Assembly: GCA_005882635.1 (NCBI GenBank)
Contig: VBFG01000046.1
Span: 1-52,223 of the forward strand
Reading direction: 5' to 3'
Origin: Chloroflexota bacterium
GTDB lineage: Bacteria > Chloroflexota > Limnocylindria > Limnocylindrales > CSP1-4
DNA: 52,223 nt
Shown here: piece by piece, positions 1 through 52,223 of the stretch
How the letters are laid out: the number at the start of each line of letters is the position of its first letter
Position numbering within the stretch: position 1 is the stretch's first letter
The notes under the pieces: generated by a model
What the model was told of the DNA's origin: nothing
Databases searched by the model: none
Seen by the model: only the letters and a program-made list of their open reading frames with translations
Made by a program: the position numbers and the translations under genes

Positions 1-24
1 GTCTTTCAGTTACGCCGGGTATGG

Positions 25-45
25 CGGCTCGACGATGGCGAGCCG
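25..45. repeat. Inverted repeat / hairpin
   Basis: A 7-bp perfect inverted repeat (CGGCTCG at 25-31, CGAGCCG at 39-45) with a 7-nt loop lies just past the stop of the small minus-strand gene at 71-232. It could act as a weak terminator for that gene, but there is no T-run after it on the minus strand, so this is only a structural observation. Confidence 0.35.
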
Positions 46-70
46 ACTGGCCCGTGGTGGGACTTGGTGT

Positions 71-232
71 TTAGGGATCGATCCGTGAGCAATGGTCGCA
101 TCGCGGGCGCCCGCCAGTCCCCGACACGCGGTTGTACGACTCGATGTTGTCGCCTTCGGTGCATTCCTTCGTGTCGTGATACACGTTTCGATCGTTTGGT
201 CGCTTTGAATGGAAGGCTGCGACCTTCGTCAT
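71..232 (-). CDS. Small putative zinc-binding protein (53 aa)
   Basis: I chose the ATG at 232 because AAGGAAAG sits about 6 nt upstream on the minus strand; a TTG at 268 would add 12 residues. The protein contains HDTKECTEGDNIE followed by GTGGRPRCDHC. The spaced His and Cys residues suggest a single zinc site or knuckle, and it resembles short Cys-containing proteins that I recognise only as a type, not by name. It lies directly downstream of the transposase in the same orientation and could be co-transcribed with it. The local GC is visibly lower than in the rest of the window, consistent with an acquired segment. Function unknown. Confidence 0.5.
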   Translation of the reverse strand: MTKVAAFHSKRPNDRNVYHDTKECTEGDNIESYNRVSGTGGRPRCDHCSRIDP

Positions 233-302
233 GGGCTCTTTCCTTTGGGCTTGGAGGGACTTGACCAAATTGTGAGAGCTGCGGTGAACCGACTGTCAAT
301 CC

Positions 303-1151
303 TCAGTCGATCAGCGCCGCGATTTCGTCGCAGGTCCAGACGTGATCGCTGACGCCCGCAGCCATCGCCGGAGTCGTCCGCTTGCCGAGCGCCATGTGCG
401 GCCGAGCGAAGTTGTAGTGCATGAAGTGCAGGCTGACCATCGCGGCGTGGTTCTCGACTTTCTTGGAGAACCCATTGGTCAGTCGCGTGAAGCGCCGCAT
501 CCCCATCCGCATGGTGAGGTTGTTGCGCTCGACGTAGGACGTCGAGATGAACTCCGGATCAGGGTCGCCCGAGACGACGTAGACCGTTTCGTTGGCGACC
601 TTGTTCGGCGAGTAGCGCCGCGCCGTCGGCGATCCATCGTTACTAGCCTCGACGCCGTACTGCTTGATCAGCATCGCGTAGTCGGCACCTTCGCCGAACG
701 CGGACTCGACCGCCTCGATGTACGGGCGGTGTCCGTCCGTCGTGATCTGGACGCGGGGGGCCATGAGTCGGGATCGCAGGTCGGCCATGAACGCCCGCGC
801 ATCCTCGGGGTCGCGCGTTCCGACCAGCCACGACGGAACCAACTTTGTCTCGGGGTCGATCGAGGTCCAGGTCCAAACGTCGCCCCAGCCGTAAACGCCC
901 TGCTTATCCTCGGGGACGTTGCGAGCCTTGGCGTGACAGAAGGCCCAAATCTCGTCGCATTCGACTCGCTCGGCGGTCAGGAATCGGAGGGTTCGGTCCT
1001 GATAGGCCGAGGTCGCCTTGCCGAGATCGACCAGCAGGGTGGTGATCGTGTTCCGGGCCGCACCCGTCATCCGCGCGGTGGATCGGATCGAGTTTCCCTC
1101 GACCAATGCCCGGATGATCGTCGCCCGTTCGGCCCTGCTCAATCGGTTCAT
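303..1151 (-). CDS. IS1-like DDE transposase
   Basis: This 282-aa protein has an N-terminal helix-turn-helix (about residues 19-43, GNSIRSTARMTG) followed by a DDE-type catalytic region. Candidate acidic residues are D66 (VECDEIWAF), D139 (ITTDGHRPY) and E209 (YVERNNLTMRMG). The ERNN motif and the later FSKK stretch are typical of IS1-family InsB-like proteins, here as one uninterrupted ORF rather than the classical insA/insB frameshift pair. The ATG at 1151 has no Shine-Dalgarno sequence. A perfect 11-bp inverted repeat lies just upstream. The frame is intact, so it may be active. Families of this type also occur as single chromosomal genes without clear terminal repeats, so mobility is inferred. 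Confidence 0.85.
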   Translation of the reverse strand: MNRLSRAERATIIRALVEGNSIRSTARMTGAARNTITTLLVDLGKATSAYQDRTLRFLTAERVECDEIWAFCHAKARNVPEDKQGVYGWGDVWTWTSIDPETKLVPSWLVGTRDPEDARAFMADLRSRLMAPRVQITTDGHRPYIEAVESAFGEGADYAMLIKQYGVEASNDGSPTARRYSPNKVANETVYVVSGDPDPEFISTSYVERNNLTMRMGMRRFTRLTNGFSKKVENHAAMVSLHFMHYNFARPHMALGKRTTPAMAAGVSDHVWTCDEIAALID

Positions 1152-1168
1152 ATTGATACTATGCGTGA

Positions 1169-1196
1169 GGGTTGTGACAACAGTCTGTCACAACCC
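1169..1196. repeat. Perfect 11-bp inverted repeat upstream of transposase
   Basis: GGGTTGTGACA at 1169-1179 and TGTCACAACCC at 1186-1196 are exact reverse complements separated by ACAGTC. The dyad lies 18 bp upstream of the transposase ATG. It could be a transposase-binding end, an operator or a hairpin in the 5' leader. Confidence 0.7.
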
Positions 1197-1217
1197 CGAA
1201 CCGAGATTGAGAAGCGC

Positions 1218-1457
1218 CTAGGGGCGGTTGCCCCAGCGCGAAAGCGCAGCCTTGCGAGCGCTATCCGAGCGTTCCTCGGGTGTCATCGCAGCGGCTCGCG
1301 CCTTGCCACCGATCTTCCCGCCGATCCGTCCCAACTCGACCGCAGCCGGGTTCTTGACTCGGGCGGGCGGGTCAGGCTCGCGCTGGCCAGTCGCAAAGTC
1401 AACGACCGCCTTGGCGAGCTGGTTGGGGTCGCGTGGCATCCGGGAGCGCTTAGGCAT
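1218..1457 (-). CDS. Small basic protein with GG-K repeat and RKAA tail (79 aa)
   Basis: The start is placed at the ATG at 1457 (MPKRSRMPRDPNQLAK), with GGAG a few nt upstream; the longer reading to 1496 lacks support. The protein is strongly basic. Its C-terminal half contains GRIGGKIGGKARAAAM and TPEERSDSARKAALSRWG, a pattern shared by many short bacterial proteins of unknown function that resemble a histone-like or nucleic-acid-binding tail. It is upstream of the IS1-like transposase in the same orientation, separated from it by the 11-bp dyad. It may be a host gene next to the insertion. Function unknown. Confidence 0.6.
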   Translation of the reverse strand: MPKRSRMPRDPNQLAKAVVDFATGQREPDPPARVKNPAAVELGRIGGKIGGKARAAAMTPEERSDSARKAALSRWGNRP

Positions 1458-1515
1458 GACTCCGCAAGTCTCGGGGCAAACACCTCGTGGCGTCAAGCCA
1501 AGGAGGCAGAGAAAA

Positions 1516-1593
1516 GCCCCGCTGACCCGAGTCGAACGGGCCTACGGCCACCGTACCCTCGCGGGCCGATGGTCCCACCGGGGGAAGCGGGGC
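1516..1593 (-). ncRNA. Unidentified structured, tRNA-like element (78 nt)
   Basis: Read on the minus strand, 7-nt ends GCCCCGC and GCGGGGC pair perfectly over 78 nt, followed by TTTTC. Inside are three hairpins: CCC/GGG; CCATCG/CGGTGG enclosing CCC-GCGA-GGG; and a T-arm-like GGCCCG/CGGGTC around TTCGACT. This is cloverleaf-like, but the second arm has no 7-nt anticodon loop, one unpaired base separates the T-like arm from the closing stem, and no CCA is present. It is not a normal tRNA. It may be a decayed tRNA, an unrecognised small RNA, or the leader of the 79-aa gene at 1218-1457. Nothing else was seen in 1458-1685 apart from the next inverted repeat and the lhr promoter. Confidence 0.3.
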
Positions 1594-1631
1594 AAGTGCA
1601 GTCTACCGGGTGCTCAAATTGAGCCACTACC

Positions 1632-1659
1632 TCGATTTCGAACGCCTGGTCGAAATCGA
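1632..1659. repeat. 10-bp inverted repeat upstream of lhr
   Basis: TCGATTTCGA at 1632-1641 and TCGAAATCGA at 1650-1659 are perfect reverse complements with an 8-nt spacer, and each arm is itself nearly palindromic. The repeat ends 10 bp before the TATACT box of lhr, so it overlaps the -35 area and could be an operator. Confidence 0.6.
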
Positions 1660-1669
1660 CCGCAGCGCC

Positions 1670-1675
1670 TATACT
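1670..1675 (+). promoter_or_regulatory. -10 box (TATACT) for lhr
   Basis: TATACT lies 10 nt upstream of the GTG at 1686. There is no Shine-Dalgarno sequence between them, so the transcript probably starts within a few nt of the initiation codon. No good -35 is visible. Confidence 0.55.
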
Positions 1676-1685
1676 CGCGAGTCCC

Positions 1686-4600
1686 GTGGCCACCATGACG
1701 ATCGCGCCCAAGGAGCCGCCCGGCGACGCCCCGTCGCAGGATCCGTTGGCGCCGTTCTCGCCGGCCGTCCGAGCCTGGTTCGAGAGCTCCTTCGCCGCTC
1801 CGACCCAGGCCCAGGCCGAAGGTTGGGCCGCGATCAGCAGCGGCGCCCACACCCTCATCCACGCCCCGACCGGCAGCGGCAAGACGCTCGCCGCCTTCCT
1901 CTGGACGTTGGACCGTCTGGCCACGACCCCGCCGCGCCCGGCCCCGACGAAGGCGAACCCGGGAACCGTCCGCGTCCTGTACATCAGCCCGTTGAAGGCC
2001 CTGACGTACGACGTCGAGCGCAACCTCCGGGCGCCCCTCGCCGGGATCGCCCTGGCCGCGGCCCGCCTGGGCGTCCCCGCCCCGGACATCTCGGTCGCCA
2101 GCCGGACCGGCGACACGCCCGCCGAGGACCGGCGCAACCTCGCCCGCCGCCCGCCCGACATCCTGATCACGACCCCCGAATCCCTGTACCTGATGCTGAC
2201 GAGCCAGGCCCGCGAGGTGCTCTCCGGCGTCGAGCACGTCATCGTCGACGAGGTCCATGCGATCGCCGGCTCGAAGCGCGGCGCCCACCTCGCCCTCACG
2301 CTCGAGCGCCTCGAGCACCTGATCGCCAGACGCGACGGCGCCAGGCCACCGCAGCGCATCGGCCTGTCCGCCACGCAGCGACCGCTCGACACGGTCGCCC
2401 GCTTCCTCGGCGGGACCGGAATCGGCCGCGGCGTCGCGATCGTCGATGCCGGCGCGCGCAAGCCGCTCGACCTGCAGGTCGTCGTCCCGATCGAGGACAT
2501 GACGAAGCCGGGCGAGGTGCTTCCGCTCGATGAACAGCCCGGCGGACCGGCCAGCGGCCCGGAGGCCAGGGTCAGCATCTGGCCGGCGATCCATCCGCGG
2601 ATCCTCGAGCTGATCCGCGAGCACCACAGCACGATCGTCTTCACCAACAGCCGCCGCCTCTCGGAGCGGCTCGCGCAGCGGCTCAACGAGCTCGCGGGCG
2701 AGGAGCTGGTCCGTGCCCACCATGGCTCGATCGCCCGGGAGCAGCGCCTCCGGATCGAGGAGGACCTCAAGGCCGGTCGCGTCCCGGCGATCGTCGCAAC
2801 GAGCTCCCTGGAGCTCGGCATCGACATGGGCGCCGTCGACCTCGTGATCCAGGTCGAGAGCCCGACGTCGGTCGCGCGCGGACTCCAGCGGGTCGGTCGG
2901 GCCGGCCACCAGGTCGGCGCGCCGAGCAAGGGCGTCATCTTCCCGAAGTACCGCGGCGACCTGCTCGAGGCCGCCGTCGTGGCCCGCCGCATGCACGAGG
3001 GCGCGATCGAGGCGACGACGATCCCGCGCACGCCGCTCGACGTGCTCGCCCAGCAGATCGTGGCGATGACGGTCATGGACAGCTGGACGGTCGACGAGCT
3101 CCTCGCGACGGTGACGCGGGCAACGCCCTACGAGACGCTCAGCCGCGAGGTCCTCGATGGCGTCCTCGGCATGCTCGCCGGCGCCTACCCATCCGACGAG
3201 TTCGCCGAGCTGAAGCCGCGCCTCCTCTGGGATCGAGCCACCGACACCGTCACCGGCCGGCGCGACGCACGGGTCGTCGCCGTCACGAGCGGCGGCACGA
3301 TCCCGGATCGTGGCCTGTTCGGCGTGTTCATGGTGGGGGAGGCGGGGACGCCGGGCCGGCGGGTCGGCGAGCTCGACGAGGAGATGGTCTACGAGAGCCG
3401 GGCCGGCGAGGTCATCACCCTCGGTGCGAGCAGCTGGCGGATCGAGGAGATCGGCCACGACCGGGTCACCGTCTCGCCGGCGCCCGGCGTTCCCGGCAAG
3501 CTGCCGTTCTGGCACGGCGACGCGATCGGGCGGCCCATCGAGCTCGGGCGGGCCCTCGGGTCGTTCATCGGTGAGGCCGAGGCCGACATCGCTCGCGGCG
3601 CCCGTGGACGTGCGGCGGTCGTCGAGCGCCTGCGCGAGCACCACGACCTCGACGCGCTTGCCGCCGAGAACCTCGTCGCCTATCTCGAGGACGAGCGCGA
3701 GGCGACCGGCGCCCTGCCAACGGACAAGCGTCTTGTCGTCCAGCGCTTTCGCGACGAGCTCGGCGACTGGCGGCTCGTCCTGCTGACGCCGTTCGGCGGC
3801 CGCGTCCACGCTCCGTGGTCGCTGGCGATCGAGGCCCGCCTCAATGACCGCCTCGCCGGCGAGGTCCGGACGATCTGGTCCGACGACGGGATCGCGATCC
3901 GCCTCCCCGACGGCGACGACGTCGTCCGTCCCGCAGAGGAGGCGCTGTTCCCGGACCCGGACGAGGTCGAGGACGTGGTCGTCGGGCAGGTCGCGTCGTC
4001 GGCGCTGTTCGCGTCGCGTTTCCGCGAGAACGCCGCCCGGGCGTTGCTCCTGCCGCGGCGCCGTCCCGGCACCCGCACGCCGCTCTGGCAGCAACGCCAG
4101 CGGGCCGCCGACCTGCTGGCCGTCGCCAGCCGCTACGGCAGCTTCCCGATCCTCGTCGAGACCTACCGCGAGGTCCTGTCGGACGTCTTCGACCTGCCGG
4201 CCCTCCGCGACGTCCTCGGCGGCGTGGCCCGCCGCGAGATCGCGATCCACAGCGTCGAGACGCCGCGAGCCAGCCCGTTCGCGAGCTCGCTCCTGTTCGA
4301 CTACGTCGCCGCCTACATGTACGACGGCGACGCACCGCTGGCCGAACGGCGAGCCGGCGCGCTGACCCTGGACCGCGACCTGCTCCGCGAGCTGCTCGGC
4401 CAGGAAGAGCTCCGCGAGCTCCTCGACCCGGAGGCGCTGGCCGATCTCGAGCTGAGCCTCCAAGCGCTGACCGACGATCGCCGGGCGACGACCGTCGACC
4501 AGCTCCACGACCTCCTGCGGCGACTCGGCGACCTGTCGGCGGACGAGATCGCGGCACGCTGCGAAGGCGACGGGACGGTCGGCGACGCCTGGCTCACAGA

Positions 4601-6335
4601 CCTGATCGCGTCACGTCGCGCCGTCGCCGCCCGGATCGCCGGCGAGGATCGCTGGATCGCGATCGAGGACGTGGCGCGCTACCGCGACGGCGTTGGCGTC
4701 GCGCCACCGACCGGCGTCCCGCAGGCGTTCCTGGTCCCGGCGGTCAGCGCGCTGGAGGGCCTCCTCGCCCGGTTCGCCCGGACCCACGGCCCGTTCGTCA
4801 CTCCCGAGCCAGCCCGCCGCTGGGGTCTCCCGGTCGGGGTCGTCGAGGACGCACTCGAGCGACTCCTCGCCGCGGGCACCGTCCTGCGCGGCGAGTTCCG
4901 GCCCGGCGGCGCGGAGCGCGAATGGATTGACCCGGACGTCCTCCGCCTGCTTCGACGGCGGTCCCTCGCCCGGCTCCGCAAGGAGGTCGAACCAGTCGAT
5001 CCCGCCGCCTATGCCCGCTTCCTGCCGGCCTGGCACGGGGTGGCTGCGGTCGGCGACGATCCCGCGCCACTGCGCCAGACCGCCGCGCTCGAACGGCTCG
5101 CCGAGGTCGTGGACCAGCTCGCCGGGCTGCCGGTCCCGGCGTCCGTCCTCGAACGCGACATCCTGCCGGCCCGCGTGCCCGGCTATCAGCCCCGCCTCCT
5201 CGATGAGCTCGGAGCGATGGGCGAGGTGGCCTGGCTGGGGCGCGGCAGCCTCGGCCGCGACGACGGGCGGATCGTCCTGATCCGTCCGGAACGCGAGGTC
5301 CTGCGGCCGGCCGCGACCGCCGACGGCGCCGATCGGCCGTCCGACCAGCGCCACGAACGCATCCGCGAGCTCCTGGCGGCGCGCGGGGCCACGTTCTATC
5401 GCGAGATCTACGCCGCCGCGGGTGGGGGCTCGGATCGCGACGTCCTCGACGCGCTGTGGGACCTGGTCTGGGCCGGCGAGGTCACGAACGACACGTTCGC
5501 CCCGCTCCGGGCGCTGCGCTGGAAGCGGCGACCCCGCGACGCCCGACAGCGCAGGCCGGGCCGGTTGACGTCGTTCGGACCGCCGGAGGGTGCCGGGCGC
5601 TGGTCGCTGGTCGAGGCGGCGCCCGGCACGCCGACCGAACGGGCCCACGCAACGGCCCTGGCGCTCCTCGACCGGCTGGGGATCGTCACCCGCGACGGCG
5701 TTGCCGGGGAGGCGATCGACGGCGGCTTCGCCGGCGTGTACCCGGTCCTCCGCGCCCTCGAGGAGGCCGGCCGGATCCGGCGCGGCTATTTCGTCGACGG
5801 GCTGGGCGCGGCCCAGTTCGCGCTCGCCGGAGCCATCGAGCGGCTGCGGTCGGTCCGCGACGCGGCCCGCGGCCCGGACGAACAGGTCGTCCACCTCCTC
5901 GCCGCCGCCGATCCGGCGAATCCGTACGGGGCGGCGATCGCCTGGCCGCGGCGCGGTGACGATGACCGGCGTCCGCTACAGCGCGCCGCCGGTGCCTATG
6001 TCGTCCTCGTCGACGGCGTGGCCGCGCTCTACCTCGAACGCGGCGGCGGATCGATCCAGGTCCTGCCGGCGGCCGACGATCGCGACGTCGGCGCGGCCGC
6101 GGCCCGAGTGCTGCAGGCGCTCGTCGACGACGGTCGCATCCGCGAGCTCCTGATCACGAAGGTCGATGGCGAGCCGGTCTCCGGATCGCCGTTCCGCGAG
6201 CAGTTGGTCGCGGCCGGCTTCGTCGCCGGCTACCGAGGGCTCGTCCTTCGGCGAGCCGGGCGAACGGCCGATCTCGGCGGCGAAGGCTCGTGGTCGCGAT
6301 CCGCGGCGACCTCCGGCGGCTCGCGGCCGCACTGA
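1686..6335 (+). CDS. lhr: Lhr-type ATP-dependent helicase, long form
   Basis: At 1549 aa this is the full-length Lhr architecture: a superfamily 2 helicase core, a winged-helix/Lhr domain and a long C-terminal region. Visible motifs include Walker A APTGSGKT (about residue 60), DEVH (about 188), SATQRP and the motif VI stretch QRVGRAGHQ (about 402). Lhr proteins are ATP-driven 3'-5' single-strand translocases and RNA:DNA helicases involved in DNA repair. The GTG at 1686 follows a TATACT box closely; an ATG at 1695 is the alternative start. The gene ends 13 nt before nei2, and the same lhr-nei pairing occurs in mycobacteria, supporting a repair role. Large antisense ORFs over it are composition artefacts. 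Confidence 0.95.
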   Translation: MATMTIAPKEPPGDAPSQDPLAPFSPAVRAWFESSFAAPTQAQAEGWAAISSGAHTLIHAPTGSGKTLAAFLWTLDRLATTPPRPAPTKANPGTVRVLYISPLKALTYDVERNLRAPLAGIALAAARLGVPAPDISVASRTGDTPAEDRRNLARRPPDILITTPESLYLMLTSQAREVLSGVEHVIVDEVHAIAGSKRGAHLALTLERLEHLIARRDGARPPQRIGLSATQRPLDTVARFLGGTGIGRGVAIVDAGARKPLDLQVVVPIEDMTKPGEVLPLDEQPGGPASGPEARVSIWPAIHPRILELIREHHSTIVFTNSRRLSERLAQRLNELAGEELVRAHHGSIAREQRLRIEEDLKAGRVPAIVATSSLELGIDMGAVDLVIQVESPTSVARGLQRVGRAGHQVGAPSKGVIFPKYRGDLLEAAVVARRMHEGAIEATTIPRTPLDVLAQQIVAMTVMDSWTVDELLATVTRATPYETLSREVLDGVLGMLAGAYPSDEFAELKPRLLWDRATDTVTGRRDARVVAVTSGGTIPDRGLFGVFMVGEAGTPGRRVGELDEEMVYESRAGEVITLGASSWRIEEIGHDRVTVSPAPGVPGKLPFWHGDAIGRPIELGRALGSFIGEAEADIARGARGRAAVVERLREHHDLDALAAENLVAYLEDEREATGALPTDKRLVVQRFRDELGDWRLVLLTPFGGRVHAPWSLAIEARLNDRLAGEVRTIWSDDGIAIRLPDGDDVVRPAEEALFPDPDEVEDVVVGQVASSALFASRFRENAARALLLPRRRPGTRTPLWQQRQRAADLLAVASRYGSFPILVETYREVLSDVFDLPALRDVLGGVARREIAIHSVETPRASPFASSLLFDYVAAYMYDGDAPLAERRAGALTLDRDLLRELLGQEELRELLDPEALADLELSLQALTDDRRATTVDQLHDLLRRLGDLSADEIAARCEGDGTVGDAWLTDLIASRRAVAARIAGEDRWIAIEDVARYRDGVGVAPPTGVPQAFLVPAVSALEGLLARFARTHGPFVTPEPARRWGLPVGVVEDALERLLAAGTVLRGEFRPGGAEREWIDPDVLRLLRRRSLARLRKEVEPVDPAAYARFLPAWHGVAAVGDDPAPLRQTAALERLAEVVDQLAGLPVPASVLERDILPARVPGYQPRLLDELGAMGEVAWLGRGSLGRDDGRIVLIRPEREVLRPAATADGADRPSDQRHERIRELLAARGATFYREIYAAAGGGSDRDVLDALWDLVWAGEVTNDTFAPLRALRWKRRPRDARQRRPGRLTSFGPPEGAGRWSLVEAAPGTPTERAHATALALLDRLGIVTRDGVAGEAIDGGFAGVYPVLRALEEAGRIRRGYFVDGLGAAQFALAGAIERLRSVRDAARGPDEQVVHLLAAADPANPYGAAIAWPRRGDDDRRPLQRAAGAYVVLVDGVAALYLERGGGSIQVLPAADDRDVGAAAARVLQALVDDGRIRELLITKVDGEPVSGSPFREQLVAAGFVAGYRGLVLRRAGRTADLGGEGSWSRSAATSGGSRPH

Positions 6336-6348
6336 CCGCCGACGCCCC

Positions 6349-7146
6349 ATGCCCGAGGGCGACACGATCCATCGAACGGCGGCGGGACTGGCGCCCCACC
6401 TCGTCGGGCGGCAGATCATCGCCGCTCGCGGCCGACCGGGTGGGCCGCAGGTCAGACGGATCGTCGGCGCCACGATCGACGCCGTCGAGGCCGCCGGCAA
6501 GAATCTCCTCATCCGCTTCGACAACGGCCTCGAGCTCCGGACGCACATGCGGATGAACGGCTCGTGGCACCGCTACCGTCCGGGCGAGCGCTGGCGGCGG
6601 CCCGAGTCCCGGGCCCGGCTCGTGCTCGAGGTTCCGGGCGCGGTCGCGGTCTGTTTCGATGCGCCGGTGATCGAGCTGTTCGAGACGCGGGCCGAGGCGA
6701 TCCACCCGACGCTCGCCGGGCTCGGTCCGGACCTCCTCGCCGCCGACTGGGGCTCAGAGCGCGCCGCCGAGGCGCGGCGCCGCCTGCGGAGCGCGGCCCG
6801 CGCCGAGCTCACGATCTCGGCCGCCCTGCTCGACCAGCGGGCGATCGCCGGGATCGGCAACATCTGGCGGAACGAGACGCTGTGGCACGAGCGGGTCGAC
6901 CCGTGGGCGGCCGTTCGCGACCTGGACGACGCGACGCTCGACCGCCTCGTCGCGACCGCGCACCGGCTGCTCCGCGCCAGCGCCGACCTCGCCCCAGGTC
7001 AGGCCCGGGTCGGGGCGTACCGGCGGACCGGTCGCCCGTGTCCGCGATGCGGGACGCCGATTCGGTCGGCGGTCCGCTCGGCCGCGATCTCGAGGACGAC
7101 CTACTGGTGCCCGTCCTGTCAGCGCCGCCCGGCCGCGCCGCGATGA
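6349..7146 (+). CDS. nei: Fpg/Nei family DNA glycosylase (Nei2-like)
   Basis: This 265-aa protein starts MPEGDTIHRT, carrying the N-terminal Pro2 nucleophile and Glu3 of Fpg/Nei bifunctional glycosylases. A helix-two-turn-helix region includes GIGNIWRNE (about residues 167-175), and the C-terminus has a four-Cys zinc finger (CPRCGT ... CPSCQ). It removes oxidised bases and cleaves the abasic site. The PEGD start and the position directly after lhr suggest the Nei2 branch rather than Fpg (MutM). The ATG at 6349 sits 13 nt after the lhr stop, and the stop overlaps the next start (ATGA). Substrate range cannot be read from the sequence. Confidence 0.93.
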   Translation: MPEGDTIHRTAAGLAPHLVGRQIIAARGRPGGPQVRRIVGATIDAVEAAGKNLLIRFDNGLELRTHMRMNGSWHRYRPGERWRRPESRARLVLEVPGAVAVCFDAPVIELFETRAEAIHPTLAGLGPDLLAADWGSERAAEARRRLRSAARAELTISAALLDQRAIAGIGNIWRNETLWHERVDPWAAVRDLDDATLDRLVATAHRLLRASADLAPGQARVGAYRRTGRPCPRCGTPIRSAVRSAAISRTTYWCPSCQRRPAAPR

Positions 7147-7445
7147 CCGAGATCGGCGTCCGCTGCGACGGCGACCACGAGGCCGGCTGGGTCTGCGTCG
7201 TGACGCTGCGCGACGCGGGCCGCGAGGTCTCGAGCCATCGCGTCGGGGTCACCGTCGCCGACCTCGACCGGCTCGCGCCCGGCGCCGCGGACCCCCGCGC
7301 GCTCGTCGAGGCGTCCTTCGCGTTCCTGCTCGAGCGGGAGCCGCCGGGGTCCATCCTGCGCGCGTTCGACCTGCCCGAGATCGGCCGCTACTTCCCCGAG
7401 TACGAGGCCGAGATTCGCGCCGCGTATCATCGCCGCGGTGTGTGA
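7143..7445 (+). CDS. Hypothetical protein (100 aa)
   Basis: The ATG at 7143 overlaps the nei stop (ATGA), so translation is probably coupled. The 100-aa product has an acidic, soluble composition and a C-terminus rich in aromatic and acidic residues (PEIGRYFPEYEAEIR). I do not recognise a family. It overlaps the start of the downstream amidotransferase by 8 nt, and that gene has its own -10 box inside this coding region (7425-7430). The compact lhr-nei-X-GATase arrangement suggests related regulation, but no function should be assigned from this alone. Confidence 0.7.
   Translation: MTEIGVRCDGDHEAGWVCVVTLRDAGREVSSHRVGVTVADLDRLAPGAADPRALVEASFAFLLEREPPGSILRAFDLPEIGRYFPEYEAEIRAAYHRRGV
7425..7430 (+). 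promoter_or_regulatory. -10 box (TATCAT) for the amidotransferase
   Basis: TATCAT ends 7 nt before the GTG at 7438. It lies within the 3' end of the preceding gene and predicts a leaderless mRNA for the amidotransferase. Confidence 0.5.
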
Positions 7446-8154
7446 GCAGTTCGTGGCACGGGCCGTGGAGCCGTTCCGGATCGACGAGCTGTGGCCCTTC
7501 ACGGAACGCCTCGAGCGGTTCGGGATGGCCGGCTTCGGGTGGGGCGCCGCCTGGCTGACGCCGGATGGCGCCATCGACACCCACCGTGACGTCCGCGCCT
7601 TCCGCGACGACCCTGCGGGCGCGGCGGTCGTCGGAGCCCACGAGACGACCAGCGTCCTCGTCCACGTCCGTCGCCCGTCGAAGCTGTCGACCCTCCAGCT
7701 CGCCGATACCCAGCCGTTCGCGGATCCCGCCGGCCGGTTCGCCTTCAGCCACAACGGCGACCTGCACGACGTCGGGCCGGCGCGCCGCCGCTACCGGGCG
7801 CAGGGTCGCATCCACGGGCGGGCCGACACGGAGGTCGGTGCGCGCTGGCTCGAGGACGCCTGGGACCACTGCCCGACGCTGGCGGCCGCGCTGCGGACCC
7901 TGCACCGAACGTTCGGCGGCGAGGCGAACCTGGCGACGATCGGCCGCGACGGCGAGGTCGTCCACTACGCCGGCAACACCGAGAACCCGGTCTTCACCTT
8001 CCGCCTCGGGCGGATCGGGCTCGCCTCGACGGCCCTCTACTCGATCGACCGCTCGCTATTCCAGCTCGCGGCGCCGGGCGCGACCGACCGGCGCGTCGCC
8101 CGTCCCGGGATCGCGGTCAGCCTCGCCTCCGACGGGTCGCCGATCGCGTCCTGA
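7438..8154 (+). CDS. Class II glutamine amidotransferase
   Basis: The 238-aa protein begins MCEQF, giving the N-terminal Cys2 nucleophile of Ntn-type (class II) glutamine amidotransferases. Other family signatures are VLVHVRRPS, the QPFADPAGRFAFSHNGDL stretch (glutamine-binding loop with the S-H-N-G core) and GRADTEVGA. The GTG start leaves Cys exactly at position 2, which supports this start over any other. As a free-standing domain it could resemble the EgtC/YafJ type, which hydrolyses gamma-glutamyl amides, but no ergothioneine genes are nearby. It follows a 100-aa unknown with an 8-nt overlap. Confidence 0.85.
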   Translation: MCEQFVARAVEPFRIDELWPFTERLERFGMAGFGWGAAWLTPDGAIDTHRDVRAFRDDPAGAAVVGAHETTSVLVHVRRPSKLSTLQLADTQPFADPAGRFAFSHNGDLHDVGPARRRYRAQGRIHGRADTEVGARWLEDAWDHCPTLAAALRTLHRTFGGEANLATIGRDGEVVHYAGNTENPVFTFRLGRIGLASTALYSIDRSLFQLAAPGATDRRVARPGIAVSLASDGSPIAS

Positions 8155-8191
8155 GGGCCGGGATGTAACGCGGGCGGTCTCATGGGCGTCG

Positions 8192-8197
8192 TACGCT
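8192..8197 (+). promoter_or_regulatory. -10 box (TACGCT) for the MFS transporter
   Basis: TACGCT lies 40 nt upstream of the ATG at 8238. The predicted short leader carries GGGAGAGG (8225-8232), a good Shine-Dalgarno sequence, so this gene, unlike many neighbours, has a conventional leader. Confidence 0.4.
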
Positions 8198-8237
8198 AGC
8201 CACGAGGCGCGTTCCGGGGGTTGAGGGAGAGGAACGG

Positions 8238-9566
8238 ATGGAGACCGTGCCCACGGGATCCGCGTCGGCCGGCGGTGAGCGCCCAACGATCCCGCTGCCG
8301 ACATCGGCCCTGGTTCGAATCTCGATGTTCTGGCTCGGCCTGACGTCGATCGACGCCGTCGTCGGGGCGGCCATCCAGTCGCGGATCAAGTTCGAGCATC
8401 TCGTCGAGATCGGCACGGAAGGCACGTCTCTGGCGTTCGTCGGCGCCCTCCAGTTCGTTTTCAGCGTCGCGGTCCAGCCGACCGTCGGCTCGATCAGCGA
8501 CTACGCCACGACCCGCTGGGGTCGGCGGAAGCCGTTCATCGTCGCCGGCGCGTTGTTCGACGCCCTGTTCCTGATCGGGATCGCCTCCGCCAACTCCCTC
8601 CTCGCCATCGCCGCGTTCGCGACGCTCCTGGCGCTGAGCACCAACGTCGCGCGCGGTCCGTTCCAGGGCTACGTCCCGGACCTCGTGCCCCAGAAGCAGG
8701 TCGGACTCGCCAGCGCGATGGTCGGGTTGATGCAGGTCCTGGGCAACGTCCTGGGCTTTGCGCTGGCGGCGATCGCCAACACCCAGGGCAGCGTGGGGCT
8801 GGCGATCCTGGCCGTCGCGACCATCGAGCTGGTCACGATGCTGAGCGTGGTGCTGCGGGTCCCGAACGGGCCACCGGCGAAGTCGCGTGAAGGCCGGTCG
8901 TGGCTCTCGATCGCGGCCGAGACGTGGGGAACCGACATCCTCCGTGAGACGAGCTACCTGTGGCTCCTCGCCTCGCGACTGCTGATCCTCATGGGCGGCG
9001 CCGCCGTCCTGAACTTCGTCTTCCTCTATCTGGCCGACGCCCATGGCCTGACCCAGGCGCAGGCCGGCGGCGCGTTCCTCAACATGCTGCTCGCCGCGAC
9101 TCTGGTCAGCCTGCTCTCCATCGTCCCGGCAGCGCGCCTTTCGGACCGCTATGGCCGCAAGCCGGTGATCTACGTCTGTACCGCGCTGGGCGGCATCGGC
9201 GTCGGGCTGATCGCCCTCGCACCGAGCGTCCTCGTGGCGACGATCGGGGCGGCGCTCTTCGGCGCCTCGCAGGGGACGTTCCTGGCGGTCGACTGGGCGC
9301 TGATGACCGACATCATCCCGAGGGCGTCGTCCGGCCGGTACATGGGTCTCTCGAACGTCGTGACCGCCTCGTCGACCACGATTGCGGTCATCATCGGCGG
9401 GCCGACCATCGACTTCGTCAACGGGACCTACGGGATCGGGGCCGGGCCCAGGTTCGAGCTGGTCCTCGGCGTCGGCTATTTCATCCTCGGTGCCCTGCTG
9501 CTCCGTCCCGTCCGGGAGCCGGATCGGCGCTCGGCCACGGTGGACCAGGCGGCCATCGCGGCCTGA
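8238..9566 (+). CDS. MFS transporter (GPH/sugar-symporter-like)
   Basis: This 442-aa integral membrane protein has about 12 hydrophobic segments. The loop between segments 2 and 3 reads SDYATTRWGRRKPFI, the pattern found in the GPH cation symporter and SUC-type branches of the major facilitator superfamily. A second loop, SDRYGRKPVIY, marks the start of the C-terminal half. It has its own promoter and ribosome binding site. The substrate cannot be read; sugars or glycosides are typical of the branch. It converges with the GT87-like gene, 11 nt away. Confidence 0.88.
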   Translation: METVPTGSASAGGERPTIPLPTSALVRISMFWLGLTSIDAVVGAAIQSRIKFEHLVEIGTEGTSLAFVGALQFVFSVAVQPTVGSISDYATTRWGRRKPFIVAGALFDALFLIGIASANSLLAIAAFATLLALSTNVARGPFQGYVPDLVPQKQVGLASAMVGLMQVLGNVLGFALAAIANTQGSVGLAILAVATIELVTMLSVVLRVPNGPPAKSREGRSWLSIAAETWGTDILRETSYLWLLASRLLILMGGAAVLNFVFLYLADAHGLTQAQAGGAFLNMLLAATLVSLLSIVPAARLSDRYGRKPVIYVCTALGGIGVGLIALAPSVLVATIGAALFGASQGTFLAVDWALMTDIIPRASSGRYMGLSNVVTASSTTIAVIIGGPTIDFVNGTYGIGAGPRFELVLGVGYFILGALLLRPVREPDRRSATVDQAAIAA

Positions 9567-9577
9567 TCCGCCGGGAC

Positions 9578-10546
9578 TCAGACCCGGTCGGTCCGATCCG
9601 GCGGCGCCAGTACCCGGCGCTCGTTCGGAGACCCGTGCGGGAGACCGAGCCAGCCGCGGACGCGCCGCGTCCGCGACCGCCGCTCCCGTCGCAGGGCGTC
9701 GACGCGGGCTCGCCACCAGCTCGGCCTCAGCCAGGCGAACGGGTCGGGCCGCCGCCACAGCACCGGGACGAGCGCCCACAGGAAGACGACGTAGTCGAGG
9801 CGGATGGGCCGCCGGCCGAAGCCGACGAGCGCCTCGAGCTGAGCGATCGTCTGGGGCAGCGTCGCCAGGCTGAGCAGCACCGACAGGGCGAGGAACAGCA
9901 GGCCCCACAGGCGGGCGCGCGGGCGGAGGACGAGCAGGAAGACCACGGGCACCCACTTCATCCAGGTGGCGATCGCCCACAGCATCCCCGCGACGAGCGG
10001 GCCGCTGAACTGGGCCGCCCAGAGGAGGAGCGTCAGGGGCAGGTTGATGTTGCCGGTGTCGAGGTTCGCCCCGAACGGGAAGCCGAGCAGGATGACGAGG
10101 ATCGCCGTCTCGAGCGGTCGCTGGCGGTATGCCCAATGGATCGTCCACAGCAGGGCGAGGATCGTCCCGCCGCGCCAGACGTACCAGGCGACGTCCCACG
10201 GAAGCAGCGCCCAGGGTGCGAACAGGGGCAGCATCCACGGGGCATAGACGTACGGCAGGAACGGTCCCGTCGGCCGATAGGGGTCGCCGCCGCCCAGCCA
10301 GATCCGGACCGCGGCCCAGTAGGCGCGCGCGTCGGCCCCGGCGGGTTCGCCCCGGGCGATGATCCCGGCTGCCACGCAGCCGAAGGTGATGATCAGCAGC
10401 GTCATCGCGACGATCCGCCGCCGGTCGTGCAGCCGGCTGACCTCGTGCCGGAGCGCCCGGCGGAGGACCGCCCAGCGCCGTCGTCGTGGGCTTCCGAGCG
10501 ATGCCTCGCGGCTGACCGGCGGGGCCGTCTCGATGCGACTCGACAT
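9578..10546 (-). CDS. GT87-like (DUF2029) membrane glycosyltransferase
   Basis: The 322-aa protein has a basic cytoplasmic N-terminus, then about 8 transmembrane segments. The first extracytoplasmic loop contains GADARAYWAAVRIWLGGGD, matching the Asp-containing loop of GT-C fold GT87 enzymes (polyprenyl-phosphate-mannose-dependent mannosyltransferases in actinobacteria). Its length is somewhat shorter than typical GT87 members (about 400 aa). The C-terminal tail is very basic. The ATG at 10546 lies 9 nt after CACAAT, a weak -10. No other envelope-glycan genes are adjacent, so the acceptor is unknown. Confidence 0.75.
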   Translation of the reverse strand: MSSRIETAPPVSREASLGSPRRRRWAVLRRALRHEVSRLHDRRRIVAMTLLIITFGCVAAGIIARGEPAGADARAYWAAVRIWLGGGDPYRPTGPFLPYVYAPWMLPLFAPWALLPWDVAWYVWRGGTILALLWTIHWAYRQRPLETAILVILLGFPFGANLDTGNINLPLTLLLWAAQFSGPLVAGMLWAIATWMKWVPVVFLLVLRPRARLWGLLFLALSVLLSLATLPQTIAQLEALVGFGRRPIRLDYVVFLWALVPVLWRRPDPFAWLRPSWWRARVDALRRERRSRTRRVRGWLGLPHGSPNERRVLAPPDRTDRV

Positions 10547-10656
10547 GGCCCGCGGATTGTGGCACGCCCCCGTTCGGGTGCGGCCGCCGTGGTTCGGGCG
10601 CCGACCGTCGCTGGGGCGACCCCTGGCGGCCCCGGCGGCGGTTCGTGTCTACGCGG

Positions 10657-10971
10657 TCAGGCGCTCAACCGCTCGGCGATGTGGATCAACGTCTCGGCCA
10701 CGGCCCGCAAGTCTTCGTGGGGGACGGCCAGGACCTGGGGCTCGTGCTCCGGAAGCTCGGGAACGATCACGAGGGTCGCGGGCCGGGTTCGCTCGATGTC
10801 GAACTGGATCCGGCGCAGCTCCTCGATCGGAAGGGCCATCGCGGTCCTCGACTCGGCGGCCACGATGACCCGCCGGTTCGTGACGACGATCCGCGCGGCG
10901 CGGGCTCGGGCCTCGGCTGCCACGACCTCGTCCGCGTGGAGCAGCTCGTTCAGATTCACGTCGTCGAGCAT
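10657..10971 (-). CDS. Small PH-domain-like hypothetical protein (104 aa)
   Basis: The start chosen is ATG 10971 (MLDDVNLNELLHADEVV), with GAGGA about 9 nt upstream; longer readings overlap low-complexity frames. The pattern LHADEVV...IVVTNRRVIVAAESRTAMALPIEEL... resembles bacterial PH (bPH) domains, which have a TN-R-RVI strand-turn. It is soluble with no signal peptide. Nothing in the context indicates a partner. The domain call is moderate and comes from strand pattern only. Confidence 0.6.
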   Translation of the reverse strand: MLDDVNLNELLHADEVVAAEARARAARIVVTNRRVIVAAESRTAMALPIEELRRIQFDIERTRPATLVIVPELPEHEPQVLAVPHEDLRAVAETLIHIAERLSA

Positions 10972-11084
10972 GGCTGGTTGTCCTCGGGGTCTGACTGCGG
11001 CACCTGCCGGCCGCCGGCCAGCCCATTCTCCATCGATCGCCAGCCGAGCGCGAGTGGCGCCCCGTGGATCGGAGGGCGGCACGC

Positions 11085-11090
11085 TATTCT
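11085..11090 (+). promoter_or_regulatory. -10 box (TATTCT) for cyanophycinase
   Basis: TATTCT is 28 nt upstream of the GTG at 11119, giving a leader of roughly 20 nt without a clear Shine-Dalgarno sequence. Confidence 0.35.
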
Positions 11091-11118
11091 CAGCCGAGCC
11101 GCAGCGGGTACCTCATCT

Positions 11119-11955
11119 GTGACCGACGGAACCGTCATCATCATCGGCGGCGCGGAGGACAAGGTCCGCGACCGGGTGATCCTGAACCGGTTCGTGACCC
11201 TGGCCGGTGGTCGGGACGCGACGATTGTCGTGGTCTCGACGGCATCGAGCCTCGGCACCGAGGCCGGCGAACGCTACCGCCACATCTTCGGTGACCTCGG
11301 GGTGTCGACCGTCCGGCCCTTGCACGCTGCGACGCGACCCCAGGCGAACGACGAGTCGGCCGCGCTTGCCCTGCGCGATGCGAGCGGCGTGTTCCTGACC
11401 GGCGGCAACCAGCTGAAGCTCGCCTCGATCGTCGGTGGGACGCGCCTGGCGGACGCGATGCTCGAGCGCTTCCGGCACGGCGCGGTGATGGCCGGCACGA
11501 GCGCGGGGGCGTCGGCGATGAGCAGCCACATGATCGCGTTCGGCGCATCGGGCGCGACGCCCAAGCACCGGATGGCCCAGATCGCCGCCGGTCTCGGGAT
11601 GCTGCCGGGCGTGATCGTCGACCAGCACTTCCAGCAGCGGAACCGGCTGGGCCGACTCCTCAGCCTGATCGCGCAGAACCCGTCGCTGTTGGGCCTCGGC
11701 GTCGACGAGGACACGGCCGGTGTCGTCGGGCCGGATCACGTCATGGAGGTCATCGGGCGGGGCAGCGTGACGGTGGTCGACGGATCCGCCTCCGAGACGG
11801 ACGCCTGGGAGGTCAAGGGCCACAAGCCGCTGATGATCAGCAACGTGATCCTGCACTCCTTGCCGTCGGGCTATCAGTTCGACCTCCGCCGTCGCCAACG
11901 CCTCGCGACCCCGAGCCTCCACGCGATCTCCGGCGGCGAGGCGGCCTCGAGCTAA
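11119..11955 (+). CDS. cphB: Cyanophycinase
   Basis: The 278-aa product matches cyanophycinase (peptidase family S51): GTVIIIGGAEDK at the N-terminus, the nucleophile elbow AGTSAGASAMSSHM with the catalytic Ser, and DQHFQQRNRLGRLL, the conserved His/Arg region. The enzyme is an exo-acting serine peptidase that releases beta-Asp-Arg dipeptides from cyanophycin. No signal peptide is present, so it acts on the intracellular storage polymer. The GTG at 11119 puts the conserved region at once after the start; upstream extension is low-complexity. Cyanophycin synthetase follows on the same strand, so storage and mobilisation genes are paired. Confidence 0.95.
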   Translation: MTDGTVIIIGGAEDKVRDRVILNRFVTLAGGRDATIVVVSTASSLGTEAGERYRHIFGDLGVSTVRPLHAATRPQANDESAALALRDASGVFLTGGNQLKLASIVGGTRLADAMLERFRHGAVMAGTSAGASAMSSHMIAFGASGATPKHRMAQIAAGLGMLPGVIVDQHFQQRNRLGRLLSLIAQNPSLLGLGVDEDTAGVVGPDHVMEVIGRGSVTVVDGSASETDAWEVKGHKPLMISNVILHSLPSGYQFDLRRRQRLATPSLHAISGGEAASS

Positions 11956-12282
11956 GCGCGGCACCGTCCCGGTCCTGACACGACAGACCAGTGTCCGGCA
12001 GGAATCGATGCCTGACAGCGATCACCGCTCCCGAATGGCGACTCGAATTCGGCTCATCCGACGGCGCCCGTCCGCCGTGAGTCTGCCCGGACTCGGCATG
12101 GACACACTGTGAGCGTGACCCCGTCCCCCGATCGACCGAACCCGCGCGCCGATGAGAGCGAGGAGGCGCCCTTCCGAGTCTGCAGGGCATCAAGGCGTCC
12201 AGGAGTGGCAGGCAAGGGCCGTGGCGCCGGGCGCCGAGCGGCGGGTACACTCGGGGACCCGATCGGACCGCAGGAGGGACCC
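11956..12282. other. Intergenic region between cphB and cphA
   Basis: About 330 bp without a supported gene. It holds the cphA promoter (TACACT, 12246-12251) and Shine-Dalgarno sequence (AGGAGG, 12272-12277). I see no strong hairpin or repeat. The cphA frame is open upstream to 12109, but that extension has no start context. Confidence 0.6.
12246..12251 (+). promoter_or_regulatory. -10 box (TACACT) for cphA
   Basis: TACACT is 31 nt upstream of the GTG at 12283. AGGAGG follows at 12272-12277, so the cphA transcript should have a short leader with a strong ribosome binding site. Confidence 0.5.
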
Positions 12283-15219
12283 GTGGCTCGGACCGCACCC
12301 CAGCCGCGCGAGAAGAAGATCCGGGCTCGAGCCGCAGCGCCAGACCCGCTCGCGCCGGCCCCGCTCACGCCGGCCTCGGTGGCGCCGACGGCCACGAGGC
12401 CGCGCCGCCGCACGACGATCGGTCCATCGGACGTCGGCGGTCCTCAACCAAGCCTCCGGATCCTCGAGACGCGGATCCTCCGCGGTCCGAACTACTGGGC
12501 GCGCGAGCCGGTCGTGCGGATGCTCGTCGACCTCGGGTCGCTCGAGGAGTTCCCGAGCAACAAGATCCCCGGCTTCACCGAGGCGCTGGTCGAGCTGCTG
12601 CCGAGCCTCGAGGACCACGCCTGCTCCCTCGGCCGCCGGGGTGGCTTCATCACCCGTCTCCGCGAGGGGACGTGGGCTGGCCACATCGCCGAGCACATCG
12701 CGCTGGAGCTCCAGAACCTCGCCGGCACGGACGTCCGCCACGGCAAGACCCGGACGATCGGCGAGTACGGCCGCTACAACGTGATCTACGAGTACCGCGA
12801 GGAGAACGTCGGGATCGAGGCGGGCAAGATCGCCGTCGCCCTCGTCAACCATCTCGTCGCGCCGACCGACGACCGTGTGGCGATCGACTTCATGGCGGAG
12901 CTCGAGCGCCTCATCCGGCTCGCCGAGCGGTCCGCGTTCGGGCCGTCGACCCAGGCGATCCTGGACGAGGCCGCGTCGCGCGACATCCCCTACATCCGCC
13001 TCGACCGCCACTCGCTCGTGCAGCTCGGGCTCGGTGTCCACCAGCAGCGGATCCGGGCGACGATGACCTCGAAGACGTCCGGGATCGCCGTCGACATCGC
13101 GAGCGACAAGAGCCTGACGAACCGCCTGCTGGACTCGGCCGGCCTGCCCGTCCCCAAGAGCACGGTCGTCGATACCGAGGACGCGACGGTCGAGGCGGCG
13201 CTCCGGATCGGTTACCCGTGCGTCGTCAAGCCGCTCGACGGCAATCACGGTCGAGGCGTCCACCTCGATCTCCGCTCCGAGGAGGCCGTCCGGGCCGCGT
13301 TCCATGGCGCCCGCGCGGAGAGCCGTAGCGGCGACCTCGTCGTCGAGAGCTACGTCGCGGGGAACGACTACCGCTGCCTCGTCATCGGCGGGAAGGTCGC
13401 GGCGATCGCCCAGCGCGTGCCGGCGAGGGTGGTCGGCGACGGCGAGCACAGCATCCGCCAGCTGGTCGACACCGCCAATGCCGATCCGCGGCGCGGCATC
13501 GGCCACGAGAAGGTCCTGACCCGGATCAAGGTCGACGAGGCGGCCGAGGCGCTCCTCCGCGACCAGGGCTTCGGGCTCGACGACGTGCCGCCGAAGGACA
13601 CCTTCGTGAAGCTCGCCCTGACCGGCAACATGTCGACCGGGGGGACCTCGATCGACCGGACGATCGAGGCGCATCCGGACAATGTCGAGATCGCGGAGAC
13701 GGCGGCCCAGATCGTCGGGCTCGACATCGCCGGCATCGACTTCATCTGCCCCGACATCGCGACCCCGGTCCGCGAGACGGGCGGCGCGATCGTCGAGGTC
13801 AATGCCGCGCCGGGCTTCCGGATGCACACCCACCCGACCGAGGGCGAGCCGCAATACGTCGCCCGGCCGGTGATCGACGGCCTGTTCCCGCCCGGCAGCC
13901 CATCGCGGATCCCGATCATCGCCGTCACCGGCACGAACGGGAAGACGACCACCGTCCGGATGATCGCCCACATCCTCAAGCTGAAGGGCAAACGGGTCGG
14001 GATGACCTCGACCGACGGCATCGTGATCGACGGCCGGTTGATCAAGAAGGGCGACATGTCGGGCCCGAAGTCGGCCCAGATGGTTCTCCAGAACCCGACC
14101 GTCGACACCGCCGTCTTCGAGGTCGCCCGGGGCGGGATCCTGCGTGAGGGCCTGGGCTACGACCGCAACGACGTCGCGGTCGTGACGAACGTCACCGGCG
14201 ACCATCTCGGGCTCGGCGGGATCGACTCGATCGGCCAGCTGGCGAACGTCAAGGGCGTCATCGTCGAGGCCGTGCCCCGATCGGGCAGCGCGGTCCTCAA
14301 CGCCGACGACGGCCACGTCTACCGGATGGGCCGGCACTGTGCCGGCCGGGTCGTCCTGTTCAGCATGGCCACCGACAAGGGCGAGGACGGCTACGACCGC
14401 GTCGACGGCCACGCGTCCCGTGGCAACGCCGCGTTCGTCCTCCAGCCGGGACCCGAGGGCGAGCTGATCGTCCTCCGCCACGGGCCCCGGACGATGCCGG
14501 TCCTGTACACCCACCTGATCCCGGCGACGTTCGGCGGGCGGGCCCGGATGAACGTGGCGAATGCGCTGGCCGCGGCGGCGGCCGCCTGGGCGGCGGGAGC
14601 CCACCTCCACGACATCCGCCAGGGCCTCCGGACGTTCTCGACGTCGTTCTTCCAGGCACCGGGCCGGCTCAACCTGCTCGACGTCGGCGGCATCCGGGTG
14701 GTGATCGACTACTGCCACAACGTCGACGGGATGCGGAAGCTCGCGGATTTCGTCGACCGGATGATGACCGAGCCACAGTCGAAGGCCGGCCGGATCGGGC
14801 CCTCCTCGAACGGCCACGCCCGGAGCGGCCGGGCGATCGGCGTCATCGGGATCCCCGGCGACCGGCGCGACGACGACCAGCACGAGTTCGGTTCGATCGC
14901 GGCGCGGGCATTCGACGAGATCATCGTCCGCGAAGACAAGAACCTCCGGGGCCGAGCGCCGGGCGTCTCGGCCGGCAACGTCGTCGACGGCGTGCGTGCC
15001 GCACGGGCGAGCGGCGCGCGGGCGCTCAAGGCCGAGAAGATCCTCGATGAGCTCACGGCCGTCCGGACGGCGCTCCGCCGGGCCGCCCCGGGCGATCTGG
15101 TCGTCTGCTGCGTCGACAACGCGATCGCGGTCTACCGCGAGGCAATGGGCGCCGCCGGCTCCGCTCGCGGCGCGACCGCGTTCGCCGACCCGGGCGAGCT
15201 CGAGGTCCCGGAGGGCTGA
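12283..15219 (+). CDS. cphA: Cyanophycin synthetase
   Basis: The 978-aa protein has the full CphA1 order. After a basic, Pro/Ala-rich extension of about 57 aa comes the N-domain (from LRILETRILRGPNYWAREPV, about residue 58), then an ATP-grasp domain (about 265-530, with KPLDGNHGRGV) that adds Asp to the backbone, then a Mur-ligase-like domain (Walker loop VTGTNGKTTTVRM near 549) that adds Arg to the side chain. The C-terminal part has DYCHNVDGM and a final Rossmann-like region. It is slightly longer than usual because of the extension. The GTG start at 12283 is fixed by AGGAGG 5 nt upstream. It polymerises Asp and Arg into intracellular granules and lies tail-to-tail with its truncated paralogue. 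Confidence 0.96.
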   Translation: MARTAPQPREKKIRARAAAPDPLAPAPLTPASVAPTATRPRRRTTIGPSDVGGPQPSLRILETRILRGPNYWAREPVVRMLVDLGSLEEFPSNKIPGFTEALVELLPSLEDHACSLGRRGGFITRLREGTWAGHIAEHIALELQNLAGTDVRHGKTRTIGEYGRYNVIYEYREENVGIEAGKIAVALVNHLVAPTDDRVAIDFMAELERLIRLAERSAFGPSTQAILDEAASRDIPYIRLDRHSLVQLGLGVHQQRIRATMTSKTSGIAVDIASDKSLTNRLLDSAGLPVPKSTVVDTEDATVEAALRIGYPCVVKPLDGNHGRGVHLDLRSEEAVRAAFHGARAESRSGDLVVESYVAGNDYRCLVIGGKVAAIAQRVPARVVGDGEHSIRQLVDTANADPRRGIGHEKVLTRIKVDEAAEALLRDQGFGLDDVPPKDTFVKLALTGNMSTGGTSIDRTIEAHPDNVEIAETAAQIVGLDIAGIDFICPDIATPVRETGGAIVEVNAAPGFRMHTHPTEGEPQYVARPVIDGLFPPGSPSRIPIIAVTGTNGKTTTVRMIAHILKLKGKRVGMTSTDGIVIDGRLIKKGDMSGPKSAQMVLQNPTVDTAVFEVARGGILREGLGYDRNDVAVVTNVTGDHLGLGGIDSIGQLANVKGVIVEAVPRSGSAVLNADDGHVYRMGRHCAGRVVLFSMATDKGEDGYDRVDGHASRGNAAFVLQPGPEGELIVLRHGPRTMPVLYTHLIPATFGGRARMNVANALAAAAAAWAAGAHLHDIRQGLRTFSTSFFQAPGRLNLLDVGGIRVVIDYCHNVDGMRKLADFVDRMMTEPQSKAGRIGPSSNGHARSGRAIGVIGIPGDRRDDDQHEFGSIAARAFDEIIVREDKNLRGRAPGVSAGNVVDGVRAARASGARALKAEKILDELTAVRTALRRAAPGDLVVCCVDNAIAVYREAMGAAGSARGATAFADPGELEVPEG

Positions 15220-15225
15220 CGGCGA

Positions 15226-17052
15226 TCAGGCGCGGCGCGGGCGGGTCTGCATCCGTGGGATCAGCGTCGTGAGCTCGGTCGCGACGTCGATCGGGCGCGC
15301 CCCCAGCTCGGCCAGCAGGGCGAAAACTTCCTCGCGTTCCTCATGGCACATCAGGACGATGACCCGGGCCGCGTCGGGTCGGGTCGAGCCGTCGCTCCGC
15401 GCCAGCTCGCCGCGGAGCGCCGCCGTCTCGGACTCGTAGACCGTCACGTCCGAGGTCGGTCGCCTGGCCGACGCGATCCCGGCCATGATCTCGCCGACCA
15501 TCGACTCGCGGCTCCGGCCCCGGAGGTACTTGAGCGTCTCCTTGATGGCGACCCGCTGGGCACGCTTCGCGGCGATCCGGCCGATCCCGCGGAGTGTGTC
15601 GTCCGGCCGATCTCCGGCGGTGCCGACGATCGCGGTCACGGGCGCCGCTCGCCCGGCGGCGCCGGCCGCGATCCCCTCGGCGACGTCGAGGATCGCGGTC
15701 ACGCCCGCCTCGTTGTGGGCGAAGTCGACGATCACGATGCGGGACCCGAGCCGGAACAGGTTGAGCCGGCCCGGTGACCGCTCGGACGAGGGCTGGAAGT
15801 CGGTGAGCCCGTCGCGGAGCTGGGCGAGCGTCACGCCGAGACCGCGCGCCGCGCCGGCCGCCGCGAGCACGTTCGCGACGTTGTGGCGCGCGAGGCCCCC
15901 AAGCGTGATCGGCACCCGATCGACCTCGACGATCCGATGCTCCGTCACCTCGCCTGCCCGGGCGTGGCCGGGACCGTGACCGTTCGAGGCGTCTCGCATC
16001 GGGGCGCCGCCATGGCTGCCGTCGATCTCGACGAGCCAGCCGTCGCGCAGGACGTAGCCGCGGCCGCCCGCGGCGACCGCCCGTCGGACCGCCGCCGCCG
16101 CGCTTCCGCCCTCGCCGAGCGAGAACAGGGCGACGTGGGCGCGCACCCGCCGGCCGATCGCCGCCACGAGCGCGTCGTCCGCGTTCAGCACGGCCCAGCC
16201 GTCCGGTCGCGTCGCGCGGGCGACGGTCGACTTGACCTCCGCGAGCTCGGGCAGGGTGTGGATCCCCTGTAGGTCGAGGTGGTCGGACGAGACGTTCGTG
16301 ATGACGCTGGCGTCATTCGACTCGTAGCCCATCCCGCGCAGCACGATCCCGCCGCGGGCGGTCTCGAGGACGCCGACGTCGAGATCGGACCGCTCGAGGA
16401 TCTGCCAGGCCCCGCCCGGCCCGGTCCAGTCGCCGGGCTCGACGAGGCGCTCGTCGACGAGGACCCCGTCCGAGGTCGTCGTCCCGACCCGCTTCCCGGC
16501 GATCTTGAGGATGTGCGTGATCAGCCGGGTCACCGTGCTCTTGCCGTTCGTACCGGTGATCGATACGATCGGGATCCGCCGATCGGCGTCGCGGATCCAG
16601 GATGGCGGCGTCGCCCGCGCTTCGGCGATCCTGGCGACCCACCGGCCGACGAGGCGCTCCTGCGATCCGGTCAGACGCGCACGCCGAGCCGGCGAGACGT
16701 CCCGCTCGGCGAGGGCCAGGGCCGCCTCCGCGATCGTTCGAGCCCGCTCGGCGCCTGTCCACGGGTAGGTCACGATCCAGTGGCCCGGATCCGACGATCG
16801 ATGGACGGCGACGCCGCCGACCCCCTCCTCGTGGTCGGCCCGGAGCCGTCGGACCCAGCGGACGAGGGCGTCGATCGAGAGGGGCCACGCCTTCGCCGGG
16901 ACGTCGGCGCTGAGCCGGACGAGTGCGTGCCGGCCCGGGCTGCGCTGGCCGTACCACGTCCGGCGCCGACCCACGGCGACCTCGATCTTCACCACCGGCT
17001 CGAGCCGGTAGACGTTCGGGCCCTCGAGCAGTCGGATCTCGACGAGTCGCAC
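15226..17052 (-). CDS. Cyanophycin-synthetase-like ligase lacking the ATP-grasp domain
   Basis: The 608-aa protein starts with VEIRLLEGPNVYRLEPVVKI, clearly related to the CphA N-domain (RILRGPNYWAREPVVRM in the neighbour), and residues about 89-122 also parallel the end of that domain. About 45 residues later comes a complete Mur-ligase module: ITGTNGKSTVTRLITHIL (Walker loop about 167-173), ETARGGIVLRGMGY, ITNVSSDHLDLQG, DFAHNEAG and KETLKYLRGRSRE. The entire ATP-grasp domain between them is missing. The GTG at 17052 sits 9 nt after TATTCT. The family predicts ATP-dependent amide ligation of an amino acid, but without ATP-grasp it cannot extend an Asp backbone. It may modify cyanophycin or its dipeptides, or make another product; its exact role is unknown. 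Confidence 0.85.
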   Translation of the reverse strand: MRLVEIRLLEGPNVYRLEPVVKIEVAVGRRRTWYGQRSPGRHALVRLSADVPAKAWPLSIDALVRWVRRLRADHEEGVGGVAVHRSSDPGHWIVTYPWTGAERARTIAEAALALAERDVSPARRARLTGSQERLVGRWVARIAEARATPPSWIRDADRRIPIVSITGTNGKSTVTRLITHILKIAGKRVGTTTSDGVLVDERLVEPGDWTGPGGAWQILERSDLDVGVLETARGGIVLRGMGYESNDASVITNVSSDHLDLQGIHTLPELAEVKSTVARATRPDGWAVLNADDALVAAIGRRVRAHVALFSLGEGGSAAAAVRRAVAAGGRGYVLRDGWLVEIDGSHGGAPMRDASNGHGPGHARAGEVTEHRIVEVDRVPITLGGLARHNVANVLAAAGAARGLGVTLAQLRDGLTDFQPSSERSPGRLNLFRLGSRIVIVDFAHNEAGVTAILDVAEGIAAGAAGRAAPVTAIVGTAGDRPDDTLRGIGRIAAKRAQRVAIKETLKYLRGRSRESMVGEIMAGIASARRPTSDVTVYESETAALRGELARSDGSTRPDAARVIVLMCHEEREEVFALLAELGARPIDVATELTTLIPRMQTRPRRA

Positions 17053-17061
17053 GGTCGGCCG

Positions 17062-17067
17062 AGAATA
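17062..17067 (-). promoter_or_regulatory. -10 box (TATTCT) for the CphA-like ligase
   Basis: On the minus strand TATTCT ends 9 nt before the GTG at 17052 with no intervening Shine-Dalgarno, predicting a near-leaderless mRNA. The M20 promoter (17118-17123) lies 50 bp away, facing the other direction. Confidence 0.5.
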
Positions 17068-17117
17068 GCGCCGCGGTCCAGCGTCCGACCGTCGATGTCG
17101 CACGGGATCCGCGCACC

Positions 17118-17123
17118 TAGACT
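17118..17123 (+). promoter_or_regulatory. -10 box (TAGACT) for the M20 peptidase
   Basis: TAGACT ends 7 nt before the ATG at 17131. This predicts transcription starting at or next to the A of the start codon. Confidence 0.5.
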
Positions 17124-17130
17124 GGATGAG

Positions 17131-18384
17131 ATGGAAACCATGGCCGCACCGGGCGCGGGCGTGCGGGACGAGGAGCTCGACGCGCTGCGGGCCGCGATCC
17201 GCGCGACCGAGCCGGCCTACCTCGCCGACCTCGAACGGCTGGTCAACATCGATTGCGGCTCGTACACACCCGCCGGCGTCGATCAGGTCGGGGCGTTCGT
17301 GGCCGAGTTCCTCGCCGCCGCTGGCGCCACCGTCGAACGCCGTCCTGATCCGGCTGGTCGGCTCGGGGCGACGATCGTCGGGACGTGGGCCGGCGAGCGC
17401 GGGACGCCGGGCGGTCCGCGCCTCCTCCTGATCGGGCACATGGATACGGTCTTCGACCCCGGGACGGCCGCGGCCCGGCCGTTCTCGATCGACGCCGACG
17501 GGATCGCCAGCGGGCCCGGCGTGACCGACATGAAGTCCGGTCTCCTGGCCGGGCTCTACGCGCTGCGGGCGCTCGTCGCCTCGGGCCCGCTCCCGTTCGA
17601 GCGGCTCACGTTCGTCGCCAATCCCGACGAGGAGATCGGCTCGCCGGGGTCGACCCCGCACATCCGCGGCATCGCGGCCGATGCCGATGCCTGCCTCGTC
17701 CTCGAGTGCGCCCGCGCCAACGGCGACATCGTGTCGTCGCGGAAGGGCATCCTCCACACGGAGGTGACGATCCACGGCCGGGCGGCGCACGCCGGCGTCG
17801 AGCCGGAGAAGGGCCGATCCGCGATCCTCGCCGCAGCCGATCTCGTCCGCCGCCTGCACGATCTGAACGGCCGCTGGGACGGGGTCACCGTCAACGTCGG
17901 CGTCATCTCCGGCGGCACCCGCCCGAACGTCGTTGCCGAGCGCTGCTCGCTCGAGGTCGACCTGCGGGCGGTCCGCCGCGAGGATCTCGAGACCGCCGAG
18001 GCCGAGATCCGGTCGTCGCTGGCCTTCCTGTCCGTTCCGGATACTCACGCGGACGTCGAGGACGTCGCACGGTGGTGGCCGATGGAGAAGCTTGACCGGT
18101 CGGGCCGCCTCGTCGAGCACGCCCGGGCCATCGCCGGACGGCTGGGCTTCGAGCTCCGCGACGCCGCGACGGGCGGCGCCTCCGACGCGAACACCACGTC
18201 CGGCATGGGCGTGCCGACGATCGACGGGCTCGGCCCGATCGGCGGCCTCGACCACTCGCCGGCCGAGTACCTGGAGGTCGTCTCGATCGTGCCCCGGACG
18301 ACGCTCCTTGCCGCGCTCATCCTCGCGATCGGTCGGGACCCCGAGGTGCGCCGATGGCGCGAGGAGCCCGCCGGCGGTGGCTGA
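17131..18384 (+). CDS. M20 family metallopeptidase (CPG2/ArgE-like)
   Basis: This 417-aa protein has the di-zinc M20 set: LIGHMDTVFD (His ligand and Asp), GVTDMKSG (bridging Asp), NPDEEIGSPG (catalytic and ligand Glu), CLVLECAR (Glu ligand) and GLDHSPAEYL (final His). The dimerisation lid includes KGILHTEVTIHGRAAHAG. It hydrolyses C-terminal or side-chain amide bonds of small peptides or acylated amino acids; glutamate carboxypeptidase is the closest named type. It starts 78 bp from the divergent CphA-like ligase and overlaps ridA by 8 nt. This neighbourhood makes a beta-Asp-Arg or related dipeptide a reasonable but unproven substrate. No signal peptide, so cytoplasmic. Confidence 0.88.
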   Translation: METMAAPGAGVRDEELDALRAAIRATEPAYLADLERLVNIDCGSYTPAGVDQVGAFVAEFLAAAGATVERRPDPAGRLGATIVGTWAGERGTPGGPRLLLIGHMDTVFDPGTAAARPFSIDADGIASGPGVTDMKSGLLAGLYALRALVASGPLPFERLTFVANPDEEIGSPGSTPHIRGIAADADACLVLECARANGDIVSSRKGILHTEVTIHGRAAHAGVEPEKGRSAILAAADLVRRLHDLNGRWDGVTVNVGVISGGTRPNVVAERCSLEVDLRAVRREDLETAEAEIRSSLAFLSVPDTHADVEDVARWWPMEKLDRSGRLVEHARAIAGRLGFELRDAATGGASDANTTSGMGVPTIDGLGPIGGLDHSPAEYLEVVSIVPRTTLLAALILAIGRDPEVRRWREEPAGGG

Positions 18385-18778
18385 GCGGCGGCTCGTGACG
18401 TCGGGCGGGCCGTACGAGGCCCGCTACGGCTACAGCCGGGCCGTCGCGGTGGGCGACTCGTGCTGGGTCGCCGGGACGACCGACGCTGGACCCGACGGTC
18501 GGTCGCGCCACCCGGCTGACGCCGCCGCCCAGGCGCGAGCGGCGTTCGCGATCGGGATCGCCGCGCTCGAGGAGGCGGGCTTCAGTGCCGCCGACGTCGT
18601 CCGGACGCGGATGTACATCGTGCCCGGGGTCGACCCGGCCACCGTCGCGGCGGTCAACGGCGAGCTGTTCGCGACGATCCGGCCGGCGTCGACCCTCGTC
18701 CGGGTCGCCGGGCTCATCGACCCGTCGCTGCTCGTCGAGGTCGAGCTCGAGGCGCGGCGGGCCTCGGCCGGTCGATAG
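18377..18778 (+). CDS. RidA/YjgF family protein
   Basis: The GTG at 18377 overlaps the end of the M20 gene by 8 nt, implying translational coupling. The 133-aa protein shows the RidA pattern: an aromatic strand (YEARYGYSRAVAVGD), WVAGTTDAGPDG, a helix QARAAFAIGIAALEEAG, DVVRTRMYIV with the conserved Arg, and the terminal LLVEVELEARRA with the conserved Glu. RidA proteins are trimeric enamine/imine deaminases that detoxify reactive intermediates of amino-acid metabolism. Pairing with an amino-acid-releasing peptidase fits that role. Subfamily not determined. Confidence 0.88.
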   Translation: MAERRLVTSGGPYEARYGYSRAVAVGDSCWVAGTTDAGPDGRSRHPADAAAQARAAFAIGIAALEEAGFSAADVVRTRMYIVPGVDPATVAAVNGELFATIRPASTLVRVAGLIDPSLLVEVELEARRASAGR

Positions 18779-18914
18779 AGGACCAGGACCTGGTCGGGTC
18801 CGGCCGGAAGCTCTACGGATTCCATGGTTCCCACCCTCGTTCAACCGGTCGACACCTTGGTTCTGCGGGTGACGCTGGGCGGACTCTACCGGCCGGCCAT
18901 CTGGGGCAGTCGCG

Positions 18915-19247
18915 TCAGTCGAGGCCTACCGCGCGGCCTGCGGCGGCGATCGCGACGGCTGCGACCAGCCCGAGGAGGAGACTCCGCCGCCAGTAGACGA
19001 GCCCGATGCTGACGACGACCGCGATCCACGAGACGCCAAGGGCGATCGACGCGCGGCCGTCCTCGCCCGTGGCGATCACCGTGTTCACCGCCGCGAGCGC
19101 GGCCAGGATCGCGGGTCCGACGAGCCGGAGGTACTCCAGCGCTCGACGTGGCAGCCGCTCCAGGGCCGGCGCGAGCAGGCCAACCGCTCGGGACGGGTAG
19201 GTCACGGCCCACATGACGAACGCGAGCGGAACGAGATCGGTGCTCAT
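18915..19247 (-). CDS. azlD: AzlD-like branched-chain amino acid exporter small subunit
   Basis: The 110-aa membrane protein has four hydrophobic segments, with a conserved-type core PRRALEYLRLVGPAILAALA and the tail LLGLVAAVAIAAAGRAVG. It matches AzlD, the small partner of AzlC in LIV-E type amino acid exporters. Its ATG overlaps the azlC stop (ATGA), so the two are coupled. Between it and the convergent ridA (18779-18914) I see no gene, only a short palindrome GACCAGG-A-CCTGGTC at 18781-18795. Confidence 0.85.
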   Translation of the reverse strand: MSTDLVPLAFVMWAVTYPSRAVGLLAPALERLPRRALEYLRLVGPAILAALAAVNTVIATGEDGRASIALGVSWIAVVVSIGLVYWRRSLLLGLVAAVAIAAAGRAVGLD

Positions 19248-19909
19248 GATTCCTCACGCGGGGGGACGGCGAGGCCGACCAGCGGGCCGACGACGCCACC
19301 CGCGATCACGCCCGCCGTGGCGCTCACCGCCAGCGAGACTGCGACACCGATCAGCGCGCCGGCCATCGCTGCGGCCAGCTCGCGGCGACCCGTGATCAGG
19401 CCGACCGCAAGGCCGCCCATCGCCGCCGGGAAGATCACATCGATGCCGAGCGTCCGGGGCTCGACGATCGCCGCCCCGACCGTCACCCCGAGCAGCGTCG
19501 CGACGTTCCACGGGATCAGCGTCGTCACGATCGCCGGGTACCAGTAGCCGACGGGGTCGAACCGACCGATCCGCCGGAAATGGGCGACCGACAGGGCGAA
19601 GGATTCGTCGGTCAGGAGGTGGGCGGCTGCGGCGCGCTCGGGCAACGACCGGCCGCGGAACCAGGGCGCGAGCGCGGCCGAGTACAGGACGTGGCGGGCG
19701 TTCAGGAGGAACGTGAGGACCGCGATCGCGGGCCACGAGACGCCGGCGACGAGATAGCCGATCGCCGCAAACTGGGCGGCGCCCCCGAACGCGACCAGGC
19801 TCATCGCCGACGCCTCGATCGGCGAGAAGTCGGCGCGCGTCCGGGCGGTCAGGCCATAGACGAAGCCGAAGCCAAGTGCACCCACGACGATGCCGAGCCC
19901 GTCGAGCAC
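19244..19909 (-). CDS. azlC: AzlC-like branched-chain amino acid exporter large subunit
   Basis: Signatures include the first membrane segment GIVVGALGFGFVYGLTAR, MSLVAFGGAAQFAAIGYL and FLLNARHVLYSAALAPW, all typical of AzlC. Together with AzlD it forms a permease exporting branched-chain or related amino acids. The start is uncertain. GTG 19909 places the first membrane segment right at the N-terminus (221 aa). A CTG at 19981 would overlap the upstream stop as CTGA, give 245 aa and match the usual length better, but CTG starts are rare. No ATG, GTG or TTG lies between them. Confidence 0.85.
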   Translation of the reverse strand: MLDGLGIVVGALGFGFVYGLTARTRADFSPIEASAMSLVAFGGAAQFAAIGYLVAGVSWPAIAVLTFLLNARHVLYSAALAPWFRGRSLPERAAAAHLLTDESFALSVAHFRRIGRFDPVGYWYPAIVTTLIPWNVATLLGVTVGAAIVEPRTLGIDVIFPAAMGGLAVGLITGRRELAAAMAGALIGVAVSLAVSATAGVIAGGVVGPLVGLAVPPREES

Positions 19910-19977
19910 GAGCCGCCGGCGCGAGGCGCGCAGCGCGGCCGGGTCGATCGCCCCCGAAGAGGCTGCGAGGTCCGGGG

Positions 19978-20250
19978 TCAGCGGAGGAAGGTCTTGCCGC
20001 AGGTGCCGTCGCAGACGACGAAGAGGGCGTGCTTGTCGAGCGCGTACCCCGCGACGTGGAGGAGGCCGGGACAGCCGGCGGTCGGGCACTTCCAGACCCA
20101 CCACCGCTCGTTCTGGTCGACCGGTGTCGTCTCGGCCTTCAGCGTGTCGGCCATGCCCTCATGGGTGGAGATGAACGACGCCACCGTCGTGGCCCGGTCG
20201 GCCTCCGTCTCGCTCGTGTACGGGTAGTTCTGACCGACGTTCGAGGTCAC
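19978..20250 (-). CDS. Hypothetical protein with two Cys pairs (90 aa)
   Basis: The GTG at 20250 has GGAG about 8 nt upstream; the longer frame to 20388 is unsupported. The product contains WKCPTAGCPGLLHVAG and FVVCDGTCGKTFL: four cysteines in two CX(3-4)C pairs, suggesting a small zinc ribbon. It lies just upstream of azlC and azlD on the same strand and ends where azlC may begin, so the three form a likely operon. I do not recognise a named family. Confidence 0.6.
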   Translation of the reverse strand: MTSNVGQNYPYTSETEADRATTVASFISTHEGMADTLKAETTPVDQNERWWVWKCPTAGCPGLLHVAGYALDKHALFVVCDGTCGKTFLR

Positions 20251-20280
20251 GCGCCGACTCCGCGAGCGATGGAATGGGAA

Positions 20281-20319
20281 ACCGGTGGCGGCGTCGTGTG
20301 AGCGCAGCCCGCCACCGGT
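20281..20319. repeat. 11-bp inverted repeat between ggt and the Cys-pair gene
   Basis: ACCGGTGGCGG at 20281-20291 and CCGCCACCGGT at 20309-20319 are perfect reverse complements with a 17-nt loop. It lies downstream of ggt and just upstream of the gene starting at 20250 (both minus). It could terminate or attenuate read-through, though no T-run follows. Confidence 0.5.
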
Positions 20320-20361
20320 CACGGCAGGGTACTCCCCAAATGCAAGGCCTGTCGCGGAGGA

Positions 20362-20430
20362 GCGACGAACACGGTCGGGTGCGATCAACGCAGTCGGGTG
20401 GTCGCCGATCGGCGACGAACGCAGTCTGGG
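20362..20430. repeat. Three imperfect 19-bp direct repeats
   Basis: GCGACGAACACGGTCGGGT (20362-20380), GCGATCAACGCAGTCGGGT (20381-20399) and GCGACGAACGCAGTCTGGG (20412-20430) share at least 15 of 19 positions between successive copies. The first two are directly tandem and the third is offset by 12 nt. They lie in the short intergenic region after ggt. Possible roles are an operator array or a decayed repeat; three copies with unequal spacing are not a CRISPR. Confidence 0.55.
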
Positions 20431-20457
20431 ATCCGCCGACGAGCGGCCGACCGCTCC

Positions 20458-22131
20458 TCACCAGACGGCGGGCAGGCCCGCGCTCCGCGGGTCCGTTGCC
20501 GCTGCCAGCGAGCCCACCCCGTCTTCGGCGGCCGGGCCGCCGTCGACGAGCTCGACGGCGTGGGCGTGGCCGAGAGCGCCGTTGAACGGGATCGTTCGCA
20601 GCAACGGGTGACCCTTCGCTTCGAGGGCATCGAGGACTGCTGCCGGGAACCGTCGCTCGGCCCGGACATTGACCGGCGGCGCGAAGTGCTCCTCGCCGTC
20701 GACGAACCAGCGCGGCGCCCCGACCGCGGTGGCGATGTCGACGCCGCCATCGACGAGGGCCGACACGACCTGGGCGTGGATCTGTGGCTGGGCGTCGCCG
20801 CCCATCGACCCGGTCACGACCCACGGCCGCCGCTCCCCGCTCCGGAACAGCATCCCGGGGAGGAGCGTGTGGAGGGTCCGCTTCCGCGGCGCGAGGGCAT
20901 TCGGGTGGTCAGGGTCGAGGCTGAAGTACGACCCTCGGTTCTGGTAGTGGATCCCGGTCGCCGGATCGACCACGCCGGAGCCGAAGCCCATGTAGTTCGA
21001 CTCGATCAGGCTGACCGCGTTCCCGTCCCCATCGACCGTCGCGAGGTAGATCGTCCCGCCGCCCCGCGGCAGCGTCGCGGCCGGCGGCCGGGCGGCGCGA
21101 TCGGGGTCCACGAGCCGGGCGAGCTCCGCGGCGTGCGCCTTGGACAGGAGCGTGTCGACCGGGATGTCGACGAAGTCCGGATCCGACAGGTGGAAGTCGC
21201 GGTCGGCCATCGCGAGCTTCGAGGCTTCGATCCCGAGATGGATCCAGCGGGCATCGTCGACGCCGTCCGGCCCGAACGCCGCGGCGGCGGGCGGCTCGAA
21301 CGCCTCGAGCACGTTCAGGATCTCCAGCGCCACGATCCCCGAGCTGTTCGGCGGGTGGGTCGTGACGCGGACGCCGCGATAGGTCGTCTCGATCGGCTCG
21401 GTCCAGGTCGAGGTGTGCTCGCGGAGGTCCTCGACGGTGATGGTCGAGCCGACCGCCGCCAGGCAGCTCGCCTGGCGCTCGGCGACCTCCCCGTCGTAGA
21501 AGTCGTCGAACCCGACGTCCGCCAGTCGCTCGAGCGTCGCCGCCAGGGCTGGCAGCCGCACTCGCTCGCCCGGCCGCCAGGGGCGGCCGCTCGGGCGGTA
21601 GACCTGCTCGAAGCCCGAGCCGTCGCCGAGCGCTGCGCGGACGTCCGGCAGCACCCCCTCGACGGCGCTGATGAAGCCATCCCAGGCGGGGAACCCCTCC
21701 CACGCCAGTTCGATCGCGGCAGCGAGGACCTCGGCCCGCGACAGCCGGCCGTGTCGCCCGTGGGCGTCGCCCCAGGAGCGGACGGCGCCGGGGACCGTGA
21801 CCGACAGCGGACCGCGATAGGGGAGGGTCGCGAGCCCGCTTGCCCGGAGGGCCTCGGGATCGGCGGCGGCGGGCGACCGGCCGGAGCCGTTCAGGGAGGT
21901 CTCCCGGCCGTCGGCCTCGTCCCAGATCAGCCAGAACGCGTCACCGCCGACCCCACAGCCGGACGGCTGGACGACGCCCAGCACGGCGTTGGTCGCGATC
22001 GCCGCGTCGACGGCGTGCCCGCCCGCGCGGAGGATCGCCAGACCGGCCGCGGTGGCGAGGTGATGCGGCGCGACGACCGCTCCCCGGGCGCCGCGGACGA
22101 GCGGCATCGGGACGAGGGGCCGGTCGGGCAT
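20458..22131 (-). CDS. ggt: Gamma-glutamyltransferase / glutathione hydrolase family
   Basis: The 557-aa protein carries the Ntn-hydrolase GGT pattern: ILRAGGHAVDAAIATNAVL near the N-terminus, GGDAFWLIWD, NSSGIVALEILNVLE, and the autocleavage region GGGTIYLATVDGDGNAVSL, where the Thr would become the new N-terminal nucleophile of the small subunit. GSMGGDAQPQ further on matches the oxyanion-hole area. It transfers or hydrolyses gamma-glutamyl groups. No signal peptide is visible, unlike secreted GGTs, so it may be cytoplasmic or belong to a related acylase branch. The ATG at 22131 lies 7 nt after TACAAT, and its promoter is back-to-back with that of the MFS gene. Confidence 0.88.
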   Translation of the reverse strand: MPDRPLVPMPLVRGARGAVVAPHHLATAAGLAILRAGGHAVDAAIATNAVLGVVQPSGCGVGGDAFWLIWDEADGRETSLNGSGRSPAAADPEALRASGLATLPYRGPLSVTVPGAVRSWGDAHGRHGRLSRAEVLAAAIELAWEGFPAWDGFISAVEGVLPDVRAALGDGSGFEQVYRPSGRPWRPGERVRLPALAATLERLADVGFDDFYDGEVAERQASCLAAVGSTITVEDLREHTSTWTEPIETTYRGVRVTTHPPNSSGIVALEILNVLEAFEPPAAAAFGPDGVDDARWIHLGIEASKLAMADRDFHLSDPDFVDIPVDTLLSKAHAAELARLVDPDRAARPPAATLPRGGGTIYLATVDGDGNAVSLIESNYMGFGSGVVDPATGIHYQNRGSYFSLDPDHPNALAPRKRTLHTLLPGMLFRSGERRPWVVTGSMGGDAQPQIHAQVVSALVDGGVDIATAVGAPRWFVDGEEHFAPPVNVRAERRFPAAVLDALEAKGHPLLRTIPFNGALGHAHAVELVDGGPAAEDGVGSLAAATDPRSAGLPAVW

Positions 22132-22138
22132 GGCCGCG

Positions 22139-22144
22139 ATTGTA
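22139..22144 (-). promoter_or_regulatory. -10 box (TACAAT) for ggt
   Basis: On the minus strand TACAAT ends 7 nt before the ATG at 22131. It is 13 bp from the oppositely directed TACGAT box of the MFS gene. Confidence 0.55.
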
Positions 22145-22157
22145 GGTGCCGGGCCGG

Positions 22158-22163
22158 TACGAT
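22158..22163 (+). promoter_or_regulatory. -10 box (TACGAT) for the second MFS gene
   Basis: TACGAT ends 6 nt before the GTG at 22170. The -35 of this promoter would have to lie inside ggt, so the two divergent promoters share the same DNA. Confidence 0.5.
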
Positions 22164-22169
22164 TCCTCC

Positions 22170-23486
22170 GTGCGATCCCTCACCGCCGTCTACGTCGGGA
22201 CGTTCACCCTGCGCTTCAGCACCGGGCTGACGGGCGGACTGCTCCTGTTCTACCTGGCCCGGATGCACACGCACTTCGGTGGGCCACGCGTCGACGAGAC
22301 GACGCTGGCGATCATGACCGCCAGCTTCTACGCGGCCGAGCTCGTCCTCGCCACGCCCTTCGGCCTCCTGTCGGACCGGATCGGGCACCACCGGGTCATG
22401 CAGGTCGGCCCGCTGTTCGGGGTGATCGCCGCCGTCCTGACCTGGGCGACGACGAACCTCGCCGTCATCGGCGGAACGCGCATCCTCGAGGGCGCGTCGA
22501 CGGCAGCCTCGATCCCATCGATCCTCGGCTTCATCGCGATGGCGACGGCGGGCGACGAGCTGCTGCGCGGTCGGGCGTCGGCCCGGTTCGAAGGGGCGAC
22601 CCTTGCCGGGATCGGCGCGGGCGCGGTCGCGGCCGGCATCCTGTTCGATGGCATCCCCCATGTCTGGGGCGGGCTCCATCGCGACGCGTTCCTGGTGAAC
22701 GCCGGGCTCTACACGATCTCGCTCCTCATCTACCGCTACGGCGTCGGCGAGCCGCCCGGCGAGCGCGAGGCCCTGGCGGGCGAGCACAGCGGCTGGCGCC
22801 GCTACGGGAAGATCCTGCTCAGCTCCCACGTCTGGCTCCTCGCGCCGACGTGGATCGCGATCAATGCCGCCCTCGGGCTGTGGTCGTCGCAGTCGCTGTT
22901 CCAGCTGATCCGGGAGCCGGACCCGCGCTTCGCCGACCAGGCCCTGATGGGCGGCTTCGTCGGGTCGCAGATCGCGCTCGGCCTGGGGGTCGCCTTGATC
23001 GTCTTCTTCGCCGGGCTCGCGTTCTGGGGGGAGCGCTTCAAGCGCTACCGGCGGACGACGATCATCGCCTACGGGATCGGGGGCGGCGCGATCAGCGTCG
23101 TCGGCGCCGGGCTCGTCAACCACGGCGCGTCGATCCCGATCCTCGCGGCCGGGGCGGGGCTGATCGCGGCGTTCGGGCTGTTCGTCCTCGCCGGCGCGAC
23201 GCCGGCCGCGCTCGGTCTCCTCGCCGACATGAGCGAGGCCTATCCGTCCGACCGCGGCGCGATCATGGGCCTCTACTCGGTCTTCCTCGCCCTCGGCCAG
23301 ATCGCCGGGAGCTTCATCGGCGCCCAGGCCGCCGCCCGGGCTGGGATCGACGGGATCCTCGTCGCAACGCTCATCCTGCTCGGCGTCGCCCTCGTCCCGC
23401 TCGGGCGACTGCGGCCCTTCGAGCACGTCGTGGGGACCGCGGCAGAGGGGCTCGGATCGGGACCGACCCGGGAATCGGCCGCCTGA
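22170..23486 (+). CDS. MFS transporter
   Basis: The 438-aa membrane protein has about 12 hydrophobic segments. The N-half contains the facilitator loop GLLSDRIGHHRVM, and segment 4 has GGTRILEGASTAASIPS. The C-half includes LGLLADMSEAYPSDRGAIMG. The GTG at 22170 is preferred because it follows TACGAT by 6 nt and puts the first membrane segment right after the start. The substrate is unknown. Its divergent partner is ggt, so transport of a gamma-glutamyl compound or its product is possible but speculative. Confidence 0.85.
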   Translation: MRSLTAVYVGTFTLRFSTGLTGGLLLFYLARMHTHFGGPRVDETTLAIMTASFYAAELVLATPFGLLSDRIGHHRVMQVGPLFGVIAAVLTWATTNLAVIGGTRILEGASTAASIPSILGFIAMATAGDELLRGRASARFEGATLAGIGAGAVAAGILFDGIPHVWGGLHRDAFLVNAGLYTISLLIYRYGVGEPPGEREALAGEHSGWRRYGKILLSSHVWLLAPTWIAINAALGLWSSQSLFQLIREPDPRFADQALMGGFVGSQIALGLGVALIVFFAGLAFWGERFKRYRRTTIIAYGIGGGAISVVGAGLVNHGASIPILAAGAGLIAAFGLFVLAGATPAALGLLADMSEAYPSDRGAIMGLYSVFLALGQIAGSFIGAQAAARAGIDGILVATLILLGVALVPLGRLRPFEHVVGTAAEGLGSGPTRESAA

Positions 23487-23493
23487 GGTCCCG

Positions 23494-23499
23494 TATCAT
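23494..23499 (+). promoter_or_regulatory. -10 box (TATCAT) for degV
   Basis: TATCAT lies 30 nt before the GTG at 23530. The short leader contains GGAGG at 23520-23524, so this mRNA has a conventional ribosome binding site. Confidence 0.5.
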
Positions 23500-23529
23500 C
23501 GGCCGGGGATCACCACCCTGGAGGGAGCC

Positions 23530-24375
23530 GTGGCCCGCACCGCCTTCGTCACCGACTCCGCGTCCGACCTCGACCTGGCCGTCGCCCAGGCAGCCGGCAT
23601 CCGCATCGTCCCCCTCGCGGTCACGTTCGGGACCGACACCTATCGGGCCGGGGTCGACCTCTCGACGGCCGACTTCTGGAAGCGGATGACGGCGCCCGAC
23701 GCGCCATTCCCGAAGACCGCCGCGGCGAGCCCCGGCGACTTCAAGGCGATCTACGACGAAGCGTTCGCCGACGGCGCCGACGCGATCGTCTCGGTCCATG
23801 TCGCCGGGACGCTGTCGGGCGCCATCAAGAGCGCCGAGATCGCGCGGTCGATGCTGCCGGATCGCGAGATCCACGTCGTGGATTCGCAGGGCGCCTCGAT
23901 GGCCGAGGCGATCCTGTGCTTCCTCGGCCAGGAGATGGCTGCCGGCGGCAGCTCGGCGGCCGAGATCGCCGAGGCGCTCAGCGACCGCGCCAACGACCTG
24001 CGGATGGTCGTCTCGCTTGAGACCCTCGAGTACCTCAAGAAGGGCGGCCGGATCAGCGGTGCCCAGGCCGCGATCGGGACGCTCCTGTCGGTGAAGCCGA
24101 TCATCTCCGTCGAGCACGGCGTGGTCGAGACGGCCGACAAGCCCCGGACGCGATCGAAGTCGCGGGAACGGTGCATCGAGCTCCTGACCGAGCGGCCGAT
24201 CGAGCGGATCTCGATCCTCCACACGATGGCGCCCGACGTCGAAGCGTTCACCGCCGAGGTCGTCCGTCGCGGCAAGCTCAATCCGGTGGAGGTGATGGTC
24301 TCGATCGTCGGCCCGTCGGTCGGCCCGCACCTGGGCCCGGGCTGCCTCGGGGCCGCGGTGCTCTACGAGCGCTGA
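23530..24375 (+). CDS. degV: DegV family fatty-acid-binding protein
   Basis: The 281-aa protein matches the DegV/FakB fold: FVTDSASDLD at the N-terminus, IRIVPLAVTFGTDTYRAGVD, KTAAASPGDFKAIYDEAF, VSVHVAGTLSGAIKSAEIA and ETLEYLKKGGRISGAQA. DegV proteins bind a single fatty acid, and the FakB members present it to the kinase FakA for phosphorylation. No fakA homologue is visible nearby. The GTG at 23530 is fixed by GGAGG 5 nt upstream. Length is normal for the family. Confidence 0.92.
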   Translation: MARTAFVTDSASDLDLAVAQAAGIRIVPLAVTFGTDTYRAGVDLSTADFWKRMTAPDAPFPKTAAASPGDFKAIYDEAFADGADAIVSVHVAGTLSGAIKSAEIARSMLPDREIHVVDSQGASMAEAILCFLGQEMAAGGSSAAEIAEALSDRANDLRMVVSLETLEYLKKGGRISGAQAAIGTLLSVKPIISVEHGVVETADKPRTRSKSRERCIELLTERPIERISILHTMAPDVEAFTAEVVRRGKLNPVEVMVSIVGPSVGPHLGPGCLGAAVLYER

Positions 24376-24531
24376 GGCAGGCGCGGGGCCCGACGTTCGA
24401 CTGGCCGAGCCTCGGCGAGGTCGTCACCCAGTTGTGACGCGCAGGGCCGTCGTACCAGCGAACGTTGCGAGTCGGTTGCCCTAACGTTGCGTCTCGGTGT
24501 ACAGCCGACGCTTCGCCGACCCGGCCGCCGG

Positions 24532-24537
24532 TATACT
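24532..24537 (+). promoter_or_regulatory. -10 box (TATACT) for glutamate dehydrogenase
   Basis: TATACT is 132 nt upstream of the chosen ATG at 24670 but only 11 nt upstream of an in-frame ATG at 24549. The start used therefore decides whether the mRNA has a long leader or is near-leaderless. Confidence 0.5.
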
Positions 24538-24589
24538 CGGTCGCGGCTCATGACGCGCCGATCGCCCACGACACGAGCGGTGCCCCGTG

Positions 24590-24610
24590 GGGTCGTCCGG
24601 GAGACGACCC
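24590..24610 (+). promoter_or_regulatory. Leader stem-loop upstream of glutamate dehydrogenase
   Basis: GGGTCGT (24590-24596) and ACGACCC (24604-24610) form a perfect 7-bp stem with a 7-nt loop in the predicted leader of the dehydrogenase gene. If translation starts at 24549 this would instead be coding sequence. No riboswitch family was recognised. Confidence 0.35.
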
Positions 24611-24669
24611 AGCTCTCGCCGCCGACGAGCCGAAACGGCTCAAGCGGCAACGGAGGACTACCTCACATC

Positions 24670-25935
24670 ATGACGACCGAGCACATTGCCGCGTCGATCA
24701 ACCCGTGGCAGGTTGCCCAGCAGCAGTTCGACCTCGCCGCGGAGCGCCTCAACCTCGACCCCGGCCTGCGCCGCGTCCTCCGCGAGCCGCGCCGCGAGCT
24801 GACCGTCCACTTCCCGGTGAAGATGGACGACGGCTCGGTCCAGGTCTTCACCGGCTACCGCGTCCAGCACAACTTGGGCCGTGGGCCGGCGAAGGGCGGC
24901 ATCCGCTACCACCAGGACGTCACGCTCGACGAGGTCAAGGCCCTCGCGATGTGGATGACCTGGAAGTGCGCGGTCGTCGGCATCCCCTACGGCGGCGGCA
25001 AGGGCGGGGTGATCGTCGACCCGAAGAAGCTCAGCCAGAAGGAGCTCGAGGCGCTCAGCCGCCGCTTCTTCACGGAGATCGAGGTCCTCGTCGGCCCCGA
25101 GCGGGACATCCCGGCCCCGGACGTCAACACGAACGCCCAGGTGATGGCCTGGTTCATGGACACCTATTCGATGCACGCCGGGCACACCGTGCCGGGGGTC
25201 GTCACCGGCAAGCCGATCAGCCTGGGCGGGTCGGAGGGTCGCAACGAGGCCACGGCGCGAGGGACGGTCTTCTGCATCATCGAGGCGGCCCGCCACCTGG
25301 GCATCGAGCTGCCGAAGGCGCGCGTCGCGATCCAGGGCTTCGGCAACGCGGGCTCGATCGCGGCCCAGCTCATCGGCAATGAAGGGGCTACGGTCGTGGC
25401 TGTGTCCGACTCGACCGGCGGCATCCACAACCCGGACGGGCTCGACATCAAGCGGATCCTCGCCTGGAAGAAGGAGCACGGCACCGTCCAGGGCTTCCCC
25501 GGGACGACCGACATCACGAACGAGCAGCTCCTCGAGGTCGACTGCGACATCCTCATCCCGGCGGCGCTCGAGAACCAGATCACCAACCGCAACGCCGACC
25601 GGATCAAGGCGAAGCTCATCGCCGAGGCTGCCAACGGCCCGACGACGCCCGACGCCGACCGCGAGCTGTTCCGCAACAGCAAGTTCATGATCCCCGACAT
25701 CCTCTGCAACGCCGGCGGCGTGACCGTCAGCTACTTCGAGTGGGTCCAGGACCTGAACCGCGACCACTGGAGCGAGAGCGTCGTCAACGACAAGCTCAAG
25801 GAGATCATGGTCAAGGCGTTCCAGGAGACGCTCGCCATCGCCCGTCGCGAGCAGATCGACATGCGGACCGCGGCGTACCTCCTCGCCGTCCAACGCGTGG
25901 CCGACGCGACCGCCTTGCGCGGCCTCTACCCGTAG
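24670..25935 (+). CDS. gdhA: Glu/Leu/Phe/Val dehydrogenase, probably glutamate dehydrogenase
   Basis: The 421-aa protein has the catalytic PYGGGKGGV motif with the active-site Lys, KGGIRYHQDVTLDEVKALA in the substrate domain, and the nucleotide-binding QGFGNAGSIAAQLI. It interconverts glutamate and 2-oxoglutarate plus ammonium; length and residues fit the small hexameric GDH class. I chose ATG 24670, with GGAGG 13 nt upstream, because family members begin close to NPWQVAQQQF. An in-frame ATG at 24549 would add a 40-residue basic, Ser/Thr-rich extension. It complements the nearby amino-acid genes by linking released amino nitrogen to central carbon. Confidence 0.93.
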   Translation: MTTEHIAASINPWQVAQQQFDLAAERLNLDPGLRRVLREPRRELTVHFPVKMDDGSVQVFTGYRVQHNLGRGPAKGGIRYHQDVTLDEVKALAMWMTWKCAVVGIPYGGGKGGVIVDPKKLSQKELEALSRRFFTEIEVLVGPERDIPAPDVNTNAQVMAWFMDTYSMHAGHTVPGVVTGKPISLGGSEGRNEATARGTVFCIIEAARHLGIELPKARVAIQGFGNAGSIAAQLIGNEGATVVAVSDSTGGIHNPDGLDIKRILAWKKEHGTVQGFPGTTDITNEQLLEVDCDILIPAALENQITNRNADRIKAKLIAEAANGPTTPDADRELFRNSKFMIPDILCNAGGVTVSYFEWVQDLNRDHWSESVVNDKLKEIMVKAFQETLAIARREQIDMRTAAYLLAVQRVADATALRGLYP

Positions 25936-26286
25936 GTCCTCGTCCCGGCCCGTCACGACGTGGACGCTCCTCCCGGGCGCCTCAGCGCGCGGACGCTCCT
26001 CCCAGGCGCGGATCCAGAACATCCACTCAGAGGTCGGCTCGAATCTCCGCAACACATGTCGGGATTCGAGACCAACCCTGCACAGCTGTCACGGATGTGC
26101 GCCTGACTGGAACACTGGAACAAGCGTCCTGAAGCGACGCCGGCCGGTCGCCGACCGGCCGGCGGTTCGATTCCCGGGAGGTCGATGACGAAATCTCCAC
26201 CGCGCTGACGGTCGATTCGTTGCCGAGCCGTGGGACCCTCCGGCCGGACGAGCCCAACGGTCGAACGCCGCGTCCGCCGGAGATCG
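25936..26286. other. Non-coding stretch after gdhA
   Basis: About 350 bp with no supported gene. It contains a 19-bp direct repeat with one mismatch (GGACGCTCCTCCC[G/A]GGCGC at 25962-25980 and 25991-26009) and a GC-rich hairpin at 26139-26163. A GGTTCGATTCCC string at about 26164 resembles a tRNA T-loop but does not fold into one. The rest looks featureless. Confidence 0.5.
26139..26163. repeat. 10-bp GC-rich hairpin
   Basis: GCCGGCCGGT (26139-26148) and ACCGGCCGGC (26154-26163) are perfect reverse complements with a 5-nt loop. It may terminate transcription from gdhA about 200 nt upstream, though no T-tract follows. Confidence 0.5.
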
Positions 26287-26632
26287 ATGGATCGTCGCCA
26301 GTTCCTGGTCGGGGTCGGAAGGGCAGGCCTTGCCGCGGGCATCCTCGCGGCCATCGACGCCTGCACCGGACCCGTGCCGACCGGCCTCCTCGGCGTCCTC
26401 GGGAACCGGCCGACTTCGCCGCCGAGCGCCCCGACGCCCAGCGCGCCGCCGCCCAGCTCGAGGCGACTCCGGCGCAACGGTCATCGCGGCCGGCACGTTC
26501 CAGTGGTCGTGGGCTGTCGACGACTACGGCGACCGGTCCTATCGCGGGGTCGGGACGCCACTCGACGGCCGCGTCGCCCGGATGACGACGAACATCCTCG
26601 ATCGGCTGGGCGACGGGCGCGGCGCGGTCTGA
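26287..26632 (+). pseudogene. Remnant of a Tat-exported DMF-amidase beta-subunit-like protein
   Basis: The 5' end looks like a real start: GGAG, then ATG 26287 and MDRRQFLVGVGRAGLAAG, a twin-arginine signal ending in a lipobox-like Cys26. After about 60 Pro/Ala-rich codons the frame shifts near 26470 to one reading GATVIAAGTFQWSWAVDDYG and ending ...MTTNILDRLGDG with a stop at 26632. That tail resembles the C-terminal end of N,N-dimethylformamidase beta-subunit-like domains (AAGT-QWSW-LDDYG). Full-length proteins are several hundred residues, so the middle has been deleted in addition to the frame change. The family call rests on about 50 residues. Confidence 0.55.
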
Positions 26633-26649
26633 TCGCGAACGGCGACTGC

Positions 26650-26655
26650 TACCAT
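26650..26655 (+). promoter_or_regulatory. -10 box (TACCAT) for the 201-aa gene
   Basis: TACCAT ends 7 nt before the ATG at 26663 with no Shine-Dalgarno between, predicting a leaderless mRNA. It lies 18 nt after the pseudogene stop. Confidence 0.5.
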
Positions 26656-26662
26656 CCGCGCC

Positions 26663-27268
26663 ATGCTCGATCACGAAGAGAAGTTCCTGTTCAAGGAAGA
26701 GATCCTCCACCTCACGAACGCGGTGGCGGAGCCCGGGACGCTCGACAACGTCGAGGATCTGCTGACCGACGTGATCACCAGCCCGCGCTTCGACTCGGAA
26801 GTGTTCACGCTCGAGCGGAGCCTCCAGGTCATGCTCGGGCCGCGGGCCGGCACGACGCTCGTCGGGCTGCTGACCGTCGCCCCCGAGGTGTTCGAAGAGG
26901 TCGCCGAGGTCCGTGTCCCGGCGGAGGTCCACGAGCGGCTCGTCGCCTGGCGCGCCCGGTTCGGCCTGGCGATCGACAACGCCCTGAACTTCCTGAACAA
27001 CCCCGACGGGATCCAGGGCCACAACTTCGCCACGCAGGTCGCCCACGTCGAGGAGCGGCGCGTCCTCCAGGGCCGGCTGACGCTCGTCCGCTACAACAAC
27101 GAGCCGCAGTTCTTCCAGGCCGACGCGAGCGTCTTCCTCGGGCTGGTCACCGACATCATGGAGCGGCTCGGGCCGTACCTCGAATCGGACGCGGTCGACG
27201 CCGAGACGCTGTCGCGTCTCCGCGACGCCGTGGCCTTGATCGAGCGCAAGACGGCGGCACGCGGATGA
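26663..27268 (+). CDS. Hypothetical protein (201 aa)
   Basis: Soluble, mostly helical by composition, beginning MLDHEEKFLFKEEILHLTNA. No signal peptide or membrane segment. It has paired short motifs such as LEDLLTDV-like and RYNNEPQFFQADAS, but I do not recognise a family. It precedes the BioD/Pta-N-like gene by 17 nt on the same strand, so the two probably form a transcription unit under the TACCAT promoter. Confidence 0.75.
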   Translation: MLDHEEKFLFKEEILHLTNAVAEPGTLDNVEDLLTDVITSPRFDSEVFTLERSLQVMLGPRAGTTLVGLLTVAPEVFEEVAEVRVPAEVHERLVAWRARFGLAIDNALNFLNNPDGIQGHNFATQVAHVEERRVLQGRLTLVRYNNEPQFFQADASVFLGLVTDIMERLGPYLESDAVDAETLSRLRDAVALIERKTAARG

Positions 27269-27285
27269 TCGGCACCTAGGCCGCG

Positions 27286-28476
27286 TTGCGCCAGATCTAT
27301 CTCGCGGCCACCGGCCAGAACCGCGGCAAGACGACGGCGGCCCTCGGCCTGTTCGACGGGTTCCAGCGGGCCGGCCTCCGGACGGCGTTCATGAAGCCGG
27401 TCGGCCAGCGAACCGTCATCGACCACGGCCAACCCGCCGACGAGGACGCGGTCCTCATGCACGAGACGTTCGACCTGGCGGCCGACTACGGCGCGATGAG
27501 CCCGGTCCACATCCCGCGCGGGTTCACCAAGAAATACATCGCCGGCCAGGTCGTCGAGGACCTCGGAGCGAAGATCGTCGCCGCCCGCGACACGTTCCGC
27601 GACCGCTACGACATGCTCCTGATCGAGGGCACCGGCCACGCCGGCGTCGGCGCGGTCATCGGCTTGTCGAACGCCGTCGTGGCGCGGATGCTCGGCGCGC
27701 CGGCGATCATCGTCAGCGAGGGCGGCGTCGGCCGGCCGATCGACGAGATCGTCCTCAACGCCTCCCACTTCGCGGCGCACGGCGTGCCCGTCGCCGGGGC
27801 GATCGTGAACAAGGTCGACCTCGCGGCCCAGCCGGGGATCGGCGGGGTCCTCGAGCGGGGCCTTGCCCACAACGGGATCCGCCTCCTCGGCGTCCTGCCG
27901 GTCCGGCCGATCCTGTCCAACCCGACGCTCGCCATGGTCCTGGACGGCGTCCACGGCGAGACGATCCACTCCGGTCCCGACCTCGACCGGGTCATCGACG
28001 GCGTCGCGATCGGGGCGATGGAGCCGCGCCACATGCTCGAGCGCGTCGGGCCGGGGACCCTCGTCATCGTCCCGGGCGACCGCGAGGACGTGATCCTGAC
28101 CCTGACCACGGCCCACCTGGCCCGTCGCTTCCGGGTCGCGAGCGCATCCGAGGCGGCCCGGATCGCCCAGGTTGCGGCCGAGGCGACGAACGAGCGGACG
28201 GCAAACGTCGACGGCCACGAGGGGGCGGCGATCGGGCTCGTCCTGACCGGCGGTTACCGGCCTCGGGATGCGGTCGTCGCCGCGATCCGCCAGGCCGACC
28301 TGTTCGCAACCCTGGTCCGCGAGGATACCTACGTCGTGGCGTCCGAGGTCCACGACCTCCTGGTCAAGACCCACCCGGCCGACGTCGAAAAGATCTCGCT
28401 GATCAAGGCCCTGGTCGCTGAGCACCTCGACATCGGCGGCCTCCTGGCCGTCGCCGAGGAGGTGCCGGCCGCCTGA
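27286..28476 (+). CDS. BioD/Pta-N-like P-loop protein with DRTGG-type domain
   Basis: The 396-aa protein starts at TTG 27286. A deviant Walker motif, ATGQNRGKTTAALGLF, is followed by MKPVGQ, LIEGTGHAGVG and AGAIVNKVD: the AAA_26/dethiobiotin-synthetase-like fold that also forms the N-terminus of long phosphotransacetylases. Residues about 200-300 (LGVLPVRPILSNPTLAMVLD, IGAMEPRHMLERVGPGTLVIVPGDRED) match the DRTGG domain. The C-terminus contains VLTGGYRPRDAVVAAI. There is no phosphotransacetylase catalytic domain, so it is a regulator-like stand-alone form. Biotin genes are absent, so BioD is unlikely. Confidence 0.8.
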   Translation: MRQIYLAATGQNRGKTTAALGLFDGFQRAGLRTAFMKPVGQRTVIDHGQPADEDAVLMHETFDLAADYGAMSPVHIPRGFTKKYIAGQVVEDLGAKIVAARDTFRDRYDMLLIEGTGHAGVGAVIGLSNAVVARMLGAPAIIVSEGGVGRPIDEIVLNASHFAAHGVPVAGAIVNKVDLAAQPGIGGVLERGLAHNGIRLLGVLPVRPILSNPTLAMVLDGVHGETIHSGPDLDRVIDGVAIGAMEPRHMLERVGPGTLVIVPGDREDVILTLTTAHLARRFRVASASEAARIAQVAAEATNERTANVDGHEGAAIGLVLTGGYRPRDAVVAAIRQADLFATLVREDTYVVASEVHDLLVKTHPADVEKISLIKALVAEHLDIGGLLAVAEEVPAA

Positions 28477-28487
28477 TGCGCGGCCGG

Positions 28488-29453
28488 TCAGCCAGGCGCG
28501 GGCTCACTCCGCGTCCGGAGGCGGACGACCAGCCGGGCCGCCGCCCAGGCGACGAGCAGCGCGACGCCCAGCGCGAGCAGGATCGGGAGCCCGACGATCG
28601 CGAACCAGATGCCGGCCGTCGTCGCTCGCTGCCCGATCCGGACCAACTTCGCCGTCGCCCGTTCGATGTCGGTCGCCGGGTCCCAGCCGGGCGCCAGCGT
28701 CGCGGTTGGCCGCGGGGCCGGCGGCGGCCGGAAGGTGACCGTCAGGCTGCCGTAGGCGGCCCGGTCCTCGAGCTCGGACTTCTGGGCCGACAGCTGCTCG
28801 ATCTGGCCGCGGGTGTCGGTCAGCTGCGTCTGGACGTCGAGGACGTCCTGGATCCGGACGGCTCTGGCCATGATCGCCTGGAGGGCGGCCTCGGTCGCCC
28901 GCAGGTTGGCGATCCGGGCGCCCAGGTCGACGACCGTGCCCGTCACCTCGTCCGACTTGATCTCCTGGCCGCGAACGGTGGCGAGCCCGCGCAGCGCGGT
29001 CAGGGTTCGCTCCCAGGCCGTCGCCGGGATCCGGTAGTCGACGGTCGCCGACGCGTCCGCGGCGGCGCCGCTCTCCTTCGAGCCGGCGACGAAGCCAGCG
29101 GCGTCGTTGACCAGGGCGGCGGCGGCCGAGACGGTCGACGCGAGCGACGTCACTTCGAGCGTCAGCGACCCGGTTCGGACGATCAGGAGCGTGGGAGGCT
29201 TCGGGGCGGCGGCGGCGGCCTGGCCGCCCTGCCCCGTCGCGCCGCCACCGCCCGACCCGCCGCCCGGATCGCCTCCATTGCCGGCGGCGGGCTGCTGATC
29301 TCCCGAGGTCACCGCCTCCCCGCCGCTGATCGACGCGCCGACCTTCGACAGGATCGTCGTCGTCTGCCCGGCGCCGACCAGGAGCATGAGACCGACGAGG
29401 GCGGCGAGGCCAACGGCGACGATGCCGATCGTGACCTTGCGGGGGTCGTCCAT
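28488..29453 (-). CDS. DUF4349 membrane protein
   Basis: The 321-aa protein has an N-terminal membrane segment (about residues 8-27), a Gly-rich linker (about 50-80), then a DUF4349 region: RTGSLTLEVTSLASTVSAA, YRIPATAWERTLTALRGLA, a coiled coil around TRGQIEQLSAQKSELEDRA and SLTVTFRPP. It ends in a second membrane segment (about 280-305) and a basic tail. DUF4349 proteins are envelope-associated with unknown function. The ATG at 29453 follows a weak GACGAT box by 7 nt. It converges with the BioD-like gene 11 nt away. Confidence 0.85.
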   Translation of the reverse strand: MDDPRKVTIGIVAVGLAALVGLMLLVGAGQTTTILSKVGASISGGEAVTSGDQQPAAGNGGDPGGGSGGGGATGQGGQAAAAAPKPPTLLIVRTGSLTLEVTSLASTVSAAAALVNDAAGFVAGSKESGAAADASATVDYRIPATAWERTLTALRGLATVRGQEIKSDEVTGTVVDLGARIANLRATEAALQAIMARAVRIQDVLDVQTQLTDTRGQIEQLSAQKSELEDRAAYGSLTVTFRPPPAPRPTATLAPGWDPATDIERATAKLVRIGQRATTAGIWFAIVGLPILLALGVALLVAWAAARLVVRLRTRSEPAPG

Positions 29454-29511
29454 GGCCGCGATCGTCGGACCGCGGCGGGCTGGCCGAAAGCGATGAGAAC
29501 CCTGAAGGGCG

Positions 29512-30351
29512 CTAGGGCAGGGGCTCGTTGTCGATGAGGCGCGTCGGGCCGAAGCGGACCGCGAGCGACAGGAGGACGGGTCCGCCGTCGGGCACCCGGT
29601 CGAGCTCGGCGAGGGAGCCCCCGTCGGCGACGCTCACGTAGGCCGGAGTGGCGAGCGGCTCGCCGCCGAGCGTCTCCCGCATCGCGTCGCGCAGCGCGTC
29701 ACCCGAGCGCTCGCCCGCCTCCCAGCGCGCCCGCGCGGCGAGCAATGCCCGGCGCAGCACGGGCGCGGCCGCGCGTTCGGGCAGGGACAGGTGGACATTC
29801 CGCGACGAGAGCGCCAGCCCGTCGGGCTCGCGGACGGTCGGACAGGCGATCACCTCGGTCGGGATCGCCAGGTCGAGGGCCATCCGACGGATGACCATCA
29901 CCTGCTGGGCATCCTTCTGGCCGAAGTAGGCTCGCTCGGCGCCGATCAGGTCGAACAGGATCGCGACGACCGTCGCCACGCCGTCGAAATGGCCGGGCCG
30001 GGCGGCTCCCTCCAGCGGACGCGCGACGTCGCCGACGGACACGGTCGTGTCGAACCCGGGTGGGTAGACCTCCTCGACGCTCGGGACGAAGACGAGATCG
30101 ACGCCCTCCTCCTCGCAGATCTCGAGGTCCCGGGCCTCGTTGCGGGGGTAGCGCTGGTAGTCGGCGGCCTCGTTGAACTGCCGCGGGTTGACGAAGATCG
30201 TCGCGATCGTCGTCTCGTTCTCTCCACGGGCCCGCTGGATGAGCGAGCGGTGACCTGCGTGGAGCCAGCCCATGGTCGGGACGAGGCCGAGGGGTCGCGG
30301 CCGCGAGGCCAGCGCACCCCGCAGCTCATCGCGCGTGCGAACGACGATCAA
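29512..30351 (-). CDS. panC: Pantothenate synthetase
   Basis: The 279-aa protein has the class I adenylate-forming signatures PTMGWLHAGH (HIGH-like), FVNPRQFNEAADYQRYP, YFGQKDAQQ and LALSSRN. It condenses D-pantoate and beta-alanine with ATP to give pantothenate. TTG at 30351 is the likely start: it is 11 nt after the panB stop, and the protein then begins MIVVRTRDELR, the normal N-terminus. It is the last gene of the coaX-coaBC-panB-panC unit. Its usual partner panD is not in the window, so beta-alanine must come from elsewhere. Confidence 0.95.
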   Translation of the reverse strand: MIVVRTRDELRGALASRPRPLGLVPTMGWLHAGHRSLIQRARGENETTIATIFVNPRQFNEAADYQRYPRNEARDLEICEEEGVDLVFVPSVEEVYPPGFDTTVSVGDVARPLEGAARPGHFDGVATVVAILFDLIGAERAYFGQKDAQQVMVIRRMALDLAIPTEVIACPTVREPDGLALSSRNVHLSLPERAAAPVLRRALLAARARWEAGERSGDALRDAMRETLGGEPLATPAYVSVADGGSLAELDRVPDGGPVLLSLAVRFGPTRLIDNEPLP

Positions 30352-30362
30352 GGACGGTCGAC

Positions 30363-31274
30363 CTAGAGGTCGCGATCGAGCGGGATGCCTTCCGGAACCT
30401 CTTCCGCCCGGCGGTCGAACGCGCCTTTGCCGAGGACCTCATCGAGGACGTCGTCGGCCATTCTGACGGTCTGGTCGGGGCCCGGGAACGTCCCGGCCAC
30501 GACGTCCTCCGCGTACGACCGCGCCGCGGCGAGGATGGTGCCCCGGAGGTCGGCGTACGGTTTCGCGTGCCTCGGATGCCACGAATCCCAGCCCAGCAGA
30601 TCGGTGATCACCTGGACCTGGCCGCTGCAGCCGGGACCCGCACCGATGCCGATCGTGGGGATCTTCAGCCGCTCGGTGATGGCGGCGGCGAGCTGCTCCG
30701 GGACGAGCTCGAGGACGATCGAGAAGGCACCGGCCTCCTGGACGGCGAGCGCGTCGTGGAGGAGCGCCCGGGCCTGCTCGCGGCTCTTGCCGAGGACCCG
30801 GACCTTGCCGGCCGCGTTGGCCGCCTGCGGCGTCCAGCCGATGTGGCCCATCGTCGGGATCCCGGCCTTCACCAGGACCTCGATCGTCCGGGCGGAGCGA
30901 ACGCCGCCCTCGACCTTCACGGCCTGGGCGCCGGCCTCGGCGAGGAACCGGCCGCCATTGGCAACCGCCTGCTCCGGGGTCGCGTAAGTCAGGAACGGCA
31001 TGTCGCCGACCACGAGCGCCTGCTTGGCGCCACGGACGACGGCCGCGGTGTGATGGAGCATGTCGGCCATCGATACCGGGATCTCGTTCTCGTAGCCGAG
31101 CATGACCCGGCCGAGCGAGTCGCCGACGAGGAGCAGCGGGATGCCGGCCTCGTCGAGGAGCTTGGCGGTCGGGAAGTCGTAGGCAGTCAGCATCGCGATC
31201 CGCCGGCCGTCCGCGTACATCCGGGCGATGTCGCCGACGGTCAGCCGGCGGACGGTCTCGGCCCCGGCGCTCAC
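30363..31274 (-). CDS. panB: 3-methyl-2-oxobutanoate hydroxymethyltransferase
   Basis: At 303 aa this matches PanB: MLTAYDFPTAKLLDEAGI, LLVGDSLGRVMLGYENE, GDMPFLTYATPEQAV, the catalytic Glu in SIVLELVPEQLA and GIGAGPGCSGQVQVITDLLG. The enzyme adds the hydroxymethyl group from methylene-tetrahydrofolate to 2-oxoisovalerate, giving ketopantoate, in a Mg2+-dependent TIM-barrel decamer. The GTG start overlaps the coaBC stop, implying coupled translation. A ketopantoate reductase (panE) is not present here. Confidence 0.95.
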   Translation of the reverse strand: MSAGAETVRRLTVGDIARMYADGRRIAMLTAYDFPTAKLLDEAGIPLLLVGDSLGRVMLGYENEIPVSMADMLHHTAAVVRGAKQALVVGDMPFLTYATPEQAVANGGRFLAEAGAQAVKVEGGVRSARTIEVLVKAGIPTMGHIGWTPQAANAAGKVRVLGKSREQARALLHDALAVQEAGAFSIVLELVPEQLAAAITERLKIPTIGIGAGPGCSGQVQVITDLLGWDSWHPRHAKPYADLRGTILAAARSYAEDVVAGTFPGPDQTVRMADDVLDEVLGKGAFDRRAEEVPEGIPLDRDL

Positions 31275-32635
31275 GCTCGGCTCTCCTGTGTCACGGCCTC
31301 AGTCTGCGCGGCTGTGTCGCGGGCGTCCAGCGCGCCGGCGACCCGGTCGAGGATCCGCTCGGCGACCTCCCGCTTCGAGAGCAGCGGCAGCTCGTCGCGC
31401 GAGCCGTCGGCGGCGAGGATCACCACGCGGTTCGTATCGGTTCCGAACCCGGAGCCGGCCTCCGCGACGTCGTTGGCGACCAGGAGGTCGACGCCCTTCC
31501 GGCGGAGCTTGTCCGCCGCGCGATCGAGCGAGCCGGTCTCGGCCGCGAACCCGACCAGGATGGGGCGCTCCGCCGCGGCGCGCTCGCCGGCGACAAGCGA
31601 TTCGGCCACCCCTGCCAGGATGTCTTCGGTCGGCTCGAGGTCGAGCTGGAGGCGCTCGTCCCGGGTGAGCTTCGTCGCGGCCGACCGGCGCGGCCGGAAG
31701 TCGGCCACTGCCGCGGCCATGATCAGCGCATCGGCATCGCCGATCGCATCCCGCACCGCACGATCCATCTGCGCGGTGGTCTCGGCTGCGACCACCTGCA
31801 CCGCCGGGTCCGTCGGCAACGGCACGGAGACGTGACCAGCCACGAGCGTGACCCGCGCACCCCGGCCGATCGCGGCAGCGACGAGGGCGACGCCCATCTT
31901 CCCGGTCGAGCGGTTGCCGATGAACCGGACGGGGTCGATCGGCTCGGCCGTGCCTCCGGCCGTGACGACGACGTGGCGGCCGTCCAGGTCCGCATCCTGG
32001 GTCGCGGCCACGAGCGGCGGCCGGGCCGCCGCGTCCGGCTCGCGGATCGGTGAGGCGGAGATTGTGGCGATGACCGCCTCGACGATCGCGGGCGTTTCGG
32101 CGAGTCGGCCCTGGCCGGACTGGCCGGACGCCAACGGTCCGCTCTCGGGCTCGACGATCCGGTAGCCGAAGCCGTCCCGCAGTCGGGCGACGTTGGCCCG
32201 TGTCGCCGGATGGGCGTACATCTCGCCGTCCATCGCCGGGGCGACGATCACCGGCGCCTTCGTGGCGAGGCAGGCCGCGGTGACCGCGTCGCCGGCGAGG
32301 CCCGTTGCCATCGACGCGAGCCAGTGCGCGGTCGCCGGCGCGACGACGATCGCGTCCACGCTGTCGGCGACGACGATGTGGCCGATCCGCTGGTCCGGCA
32401 GGAGACCGCCGACGTCGGTCTCGACCGGATGGCGGGTCAGCGCCGCGAACGTCAGCTCCCCGACGAACCGGGTCGCCGACGGTGTCATCAGGACGACGAC
32501 GTCGGCCCCCTCGTCAGCGAGCCGTCGGACGAGGTCGGCGGCCTTGTAGGCCGCGATCGAGCCGGTGACGCCGATGCCGATGAGCCGTCCGTCGAGCCGC
32601 CCACCGCGCACGGTCGAGCCCGTCGGCGCCGTCAC
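31271..32635 (-). CDS. coaBC: Bifunctional PPC synthetase / PPC decarboxylase
   Basis: The 454-aa fusion has the flavin decarboxylase half first (IGVTGSIAAYKAADLVRRL, ALTRHPVETDV with the catalytic His, VVAPATAHWLASMATGLAGD) and the synthetase half second (NRSTGKMGVALVAAA, AAAVADFRP, TKLTRDERLQLDL). Together they convert 4'-phosphopantothenate and Cys to phosphopantetheine. The lid motif that in many enzymes contains a catalytic Cys (ACG-x-x-G-x-GR) here reads LASGQSGQGR, with Ser in the Cys position. Such variation may be tolerated in some lineages, but it is worth noting. GTG 32635 overlaps the coaX stop (GTGA). Confidence 0.94.
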   Translation of the reverse strand: MTAPTGSTVRGGRLDGRLIGIGVTGSIAAYKAADLVRRLADEGADVVVLMTPSATRFVGELTFAALTRHPVETDVGGLLPDQRIGHIVVADSVDAIVVAPATAHWLASMATGLAGDAVTAACLATKAPVIVAPAMDGEMYAHPATRANVARLRDGFGYRIVEPESGPLASGQSGQGRLAETPAIVEAVIATISASPIREPDAAARPPLVAATQDADLDGRHVVVTAGGTAEPIDPVRFIGNRSTGKMGVALVAAAIGRGARVTLVAGHVSVPLPTDPAVQVVAAETTAQMDRAVRDAIGDADALIMAAAVADFRPRRSAATKLTRDERLQLDLEPTEDILAGVAESLVAGERAAAERPILVGFAAETGSLDRAADKLRRKGVDLLVANDVAEAGSGFGTDTNRVVILAADGSRDELPLLSKREVAERILDRVAGALDARDTAAQTEAVTQESRA

Positions 32636-33447
32636 CTCGGCAGCCCGAGCTCGAGCGGCTGGCCACCGCCGACCTCGGCGTGGAGGATGGCCAGGCCCTT
32701 CAAGGTCAGGTCGGGATCGATCGCGTCGACGCCATCGAGCCCGCGGGCCCAGGGCGCCGCCGAGAGCCCGCCGGTCAGGATCACCCGCACGTCGCCCGGC
32801 GTCGACCCGGACGCCTCCGCGAGCTCTGCCCGGCAGCGCGCGATCAGCCCGTTCGCGAGGGCCTGGTAGCCGAGCACCGTTCCCGACTGGATCGCGCTGA
32901 CGGTGTCGCGGCCGATAGCCCGGTCGGGCGCGCGGAGCTCGACGCGCGGCAGCTTCGCAGTGCGCGCCGCGAGGGCGTCCAGGCCCAGCTCCAGGCCGGG
33001 CGCGATCGCCCCGCCGACGAAGGCGCCGTCGGCGCCGACGCAGTCGAGCGTCGTCGCGGTCCCGAAGTCGGCCACGATCGCCGGCGTGCCATGGATGCGC
33101 GCCGCCGCGAGGGCGTTGACGAGCCTGTCGGCGCCGACGTCGGCCGGTCGATCGGTCCGAACCGCGACCGGGACGGTGCCGGCCGAGGCGATGAGCAGCG
33201 GCCGCTCGCGACGCGCTGCGACCTCTTCGAGGGCGGCGGTCAGCGAGGGGACGACCGAGCAGGCGACGATCGACGAGACGTCTGCGAAGGATGCGTCGTC
33301 GAGGCGAAGGAGCGCGTCGAGGAGGTGCTCCAGCTCATCGGCCGACGCGCGCGCGTGGGTCGTCGCCCGGCGCCGCTCGATCAATGCGCCGTTCCGGAAC
33401 AGCCCGGTCGTGACGTTCGTGTTGCCGATGTCCACCGCGAGGAGCAT
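32632..33447 (-). CDS. coaX: Type III pantothenate kinase
   Basis: The 271-aa protein begins MLLAVDIGNTNVTTGLF, the ASKHA-fold phosphate loop of CoaX. Further motifs are DVGADRLVNALAA, VADFGTATTLDCV and FVGGAIAPGLELGLDAL. It phosphorylates pantothenate and, unlike CoaA, is not feedback-inhibited by CoA and usually needs a monovalent cation. The ATG at 33447 follows TATCAT by 6 nt and is the first gene of the four-gene CoA operon. The frame extends upstream without start context, so that extension is not used. Confidence 0.95.
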   Translation of the reverse strand: MLLAVDIGNTNVTTGLFRNGALIERRRATTHARASADELEHLLDALLRLDDASFADVSSIVACSVVPSLTAALEEVAARRERPLLIASAGTVPVAVRTDRPADVGADRLVNALAAARIHGTPAIVADFGTATTLDCVGADGAFVGGAIAPGLELGLDALAARTAKLPRVELRAPDRAIGRDTVSAIQSGTVLGYQALANGLIARCRAELAEASGSTPGDVRVILTGGLSAAPWARGLDGVDAIDPDLTLKGLAILHAEVGGGQPLELGLPR

Positions 33448-33453
33448 GACCGG

Positions 33454-33459
33454 ATGATA
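33454..33459 (-). promoter_or_regulatory. -10 box (TATCAT) for the coaX-panC operon
   Basis: On the minus strand TATCAT ends 6 nt before the ATG at 33447; no Shine-Dalgarno intervenes. It probably drives all four CoA genes. Confidence 0.55.
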
Positions 33460-33529
33460 CGAGCCGTCGCACCCGGACCCCGTGGCGCGTCCCACGGCCG
33501 CCCAGCTTCCAGCCAGAGGGATCCGGTCC

Positions 33530-34273
33530 GTGAACGCCCAGCCTCCACGTCGACTCGTCCTGACCGCCGCCTCCGTCATCATCCTGGCGGCAGCCTGCAG
33601 CCCGGCCGCACTGACGCCGCCGGTCTCGCCCGCGGCATCGAACGCGGTGGCCGTGGCAAGCGCGGCCGCGCCCTCGGACAGCCCGGCAGCGTCGGCCTCC
33701 GGCGCGCCGTCTGCCGAGCCGACATCGGCGGCCGCGTCGCCGACCGCGGACGCCAGCGCTCTGGCGGAGCCATCCGACGAGCCGATGAGCGGAACAGCTG
33801 GACCCGGCTGCGGCACCGGCCAGCTCGGCTTCTTCACCCACCGCGACGAGATCCCGCCGACGATCCATTTCGGCGGCGCGACGATCGAGTTCGCGACGGC
33901 ATTCGTCGGGCTGCGGAACGGCACCTACAACGCCGACGACGTGATCCCGGCCGGGTTGGGACTCACCCCTGGCGAAATCGCGGTCAAGGTCGCCCCGGGA
34001 ACGCACATCCTTCTCCGTGGCGAAGGTCTCACGCTGACGAAGGTCTCGGTCAGCGGCGTTCCCTGGTCGACCGTCGACTTCTCGGGCGGCCTCGGATGGT
34101 CGGACGCGACCCAGTCGCCGCTCGCCACGCGCGTTCGGAGCGACGGCTCCATCTCGGTGTCGGCGCCCGACCAGCAGGGGGACTACATGGTCTTCTTCGG
34201 GCCCCGATGGCGCTCGGCTTGCCTTCAGGGCGACGGTGCGGCCTACAGCCGGATCAAGGTCGTCGGCAGCTGA
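33530..34273 (+). CDS. Putative lipoprotein (247 aa)
   Basis: GTG 33530 with GAGGG about 9 nt upstream. A lipoprotein signal ends in LAAAC with the modified Cys at 23, followed by about 65 residues of Ala/Ser/Pro-rich linker. The C-terminal domain (about residues 90-247) is a predicted beta-rich region containing IPPTIHFGGATIEFATAF and RWRSACLQGDGAAYSRIK. No family was recognised. The layout suggests a surface-tethered binding or structural protein. Confidence 0.75.
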   Translation: MNAQPPRRLVLTAASVIILAAACSPAALTPPVSPAASNAVAVASAAAPSDSPAASASGAPSAEPTSAAASPTADASALAEPSDEPMSGTAGPGCGTGQLGFFTHRDEIPPTIHFGGATIEFATAFVGLRNGTYNADDVIPAGLGLTPGEIAVKVAPGTHILLRGEGLTLTKVSVSGVPWSTVDFSGGLGWSDATQSPLATRVRSDGSISVSAPDQQGDYMVFFGPRWRSACLQGDGAAYSRIKVVGS

Positions 34274-34315
34274 CGGCGACCACCGGTCAGGCGCTCCCGG
34301 GGGCGATGGCTGCGC

Positions 34316-34321
34316 TACCAT
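34316..34321 (+). promoter_or_regulatory. -10 box (TACCAT) for the 163-aa gene
   Basis: TACCAT lies 42 nt before the GTG at 34364, with AGGAGA at 34351-34356 as ribosome binding site. Confidence 0.45.
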
Positions 34322-34363
34322 CGAGGTTGCCCACCGCCGCTCGTCTTCCCAGGAGACCCGCCC

Positions 34364-34855
34364 GTGTCGAGCGCCCCGACCGCGAAGTTCTTCGTCAATC
34401 AGGGCCTCGTCTCCAGCCGGACGGACATGCAGAACCTCCTCCGGCCCCTCCTGAAGCAGACGGTCTCGTACCGCTATCACCGCGGTCGCGAGCTGGTTGC
34501 CTACGGCACCGGCTGGGTCGAGCGGATCGTCGTCGACGACCCCGACACGTCGACCTACTTCACGCCGATCTCGATCAGCCTGAACGTCGACTCGTTCGAG
34601 CACCTCGAGTTCGACACCCGGCCGGACCAGCTCCTCGTCTATTCCCTCGTCCAGGGCGACGAGCGGGTGGTCATCGAGTACGCCCCGCTGACCACCGGCG
34701 AGGACGGCGAGCCGGTCCGCGGTGCTCAGCAGCTGACGTTCGACACGAGCGGCTTCGTCCAGATGGAGCTGCAGGGCCTCGACGAGGTCCCCGAGTCTGA
34801 CCGCGGGCCCGAGCCGGCCGCGCGGCCTTCGTCCGAGGCCGACCAGGAGGCCTGA
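34364..34855 (+). CDS. Hypothetical protein (163 aa)
   Basis: A soluble acidic protein starting SSAPTAKFFVNQGLVSS. It has alternating strand-like segments (VSYRYHRGRELVAYGTGWV, STYFTPISISLNVDSFEHL) and an acidic, disordered tail. No family was recognised. It has its own promoter and Shine-Dalgarno sequence. The 124 bp after it, before the convergent permease gene, holds a short hairpin at 34960-34978. Confidence 0.75.
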   Translation: MSSAPTAKFFVNQGLVSSRTDMQNLLRPLLKQTVSYRYHRGRELVAYGTGWVERIVVDDPDTSTYFTPISISLNVDSFEHLEFDTRPDQLLVYSLVQGDERVVIEYAPLTTGEDGEPVRGAQQLTFDTSGFVQMELQGLDEVPESDRGPEPAARPSSEADQEA

Positions 34856-34959
34856 TCCGGCGCCTCCGCCCGCCGATATCGGAATCCGATCTCGGAGCGT
34901 TGGGCGAGAACGGGTCTGTCCTGGTGCGGCGTTCGAAATCGGACGGACTTTGCTGGCTT

Positions 34960-34978
34960 CGGGCCACAGTCCGGCCCG
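34960..34978 (-). terminator. Possible weak terminator of the ABC importer operon
   Basis: CGGGCC (34960-34965) and GGCCCG (34973-34978) form a 6-bp GC stem with a 7-nt loop directly after the stop of the last permease gene. There is no U-run, so this is a structural suggestion only. Confidence 0.3.
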
Positions 34979-34979
34979 T

Positions 34980-35945
34980 TCATCGCCCGCGCTCGCCCCG
35001 GACGTAGGGGATGCCGAGGGCGGCAGGCGCGCCGATCCGCCGGCGCGCGGCCTGTCGTGAGCCCAGGATCACGACGGCGATGACGAACAGGTACGGCAGC
35101 ATGTCGAGGAAGAACGTCGCCGAGCGGCCCGGCAGGAACGGATTCTCGAAGCCCAGGATCCGGTCGACCCCCTGGAGGCCGAGGTTGAACGGCGTGATCG
35201 TCGCGAACAGGTAGCCGCCGATCGCGGCCCGGATCGGGTTCCAGCGGGCGAAGATCACGAGCCCGATCGCGATCCAGCCGCGGCCGTTGACGGTCTGGTC
35301 GCCGAACCACCCCGGTGCGACGGCCAGCGTGATCGTCGCGCCGGCCAGGCCGGCCAGGACGCCGCCAAGGACGACGTAGGCGTACCTGAGGCGGTACACG
35401 CCGATGCCCTGGGCATCGGCCGCGGCGGGCGCCTCGCCGACCGCGCGGAGGTGGAGGCCCGGTCGGGTGCCCTCGATCCAGAACCAGGCGAGAGGGACCA
35501 GGACGAAGCCGACGTAGACCAGCACGCTCTGATCGCGGAAGACGATCGGGCCGACGATCGGGATGTTCGACAAGACCGGAACTGTGAACGCCGGCAGCCG
35601 GGCGACGTTCGTGTTCGCGAGTCCTTCGCCGAGGACCCGGGCGAGCCCCGTCCCCAGGAACGTCAACGCCAGTCCCGACACGACCTGGTCGGCCCGGAGG
35701 TGGATCGTCACGACCGCGTGCAACAGCGCCAGCAGTCCGCCGACGGTCATCGCCGCCACGAGCCCGATCCACGGGTTGCCGGTCGTCAGGGTGGTCGAGA
35801 AGCCGGCGACCGCGCCCATCAGCATCATCCCCTCGACGCCGAGATTCAGGATGCCGGCGCGCTCGGCGAAGATCTCGCCGATCGCCGCGAACAGCAGCAC
35901 GGTCCCCGACGCGATGCCGCCGGCAAGGATGAGCCCGAGGTCCAT
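34980..35945 (-). CDS. ABC transporter permease (BMP/nucleoside type), subunit 2
   Basis: The 321-aa protein has about 9 membrane segments and the family motif EIFAERAGILNLGVEGMML near the N-terminus, characteristic of the permease partner in BMP-family (nucleoside-like) and RbsC-like importers. GVAPAAADAQGIG-type loop sequence (VGEAPAAADAQGIGVYRLR) marks the coupling region. The ATG at 35945 overlaps the stop of permease 1 by one nt. It pairs with the upstream permease to form the heterodimeric channel. Substrate probably nucleosides, by family. Confidence 0.93.
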   Translation of the reverse strand: MDLGLILAGGIASGTVLLFAAIGEIFAERAGILNLGVEGMMLMGAVAGFSTTLTTGNPWIGLVAAMTVGGLLALLHAVVTIHLRADQVVSGLALTFLGTGLARVLGEGLANTNVARLPAFTVPVLSNIPIVGPIVFRDQSVLVYVGFVLVPLAWFWIEGTRPGLHLRAVGEAPAAADAQGIGVYRLRYAYVVLGGVLAGLAGATITLAVAPGWFGDQTVNGRGWIAIGLVIFARWNPIRAAIGGYLFATITPFNLGLQGVDRILGFENPFLPGRSATFFLDMLPYLFVIAVVILGSRQAARRRIGAPAALGIPYVRGERGR

Positions 35946-37105
35946 CAGCCGCCCGCTCCGGGCGACGGCGCCGGCGGGGACGCGGCCGGCGGCGACGCGG
36001 CCGGCGGCGACGCGGCGGCGGCGGTGACAGGGACGCGCCGCTCGATCCGGACGCGATACCGGACGAGGACGTCGGCGACGATCAGGGTGAACAGGATGAT
36101 CCCCTGGATCATCGCCGGGACGCCGGACGGCTGGATCTCGCGACCGGCCAGGATCAGCGCCCCGAACAGGATCGCCGCGACGATCACGCGGCCCGGTCGG
36201 AACTTCGCGAGGTAGGCGACGATGACCGCCGTGAAGCCGTAGCCCGGCGAGATCCGATCCTGGAGGCGCCCGACGACGCCGCTGACCTCGCTCATCCCGG
36301 CCAGGCCGGCGATGGCGCCGGAGATCGCGAACACGATGATCAACCGCCGCCCGATGTCGATGCCAGCGTAGCGGGCCGCCCTCGGGCTGTCGCCGATCAG
36401 GCGGATCTCGTAGCCCCAGCGGGACCGCTCGAGGAAGAGCCACAGCAACCCGGCGGTCACCAGCCCGAAGAGGAGGCCGAGGTGGACCGTCAGCCCGGCG
36501 AAGGCGGGCACGGCGTCGGCGAAGTCGGCGAGGCGTGGCAGCAAGGCCGCGTCCGGGAACGCCTTCGTCTGCTGGAAGCCGCTCTCGCTCCACGCCCCGA
36601 AGACCCAGAACTGGATCCACAGCAGGGCGACGTAGTTGAGCATCAGCGTCGCGATGATCTCGTTGACCCCGAGGCGCGCCCGGAGCACGCCCGGGATGAA
36701 GCCCCACAGCCCGCCGGCGAGCATCCCCGCCAGCATCATGACCGGGATCAGGATGATGGCCGGCGTCCCGTCTGGAACGAGCGGGAACAGCACGACCGCG
36801 CTCGCGCCCCATGCTCCCAGCAGGAACTGGCCCTCGGCACCGATGTTCCAGAGCCGCATCCGGAACGCGAGCGCGCAGGCGAGGCCGGTCAGGATGAGCG
36901 GCGTCGCCTTCACGAGCGTGTCCGACAGGACGCCGACGCTGCCGAACGAGGCGTTGAGGATGTGGAGGTACGAGGCGACCGGGTCGCCGCCGACGGCGGC
37001 GATGACCGCCCCCGAGATCGTGAGCGCGACCGCGACGGCGCCGATCGTCAGCGCCGGCGACAGCCACCGCGGGACGGAGGTGCGCGGCTCGAGCCGGATC
37101 GTCAT
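35945..37105 (-). CDS. ABC transporter permease (BMP/nucleoside type), subunit 1
   Basis: The 386-aa permease has about 10 membrane segments and motifs such as FRMRLWNIGAEGQFLLGAW and LGVNEIIATLMLNYVAL, typical of the first permease in BMP-type importers. IRLIGDSPRAARYAGID lies in the cytoplasmic coupling loop. The C-terminus has an unusual low-complexity tail of repeated Ser-Pro-Pro-Ala-Ala units encoded by a 15-bp tandem DNA repeat. The ATG at 37105 overlaps the ATPase stop (ATGA). The transporter operon order is binding protein, ATPase, permease 1, permease 2. Confidence 0.93.
   Translation of the reverse strand: MTIRLEPRTSVPRWLSPALTIGAVAVALTISGAVIAAVGGDPVASYLHILNASFGSVGVLSDTLVKATPLILTGLACALAFRMRLWNIGAEGQFLLGAWGASAVVLFPLVPDGTPAIILIPVMMLAGMLAGGLWGFIPGVLRARLGVNEIIATLMLNYVALLWIQFWVFGAWSESGFQQTKAFPDAALLPRLADFADAVPAFAGLTVHLGLLFGLVTAGLLWLFLERSRWGYEIRLIGDSPRAARYAGIDIGRRLIIVFAISGAIAGLAGMSEVSGVVGRLQDRISPGYGFTAVIVAYLAKFRPGRVIVAAILFGALILAGREIQPSGVPAMIQGIILFTLIVADVLVRYRVRIERRVPVTAAAASPPAASPPAASPPAPSPGAGG
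35964..36023. repeat. 15-bp tandem repeat in permease 1 tail
   Basis: Units of GACGCGGCCGGCGGC occur at 35979-35993 and 35994-36008, with degenerate copies on each side. They encode the Ser-Pro-Pro-Ala-Ala repeats at the permease C-terminus. In-frame slippage here would change tail length by 5 residues per unit. Confidence 0.75.
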
Positions 37106-38694
37106 CCCGCCGCCTCGGCCGGGGCGTGGTCGGCCTCGCTGCCGCCCGTCATCAGCAGGCCGATCCGGCCGATATCGGCCTCGGCGGCGGTGAACGAACC
37201 GACCACGCGCCCCTCATACATGACGTCGACCCGATCGCTGAGCGCCAGGATCTCGTCGAGCTCCTCGGAGATGAGGAGGATCGCCGCGCCCTTCGCGCGG
37301 AGGTCGAGGAGCAGTCGGTGGACTGTCTCGATCGCACCGACGTCGAGGCCGCGCGTCGGCTGGACGGCCACGAGCAGGCCTGGCCTCGTCTCGATCTCGC
37401 GGGCGAGGATCGCCCGCTGGAGATTCCCGCCGGACAGGAGCCGGACCTCGGTGTCGACGGTCGGCGCCGCGATTCGATACGTGTCGCGAAGGTCGAGGGC
37501 GATCGCCCGCGCCGACGACTCGTCGACGAGCCAGCCGCGGGCAACCGGCGGCTGGCGGTAGCGCTTCATGATCAGGTTGTCGGTCAGCGATAGGTTCGGA
37601 GCGGTTCCCACGGAGGTCCGGTCCTCGGGGACATGGGCGACGCCCCGTCGGAGGACGGTCGATGCCGAGCGGTTCGCGACGGCGTGGCCGCGCACCAGCA
37701 CCTCTCCGCCACACGGTCGGAGGCCCGTGATCACCTCGGCCAGCTCGCTCTGCCCGTTGCCCGCCACCGCGGCGATCCCGACGATCTCGCCCGCCCGGAC
37801 GTCGAGGGACACCCCGCGCAGCGCCGGCAGGAGGCGGTCGTTGTCGGCAACCACGTCGCGAACCGAGAGGACGACCTCGCCGGGCTCGAACGGCGTCCGC
37901 TCGAGCGTCTCGAGGACGCTCCGGCCGACCATCCGGCGGGCCAGGTCGGCCTTCGTCGCGCCGGTCGCCGGGATCCCCGCCGCGGTGACCTTGCCCCGAC
38001 GCATCACAGTGATCCGGTCCGCGATCGCCAGGACCTCGCCGAGCTTGTGGCTGATGAACACGACGCTCCGGCCTTCGGCCGTCATCGATCGCAGCGTCGC
38101 GAACAGCTCGTCGGCCTCCTGGGGCGCGAGGACCGCCGTCGGCTCGTCCATGATCAGGATGCGAGCGCCGCGGTAGAGCATCTTCAGGATCTCGACACGC
38201 TGCTGCTCGCCCACCGACAGTTGCCAGATCCGGGCACCTGGCGGCACACGCAGCCCGAACCGCTCGGCCAGCCGGCCGATCTCGGCCTCCGACTCGCGCT
38301 CGTGGAGGAGGAACCGCGGCCGGTCGAGACCGAGCAGCACGTTCTCGGTCACGGTCTGGGACGGGACGAGGGTGAAGTGCTGGTGGACCATCCCGAGGCC
38401 GGCGGCGATCGCGTCGCGTGGCGAGCCGAAGTCGACCGGACGGCCCTCGACCCGGACCTCGCCGGCATCGGGTCGGTAGAGCCCGGCAAGGATGTTCATG
38501 AGCGTGCTCTTGCCGGCGCCGTTCTCGCCGAGCAGCGCGTGGACCTCGCCGCGCCGCAGGTCGAAGTCGACATGATCGTTGGCGACCACGCCGGGGAATT
38601 CCTTGACGATCCCGATCGCCTGAACAGCGAGCGAGTCCGCGGCAGTCGGCGGCGCGTCCCCGGATGGCTCAGGTGGTTCAGGTGCGACGGTCAT
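37102..38694 (-). CDS. ABC transporter ATPase (two nucleotide-binding domains)
   Basis: The 530-aa protein is a duplicated ABC ATPase of the RbsA/BMP-importer type. The first domain has GENGAGKSTLMNILAG (about residues 57-72), LSVGEQQRVEILK and ILIMDEPTAVL. The second has a degenerate Walker A (AAVAGNGQSELAEVITG), LSGGNLQRAILAREIE and VAVQPTRGLDVG. This asymmetry is usual in the family. The N-terminus is a short Pro/Glu-rich extension. The ATG at 38694 lies 64 nt after the binding-protein gene, behind a strong hairpin that probably sets the expression ratio. Confidence 0.95.
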   Translation of the reverse strand: MTVAPEPPEPSGDAPPTAADSLAVQAIGIVKEFPGVVANDHVDFDLRRGEVHALLGENGAGKSTLMNILAGLYRPDAGEVRVEGRPVDFGSPRDAIAAGLGMVHQHFTLVPSQTVTENVLLGLDRPRFLLHERESEAEIGRLAERFGLRVPPGARIWQLSVGEQQRVEILKMLYRGARILIMDEPTAVLAPQEADELFATLRSMTAEGRSVVFISHKLGEVLAIADRITVMRRGKVTAAGIPATGATKADLARRMVGRSVLETLERTPFEPGEVVLSVRDVVADNDRLLPALRGVSLDVRAGEIVGIAAVAGNGQSELAEVITGLRPCGGEVLVRGHAVANRSASTVLRRGVAHVPEDRTSVGTAPNLSLTDNLIMKRYRQPPVARGWLVDESSARAIALDLRDTYRIAAPTVDTEVRLLSGGNLQRAILAREIETRPGLLVAVQPTRGLDVGAIETVHRLLLDLRAKGAAILLISEELDEILALSDRVDVMYEGRVVGSFTAAEADIGRIGLLMTGGSEADHAPAEAAG

Positions 38695-38717
38695 CGGCGA
38701 TCCCGTCCTGAAACGGC

Positions 38718-38747
38718 GAGGCCCGCGGGCGTTCGCCCGCGGGCCTC
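38718..38747 (-). promoter_or_regulatory. 13-bp intercistronic hairpin after the binding-protein gene
   Basis: GAGGCCCGCGGGC (38718-38730) and GCCCGCGGGCCTC (38735-38747) pair perfectly around a 4-nt loop, between the BMP binding-protein gene and its ATPase. On the minus strand GTTTC follows shortly after. Such hairpins commonly stabilise or partly terminate the mRNA so that binding protein is made in excess. Confidence 0.75.
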
Positions 38748-38758
38748 CGACCCTTTGC

Positions 38759-40021
38759 CTAGCTCAGCTTCGGCAGGGGAACGGTGATGTTCTGGTTCCA
38801 CCAGTACATGCAGACCGAACACTCGGATCCGGGCGCGCCGGGCGGGAACTGGTCGAGGTCCGACTGCTTGAGCTTCTGGCCGGCGGGCAGGAGCTCCTTG
38901 CCGGTGTTGTCCTTGATCGGTCCGGCAAAGACGTCGAACCGGCCGAACTGCCCGGCGAGCATCTTGGCAAGCGTGTCCTTGACGTTCTGGACGTCGGCCT
39001 GCGGCAGGTCCTGGATGCCCTTCTGCGGCGTCTGGCCCTCCATGAAGCCGTACAGGCCCATCGCCTTCGAGTCGGCGTCGAAGTACTCGTAGCCGGCGGT
39101 GTACTTCTTGTCTTTCACCTGCTGCCCGATCCGGGTGTATTCCGGTCCCCAGATCCAGTACGGGGCGGTCAGGCAGCTGTCCTTCGAGCACGACGATGGA
39201 TGGTCGTACGTCACCGCCCACTTTCCCTTCTCGGCGGCGACGTCGGCGACGGCCGGCGTGTCCGCGCCGGTGAAGACGACGTCGGCCCCGGCGTCGAACA
39301 GCGACGCCGCACCCTCACGCTCCTTCTGGGGGTCGTGCCAGGTGTTGATGAACCGGACGTCGATCTTGCATTCCGGGCACGTCACCGCCACGCCGCGGGC
39401 GATCGCGTTGCCCAGCCGGATCTCCTCGGGGATCGGGAACGTCGCCATGTAGCCGATCTTCGGGTTGCCGTCCTTCTTCGCTCGCGATCCCGCGAGCTGG
39501 CCGGCGAGAAACTTGAAGTCCTCGACGGCGCCGAAGAAGTTGCCGAAGTTCTTGCCGTTCGACTTGTAGCCGGTCAGGTGAAGGAACGTCGCGTCCGGGA
39601 AGTCCTTGGCGACTTTCTCCATGGGGTCCATGTAGCCGAATGACGTCCCGATGATGAAGTTGAAGCCCTTCCGGGCCAGGCTCCGGAAGACCTGCTCGGA
39701 ATCGGCTCCTTCGGGCACGAGCTCGATGTAGGCGACGTGGCTGCCGGCCAGATGCTGGCACAGGTACTGGAGCCCCTCGTAATGGGCCTGGCTCCAGCCG
39801 CCGTCGTCATGCGGGCCGATCAGGACCATCGCGACGTTGAACTTGCCCGCGACGACGTCCGGGATCTGCAGGTTCGCGCCGCCCTTGGCGGCGCCCGCCG
39901 TACAGTCGTTGCCGCCGGCGGCTCCGCTGCCGGCCGGGGCGCTGGGCGTCGAGCTGCACGCGCCGACGGCGATCGCCGCCACCGCGAACACGCTCGCGAG
40001 CCGCAGCCGTGTGCTCGCCAT
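38759..40021 (-). CDS. bmpA: BMP-family substrate-binding lipoprotein
   Basis: The 420-aa protein has a lipoprotein signal ending in IAVGAC (Cys22) and a BMP/Med/PnrA-like fold: FNVAMVLIGPHDDGGWSQAH, GFNFIIGTSFGYMDPMEKVA, FPDATFLHLTGYKSNG, NFFGAVEDFKFLAGQLAG and GADVVFTGADTPAVADVA. Relatives bind purine nucleosides or other small solutes on the outer face of the membrane and pass them to the two permeases. It has a strong ribosome binding site (GAGGAGGAG) before ATG 40021, as expected for an abundant binding protein. Three extra Cys pairs (CPEC, SSCSKDSC, CSVC) are uncommon and may form disulfides. Confidence 0.95.
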   Translation of the reverse strand: MASTRLRLASVFAVAAIAVGACSSTPSAPAGSGAAGGNDCTAGAAKGGANLQIPDVVAGKFNVAMVLIGPHDDGGWSQAHYEGLQYLCQHLAGSHVAYIELVPEGADSEQVFRSLARKGFNFIIGTSFGYMDPMEKVAKDFPDATFLHLTGYKSNGKNFGNFFGAVEDFKFLAGQLAGSRAKKDGNPKIGYMATFPIPEEIRLGNAIARGVAVTCPECKIDVRFINTWHDPQKEREGAASLFDAGADVVFTGADTPAVADVAAEKGKWAVTYDHPSSCSKDSCLTAPYWIWGPEYTRIGQQVKDKKYTAGYEYFDADSKAMGLYGFMEGQTPQKGIQDLPQADVQNVKDTLAKMLAGQFGRFDVFAGPIKDNTGKELLPAGQKLKQSDLDQFPPGAPGSECSVCMYWWNQNITVPLPKLS

Positions 40022-40239
40022 GAGTCCTCCTCCTCACCGCCGCGCGCCTCGCGCTCGGATCGCGTTCTCGGACCATCGCGCGAGCCCCTCCGGCACGCGC
40101 GCGCTCAGGCGACCCCACGGGTTCCCGGCACCGCACGGTCAGGACGGAAGGATAGCCTCCGAGGACGGACGCGGGAGCACGAAACGCGCGGGTCCGAGGG
40201 CGACCCTGAGCGGTCGTCTGAGCCTCGCCGACCTTCCTG

Positions 40240-40245
40240 TACCAT
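40240..40245 (+). promoter_or_regulatory. -10 box (TACCAT) for the M16 peptidase
   Basis: TACCAT ends 8 nt before the ATG at 40254 without an intervening Shine-Dalgarno. It lies in the 232-bp divergent region shared with bmpA and would drive the M16-TPR-ndk unit. Confidence 0.55.
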
Positions 40246-40253
40246 CGGCCGCG

Positions 40254-41525
40254 ATGTTCGAACGAACCGCGCTGCCCGCCGGGCCGCGCGTGATCAGCGC
40301 CAGGCTTCCGGGCGCACGTTCGGTCTCCATCGCGGCGTATGTCCTGGCCGGCTCGCGCCTGGAAACGCCCGAGCAGGCCGGCGTGGCCCACTTCATGGAG
40401 CACATCACCTTCAAGGGCACGCAGCGTTACCCGTCGACTCGGGCGATCTCCGAGGCGATCGAGGGCGTCGGCGGCTCGTTCAACGCCGCGACCGATCGCG
40501 AGTCGACGGTCTACTGGGTCCGTGTCCCGCGGCGCGAGGCCGATCGGGCGATGGAGGTGCTCGGCGAGCTGATCGTCCGGCCGAAGCTCGACAAGGCCGA
40601 GATCGACGGGGAGCGGGCCGTGATCGTGGAGGAGATCCGGTCCTACCTCGACGACCCCGCGGAGTACGCCCAGATCCTCTTCCAGCTGGCGATGTTCGGA
40701 GAGGGCGCGCTCGGGCGGGAGATCTGCGGCGACGAGGACGGGATCCGGGCGCTGGGCGTCGACACGATCCGCGGCTTCTGGCGGTCGACCTATCGGCCAG
40801 CGAACACGGTCGTCGCCGTCGCCGGCGACATCGACCACGCGTCCTCGGTCGAGATGGCCGGGGCCGCGTTCGGCACGGGCAACGGGATCGTCCCCGGGTT
40901 CGCCGCCGCGCCGGCTCTGCCGGCCGGTGAGCGGGCGCTCCTCCGGGCCCGCCGCGACGCGAGCCAGGCCCAGCTGGTCGTCGGGGTGCCGGCGCTCCGG
41001 CGCGACCACCCGGACGCGTGGACGCTGGCGATGCTGAACGCGGTCCTCGGGGACGGGATGTCGAGCCGCCTGTTCCTCGACCTCCGCGAGGCGCAGGGCC
41101 TGGCCTACGATGTCTCGTCCGGGCTCGTCGACTACGCCGACGCCGGCTCGCTCGAGATCTCGGCCGGGGTCGATCCCGAACGGCTGCCGGCGGCGCTCGA
41201 CGCGGTCCTGGCCGAGCTCGCCAGGCTGCGCGACGAGCCGGTCCCCGACGACGAGCTGTCGAAGACCAAGGCCTACCTCGCGGGCGGCCTGGAGCTCCGG
41301 ATGGACGAGACGCGCCATCTCGCCTCGTGGATCGGCGGCCAGGAGGCCCTCCACGACAGCGTCCTGACGCTCGAGGAGGCGCTGGCGAAGGTCGAGGCGG
41401 TCGAGGCAGCCGACGTCCAGCGACTGGCCGGCGAGCTGTTCGTCGACGACGGGCTGCGCCTCACCGCTGTCGGCCCGGCCCGACGTCTCCGCGGCCTCGA
41501 ACGGCGGCTGCGCCTGCCCGCATGA
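40254..41525 (+). CDS. M16 family zinc peptidase
   Basis: The 423-aa protein shows the inverted zinc motif HFMEH (GVAHFMEHITFKGT, about residues 43-56) with the distal Glu ligand about 75 residues on (VIVEEIRSYLDDP). The second, inactive-type domain includes LGDGMSSRLFLDLRE and GLAYDVSSGL with the conserved Arg/Tyr substrate-binding region. It belongs to the bacterial processing-peptidase-like (PqqL/YmxG) group that degrades small peptides; no signal peptide. The start codon follows a TACCAT box. The stop overlaps the next start (ATGA). Confidence 0.94.
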   Translation: MFERTALPAGPRVISARLPGARSVSIAAYVLAGSRLETPEQAGVAHFMEHITFKGTQRYPSTRAISEAIEGVGGSFNAATDRESTVYWVRVPRREADRAMEVLGELIVRPKLDKAEIDGERAVIVEEIRSYLDDPAEYAQILFQLAMFGEGALGREICGDEDGIRALGVDTIRGFWRSTYRPANTVVAVAGDIDHASSVEMAGAAFGTGNGIVPGFAAAPALPAGERALLRARRDASQAQLVVGVPALRRDHPDAWTLAMLNAVLGDGMSSRLFLDLREAQGLAYDVSSGLVDYADAGSLEISAGVDPERLPAALDAVLAELARLRDEPVPDDELSKTKAYLAGGLELRMDETRHLASWIGGQEALHDSVLTLEEALAKVEAVEAADVQRLAGELFVDDGLRLTAVGPARRLRGLERRLRLPA

Positions 41526-42571
41526 CGGGTCCGACGCCGACGCAGACCAGGACCGAGCGCGATCCGGACCTGATCATCGCCCGCGCCCACCTCCGACTCG
41601 GGTCGCTGGCCCTCGCCCGGGCAGAGCTGGAGACGCTGGCCGGCCGTGATCGGCTCGACGACGAGGGCGTCCGCGATCTGGCAGAGGCTCGCTGGCGCAC
41701 GGGCGACACGACGGGCGCCGGCGAGGCAGCGGCGACCTATCTCGAGGTCGCCCCCGACGACATCGTCGCCCTCGTCATTGCCGCCGAAGCACAGGCCGAC
41801 CTCGGTCGACCCGCGGAGGCAAGGCGGCTTGCCGGCCGCGCCCTCGAACGCGCCGACGGCTCGCTCGACCCGGTCTTTGCCGGTATGCATCGGAGCTCGA
41901 TCTGGCCGGTGGACCCGGGGACGGCCGGCGGGCCTGTGGGCGTCCTGTTCGACGACCTGCATCCGGGCCCGATCGGCGTCGATCCGGCCCACGCCCGCCG
42001 ATCGACGGATCGGGACGCGTCGACCGCGGAGGCGCCGACTCACCCACCGCTGGACCCGGCGATCCCAGCGGCGATCCACAGCGGCCCGGGGCTATGGGAC
42101 GACGAGGTGGCAACTGGAAAGGGCGCCATAACGGCGCCGGTCGATGCCGCCACCTTGTTCCACCGGGCGCAGATCGCGCTCGACCAGGGCCAGCCGGCCA
42201 CGGCCGCGACCGGCCTGATCCTCGCTCTGCGATCCTCGCCGGACCTGGCGCCAGCCGTCCTCGACCTGTTGTCGGGTCGGGCCGAACCGATCCTGGTCCT
42301 GGTTCGCGGTGACGCGCAGCAGATCGTCGGGCGCGAGGTCGAGGCGATGCGCGATCATGCGTCGGTCGCCAGCCGGATCGCCGAGCTGCTCCCGCCGGAA
42401 GCACCGGCCGACATGGCCCACCGCGTCGTCGAGCCGGAGCCGACCGATGGCGCCGATGACCCCGGGCCGACCGACGGCGCCGATGACCCGGAGCCGGCCT
42501 CGGCCGGACTCGAGGCGGCCGACGAACCGGACGACGCCGAAGCGTCCCCGCCTGCCCAGGAGGACTCGTGA
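41522..42571 (+). CDS. TPR-like hypothetical protein (349 aa)
   Basis: The N-terminal 110 residues form repeated helical hairpins ([58 protein letters not shown]), typical of tetratricopeptide-type repeats, and another ([20 protein letters not shown]) occurs near residue 215. A variable central linker separates them. The acidic C-terminus contains a twice-repeated PTDGADDP. It overlaps both the M16 gene (ATGA) and ndk (GTGA), so the three are coupled. No membrane segments. Probably a scaffold or interaction protein; partner unknown. Confidence 0.75.
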
Positions 42572-43029
42572 ACGAACGCACCCTCGTGCTGATCAAGCCC
42601 GACGGCGTCCAGCGGCTGCTGACCGGCCGGATCCTCGCCCGCTACGAAGACCGCGGGCTGAAGATCATCGGGCTGAAGCTGATCCAGGTCTCGCGCGAGC
42701 TGGCCGAGCGGCATTACGCGATCCACCGCGAGAAGCCGTTTTTCGCCGGCCTCGTCGACTTCATCACGAGCGGGCCGCTCGTCGCGGCGGTCCTCGAGGG
42801 TCCGAACGCGATCGCGGTCGTCCGGGCGATGAACGGCGCGACCCGACCGCACGAGGCGGCCCCCGGCTCGATCCGCGGTGACTTCGCCCTCGAGACCGCC
42901 CAGAACCTTGTCCACGCCTCCGACAGCGCCGAGACCGCCGACACCGAGGTCGCGCTGTGGTTCCGGCCGGACGAGCTGCTCGAGTACGACCGCGATGTCG
43001 ACCGCTGGGTGCTCGCCCCGGCGGATTAG
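42568..43029 (+). CDS. ndk: Nucleoside diphosphate kinase
   Basis: The 153-aa protein has [20 protein letters not shown] at the N-terminus, [20 protein letters not shown] and [20 protein letters not shown], with the phosphorylated His in NLVHASDS. It transfers the gamma phosphate between nucleoside tri- and diphosphates. It is slightly longer than the usual 135-150 aa, with a short C-terminal addition. GTG 42568 overlaps the stop of the TPR gene. Confidence 0.97.
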
Positions 43030-43033
43030 CAGG

Positions 43034-44617
43034 TCAGGGCTCGACCGAAGCAGGCGCCGCGGCGCCCGAGCCTCCTGGGCCCTCCGGGCTCGTGGCCGCG
43101 GAAGGGCTCGCATGAGGGCCCGGCTGGGCAATCGGAACCGCGCGCGCCGCAGCCGGCACGCCGAGCCCGCCGCCGGCGACCGTGCCGGCGAGCCCCGCCA
43201 GGACGAGGACGACGACCGAGGCCAGGGCCGTCCGGTTCGAGCGGGTCGCGGCCGGGACCGTCCAGATGATGTCGACGAGGGAGCTGCCAAGGTGCCCGGC
43301 GCGTTCGAACGCCCGCTCGACGGGGCTCAGACCGACCATCGGCCGTGACGGTCGGGGGACCGGCCAGCCGGGCCGCTCGCTGCGCCCGCCGCGGACGGCG
43401 GTCCCCGCTCGAGCCAGCCCGACCAGCAGGATGCGTCCGTAGATCACGATCCCTGCCAGAGGGGCGACGAGGGTGATCGTCGCCAGCGGCTCCGGCAACG
43501 CCATCGAGGCGATCGAGGCCCGCGCATCCCACGCGACCAGCCCCGGCCAGCCGACGGCCGCGGCGCCGATGACGACGAGCGCGGCCGCGAGGGCCGGCGC
43601 GCGCCGAGCCCAGCCGGCGAGCTCCGTCAGGCGCCGCGTCCCGAACCCGCCGTGGACCGCGACGACCCACGCCGCCAGCGCGCTGCGGGCCACGACGAAG
43701 AGGAGCAGCCAGGTTCGGATCGGCTCCCAGATCGCGGGGTCGAGGACGGCCAGGCCGAGGACGACGAAGCCGGCGTCGGCGACGATCGTGTAGCCGACCA
43801 CGTGCTCGAGGTCGTCCTGGATCAACGCCGCGACCAGCCCGAGGAGGACGCTCAGGGCACCGATCGAGGCCAGCACCGCGCGTTCGGTCGTGAGCGGCAC
43901 CAGGAGCGGCGCGACCGACTGGTCGATCCAGACCAGCGCCACCGCGGCGAACGCGGCGGGCCCCCATGCCATGAGCAGCGGCAGCGCGACGCCGGGCGCG
44001 GCATCGGCGACACGCGCGGCCCACAGGTGGAACGGGATGGCGCCGAACCGGATCGCGACGGCGACGGTGAACGCGAGATAGGCGACCCCGAAGACGGGGG
44101 CTGCGACGAGGTTGTCGAGCGGGCGCGCCAGCCAGGCCGTCGCCAGGATCGCCAGGGTTCCGGCCACCGCCAGGGCACGGAGCTCGCGGGAACCGACGAA
44201 GGCCGCCCGCGACGCCGCGCCGAGCGGTGCGGCGACGAGGACCCCGGCCAGCCCACCCGCGGTGGTCGCGATCACGGCGACCCCGGGATCCGCGGCGGCG
44301 AGGGCGAGCACCGCCGACGCGAGACCGAGGACGATCACGCCCGGCGCGTCGGGCTCGTGGACCGCCGCCATGTCGACGACGACGAGCAGCAGCCCGACGA
44401 CGCTGCCGAGGATCGCGAACAGGCGGAGCCAATCCGATCCGGCGAGTCGCGCCCCCCCGATGTCGATCGTGGCCGTCGACCCGATCCCGGCCGCCACGAT
44501 CGCCATCCAGGTGAGCCCGAGCAGCGCGATCCCCGTCGACCAGCCCCGTCGCGACCGGACGAGGAGGGACAGCGTCCCCGACGCGGCGCCCACGATCAGG
44601 AAGGGGAGGACCGTCAT
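43034..44617 (-). CDS. NuoN/HyfF-like proton-translocating membrane subunit
   Basis: The 527-aa protein has about 14 membrane segments and the proton-conducting antiporter family pattern: AIPFHLWAARVADAAPG resembles the PFH-W-PD-YE-AP motif of NuoL/M/N and HyfF, and LIQDDLEHVVGYTIVADAGF matches the Q-D-K-R-L-L-AY-S-I-H-G region, although the usual Lys is Glu/His here. The C-terminal tail is Pro/Ala-rich and soluble. Its start overlaps the stop of the upstream HyfE-like gene (ATGA). No hydrogenase, complex I catalytic or Mrp genes are present, so its redox or ion partner is unknown. Confidence 0.78.
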   Translation of the reverse strand: MTVLPFLIVGAASGTLSLLVRSRRGWSTGIALLGLTWMAIVAAGIGSTATIDIGGARLAGSDWLRLFAILGSVVGLLLVVVDMAAVHEPDAPGVIVLGLASAVLALAAADPGVAVIATTAGGLAGVLVAAPLGAASRAAFVGSRELRALAVAGTLAILATAWLARPLDNLVAAPVFGVAYLAFTVAVAIRFGAIPFHLWAARVADAAPGVALPLLMAWGPAAFAAVALVWIDQSVAPLLVPLTTERAVLASIGALSVLLGLVAALIQDDLEHVVGYTIVADAGFVVLGLAVLDPAIWEPIRTWLLLFVVARSALAAWVVAVHGGFGTRRLTELAGWARRAPALAAALVVIGAAAVGWPGLVAWDARASIASMALPEPLATITLVAPLAGIVIYGRILLVGLARAGTAVRGGRSERPGWPVPRPSRPMVGLSPVERAFERAGHLGSSLVDIIWTVPAATRSNRTALASVVVLVLAGLAGTVAGGGLGVPAAARAVPIAQPGPHASPSAATSPEGPGGSGAAAPASVEP

Positions 44618-45300
44618 CGCGGCGCCGACGCCGCCTCTCGGGCGAGCTCCCGTTGCGTCGGCCGATGGGCGTCCGCGTGGCGCAGTCGGCCGGCCGCGGG
44701 CCCGCCGTCGCCGTCATCGGGGATCGCCAGGGCCCCAGTGGCGCGCGCCGCGCCCGCGATCACCGCAACCGCCCCGCCGAGCCCGATCGTCAGCAGGGCG
44801 ATGACGAGCTGCTCGCCGTCCCCGGGCGGAGCATCGAGGGCCTGACGCACCAGGAGGGCGGCCTGGACGAGGAGCATCGATCCGATCCCGAGTCGGAGGA
44901 CGTCCCGTCCGGTGATCAGCGGTGCGGCTGCGACGGCTGCCAGTGCGAAGCCAGCGGCCTGGGCCTCGGCCGGCCCGAGAGCGGCCGCCCCCAGCCCATG
45001 GCTCGCGAATCCGGCGACCGCGGCGGCCGCTGCGACGAAGGTCTCCGCCGGCCAGCCGATCGCGGTCCCGCCGGCCAGCAGGTCCCCACGAAGCCCGATC
45101 ACCAGCAGCCTGGCGCCCAGCAACGCTGCGGCGACGCGAGCGAGGATGGGCAGCGGGCCGGGCGTCGGGACCACGATCAGCGGTGCGCCGAGCATGACCA
45201 CGAGCATCGCCAGCACGATCGCCCGAGGATCCCGGGCCGAGACGGCGACTACAGCGCCGCCGACGACGATGGTGGCGATCCCCGCCAGGGCCGGGTTCAC
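44614..45300 (-). CDS. HyfE-like membrane protein
   Basis: The 228-aa protein has about 7 membrane segments with small-residue-rich helices (PALAGIATIVVGGAVVAVSA, LAMLVVMLGAPLIVVPTP) and a basic cytoplasmic tail. Size and position directly before a NuoN/HyfF-like protein suggest a HyfE-type (NuoK-related) subunit. The Glu pattern of NuoK is not clear, so the call rests partly on context. GTG 45300 lies 25 nt after the signal peptidase stop on the same strand, so they may be co-transcribed. Confidence 0.5.
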   Translation of the reverse strand: MNPALAGIATIVVGGAVVAVSARDPRAIVLAMLVVMLGAPLIVVPTPGPLPILARVAAALLGARLLVIGLRGDLLAGGTAIGWPAETFVAAAAAVAGFASHGLGAAALGPAEAQAAGFALAAVAAAPLITGRDVLRLGIGSMLLVQAALLVRQALDAPPGDGEQLVIALLTIGLGGAVAVIAGAARATGALAIPDDGDGGPAAGRLRHADAHRPTQRELAREAASAPR

Positions 45301-45325
45301 GTCGCGCGCCGGACGGGCGGAGCGC

Positions 45326-45922
45326 TCACGGCGCCGGGGTCGCGAGCTCCGTGTGGCGCGGGGTCTGGATGATCGAGAAGGTGTCGATCGGCCAGTAGCG
45401 GAGCCAGGCGCGGCCGATCACGGCGTTGACGTCAACCGGGCCGAACTCGCGCGAATCCGCCGAGTTCGCGCGGTGATCGCCCATCAGGAACAGCTCGCCC
45501 TGGGGGACCACCCACTTGCTCGCGCCGATCAGGTCCTCGGTCGGCTGGGGCTTGCCGTCCTCGTCCGGATAGACGTATGGCTCGATGAGCTTCGTGCCGT
45601 TCAGGTACACGCTCCCGTCCTTCAGCTCGACCGTGTCGCCGGCGACGCCGATTACCCGCTTGATGTACGGCTGGCCCTGCTGCTGGACCCAGTTCTCGGG
45701 CGGGTTGAAGACGACGATGTCGCCCCGCTTGTATGTGTCGAAGCGGGGGGTGAGCTTGTCGACAAGGACGTACTGGTCGGGCTCGAGGGTGTGCTCCATC
45801 GACTGCTGCTGGACCCGGTAGGGCTGGGCGACGAACGACTGGATGACCCAGAAGATGATCAGGGTCAGGACGAGGGTCTCGACGATCTCCAGCAGACAGC
45901 CGAGCGCCGGCCGCCTCGTCAC
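45326..45922 (-). CDS. lepB: Signal peptidase I
   Basis: With GTG 45922 the protein is 198 aa: one N-terminal membrane segment (about residues 10-30), the catalytic Ser41 in QPYRVQQQSMEHTL, the catalytic Lys88 in YIKRVIGVAGD, and box E GDHRANSADSREFG. It removes signal peptides from exported proteins at the outer face of the membrane. The start is chosen because TATACT at 45955-45960 lies about 33 nt upstream, which excludes the longer frame to 46108. It is divergent from the pyrophosphatase gene across about 250 bp. Confidence 0.92.
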   Translation of the reverse strand: MTRRPALGCLLEIVETLVLTLIIFWVIQSFVAQPYRVQQQSMEHTLEPDQYVLVDKLTPRFDTYKRGDIVVFNPPENWVQQQGQPYIKRVIGVAGDTVELKDGSVYLNGTKLIEPYVYPDEDGKPQPTEDLIGASKWVVPQGELFLMGDHRANSADSREFGPVDVNAVIGRAWLRYWPIDTFSIIQTPRHTELATPAP

Positions 45923-45954
45923 GAGGCGGCGGAAGAGGTGGTCACAAGTCCGGC

Positions 45955-45960
45955 AGTATA
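45955..45960 (-). promoter_or_regulatory. -10 box (TATACT) for lepB
   Basis: On the minus strand TATACT lies 32 nt before GTG 45922. The region 45923-46173 carries this promoter and the oppositely directed TACACT box of the pyrophosphatase. Confidence 0.5.
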
Positions 45961-46044
45961 GGGGCGCTTGGCCGATCGGCTCGGCGGACGCCGACGACCG
46001 GGGATCGTGCCTGTCCTCGTCTGGCGGGCCCGACGCCGCCTTGC

Positions 46045-46050
46045 TACACT
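46045..46050 (+). promoter_or_regulatory. -10 box (TACACT) for the H+-pyrophosphatase
   Basis: TACACT lies about 125 nt before the ATG at 46174, predicting a leader of about 117 nt with GGAGG 13-14 nt before the start. I see no known riboswitch in the leader. Confidence 0.4.
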
Positions 46051-46173
46051 CCCGGCGGCCCGCCCGCCGATCCCGGGTGCGTGCCGCGTGCCCTGATCCC
46101 GGAGACATGCGCTGGTTCCGCTGCGCGATCCGCGGCCCGGGAACCGGTGACAGTGGAGGAACCCCAGACCCTG

Positions 46174-48387
46174 ATGAGCGCCACCACGCTCCAGTTGATC
46201 ATCCCGATCGCCGGCGTCGCGGCCGTGCTCTTCGCCCTGTACCTCGCCCGCGACGTGCTGTCGCGCGACAAGGGCCCACAGGCGATGCAGGACGTCGCGG
46301 ACATGATTCGCGAGGGCGCGGACGCGTTCGTCCGCCGCCAGTACTCGACGATCGCCGGGCTCGCGATCATCGGCGCGGTCGTCATCGGCGCGGTCATCAC
46401 CTTCGTCGAGACGAAGGACGTCGCCGACGTCCCCGAGCTCGCCGGCCTCCCGATCGGGATCATGACGGCGGTCGCGTTCCTCGTCGGCGCCGGCTGCTCG
46501 ATGCTGTCGGGCATCATCGGGATGACGATCAGCGTCCGGTCGAACGTCCGGACGGCCGCCGCCGCGCGGCGCAGCCTCGTCGAGGCGGTCCAGGTCGCGA
46601 TGCGCGGCGGGGCGGTCTCGGGCTTCCTCGTCGTCGCCCTGTCGCTCCTCGGCGTCTGGGGCATCTTCACCGCCTACCAGGCCATCGTCGGCGGCGTCAC
46701 GGTCGACAAGGCGCCGTTCGTGATCGTCGGCTTTGGCTTCGGCGCGTCGTTCGTCGCCCTGTTCGCTCAGCTCGGTGGCGGGATCTACACGAAGGCCGCC
46801 GACGTCGGTTCGGACCTCGTCGGCAAGGTCGAGGCCGGGATCCCGGAGGACGATCCGCGCAACGCGGGCGTCATCGCCGATCTCGTCGGCGACAACGTCG
46901 GCGATTGCGCCGGCCGCGGCGCCGACCTCTTCGAGTCCACCGCCGCCGAGAACATCGGGGCGATGATCCTCGGCGTCTCGGTGTTCGCGATCGCCAGACT
47001 GGCCGATTGGCCCAACCCCGAGGCCTGGATCTTCTTCCCGCTGGTCGTCCGTGCCTTCGGCCTGCTCGCCACGATCGTCGCGATGTACTTCATCCGCGGC
47101 AGCGAGACCGAGAACCCGATGAACATCCTGAACCGCGGCTACTGGGTGACGACGATCCTGTCGGTCGTCGGGCTGCTGATCACGACGAACGTGATGATGG
47201 GCACGGGCAGCGCCGTCGGCGCGAACAACATCCCGACCTGGGTCTGGTTCTTCGGCTGCGGCATCGTCGGCCTCGCCACGAGCGTCGCCTTCGTCTACAT
47301 CACCCAGTACTACACCGCCGGCACGTTCCGTCCGGTCCGCGAGATCGCCGAAGCATCGAAGACCGGGCCGGCCACGAACATCATCAGCGGCACCGCGGTC
47401 GGGTTCGAGACGACCTTCGTCACGGCCATCTCGATCGGCATCGCCCTCCTCGCCTCGCACTGGCTCGGCACGCAGGCCCATCTCGTCAACAAGGACGGTC
47501 ACGACGTCGGTGGGATCTTCGGGACCGCCGTCGCCACGATGGGCATGCTGATGACGACGGCCTACGTCCTGGCGATGGACACCTTCGGCCCGATCACCGA
47601 CAACGCGGGCGGCGTCGCCGAGTTCAGCCGGTCGGAGGCCGGCGCCCGCGAGATCACCGACCGGCTCGACACCGTCGGCAACACCACGAAGGCCCTCACG
47701 AAGGGCTACGCGATCGCCTCGGCCTCGCTCGCCGCGTTCCTCCTGTTCAGCGCCTACATCGACAAGGTCAACCTGATCCAGACGAACCGGGGCGGTCCGC
47801 TCCTGACGGCCGTCAACCTGGCCGACGTCGGGGTGTTCGTGGCCGCGCTGATCGGGGCGATGCTCGCCTACTTCTTCAGCTCACTCGCGATCCGGGCGGT
47901 CGGCAAGACGGCCCAATCGATCATCCTCGAGGTCCGCCGCCAGTTCCGGGAGATGCCCGGGATCATGGACTACACCCAGCGGCCCGACTACGCCCGCGTC
48001 GTCGACATCACGACCCGTGCGGCACTCCGGGAGATGGTCGCCCCGGGCCTCGTGGCCGTCGCCACGCCGATCGTCGTCGGGCTGCTGCTCGGCTACCAGG
48101 CGGTCGCCGGCATGCTGATGGTCGGGACGATCGCCGGCGTGCTGCTGGCGACCACGCTGAACAACGGCGGCGGTGCCTGGGACAACGCCAAGAAGTACAT
48201 CGAATCGGGCAATCTCAAGGACGACAACGGCGTCGTCATCGGCAAGAAGACGCCGGCCCACGCGGCGGCGGTCGTCGGCGACACCGTCGGCGACCCGTTC
48301 AAGGACACGGCCGGTCCGTCGCTCCACGTCCTCGTCAAGCTGCTGGCGACGATCACCCTCGTCCTCGCTCCGTTGTTCATCCGGTAA
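46174..48387 (+). CDS. hppA: Membrane-bound proton-translocating pyrophosphatase, K+-independent type
   Basis: The 737-aa protein has about 16 membrane segments and the substrate site GGGIYTKAADVGSDLVGKVE followed by DLVGDNVGDCAGRGADLFES. DTFGPITDNAGG and a final GDTVGDPFKDTAGPSLH are also conserved. The sequence GNTTKALTKGYAI has Lys where K+-dependent enzymes have Ala, placing it in the K+-independent, H+-pumping class. It couples pyrophosphate hydrolysis to proton export. ATG 46174 is used; a GTG at 46147 is possible. It may pull biosynthetic reactions such as tRNA charging and adenylate-forming ligations forward. Confidence 0.97.
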   Translation: MSATTLQLIIPIAGVAAVLFALYLARDVLSRDKGPQAMQDVADMIREGADAFVRRQYSTIAGLAIIGAVVIGAVITFVETKDVADVPELAGLPIGIMTAVAFLVGAGCSMLSGIIGMTISVRSNVRTAAAARRSLVEAVQVAMRGGAVSGFLVVALSLLGVWGIFTAYQAIVGGVTVDKAPFVIVGFGFGASFVALFAQLGGGIYTKAADVGSDLVGKVEAGIPEDDPRNAGVIADLVGDNVGDCAGRGADLFESTAAENIGAMILGVSVFAIARLADWPNPEAWIFFPLVVRAFGLLATIVAMYFIRGSETENPMNILNRGYWVTTILSVVGLLITTNVMMGTGSAVGANNIPTWVWFFGCGIVGLATSVAFVYITQYYTAGTFRPVREIAEASKTGPATNIISGTAVGFETTFVTAISIGIALLASHWLGTQAHLVNKDGHDVGGIFGTAVATMGMLMTTAYVLAMDTFGPITDNAGGVAEFSRSEAGAREITDRLDTVGNTTKALTKGYAIASASLAAFLLFSAYIDKVNLIQTNRGGPLLTAVNLADVGVFVAALIGAMLAYFFSSLAIRAVGKTAQSIILEVRRQFREMPGIMDYTQRPDYARVVDITTRAALREMVAPGLVAVATPIVVGLLLGYQAVAGMLMVGTIAGVLLATTLNNGGGAWDNAKKYIESGNLKDDNGVVIGKKTPAHAAAVVGDTVGDPFKDTAGPSLHVLVKLLATITLVLAPLFIR

Positions 48388-48418
48388 GCGGACCGGCAGC
48401 CTCGCGCCGGCATCTTCG

Positions 48419-49255
48419 ATGGACCTGCTCGTCGCCGCCCTGATCATGGGCACGGTCCAGGGGCTCACGGAGTTCCTGCCCGTGTCGTCGAGCGGCCATC
48501 TGATCGTCGTCCCGTATCTCCTCGGGCCGTACCTGAAGGGGATGCGGGACCCGTTCATCACCTCGCTCGAATTCAGCGTCTTCCTCCACATCGGGACGCT
48601 GATCGCGCTGCTCCTCTACTTCGCGAGCGACTGGCTGCGGCTCGTTCCGGCGTTCTTCACCGCTCTGCGCGATCGCTCCCTCGCAGGCGACCCGGACCGG
48701 CGCCTGGCGATGCTCCTCGCCGTCGCCACCGTTCCGGCGCTCGTCGTCGGGTTCCTCCTGCACGACCTCGAGGACGTCATCCGCGCCCAGGTCGGCCTCG
48801 TGGCGGTGATGCTCGTCGTCGGCGCCGCGATCCTGTGGCTCGCCGAACGGACCGGCAAGCGGACCAGGCTTGCCCTGGACCTGCCGGTCGTCCATGCCTT
48901 CGCCATCGGGGCAGCCCAGGTTCTTGCCCTGATCCCCGGGATCAGCCGATCGGGGATCTCGATCTCGGCGGGCCTGTTCGCGGGGCTCCGACGCGACGAG
49001 GCCGCCCGCTTCAGCTTCCTGATGGCGACGCCCGTGACCGCGGCGGCGGCCGCATACGAGGTGCTCCAGGCGGTCCGCGGCGAGGGTCGACCGGTGGAGC
49101 TCCTGCCGGTAGCGGCCGGCCTGGTCACGTCGTTCGCGTTCGGCGTCGTCGCGATCTCCGGCCTGCTCCGCTTCCTCCGGACGCGGTCGACCGACGTCTT
49201 CGTGGCGTATCGCATGCTGCTCGCCGCCGTCGTGCTCGTCGTCTGGCTCGGCTGA
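48419..49255 (+). CDS. uppP: Undecaprenyl-diphosphate phosphatase
   Basis: The 278-aa membrane protein shows the BacA/UppP motifs QGLTEFLPVSSSGHL near the N-terminus and LALIPGISRSGISISAGLF in the second half. It dephosphorylates undecaprenyl diphosphate to recycle the carrier lipid for cell wall synthesis and gives bacitracin tolerance. ATG 48419 is 31 nt after the pyrophosphatase stop, so the genes may be co-transcribed. Eight membrane segments, normal length. Confidence 0.96.
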   Translation: MDLLVAALIMGTVQGLTEFLPVSSSGHLIVVPYLLGPYLKGMRDPFITSLEFSVFLHIGTLIALLLYFASDWLRLVPAFFTALRDRSLAGDPDRRLAMLLAVATVPALVVGFLLHDLEDVIRAQVGLVAVMLVVGAAILWLAERTGKRTRLALDLPVVHAFAIGAAQVLALIPGISRSGISISAGLFAGLRRDEAARFSFLMATPVTAAAAAYEVLQAVRGEGRPVELLPVAAGLVTSFAFGVVAISGLLRFLRTRSTDVFVAYRMLLAAVVLVVWLG

Positions 49256-49261
49256 TCGCGC

Positions 49262-49267
49262 TACCCT
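49262..49267 (+). promoter_or_regulatory. -10 box (TACCCT) for argR
   Basis: TACCCT ends 7 nt before the GTG at 49275, predicting a leaderless mRNA. It is only 7 nt after the uppP stop. Confidence 0.5.
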
Positions 49268-49274
49268 CCGGCCC

Positions 49275-49739
49275 GTGGAGGTCATGAAGCAGCTCCGTCA
49301 TCGGGCGATCCGGGACGTCGTCGTCGCCCGCCCGATCCGGACCCAGCAGGAGCTCGCCGCGGCGCTGCGCGAGCGCGGGTTCCGCACGACCCAGGCGACG
49401 ATGTCGCGCGATGTCGCCGAGCTCGGTCTCGTCAAGGCGCCCCGTGATGGAACGCAGGCCTACGCGCTGCCGACGCGTCTCGTCGAGGCCGAGACATCGG
49501 GCGAGGATCGCCTGCGGGCGCTGCTCGCGCAGCTCCCCGTCGAGATCCGCGAGGCCGGGCTGCTCCTCGTCGTGAAGACACTGCCGGGCTCGGCCCATGC
49601 GATCGCCGCCGCCCTAGATCGAGCCCGCTGGCCGGAGGTCGCCGGTTCGATCGCCGGCGATGACACGGTGTTTGTCGCCTGCCCGGACCGGCCGGCCCTG
49701 CAGCGGGCGCTCGCCCGCCTCCGCGACGCGGCTCGCTAG
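49275..49739 (+). CDS. argR: Arginine repressor
   Basis: The 154-aa protein has the N-terminal winged helix of ArgR (QQELAAALRERGFRTTQATM then SRDVAELGLVK) and the C-terminal hexamerisation and Arg-binding domain ending in GSIAGDDTVFVACPD. It represses arginine synthesis and activates catabolism when Arg is abundant. No arg biosynthetic genes are adjacent. In this organism it could also sense Arg released from cyanophycin; I did not identify an ARG box near cphA. GTG start directly after TACCCT. Confidence 0.95.
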   Translation: MEVMKQLRHRAIRDVVVARPIRTQQELAAALRERGFRTTQATMSRDVAELGLVKAPRDGTQAYALPTRLVEAETSGEDRLRALLAQLPVEIREAGLLLVVKTLPGSAHAIAAALDRARWPEVAGSIAGDDTVFVACPDRPALQRALARLRDAAR

Positions 49740-49792
49740 GTCTGCTCGGCGGGCGGGCGGGCGCTCCAGCGCACACCGCTTCACGCGGCCGG

Positions 49793-49955
49793 TATCGATG
49801 CCATCGATTCGAGGGCCGCTGACGCGGCGAGAGCCTCCCCTCCGAGCGTCAAATCTCCGGCTCAGTGCTCCAAATCGTGCGCGGCCACGGACGGAACCGA
49901 GCGATCGACGCGGCTTCGGCTTGCCCGAACCCCACGGTTATCGATGGCGTCGATA
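49793..49955. repeat. Pair of related palindromes
   Basis: TATCGATGCCATCGAT at 49793-49808 and TATCGATGGCGTCGATA at 49939-49955 are each near-perfect palindromes, and the second is the inverse of the first with one change. They are 130 bp apart upstream of the greA promoter and could be operator sites for a dimeric regulator. Confidence 0.45.
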
Positions 49956-50025
49956 TCGCGATTGGCAACCTCGCGACTGGCTGGCCCACGCCCCTGAGCG
50001 GCGGCTCCCCTCGGGACAGCCATTT

Positions 50026-50054
50026 TTGACACTCCGTGCGGCTCGCGCTACCCT
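50026..50054 (+). promoter_or_regulatory. Sigma-70-like promoter for greA
   Basis: TTGACA at 50026-50031 and TACCCT at 50049-50054 are separated by exactly 17 bp. This is the best two-element promoter in the window and predicts a start near 50061 and a leader of about 115 nt. Confidence 0.7.
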
Positions 50055-50175
50055 GTCGGCCGGTCGAACTTCAGGCCCGCCCGAGCGGCGTGGAGCCTGG
50101 AGTTCTTTCCTTTATCTGAACCTCGCCGATGCCGGCGTCCGGCCGCATCGCACGCCTCTGGGGGCGCCCGACCCG

Positions 50176-50640
50176 ATGAACACCAAACCCACCTATCTTT
50201 CGAGGGACGGCCTCGACAAGCTGCGCTCCGAGCTCGAGTCGATGCTCAGCGTCAAGCGGCCCGAAGTCGCCCAGCGCATCCACGACGCGAAGGAGCACGG
50301 CGATCTCTCGGAGAACGCCGAGTACGAGGACGCGAAGAACGAGCAGGCATTCGTCGAGGGTCGGATCCAGACGCTCCAGGCGTTGATCAAGAACGCCACG
50401 ATCATCGACGAGAACCACTCCACCGACCACGTTCAGATCGGCTCGACGGTCAAGGTCGAGAGCCCCGACGGCCAGGAGAGCTTCACGATCGTCGGGTCGA
50501 CCGAGGCGAAGCCAACCGAGGGCCGGATCAGCAACGAGAGCCCGGTCGGTCGGGCGCTCCTCGGCAAGAAGAAGGGCGAGAAGGTCGTCGTGAAGGTGCC
50601 CGCGGGCGACTTCACCTACAAGATCGTCGCCATCACCTAG
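50176..50640 (+). CDS. greA: Transcription elongation factor GreA
   Basis: The 154-aa protein has the N-terminal coiled coil with EHGDLSENAEYEDAKNEQAF, whose acidic tip residues stimulate RNA polymerase transcript cleavage, and a C-terminal FKBP-like domain (GSTVKVESPDGQESFTIVGS ... SPVGRALLGKKKGEKVVVKV). It rescues backtracked polymerase. Length and motifs are standard. It is followed after 11 nt by lysyl-tRNA synthetase, probably in one transcript. Confidence 0.97.
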   Translation: MNTKPTYLSRDGLDKLRSELESMLSVKRPEVAQRIHDAKEHGDLSENAEYEDAKNEQAFVEGRIQTLQALIKNATIIDENHSTDHVQIGSTVKVESPDGQESFTIVGSTEAKPTEGRISNESPVGRALLGKKKGEKVVVKVPAGDFTYKIVAIT

Positions 50641-50651
50641 GCCATCGTCCC

Positions 50652-52223
50652 GTGGACTGGGCCGACGACCTGGCAGCGAGCGTCACGGGCCCGCAGGTCG
50701 TCAACGACAGCAAGACGCCCTCGGGGACGGTCCACGTTGGCAGCCTACGCGGCCCGGTCATCCTCGACGTCATCGCCCGGGCCCTCCGCGCCCGCGGCAT
50801 CGAGACGACCTACCTGTACGGCGTCGACGACATGGATCCGATGGACGCCCAGGCGCTGCTGACGGCCGATGCCGTCGAGCGCTACATGGGGGCGCCGCTG
50901 GCCCACATCCCGGACCAGGTCGACGACGGCCACGCGTCGTACGCCCGGCACCACGCCCAGGTCTTCATCGACCTCTTCGACGGCCTCGGGGTCCGACCCG
51001 ACCGTTACTACTGGATGAGCGACATCTACCCGACGGGGCAGATGGACGGCTTCATCCGGACGGCCCTCGATGGGGCCCCGCTGGTCCGCGAGATCTACCG
51101 GCGCGTCGCGAACGTCCAGCACCCCGACGCGTGGCTGCCGGTCTCGGTCGTCTGCCCGAACTGCGGCAAGGTCGGCACGACATTCGCGACGAACTGGGAC
51201 GGCGAGACGGTCGACGTCGACTGCCGGCTCGACCTCGTCCAGTGGGCGACCGGCTGTGGCTGGCACGGCCGGGTGAGCCCGTTCGGCGGCCGGGCGAAGC
51301 TGCCGTGGAACCTCGAATGGGCGGCGCAGTGGTCGCTGTTCGGCGTGACGATCGAACCCTGCGGCAAGGACCTCTCGACCGCCGGCGGGTCGCGCGACCG
51401 GAGCGACGCGATCGCCCGCGAGGTGTTCGAGCGCGAGCCACCACTCAACGTCCCGTACGAGTTCCTGAACGTCGGCGGGAAGAAGATGTCCACGTCGAAG
51501 GGGACCGGGGCCGCGGCCCACGCCATCGTCGATGTGATCCCGGCGGAGGAGGTGCGGCTGCTCTTCCTCCGGCCGAGGCCGAACCATGCGATCGAGTTCG
51601 ACCCCGAGGGGACCGACCAGATCCCGCGGCTCTTCGACGAGTTCGACCGGCTGGCCGCGGCAACGGCGGGCCGCGAGGTCCGTGGCGAGCTGCCCCCCGG
51701 CTACGCCTCGATCTTCCGCTACTCGCTGGTGGATCCCGACGCCGACGTCGCCGGCGAAGCCACGGCCTTCCGCCCGGCCTTCGGCCACTTGGCGCTCCTC
51801 GTCCAGATCCCGAACGTCGACGCGCGCGCGCGGATCGAAGCGGAGAAGGGCAGTGAGCTGACGGCGCGCGAGGAGGCGATCCTCGACGAGCGGATCCGGG
51901 CGGCCCGGGCGTGGCTGGAGACCTATGCGCCCGAGCGGGCGATCGTCGCCGTCCGCGAGAGCCTGCCGGCCGATGCGGTCGCGGTGCTCGACGACGACCA
52001 GCGGCAGTTCCTCGCGACGCTCGGGACGGCCGAGGGGACACCCACGACGGGGGAAGGCTGGCAGGACCTGATCTTCTCCGTCGCCGCGGCGCAAGGCCTG
52101 CCGAACGGGCGCGCCTTCACGGCCCTCTACGCCGCGCTCCTCGGACGGGCCAACGGGCCGCGCGCCGGCTGGCTCCTCGCCTCGCTCGACCCCCAGTTCG
52201 TCATCGACCGCCTCCGCGCGGCA
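50652..52223 (+). CDS. lysK: Lysyl-tRNA synthetase, class I (partial, runs off the window)
   Basis: GTG 50652 opens 524 codons that continue to the last base, so the C-terminus is missing. I read SKTPSGTVHVGSLRGPVI (HIGH-like HVGS), two zinc-knuckle-like pairs (CPNCGKVG, CGWHG) and NVGGKKMSTSKGTG (KMSKS-like), with YLYGVDDMDPMD between them. These are the signatures of class I LysRS, unrelated to the common class II LysS. It charges tRNA-Lys. The gene lies 11 nt after greA on the same strand. The missing part is the helical anticodon-binding end. Confidence 0.93.
   Translation, partial: MDWADDLAASVTGPQVVNDSKTPSGTVHVGSLRGPVILDVIARALRARGIETTYLYGVDDMDPMDAQALLTADAVERYMGAPLAHIPDQVDDGHASYARHHAQVFIDLFDGLGVRPDRYYWMSDIYPTGQMDGFIRTALDGAPLVREIYRRVANVQHPDAWLPVSVVCPNCGKVGTTFATNWDGETVDVDCRLDLVQWATGCGWHGRVSPFGGRAKLPWNLEWAAQWSLFGVTIEPCGKDLSTAGGSRDRSDAIAREVFEREPPLNVPYEFLNVGGKKMSTSKGTGAAAHAIVDVIPAEEVRLLFLRPRPNHAIEFDPEGTDQIPRLFDEFDRLAAATAGREVRGELPPGYASIFRYSLVDPDADVAGEATAFRPAFGHLALLVQIPNVDARARIEAEKGSELTAREEAILDERIRAARAWLETYAPERAIVAVRESLPADAVAVLDDDQRQFLATLGTAEGTPTTGEGWQDLIFSVAAAQGLPNGRAFTALYAALLGRANGPRAGWLLASLDPQFVIDRLRAA

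Follow-up and report, generated by a model that had tools for sequence, protein, structure and literature searches.

Cyanophycin is a nitrogen-storage polymer that is made by CphA1 or CphA2 and broken down by cyanophycinase and an isoaspartyl dipeptidase. The work of CphA1 is split between two domains: the ATP-grasp (G) domain extends the backbone by aspartate, and the M domain attaches arginine to the side chain, the chain lying between the N domain and Mcore during the Mur reaction (PMC9427784). In most but not all CphA1, the N domain also has a Cx19HxxEH zinc-peptidase motif that acts as primer maker (PMC9262961). The second enzyme, CphA2, is described as cyanobacterial (PMC9262961, PMC9427784); it keeps the ATP-grasp domain and has neither the Mur P-loop nor the Mur lid (PMC9427784).

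We analysed a stretch of DNA of 52,223 nucleotides (hereafter the window) that carries, beside a complete cphA gene, a gene encoding an N domain joined to a Mur ligase module. The family of this protein (15226-17052) has no name, and we refer to it by a label of our own, NMUR. The features of the locus are as follows.

11134-11955, plus strand: cyanophycinase (TIGR02069), the homologous part of an open reading frame at 10645-11955
12109-15219, plus strand: full-length CphA1, the convergent partner of NMUR, with recognisable homology from about 12454
15226-17052, minus strand: NMUR gene, encoding a CphA-like Mur ligase without G domain, 608 amino acids, GTG start
15409-15771, minus strand: Mur ligase C-terminal domain (Pfam PF02875), residues 428-548, a weak match below cut-off
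15514-15543, minus strand: donor-side loop KETLKYLRGR, residues 504-513, with the family signature YLRGR
15847-16560, minus strand: Mur ligase central domain (Pfam PF08245), residues 165-402
16279-16284, minus strand: catalytic D257-H258, equivalent to D585-H586 of SuCphA1 (PMC9262961)
16534-16554, minus strand: intact P-loop (Walker loop) GTNGKST, residues 167-173
16573-16698, minus strand: linker, residues 119-160, in place of the whole ATP-grasp (G) domain of CphA1
16699-17052, minus strand: N domain, residues 1-118, homologous to the CphA1 N domain, without the HxxEH zinc-peptidase motif
17053-17130, no strand: short divergent intergenic region common to NMUR and M20, 78 bp between the two starts
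17131-18384, plus strand: M20 metallopeptidase, glutamate-carboxypeptidase-like, divergent from NMUR

The cyanophycinase gene precedes cphA in the window, and the CphA1 encoded there contains PF18921, several ATP-grasp families and both Mur domains according to Pfam, with a TIGR02068 score of 1145 bits. The NMUR and cphA genes stand tail to tail, as an earlier sequence-only reading of this DNA had described, with 6 bp between their ends. That reading also held that NMUR has an intact Mur ligase module and has lost ATP-grasp, and both statements were borne out. Pfam matched Mur_ligase_M on the protein with an E value of 3e-20 and Mur_ligase_C weakly, and the Walker loop and catalytic residues are in place, as are the features of the Mur ligase superfamily (GxxGK(T/S) P-loop, Mg ligands, carbamylated lysine, C-terminal domain). 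No ATP-grasp family was found among the Pfam or NCBIfam matches. The N domain ends at about residue 116 and the Mur core starts at about residue 160, leaving about 45 residues between them, in which one helix (129-144) is predicted. The closest NCBIfam model is TIGR02068 (cyanophycin synthetase), on which the protein of the window scores 363 bits and the members of the family score 335-363 bits, short of the equivalog cut-off of 850 bits; a family specific to NMUR was not found in Pfam or NCBIfam. The top matches among PDB sequences are the M domains of CphA1 (E 3e-68), and the identity with the neighbouring CphA is 36% over the Mur module (BLASTP). Measured against CphA1, NMUR has the MurE-like M domain, complete with P-loop and catalytic residues, and lacks the ATP-grasp (G) domain.

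The Pfam model of the N domain, PF18921, has no match on NMUR, so that a claim of homology for this domain required separate evidence. The sequence-only reading had based it on a signature pair, LLEGPNVYRLEPVV in NMUR and RILRGPNYWAREPVV in the CphA encoded at 12109-15219, and both segments are indeed present. Residues 1-58 of NMUR align to residues 116-174 of CphA, the start of its N domain (BLASTP, E 7e-6). We then compared the profile of 69 NMUR N-termini with that of 65 CphA1 N+G sequences using hhalign. The alignment spans the entire CphA1 N domain with a score of 88 (probability 97.5, P 8.9e-12); the highest of 40 column-shuffled controls scored 27 and the reversed profile 15. The AlphaFold model of full-length NMUR (pLDDT 87.9, pTM 0.89) has CphA1 structures as its top PDB matches (Foldseek E 4e-35), and 7lgj is superposed over both its N and M domains with a TM score of 0.73 by query length. 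When the N domain was modelled in isolation (pLDDT 89.3) and compared with 350,542 PDB chains, its first eight fold matches were CphA1, followed by CphA2; the best of these has a modest E value of 6.5e-4, and the global superposition has a large rmsd. The superposition on CphA1 that had been proposed as a check was thus obtained, and a chance resemblance of the GPN motif is ruled out by the shuffled, reversed and structural controls. The N domain of NMUR is homologous to that of CphA1. Its peptidase active site is lost: the full Cx19HxxEH motif is present in 46 of 65 CphA1 sequences, and also, as read by eye, in the CphA of the window, and the HxxEH core was found in none of 76 NMUR sequences. 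As PF18921 remains silent on it, the domain has diverged strongly, and its binding of the chain may have changed.

Among known systems, CphA1 (TIGR02068; PDB 7lg5, 7lgj, 7wae) is nearest to NMUR, with which it shares homologous N and MurE-like M domains, the best structural match and common gene clusters; it differs in having the ATP-grasp domain and Cx19HxxEH, in its donor loop and in its clade. CphA2 (PDB 7ta5, 8fxh) resembles NMUR in being a shortened CphA relative of about 600 amino acids with one active site, but NMUR is its mirror image. The active ATP-grasp and degenerate Mur site that characterise CphA2 were not found in NMUR, which has the opposite pattern, and an assignment of NMUR to CphA2 is ruled out, since PDB 7ta5 aligns over the ATP-grasp and not over the Mur domain. 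It could still be imagined that NMUR, being similar in size and having a single active site, repolymerises beta-Asp-Arg dipeptides, a chemistry that CphA2 performs (PMC10206079). CphA2 does so with the very ATP-grasp domain that NMUR lacks, having lost the Mur P-loop and lid (PMC9427784; 7ta5 over the G domain), and we regard this explanation as scarcely credible. From the mirror relation it follows instead that Mur activity alone can remain. MurE has its fold and chemistry in common with the Mur module of NMUR; its N-terminal UDP-sugar domain is absent from NMUR and identity is 16-22%, and it served as the outgroup in the trees.

Phylogenies of the Mur module place NMUR and CphA1 on opposite sides of one branch with a support of 100/98; support for the unity of NMUR is 23/0 in the tree with the distant MurE outgroup. 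Together with the family models, these trees place NMUR as a paralogue of CphA and do not group it with another characterised Mur ligase, which answers the check set by the sequence-only reading. An independent truncation of CphA1 in each lineage is ruled out by the 100/98 branch (23/0 with MurE as outgroup). In myxobacterial, gemmatimonadote and alphaproteobacterial NMUR, the N domain is followed by about 50 residues that align with the beginning of the G domain of CphA1. The score is 40.6 (probability 66, P 5.5e-5), where shuffled controls give no more than 24.5; an example is RLIDLIAAAEAHGVDILCDDDEVSIGHG in NMUR and AILDEAASRDIPYIRLDRHSLVQLGLG in CphA1. By its alignment, this segment looks like a relic of the deleted ATP-grasp domain, and it is gone from most Chloroflexota NMUR. 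An origin of NMUR from the CphA family through loss of ATP-grasp is supported.

Other proteins have arrived at a similar layout. Two plasmid-encoded CphA proteins, from Legionella adelaidensis (WP_058462805.1, L183:4335-6203) and Deinococcus deserti (WP_012695043.1, L184:4026-6200), likewise have an N domain and a Mur module without recognisable ATP-grasp. Unlike NMUR, they have an intact PF18921 N domain and no YLRGR, and they nest inside the CphA1 clade, which indicates independent losses. The Legionella gene sits with genes for cyanophycinase and isoaspartyl peptidase.

NMUR was found in Chloroflexota, Actinomycetota, Myxococcota, Gemmatimonadota and Alphaproteobacteria, that is in at least five phyla. 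The sequence-only reading had noted neither this breadth, nor the difference from CphA1 in donor-binding residues, nor the loss of the peptidase site from the N domain. In the class to which the window belongs, cphA (PF18921) is present in 71 of 177 genomes. In the family of the window (f1), NMUR is present in 51 genomes and cphA in 51, with both in 49, as counted by hand among the matches listed. The two genomes with NMUR only (G012 and G093) are contig-edge cases, and the two with cphA only (G025 and G077) are 60 and 64% complete. Further members occur in Thermomicrobia, Chloroflexia, actinobacterial, gemmatimonadote and myxobacterial genomes. CphA1 is present in all 17 genomes reached through the survey loci, of which 16 have a CphA1 above the TIGR02068 cut-off and one has it split over two contigs; the 17 include one cyanobacterial reference without NMUR. 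Across the f1 and survey genomes, no NMUR genome without cphA was found beyond the contig-edge cases. NMUR was detected in all 19 Actinomycetota genomes with a match (17 full-length, 2 fragments), in about 30 of 48 sampled Myxococcota, judged by the size and position of the open reading frame, and in 4 of 29 sampled Pseudomonadota, all four with cphA upstream. Of 13 Myxococcota loci that were fetched, 11 have YLRGR, and in 11 a cphA gene lies immediately upstream in the same orientation. In the cyanobacterial sample NMUR was found in 0 of 53, and it was not found in 117 cyanobacterial genomes.

The two genes are also often neighbours. Families f1 and f5 both preserve the order cyanophycinase (cphB)-cphA converging on NMUR-M20. 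The tie to cyanophycin loci seen in the sequence-only reading extends well past the window. Among 60 loci with both genes, some of which are repeat copies of one place (e.g., L071/L072, L038/L078, L098/L230, L099/L231), 47 are convergent and 13 same-strand. In cultured Ruegeria (NMUR of Ruegeria sp. THAF33: WP_152460471.1) and Shinella, a tight plasmid-borne operon consists of cyanophycinase, cphA and a gene annotated as "Mur ligase family protein". NMUR thus co-occurs near-strictly with cphA and is often adjacent to it. Two genomes may have more than one such locus. Genome G099 carries f1-type (L046) and f5-type (L063) cphB-cphA-NMUR-M20 clusters on different contigs; with an estimated contamination of 7%, it may be a mixed bin. 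In the Dermatophilaceae MAG G534, another NMUR-like match lies beside a CphA fragment on a second contig (C171:754-4259), which suggests a duplicated cph locus.

Several copies in Thermomicrobiales and in the Chloroflexota families f25 and f47 are located away from cphA, and those in Thermomicrobiales have a few recurrent neighbouring open reading frames that give no functional lead. Such copies would fit an enzyme that makes a different small molecule or peptide, for example a beta-aspartyl or gamma-glutamyl peptide, and is just co-regulated with cyanophycin. The strong divergence of the N domain and the presence of a gamma-glutamyltranspeptidase and an AzlC-type exporter near the cluster in f1 point the same way. 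Against this, genomes with NMUR and no cphA are contig-edge cases at most, and linkage to cphA is kept in convergent and operon arrangements across distant phyla; we judge this explanation unlikely. The downstream genes of the window (18398-23486) encode RidA, AzlC (19244-20104), gamma-glutamyltranspeptidase (20458-22131) and an MFS transporter (22146-23486). In much of f1, the cph cluster is succeeded by genes for RidA, AzlC, gamma-glutamyltranspeptidase, MFS transporter and DegV, whose order is conserved, and the RidA-AzlC-gamma-glutamyltranspeptidase-MFS order was not found in f5. The genes from RidA to MFS are a possible amino-acid handling module.

The Mur active site of NMUR is conserved. 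In 34 columns of the Mur module, the same residue is found in at least 95% of NMUR and of CphA1 alike, including G167, N169, G170, K171, T173, E230, D257, H258, K274, D443, H446, N447 and D481. These match the P-loop lysine, Mg ligand and catalytic Asp-His of SuCphA1 and TeCphA1 (PMC9427784, PMC9262961), and the carbamylated lysine of MurE has a counterpart by alignment. This conservation weighs heavily on the idea of a catalytically idle NMUR that assembles with CphA1 as a regulatory or structural partner and tunes its activity or granule formation. Retention of a paralogue beside its parent gene would suit such a role, and N and Mcore surfaces do take part in CphA1 assembly (PMC9427784). However, the P-loop lysine, Mg ligands, carbamylated-lysine position and Asp-His are invariant in NMUR, and the unused Mur site of CphA2 has decayed (PMC9427784), so that we consider an idle partner very improbable.

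The donor side differs between the two groups. YLRGR of NMUR takes the place of EDxxxRGR in CphA1 and DNPR in MurE. Position 506, the first Asp of DNPR, is acidic in 40 of 43 CphA1 and 2 of 33 NMUR sequences, and the second acidic position, 571, in 41 of 43 and 15 of 33, respectively. NMUR has an extra residue at 509, before LRGR, which is aromatic in 32 of 33 sequences, and the groups are further separated by a Ser-to-Gly change at 214 and a Phe-to-Ala/Pro change at 498. Net charge over the donor loop by itself distinguishes them only weakly (-0.33 against -0.76), and we therefore confined the argument to the two acidic positions that align. Their counterparts in S. aureus MurE, Asp-406 and Glu-460, hold the amine of the lysine side chain, and MurE mutants indicate that the donor motif by itself does not set specificity (PMC3829189). 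On this comparison, made by alignment to MurE, the donor of NMUR is probably not arginine, since the pocket is without its acidic pair. The rival view would be that NMUR is an auxiliary arginyl ligase, adding arginine to bare aspartate of cyanophycin for repair or to free aspartate as a beta-Asp-Arg primer. The whole Mur catalytic set is common to NMUR and CphA1, the chain-guiding N-M pair is retained, and there is a proposal that CphA1 itself forms trace amounts of beta-Asp-Arg in the absence of a primer (PMC9262961). The acidic donor-pocket positions conserved in CphA1 are nevertheless lost and the loop is one residue longer; moreover, Cx19HxxEH is already present in the CphA1 of this genome, so that primers should not be limiting. 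We find an arginyl ligase rather unlikely.

Taken together, the best overall explanation, to which we give an even chance, is that NMUR works as a ligase of the cyanophycin pathway and attaches an amino acid, probably other than arginine, to cyanophycin or a fragment of it. The retained N-M pair and the association of the gene with cphA make cyanophycin or a beta-Asp-Arg fragment the most likely acceptor. A chain or beta-Asp-Arg fragment would be bound in the groove between the N domain and the Mur core, the Mur active site would use ATP to phosphorylate a carboxylate on it, and an amino acid would be coupled to the activated carboxylate through its amine. Cyanophycin (or a fragment) would thereby be capped, branched or modified in some other way, with a backbone no longer than before. 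A modified or alternative storage polymer had been suggested by the sequence-only reading. The sequence-only reading had stated that such an enzyme cannot build the backbone. This fits the split of work between the G and M domains of CphA1 (PMC9427784), but it does not hold as a rule for the fold: the Mur-fold enzymes CapB and FPGS do polymerise, via side-chain bonds (families named in PMC11915815), so that NMUR could conceivably lengthen a chain in another manner.

The M20 gene is divergent from NMUR throughout the class of the window, and its product is PRK06133-like, below cut-off. Searches of the genome of the window and 20 relatives yielded neither IaaA (PF01112) nor IadA (TIGR01975 above cut-off), which makes M20 the best candidate at the locus for the cleavage of beta-Asp-Arg or for the removal of whatever NMUR would add. 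From its position and the absence of the other two, M20 may be the missing isoaspartyl dipeptidase of cyanophycin breakdown in Chloroflexota. A broader and more tentative proposal is that cyanophycin is decorated or capped with a non-arginine amino acid in many non-cyanobacterial producers, with NMUR as the writer and, in the class of the window, M20 as the eraser.

Deposited copies of NMUR are annotated "Mur ligase family protein", and no paper in the literature searched joins this name with cyanophycin; an earlier passing mention is possible, e.g., among Ralstonia cphA paralogues. The fold and the pathway are known, and the component itself is undescribed, with a broad genomic link to cphA. 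NMUR is thus a further unnamed component beside cphA in at least five phyla, cultured Ruegeria and Shinella included, and suggests an unrecognised step in bacterial nitrogen storage. Together with CphA2, it means that each half of CphA1 is kept alone in nature, as a mirror experiment. If NMUR modifies the polymer, a one-site ligase would be useful for making modified cyanophycin, and the chemical make-up of cyanophycin outside cyanobacteria would have been misdescribed.
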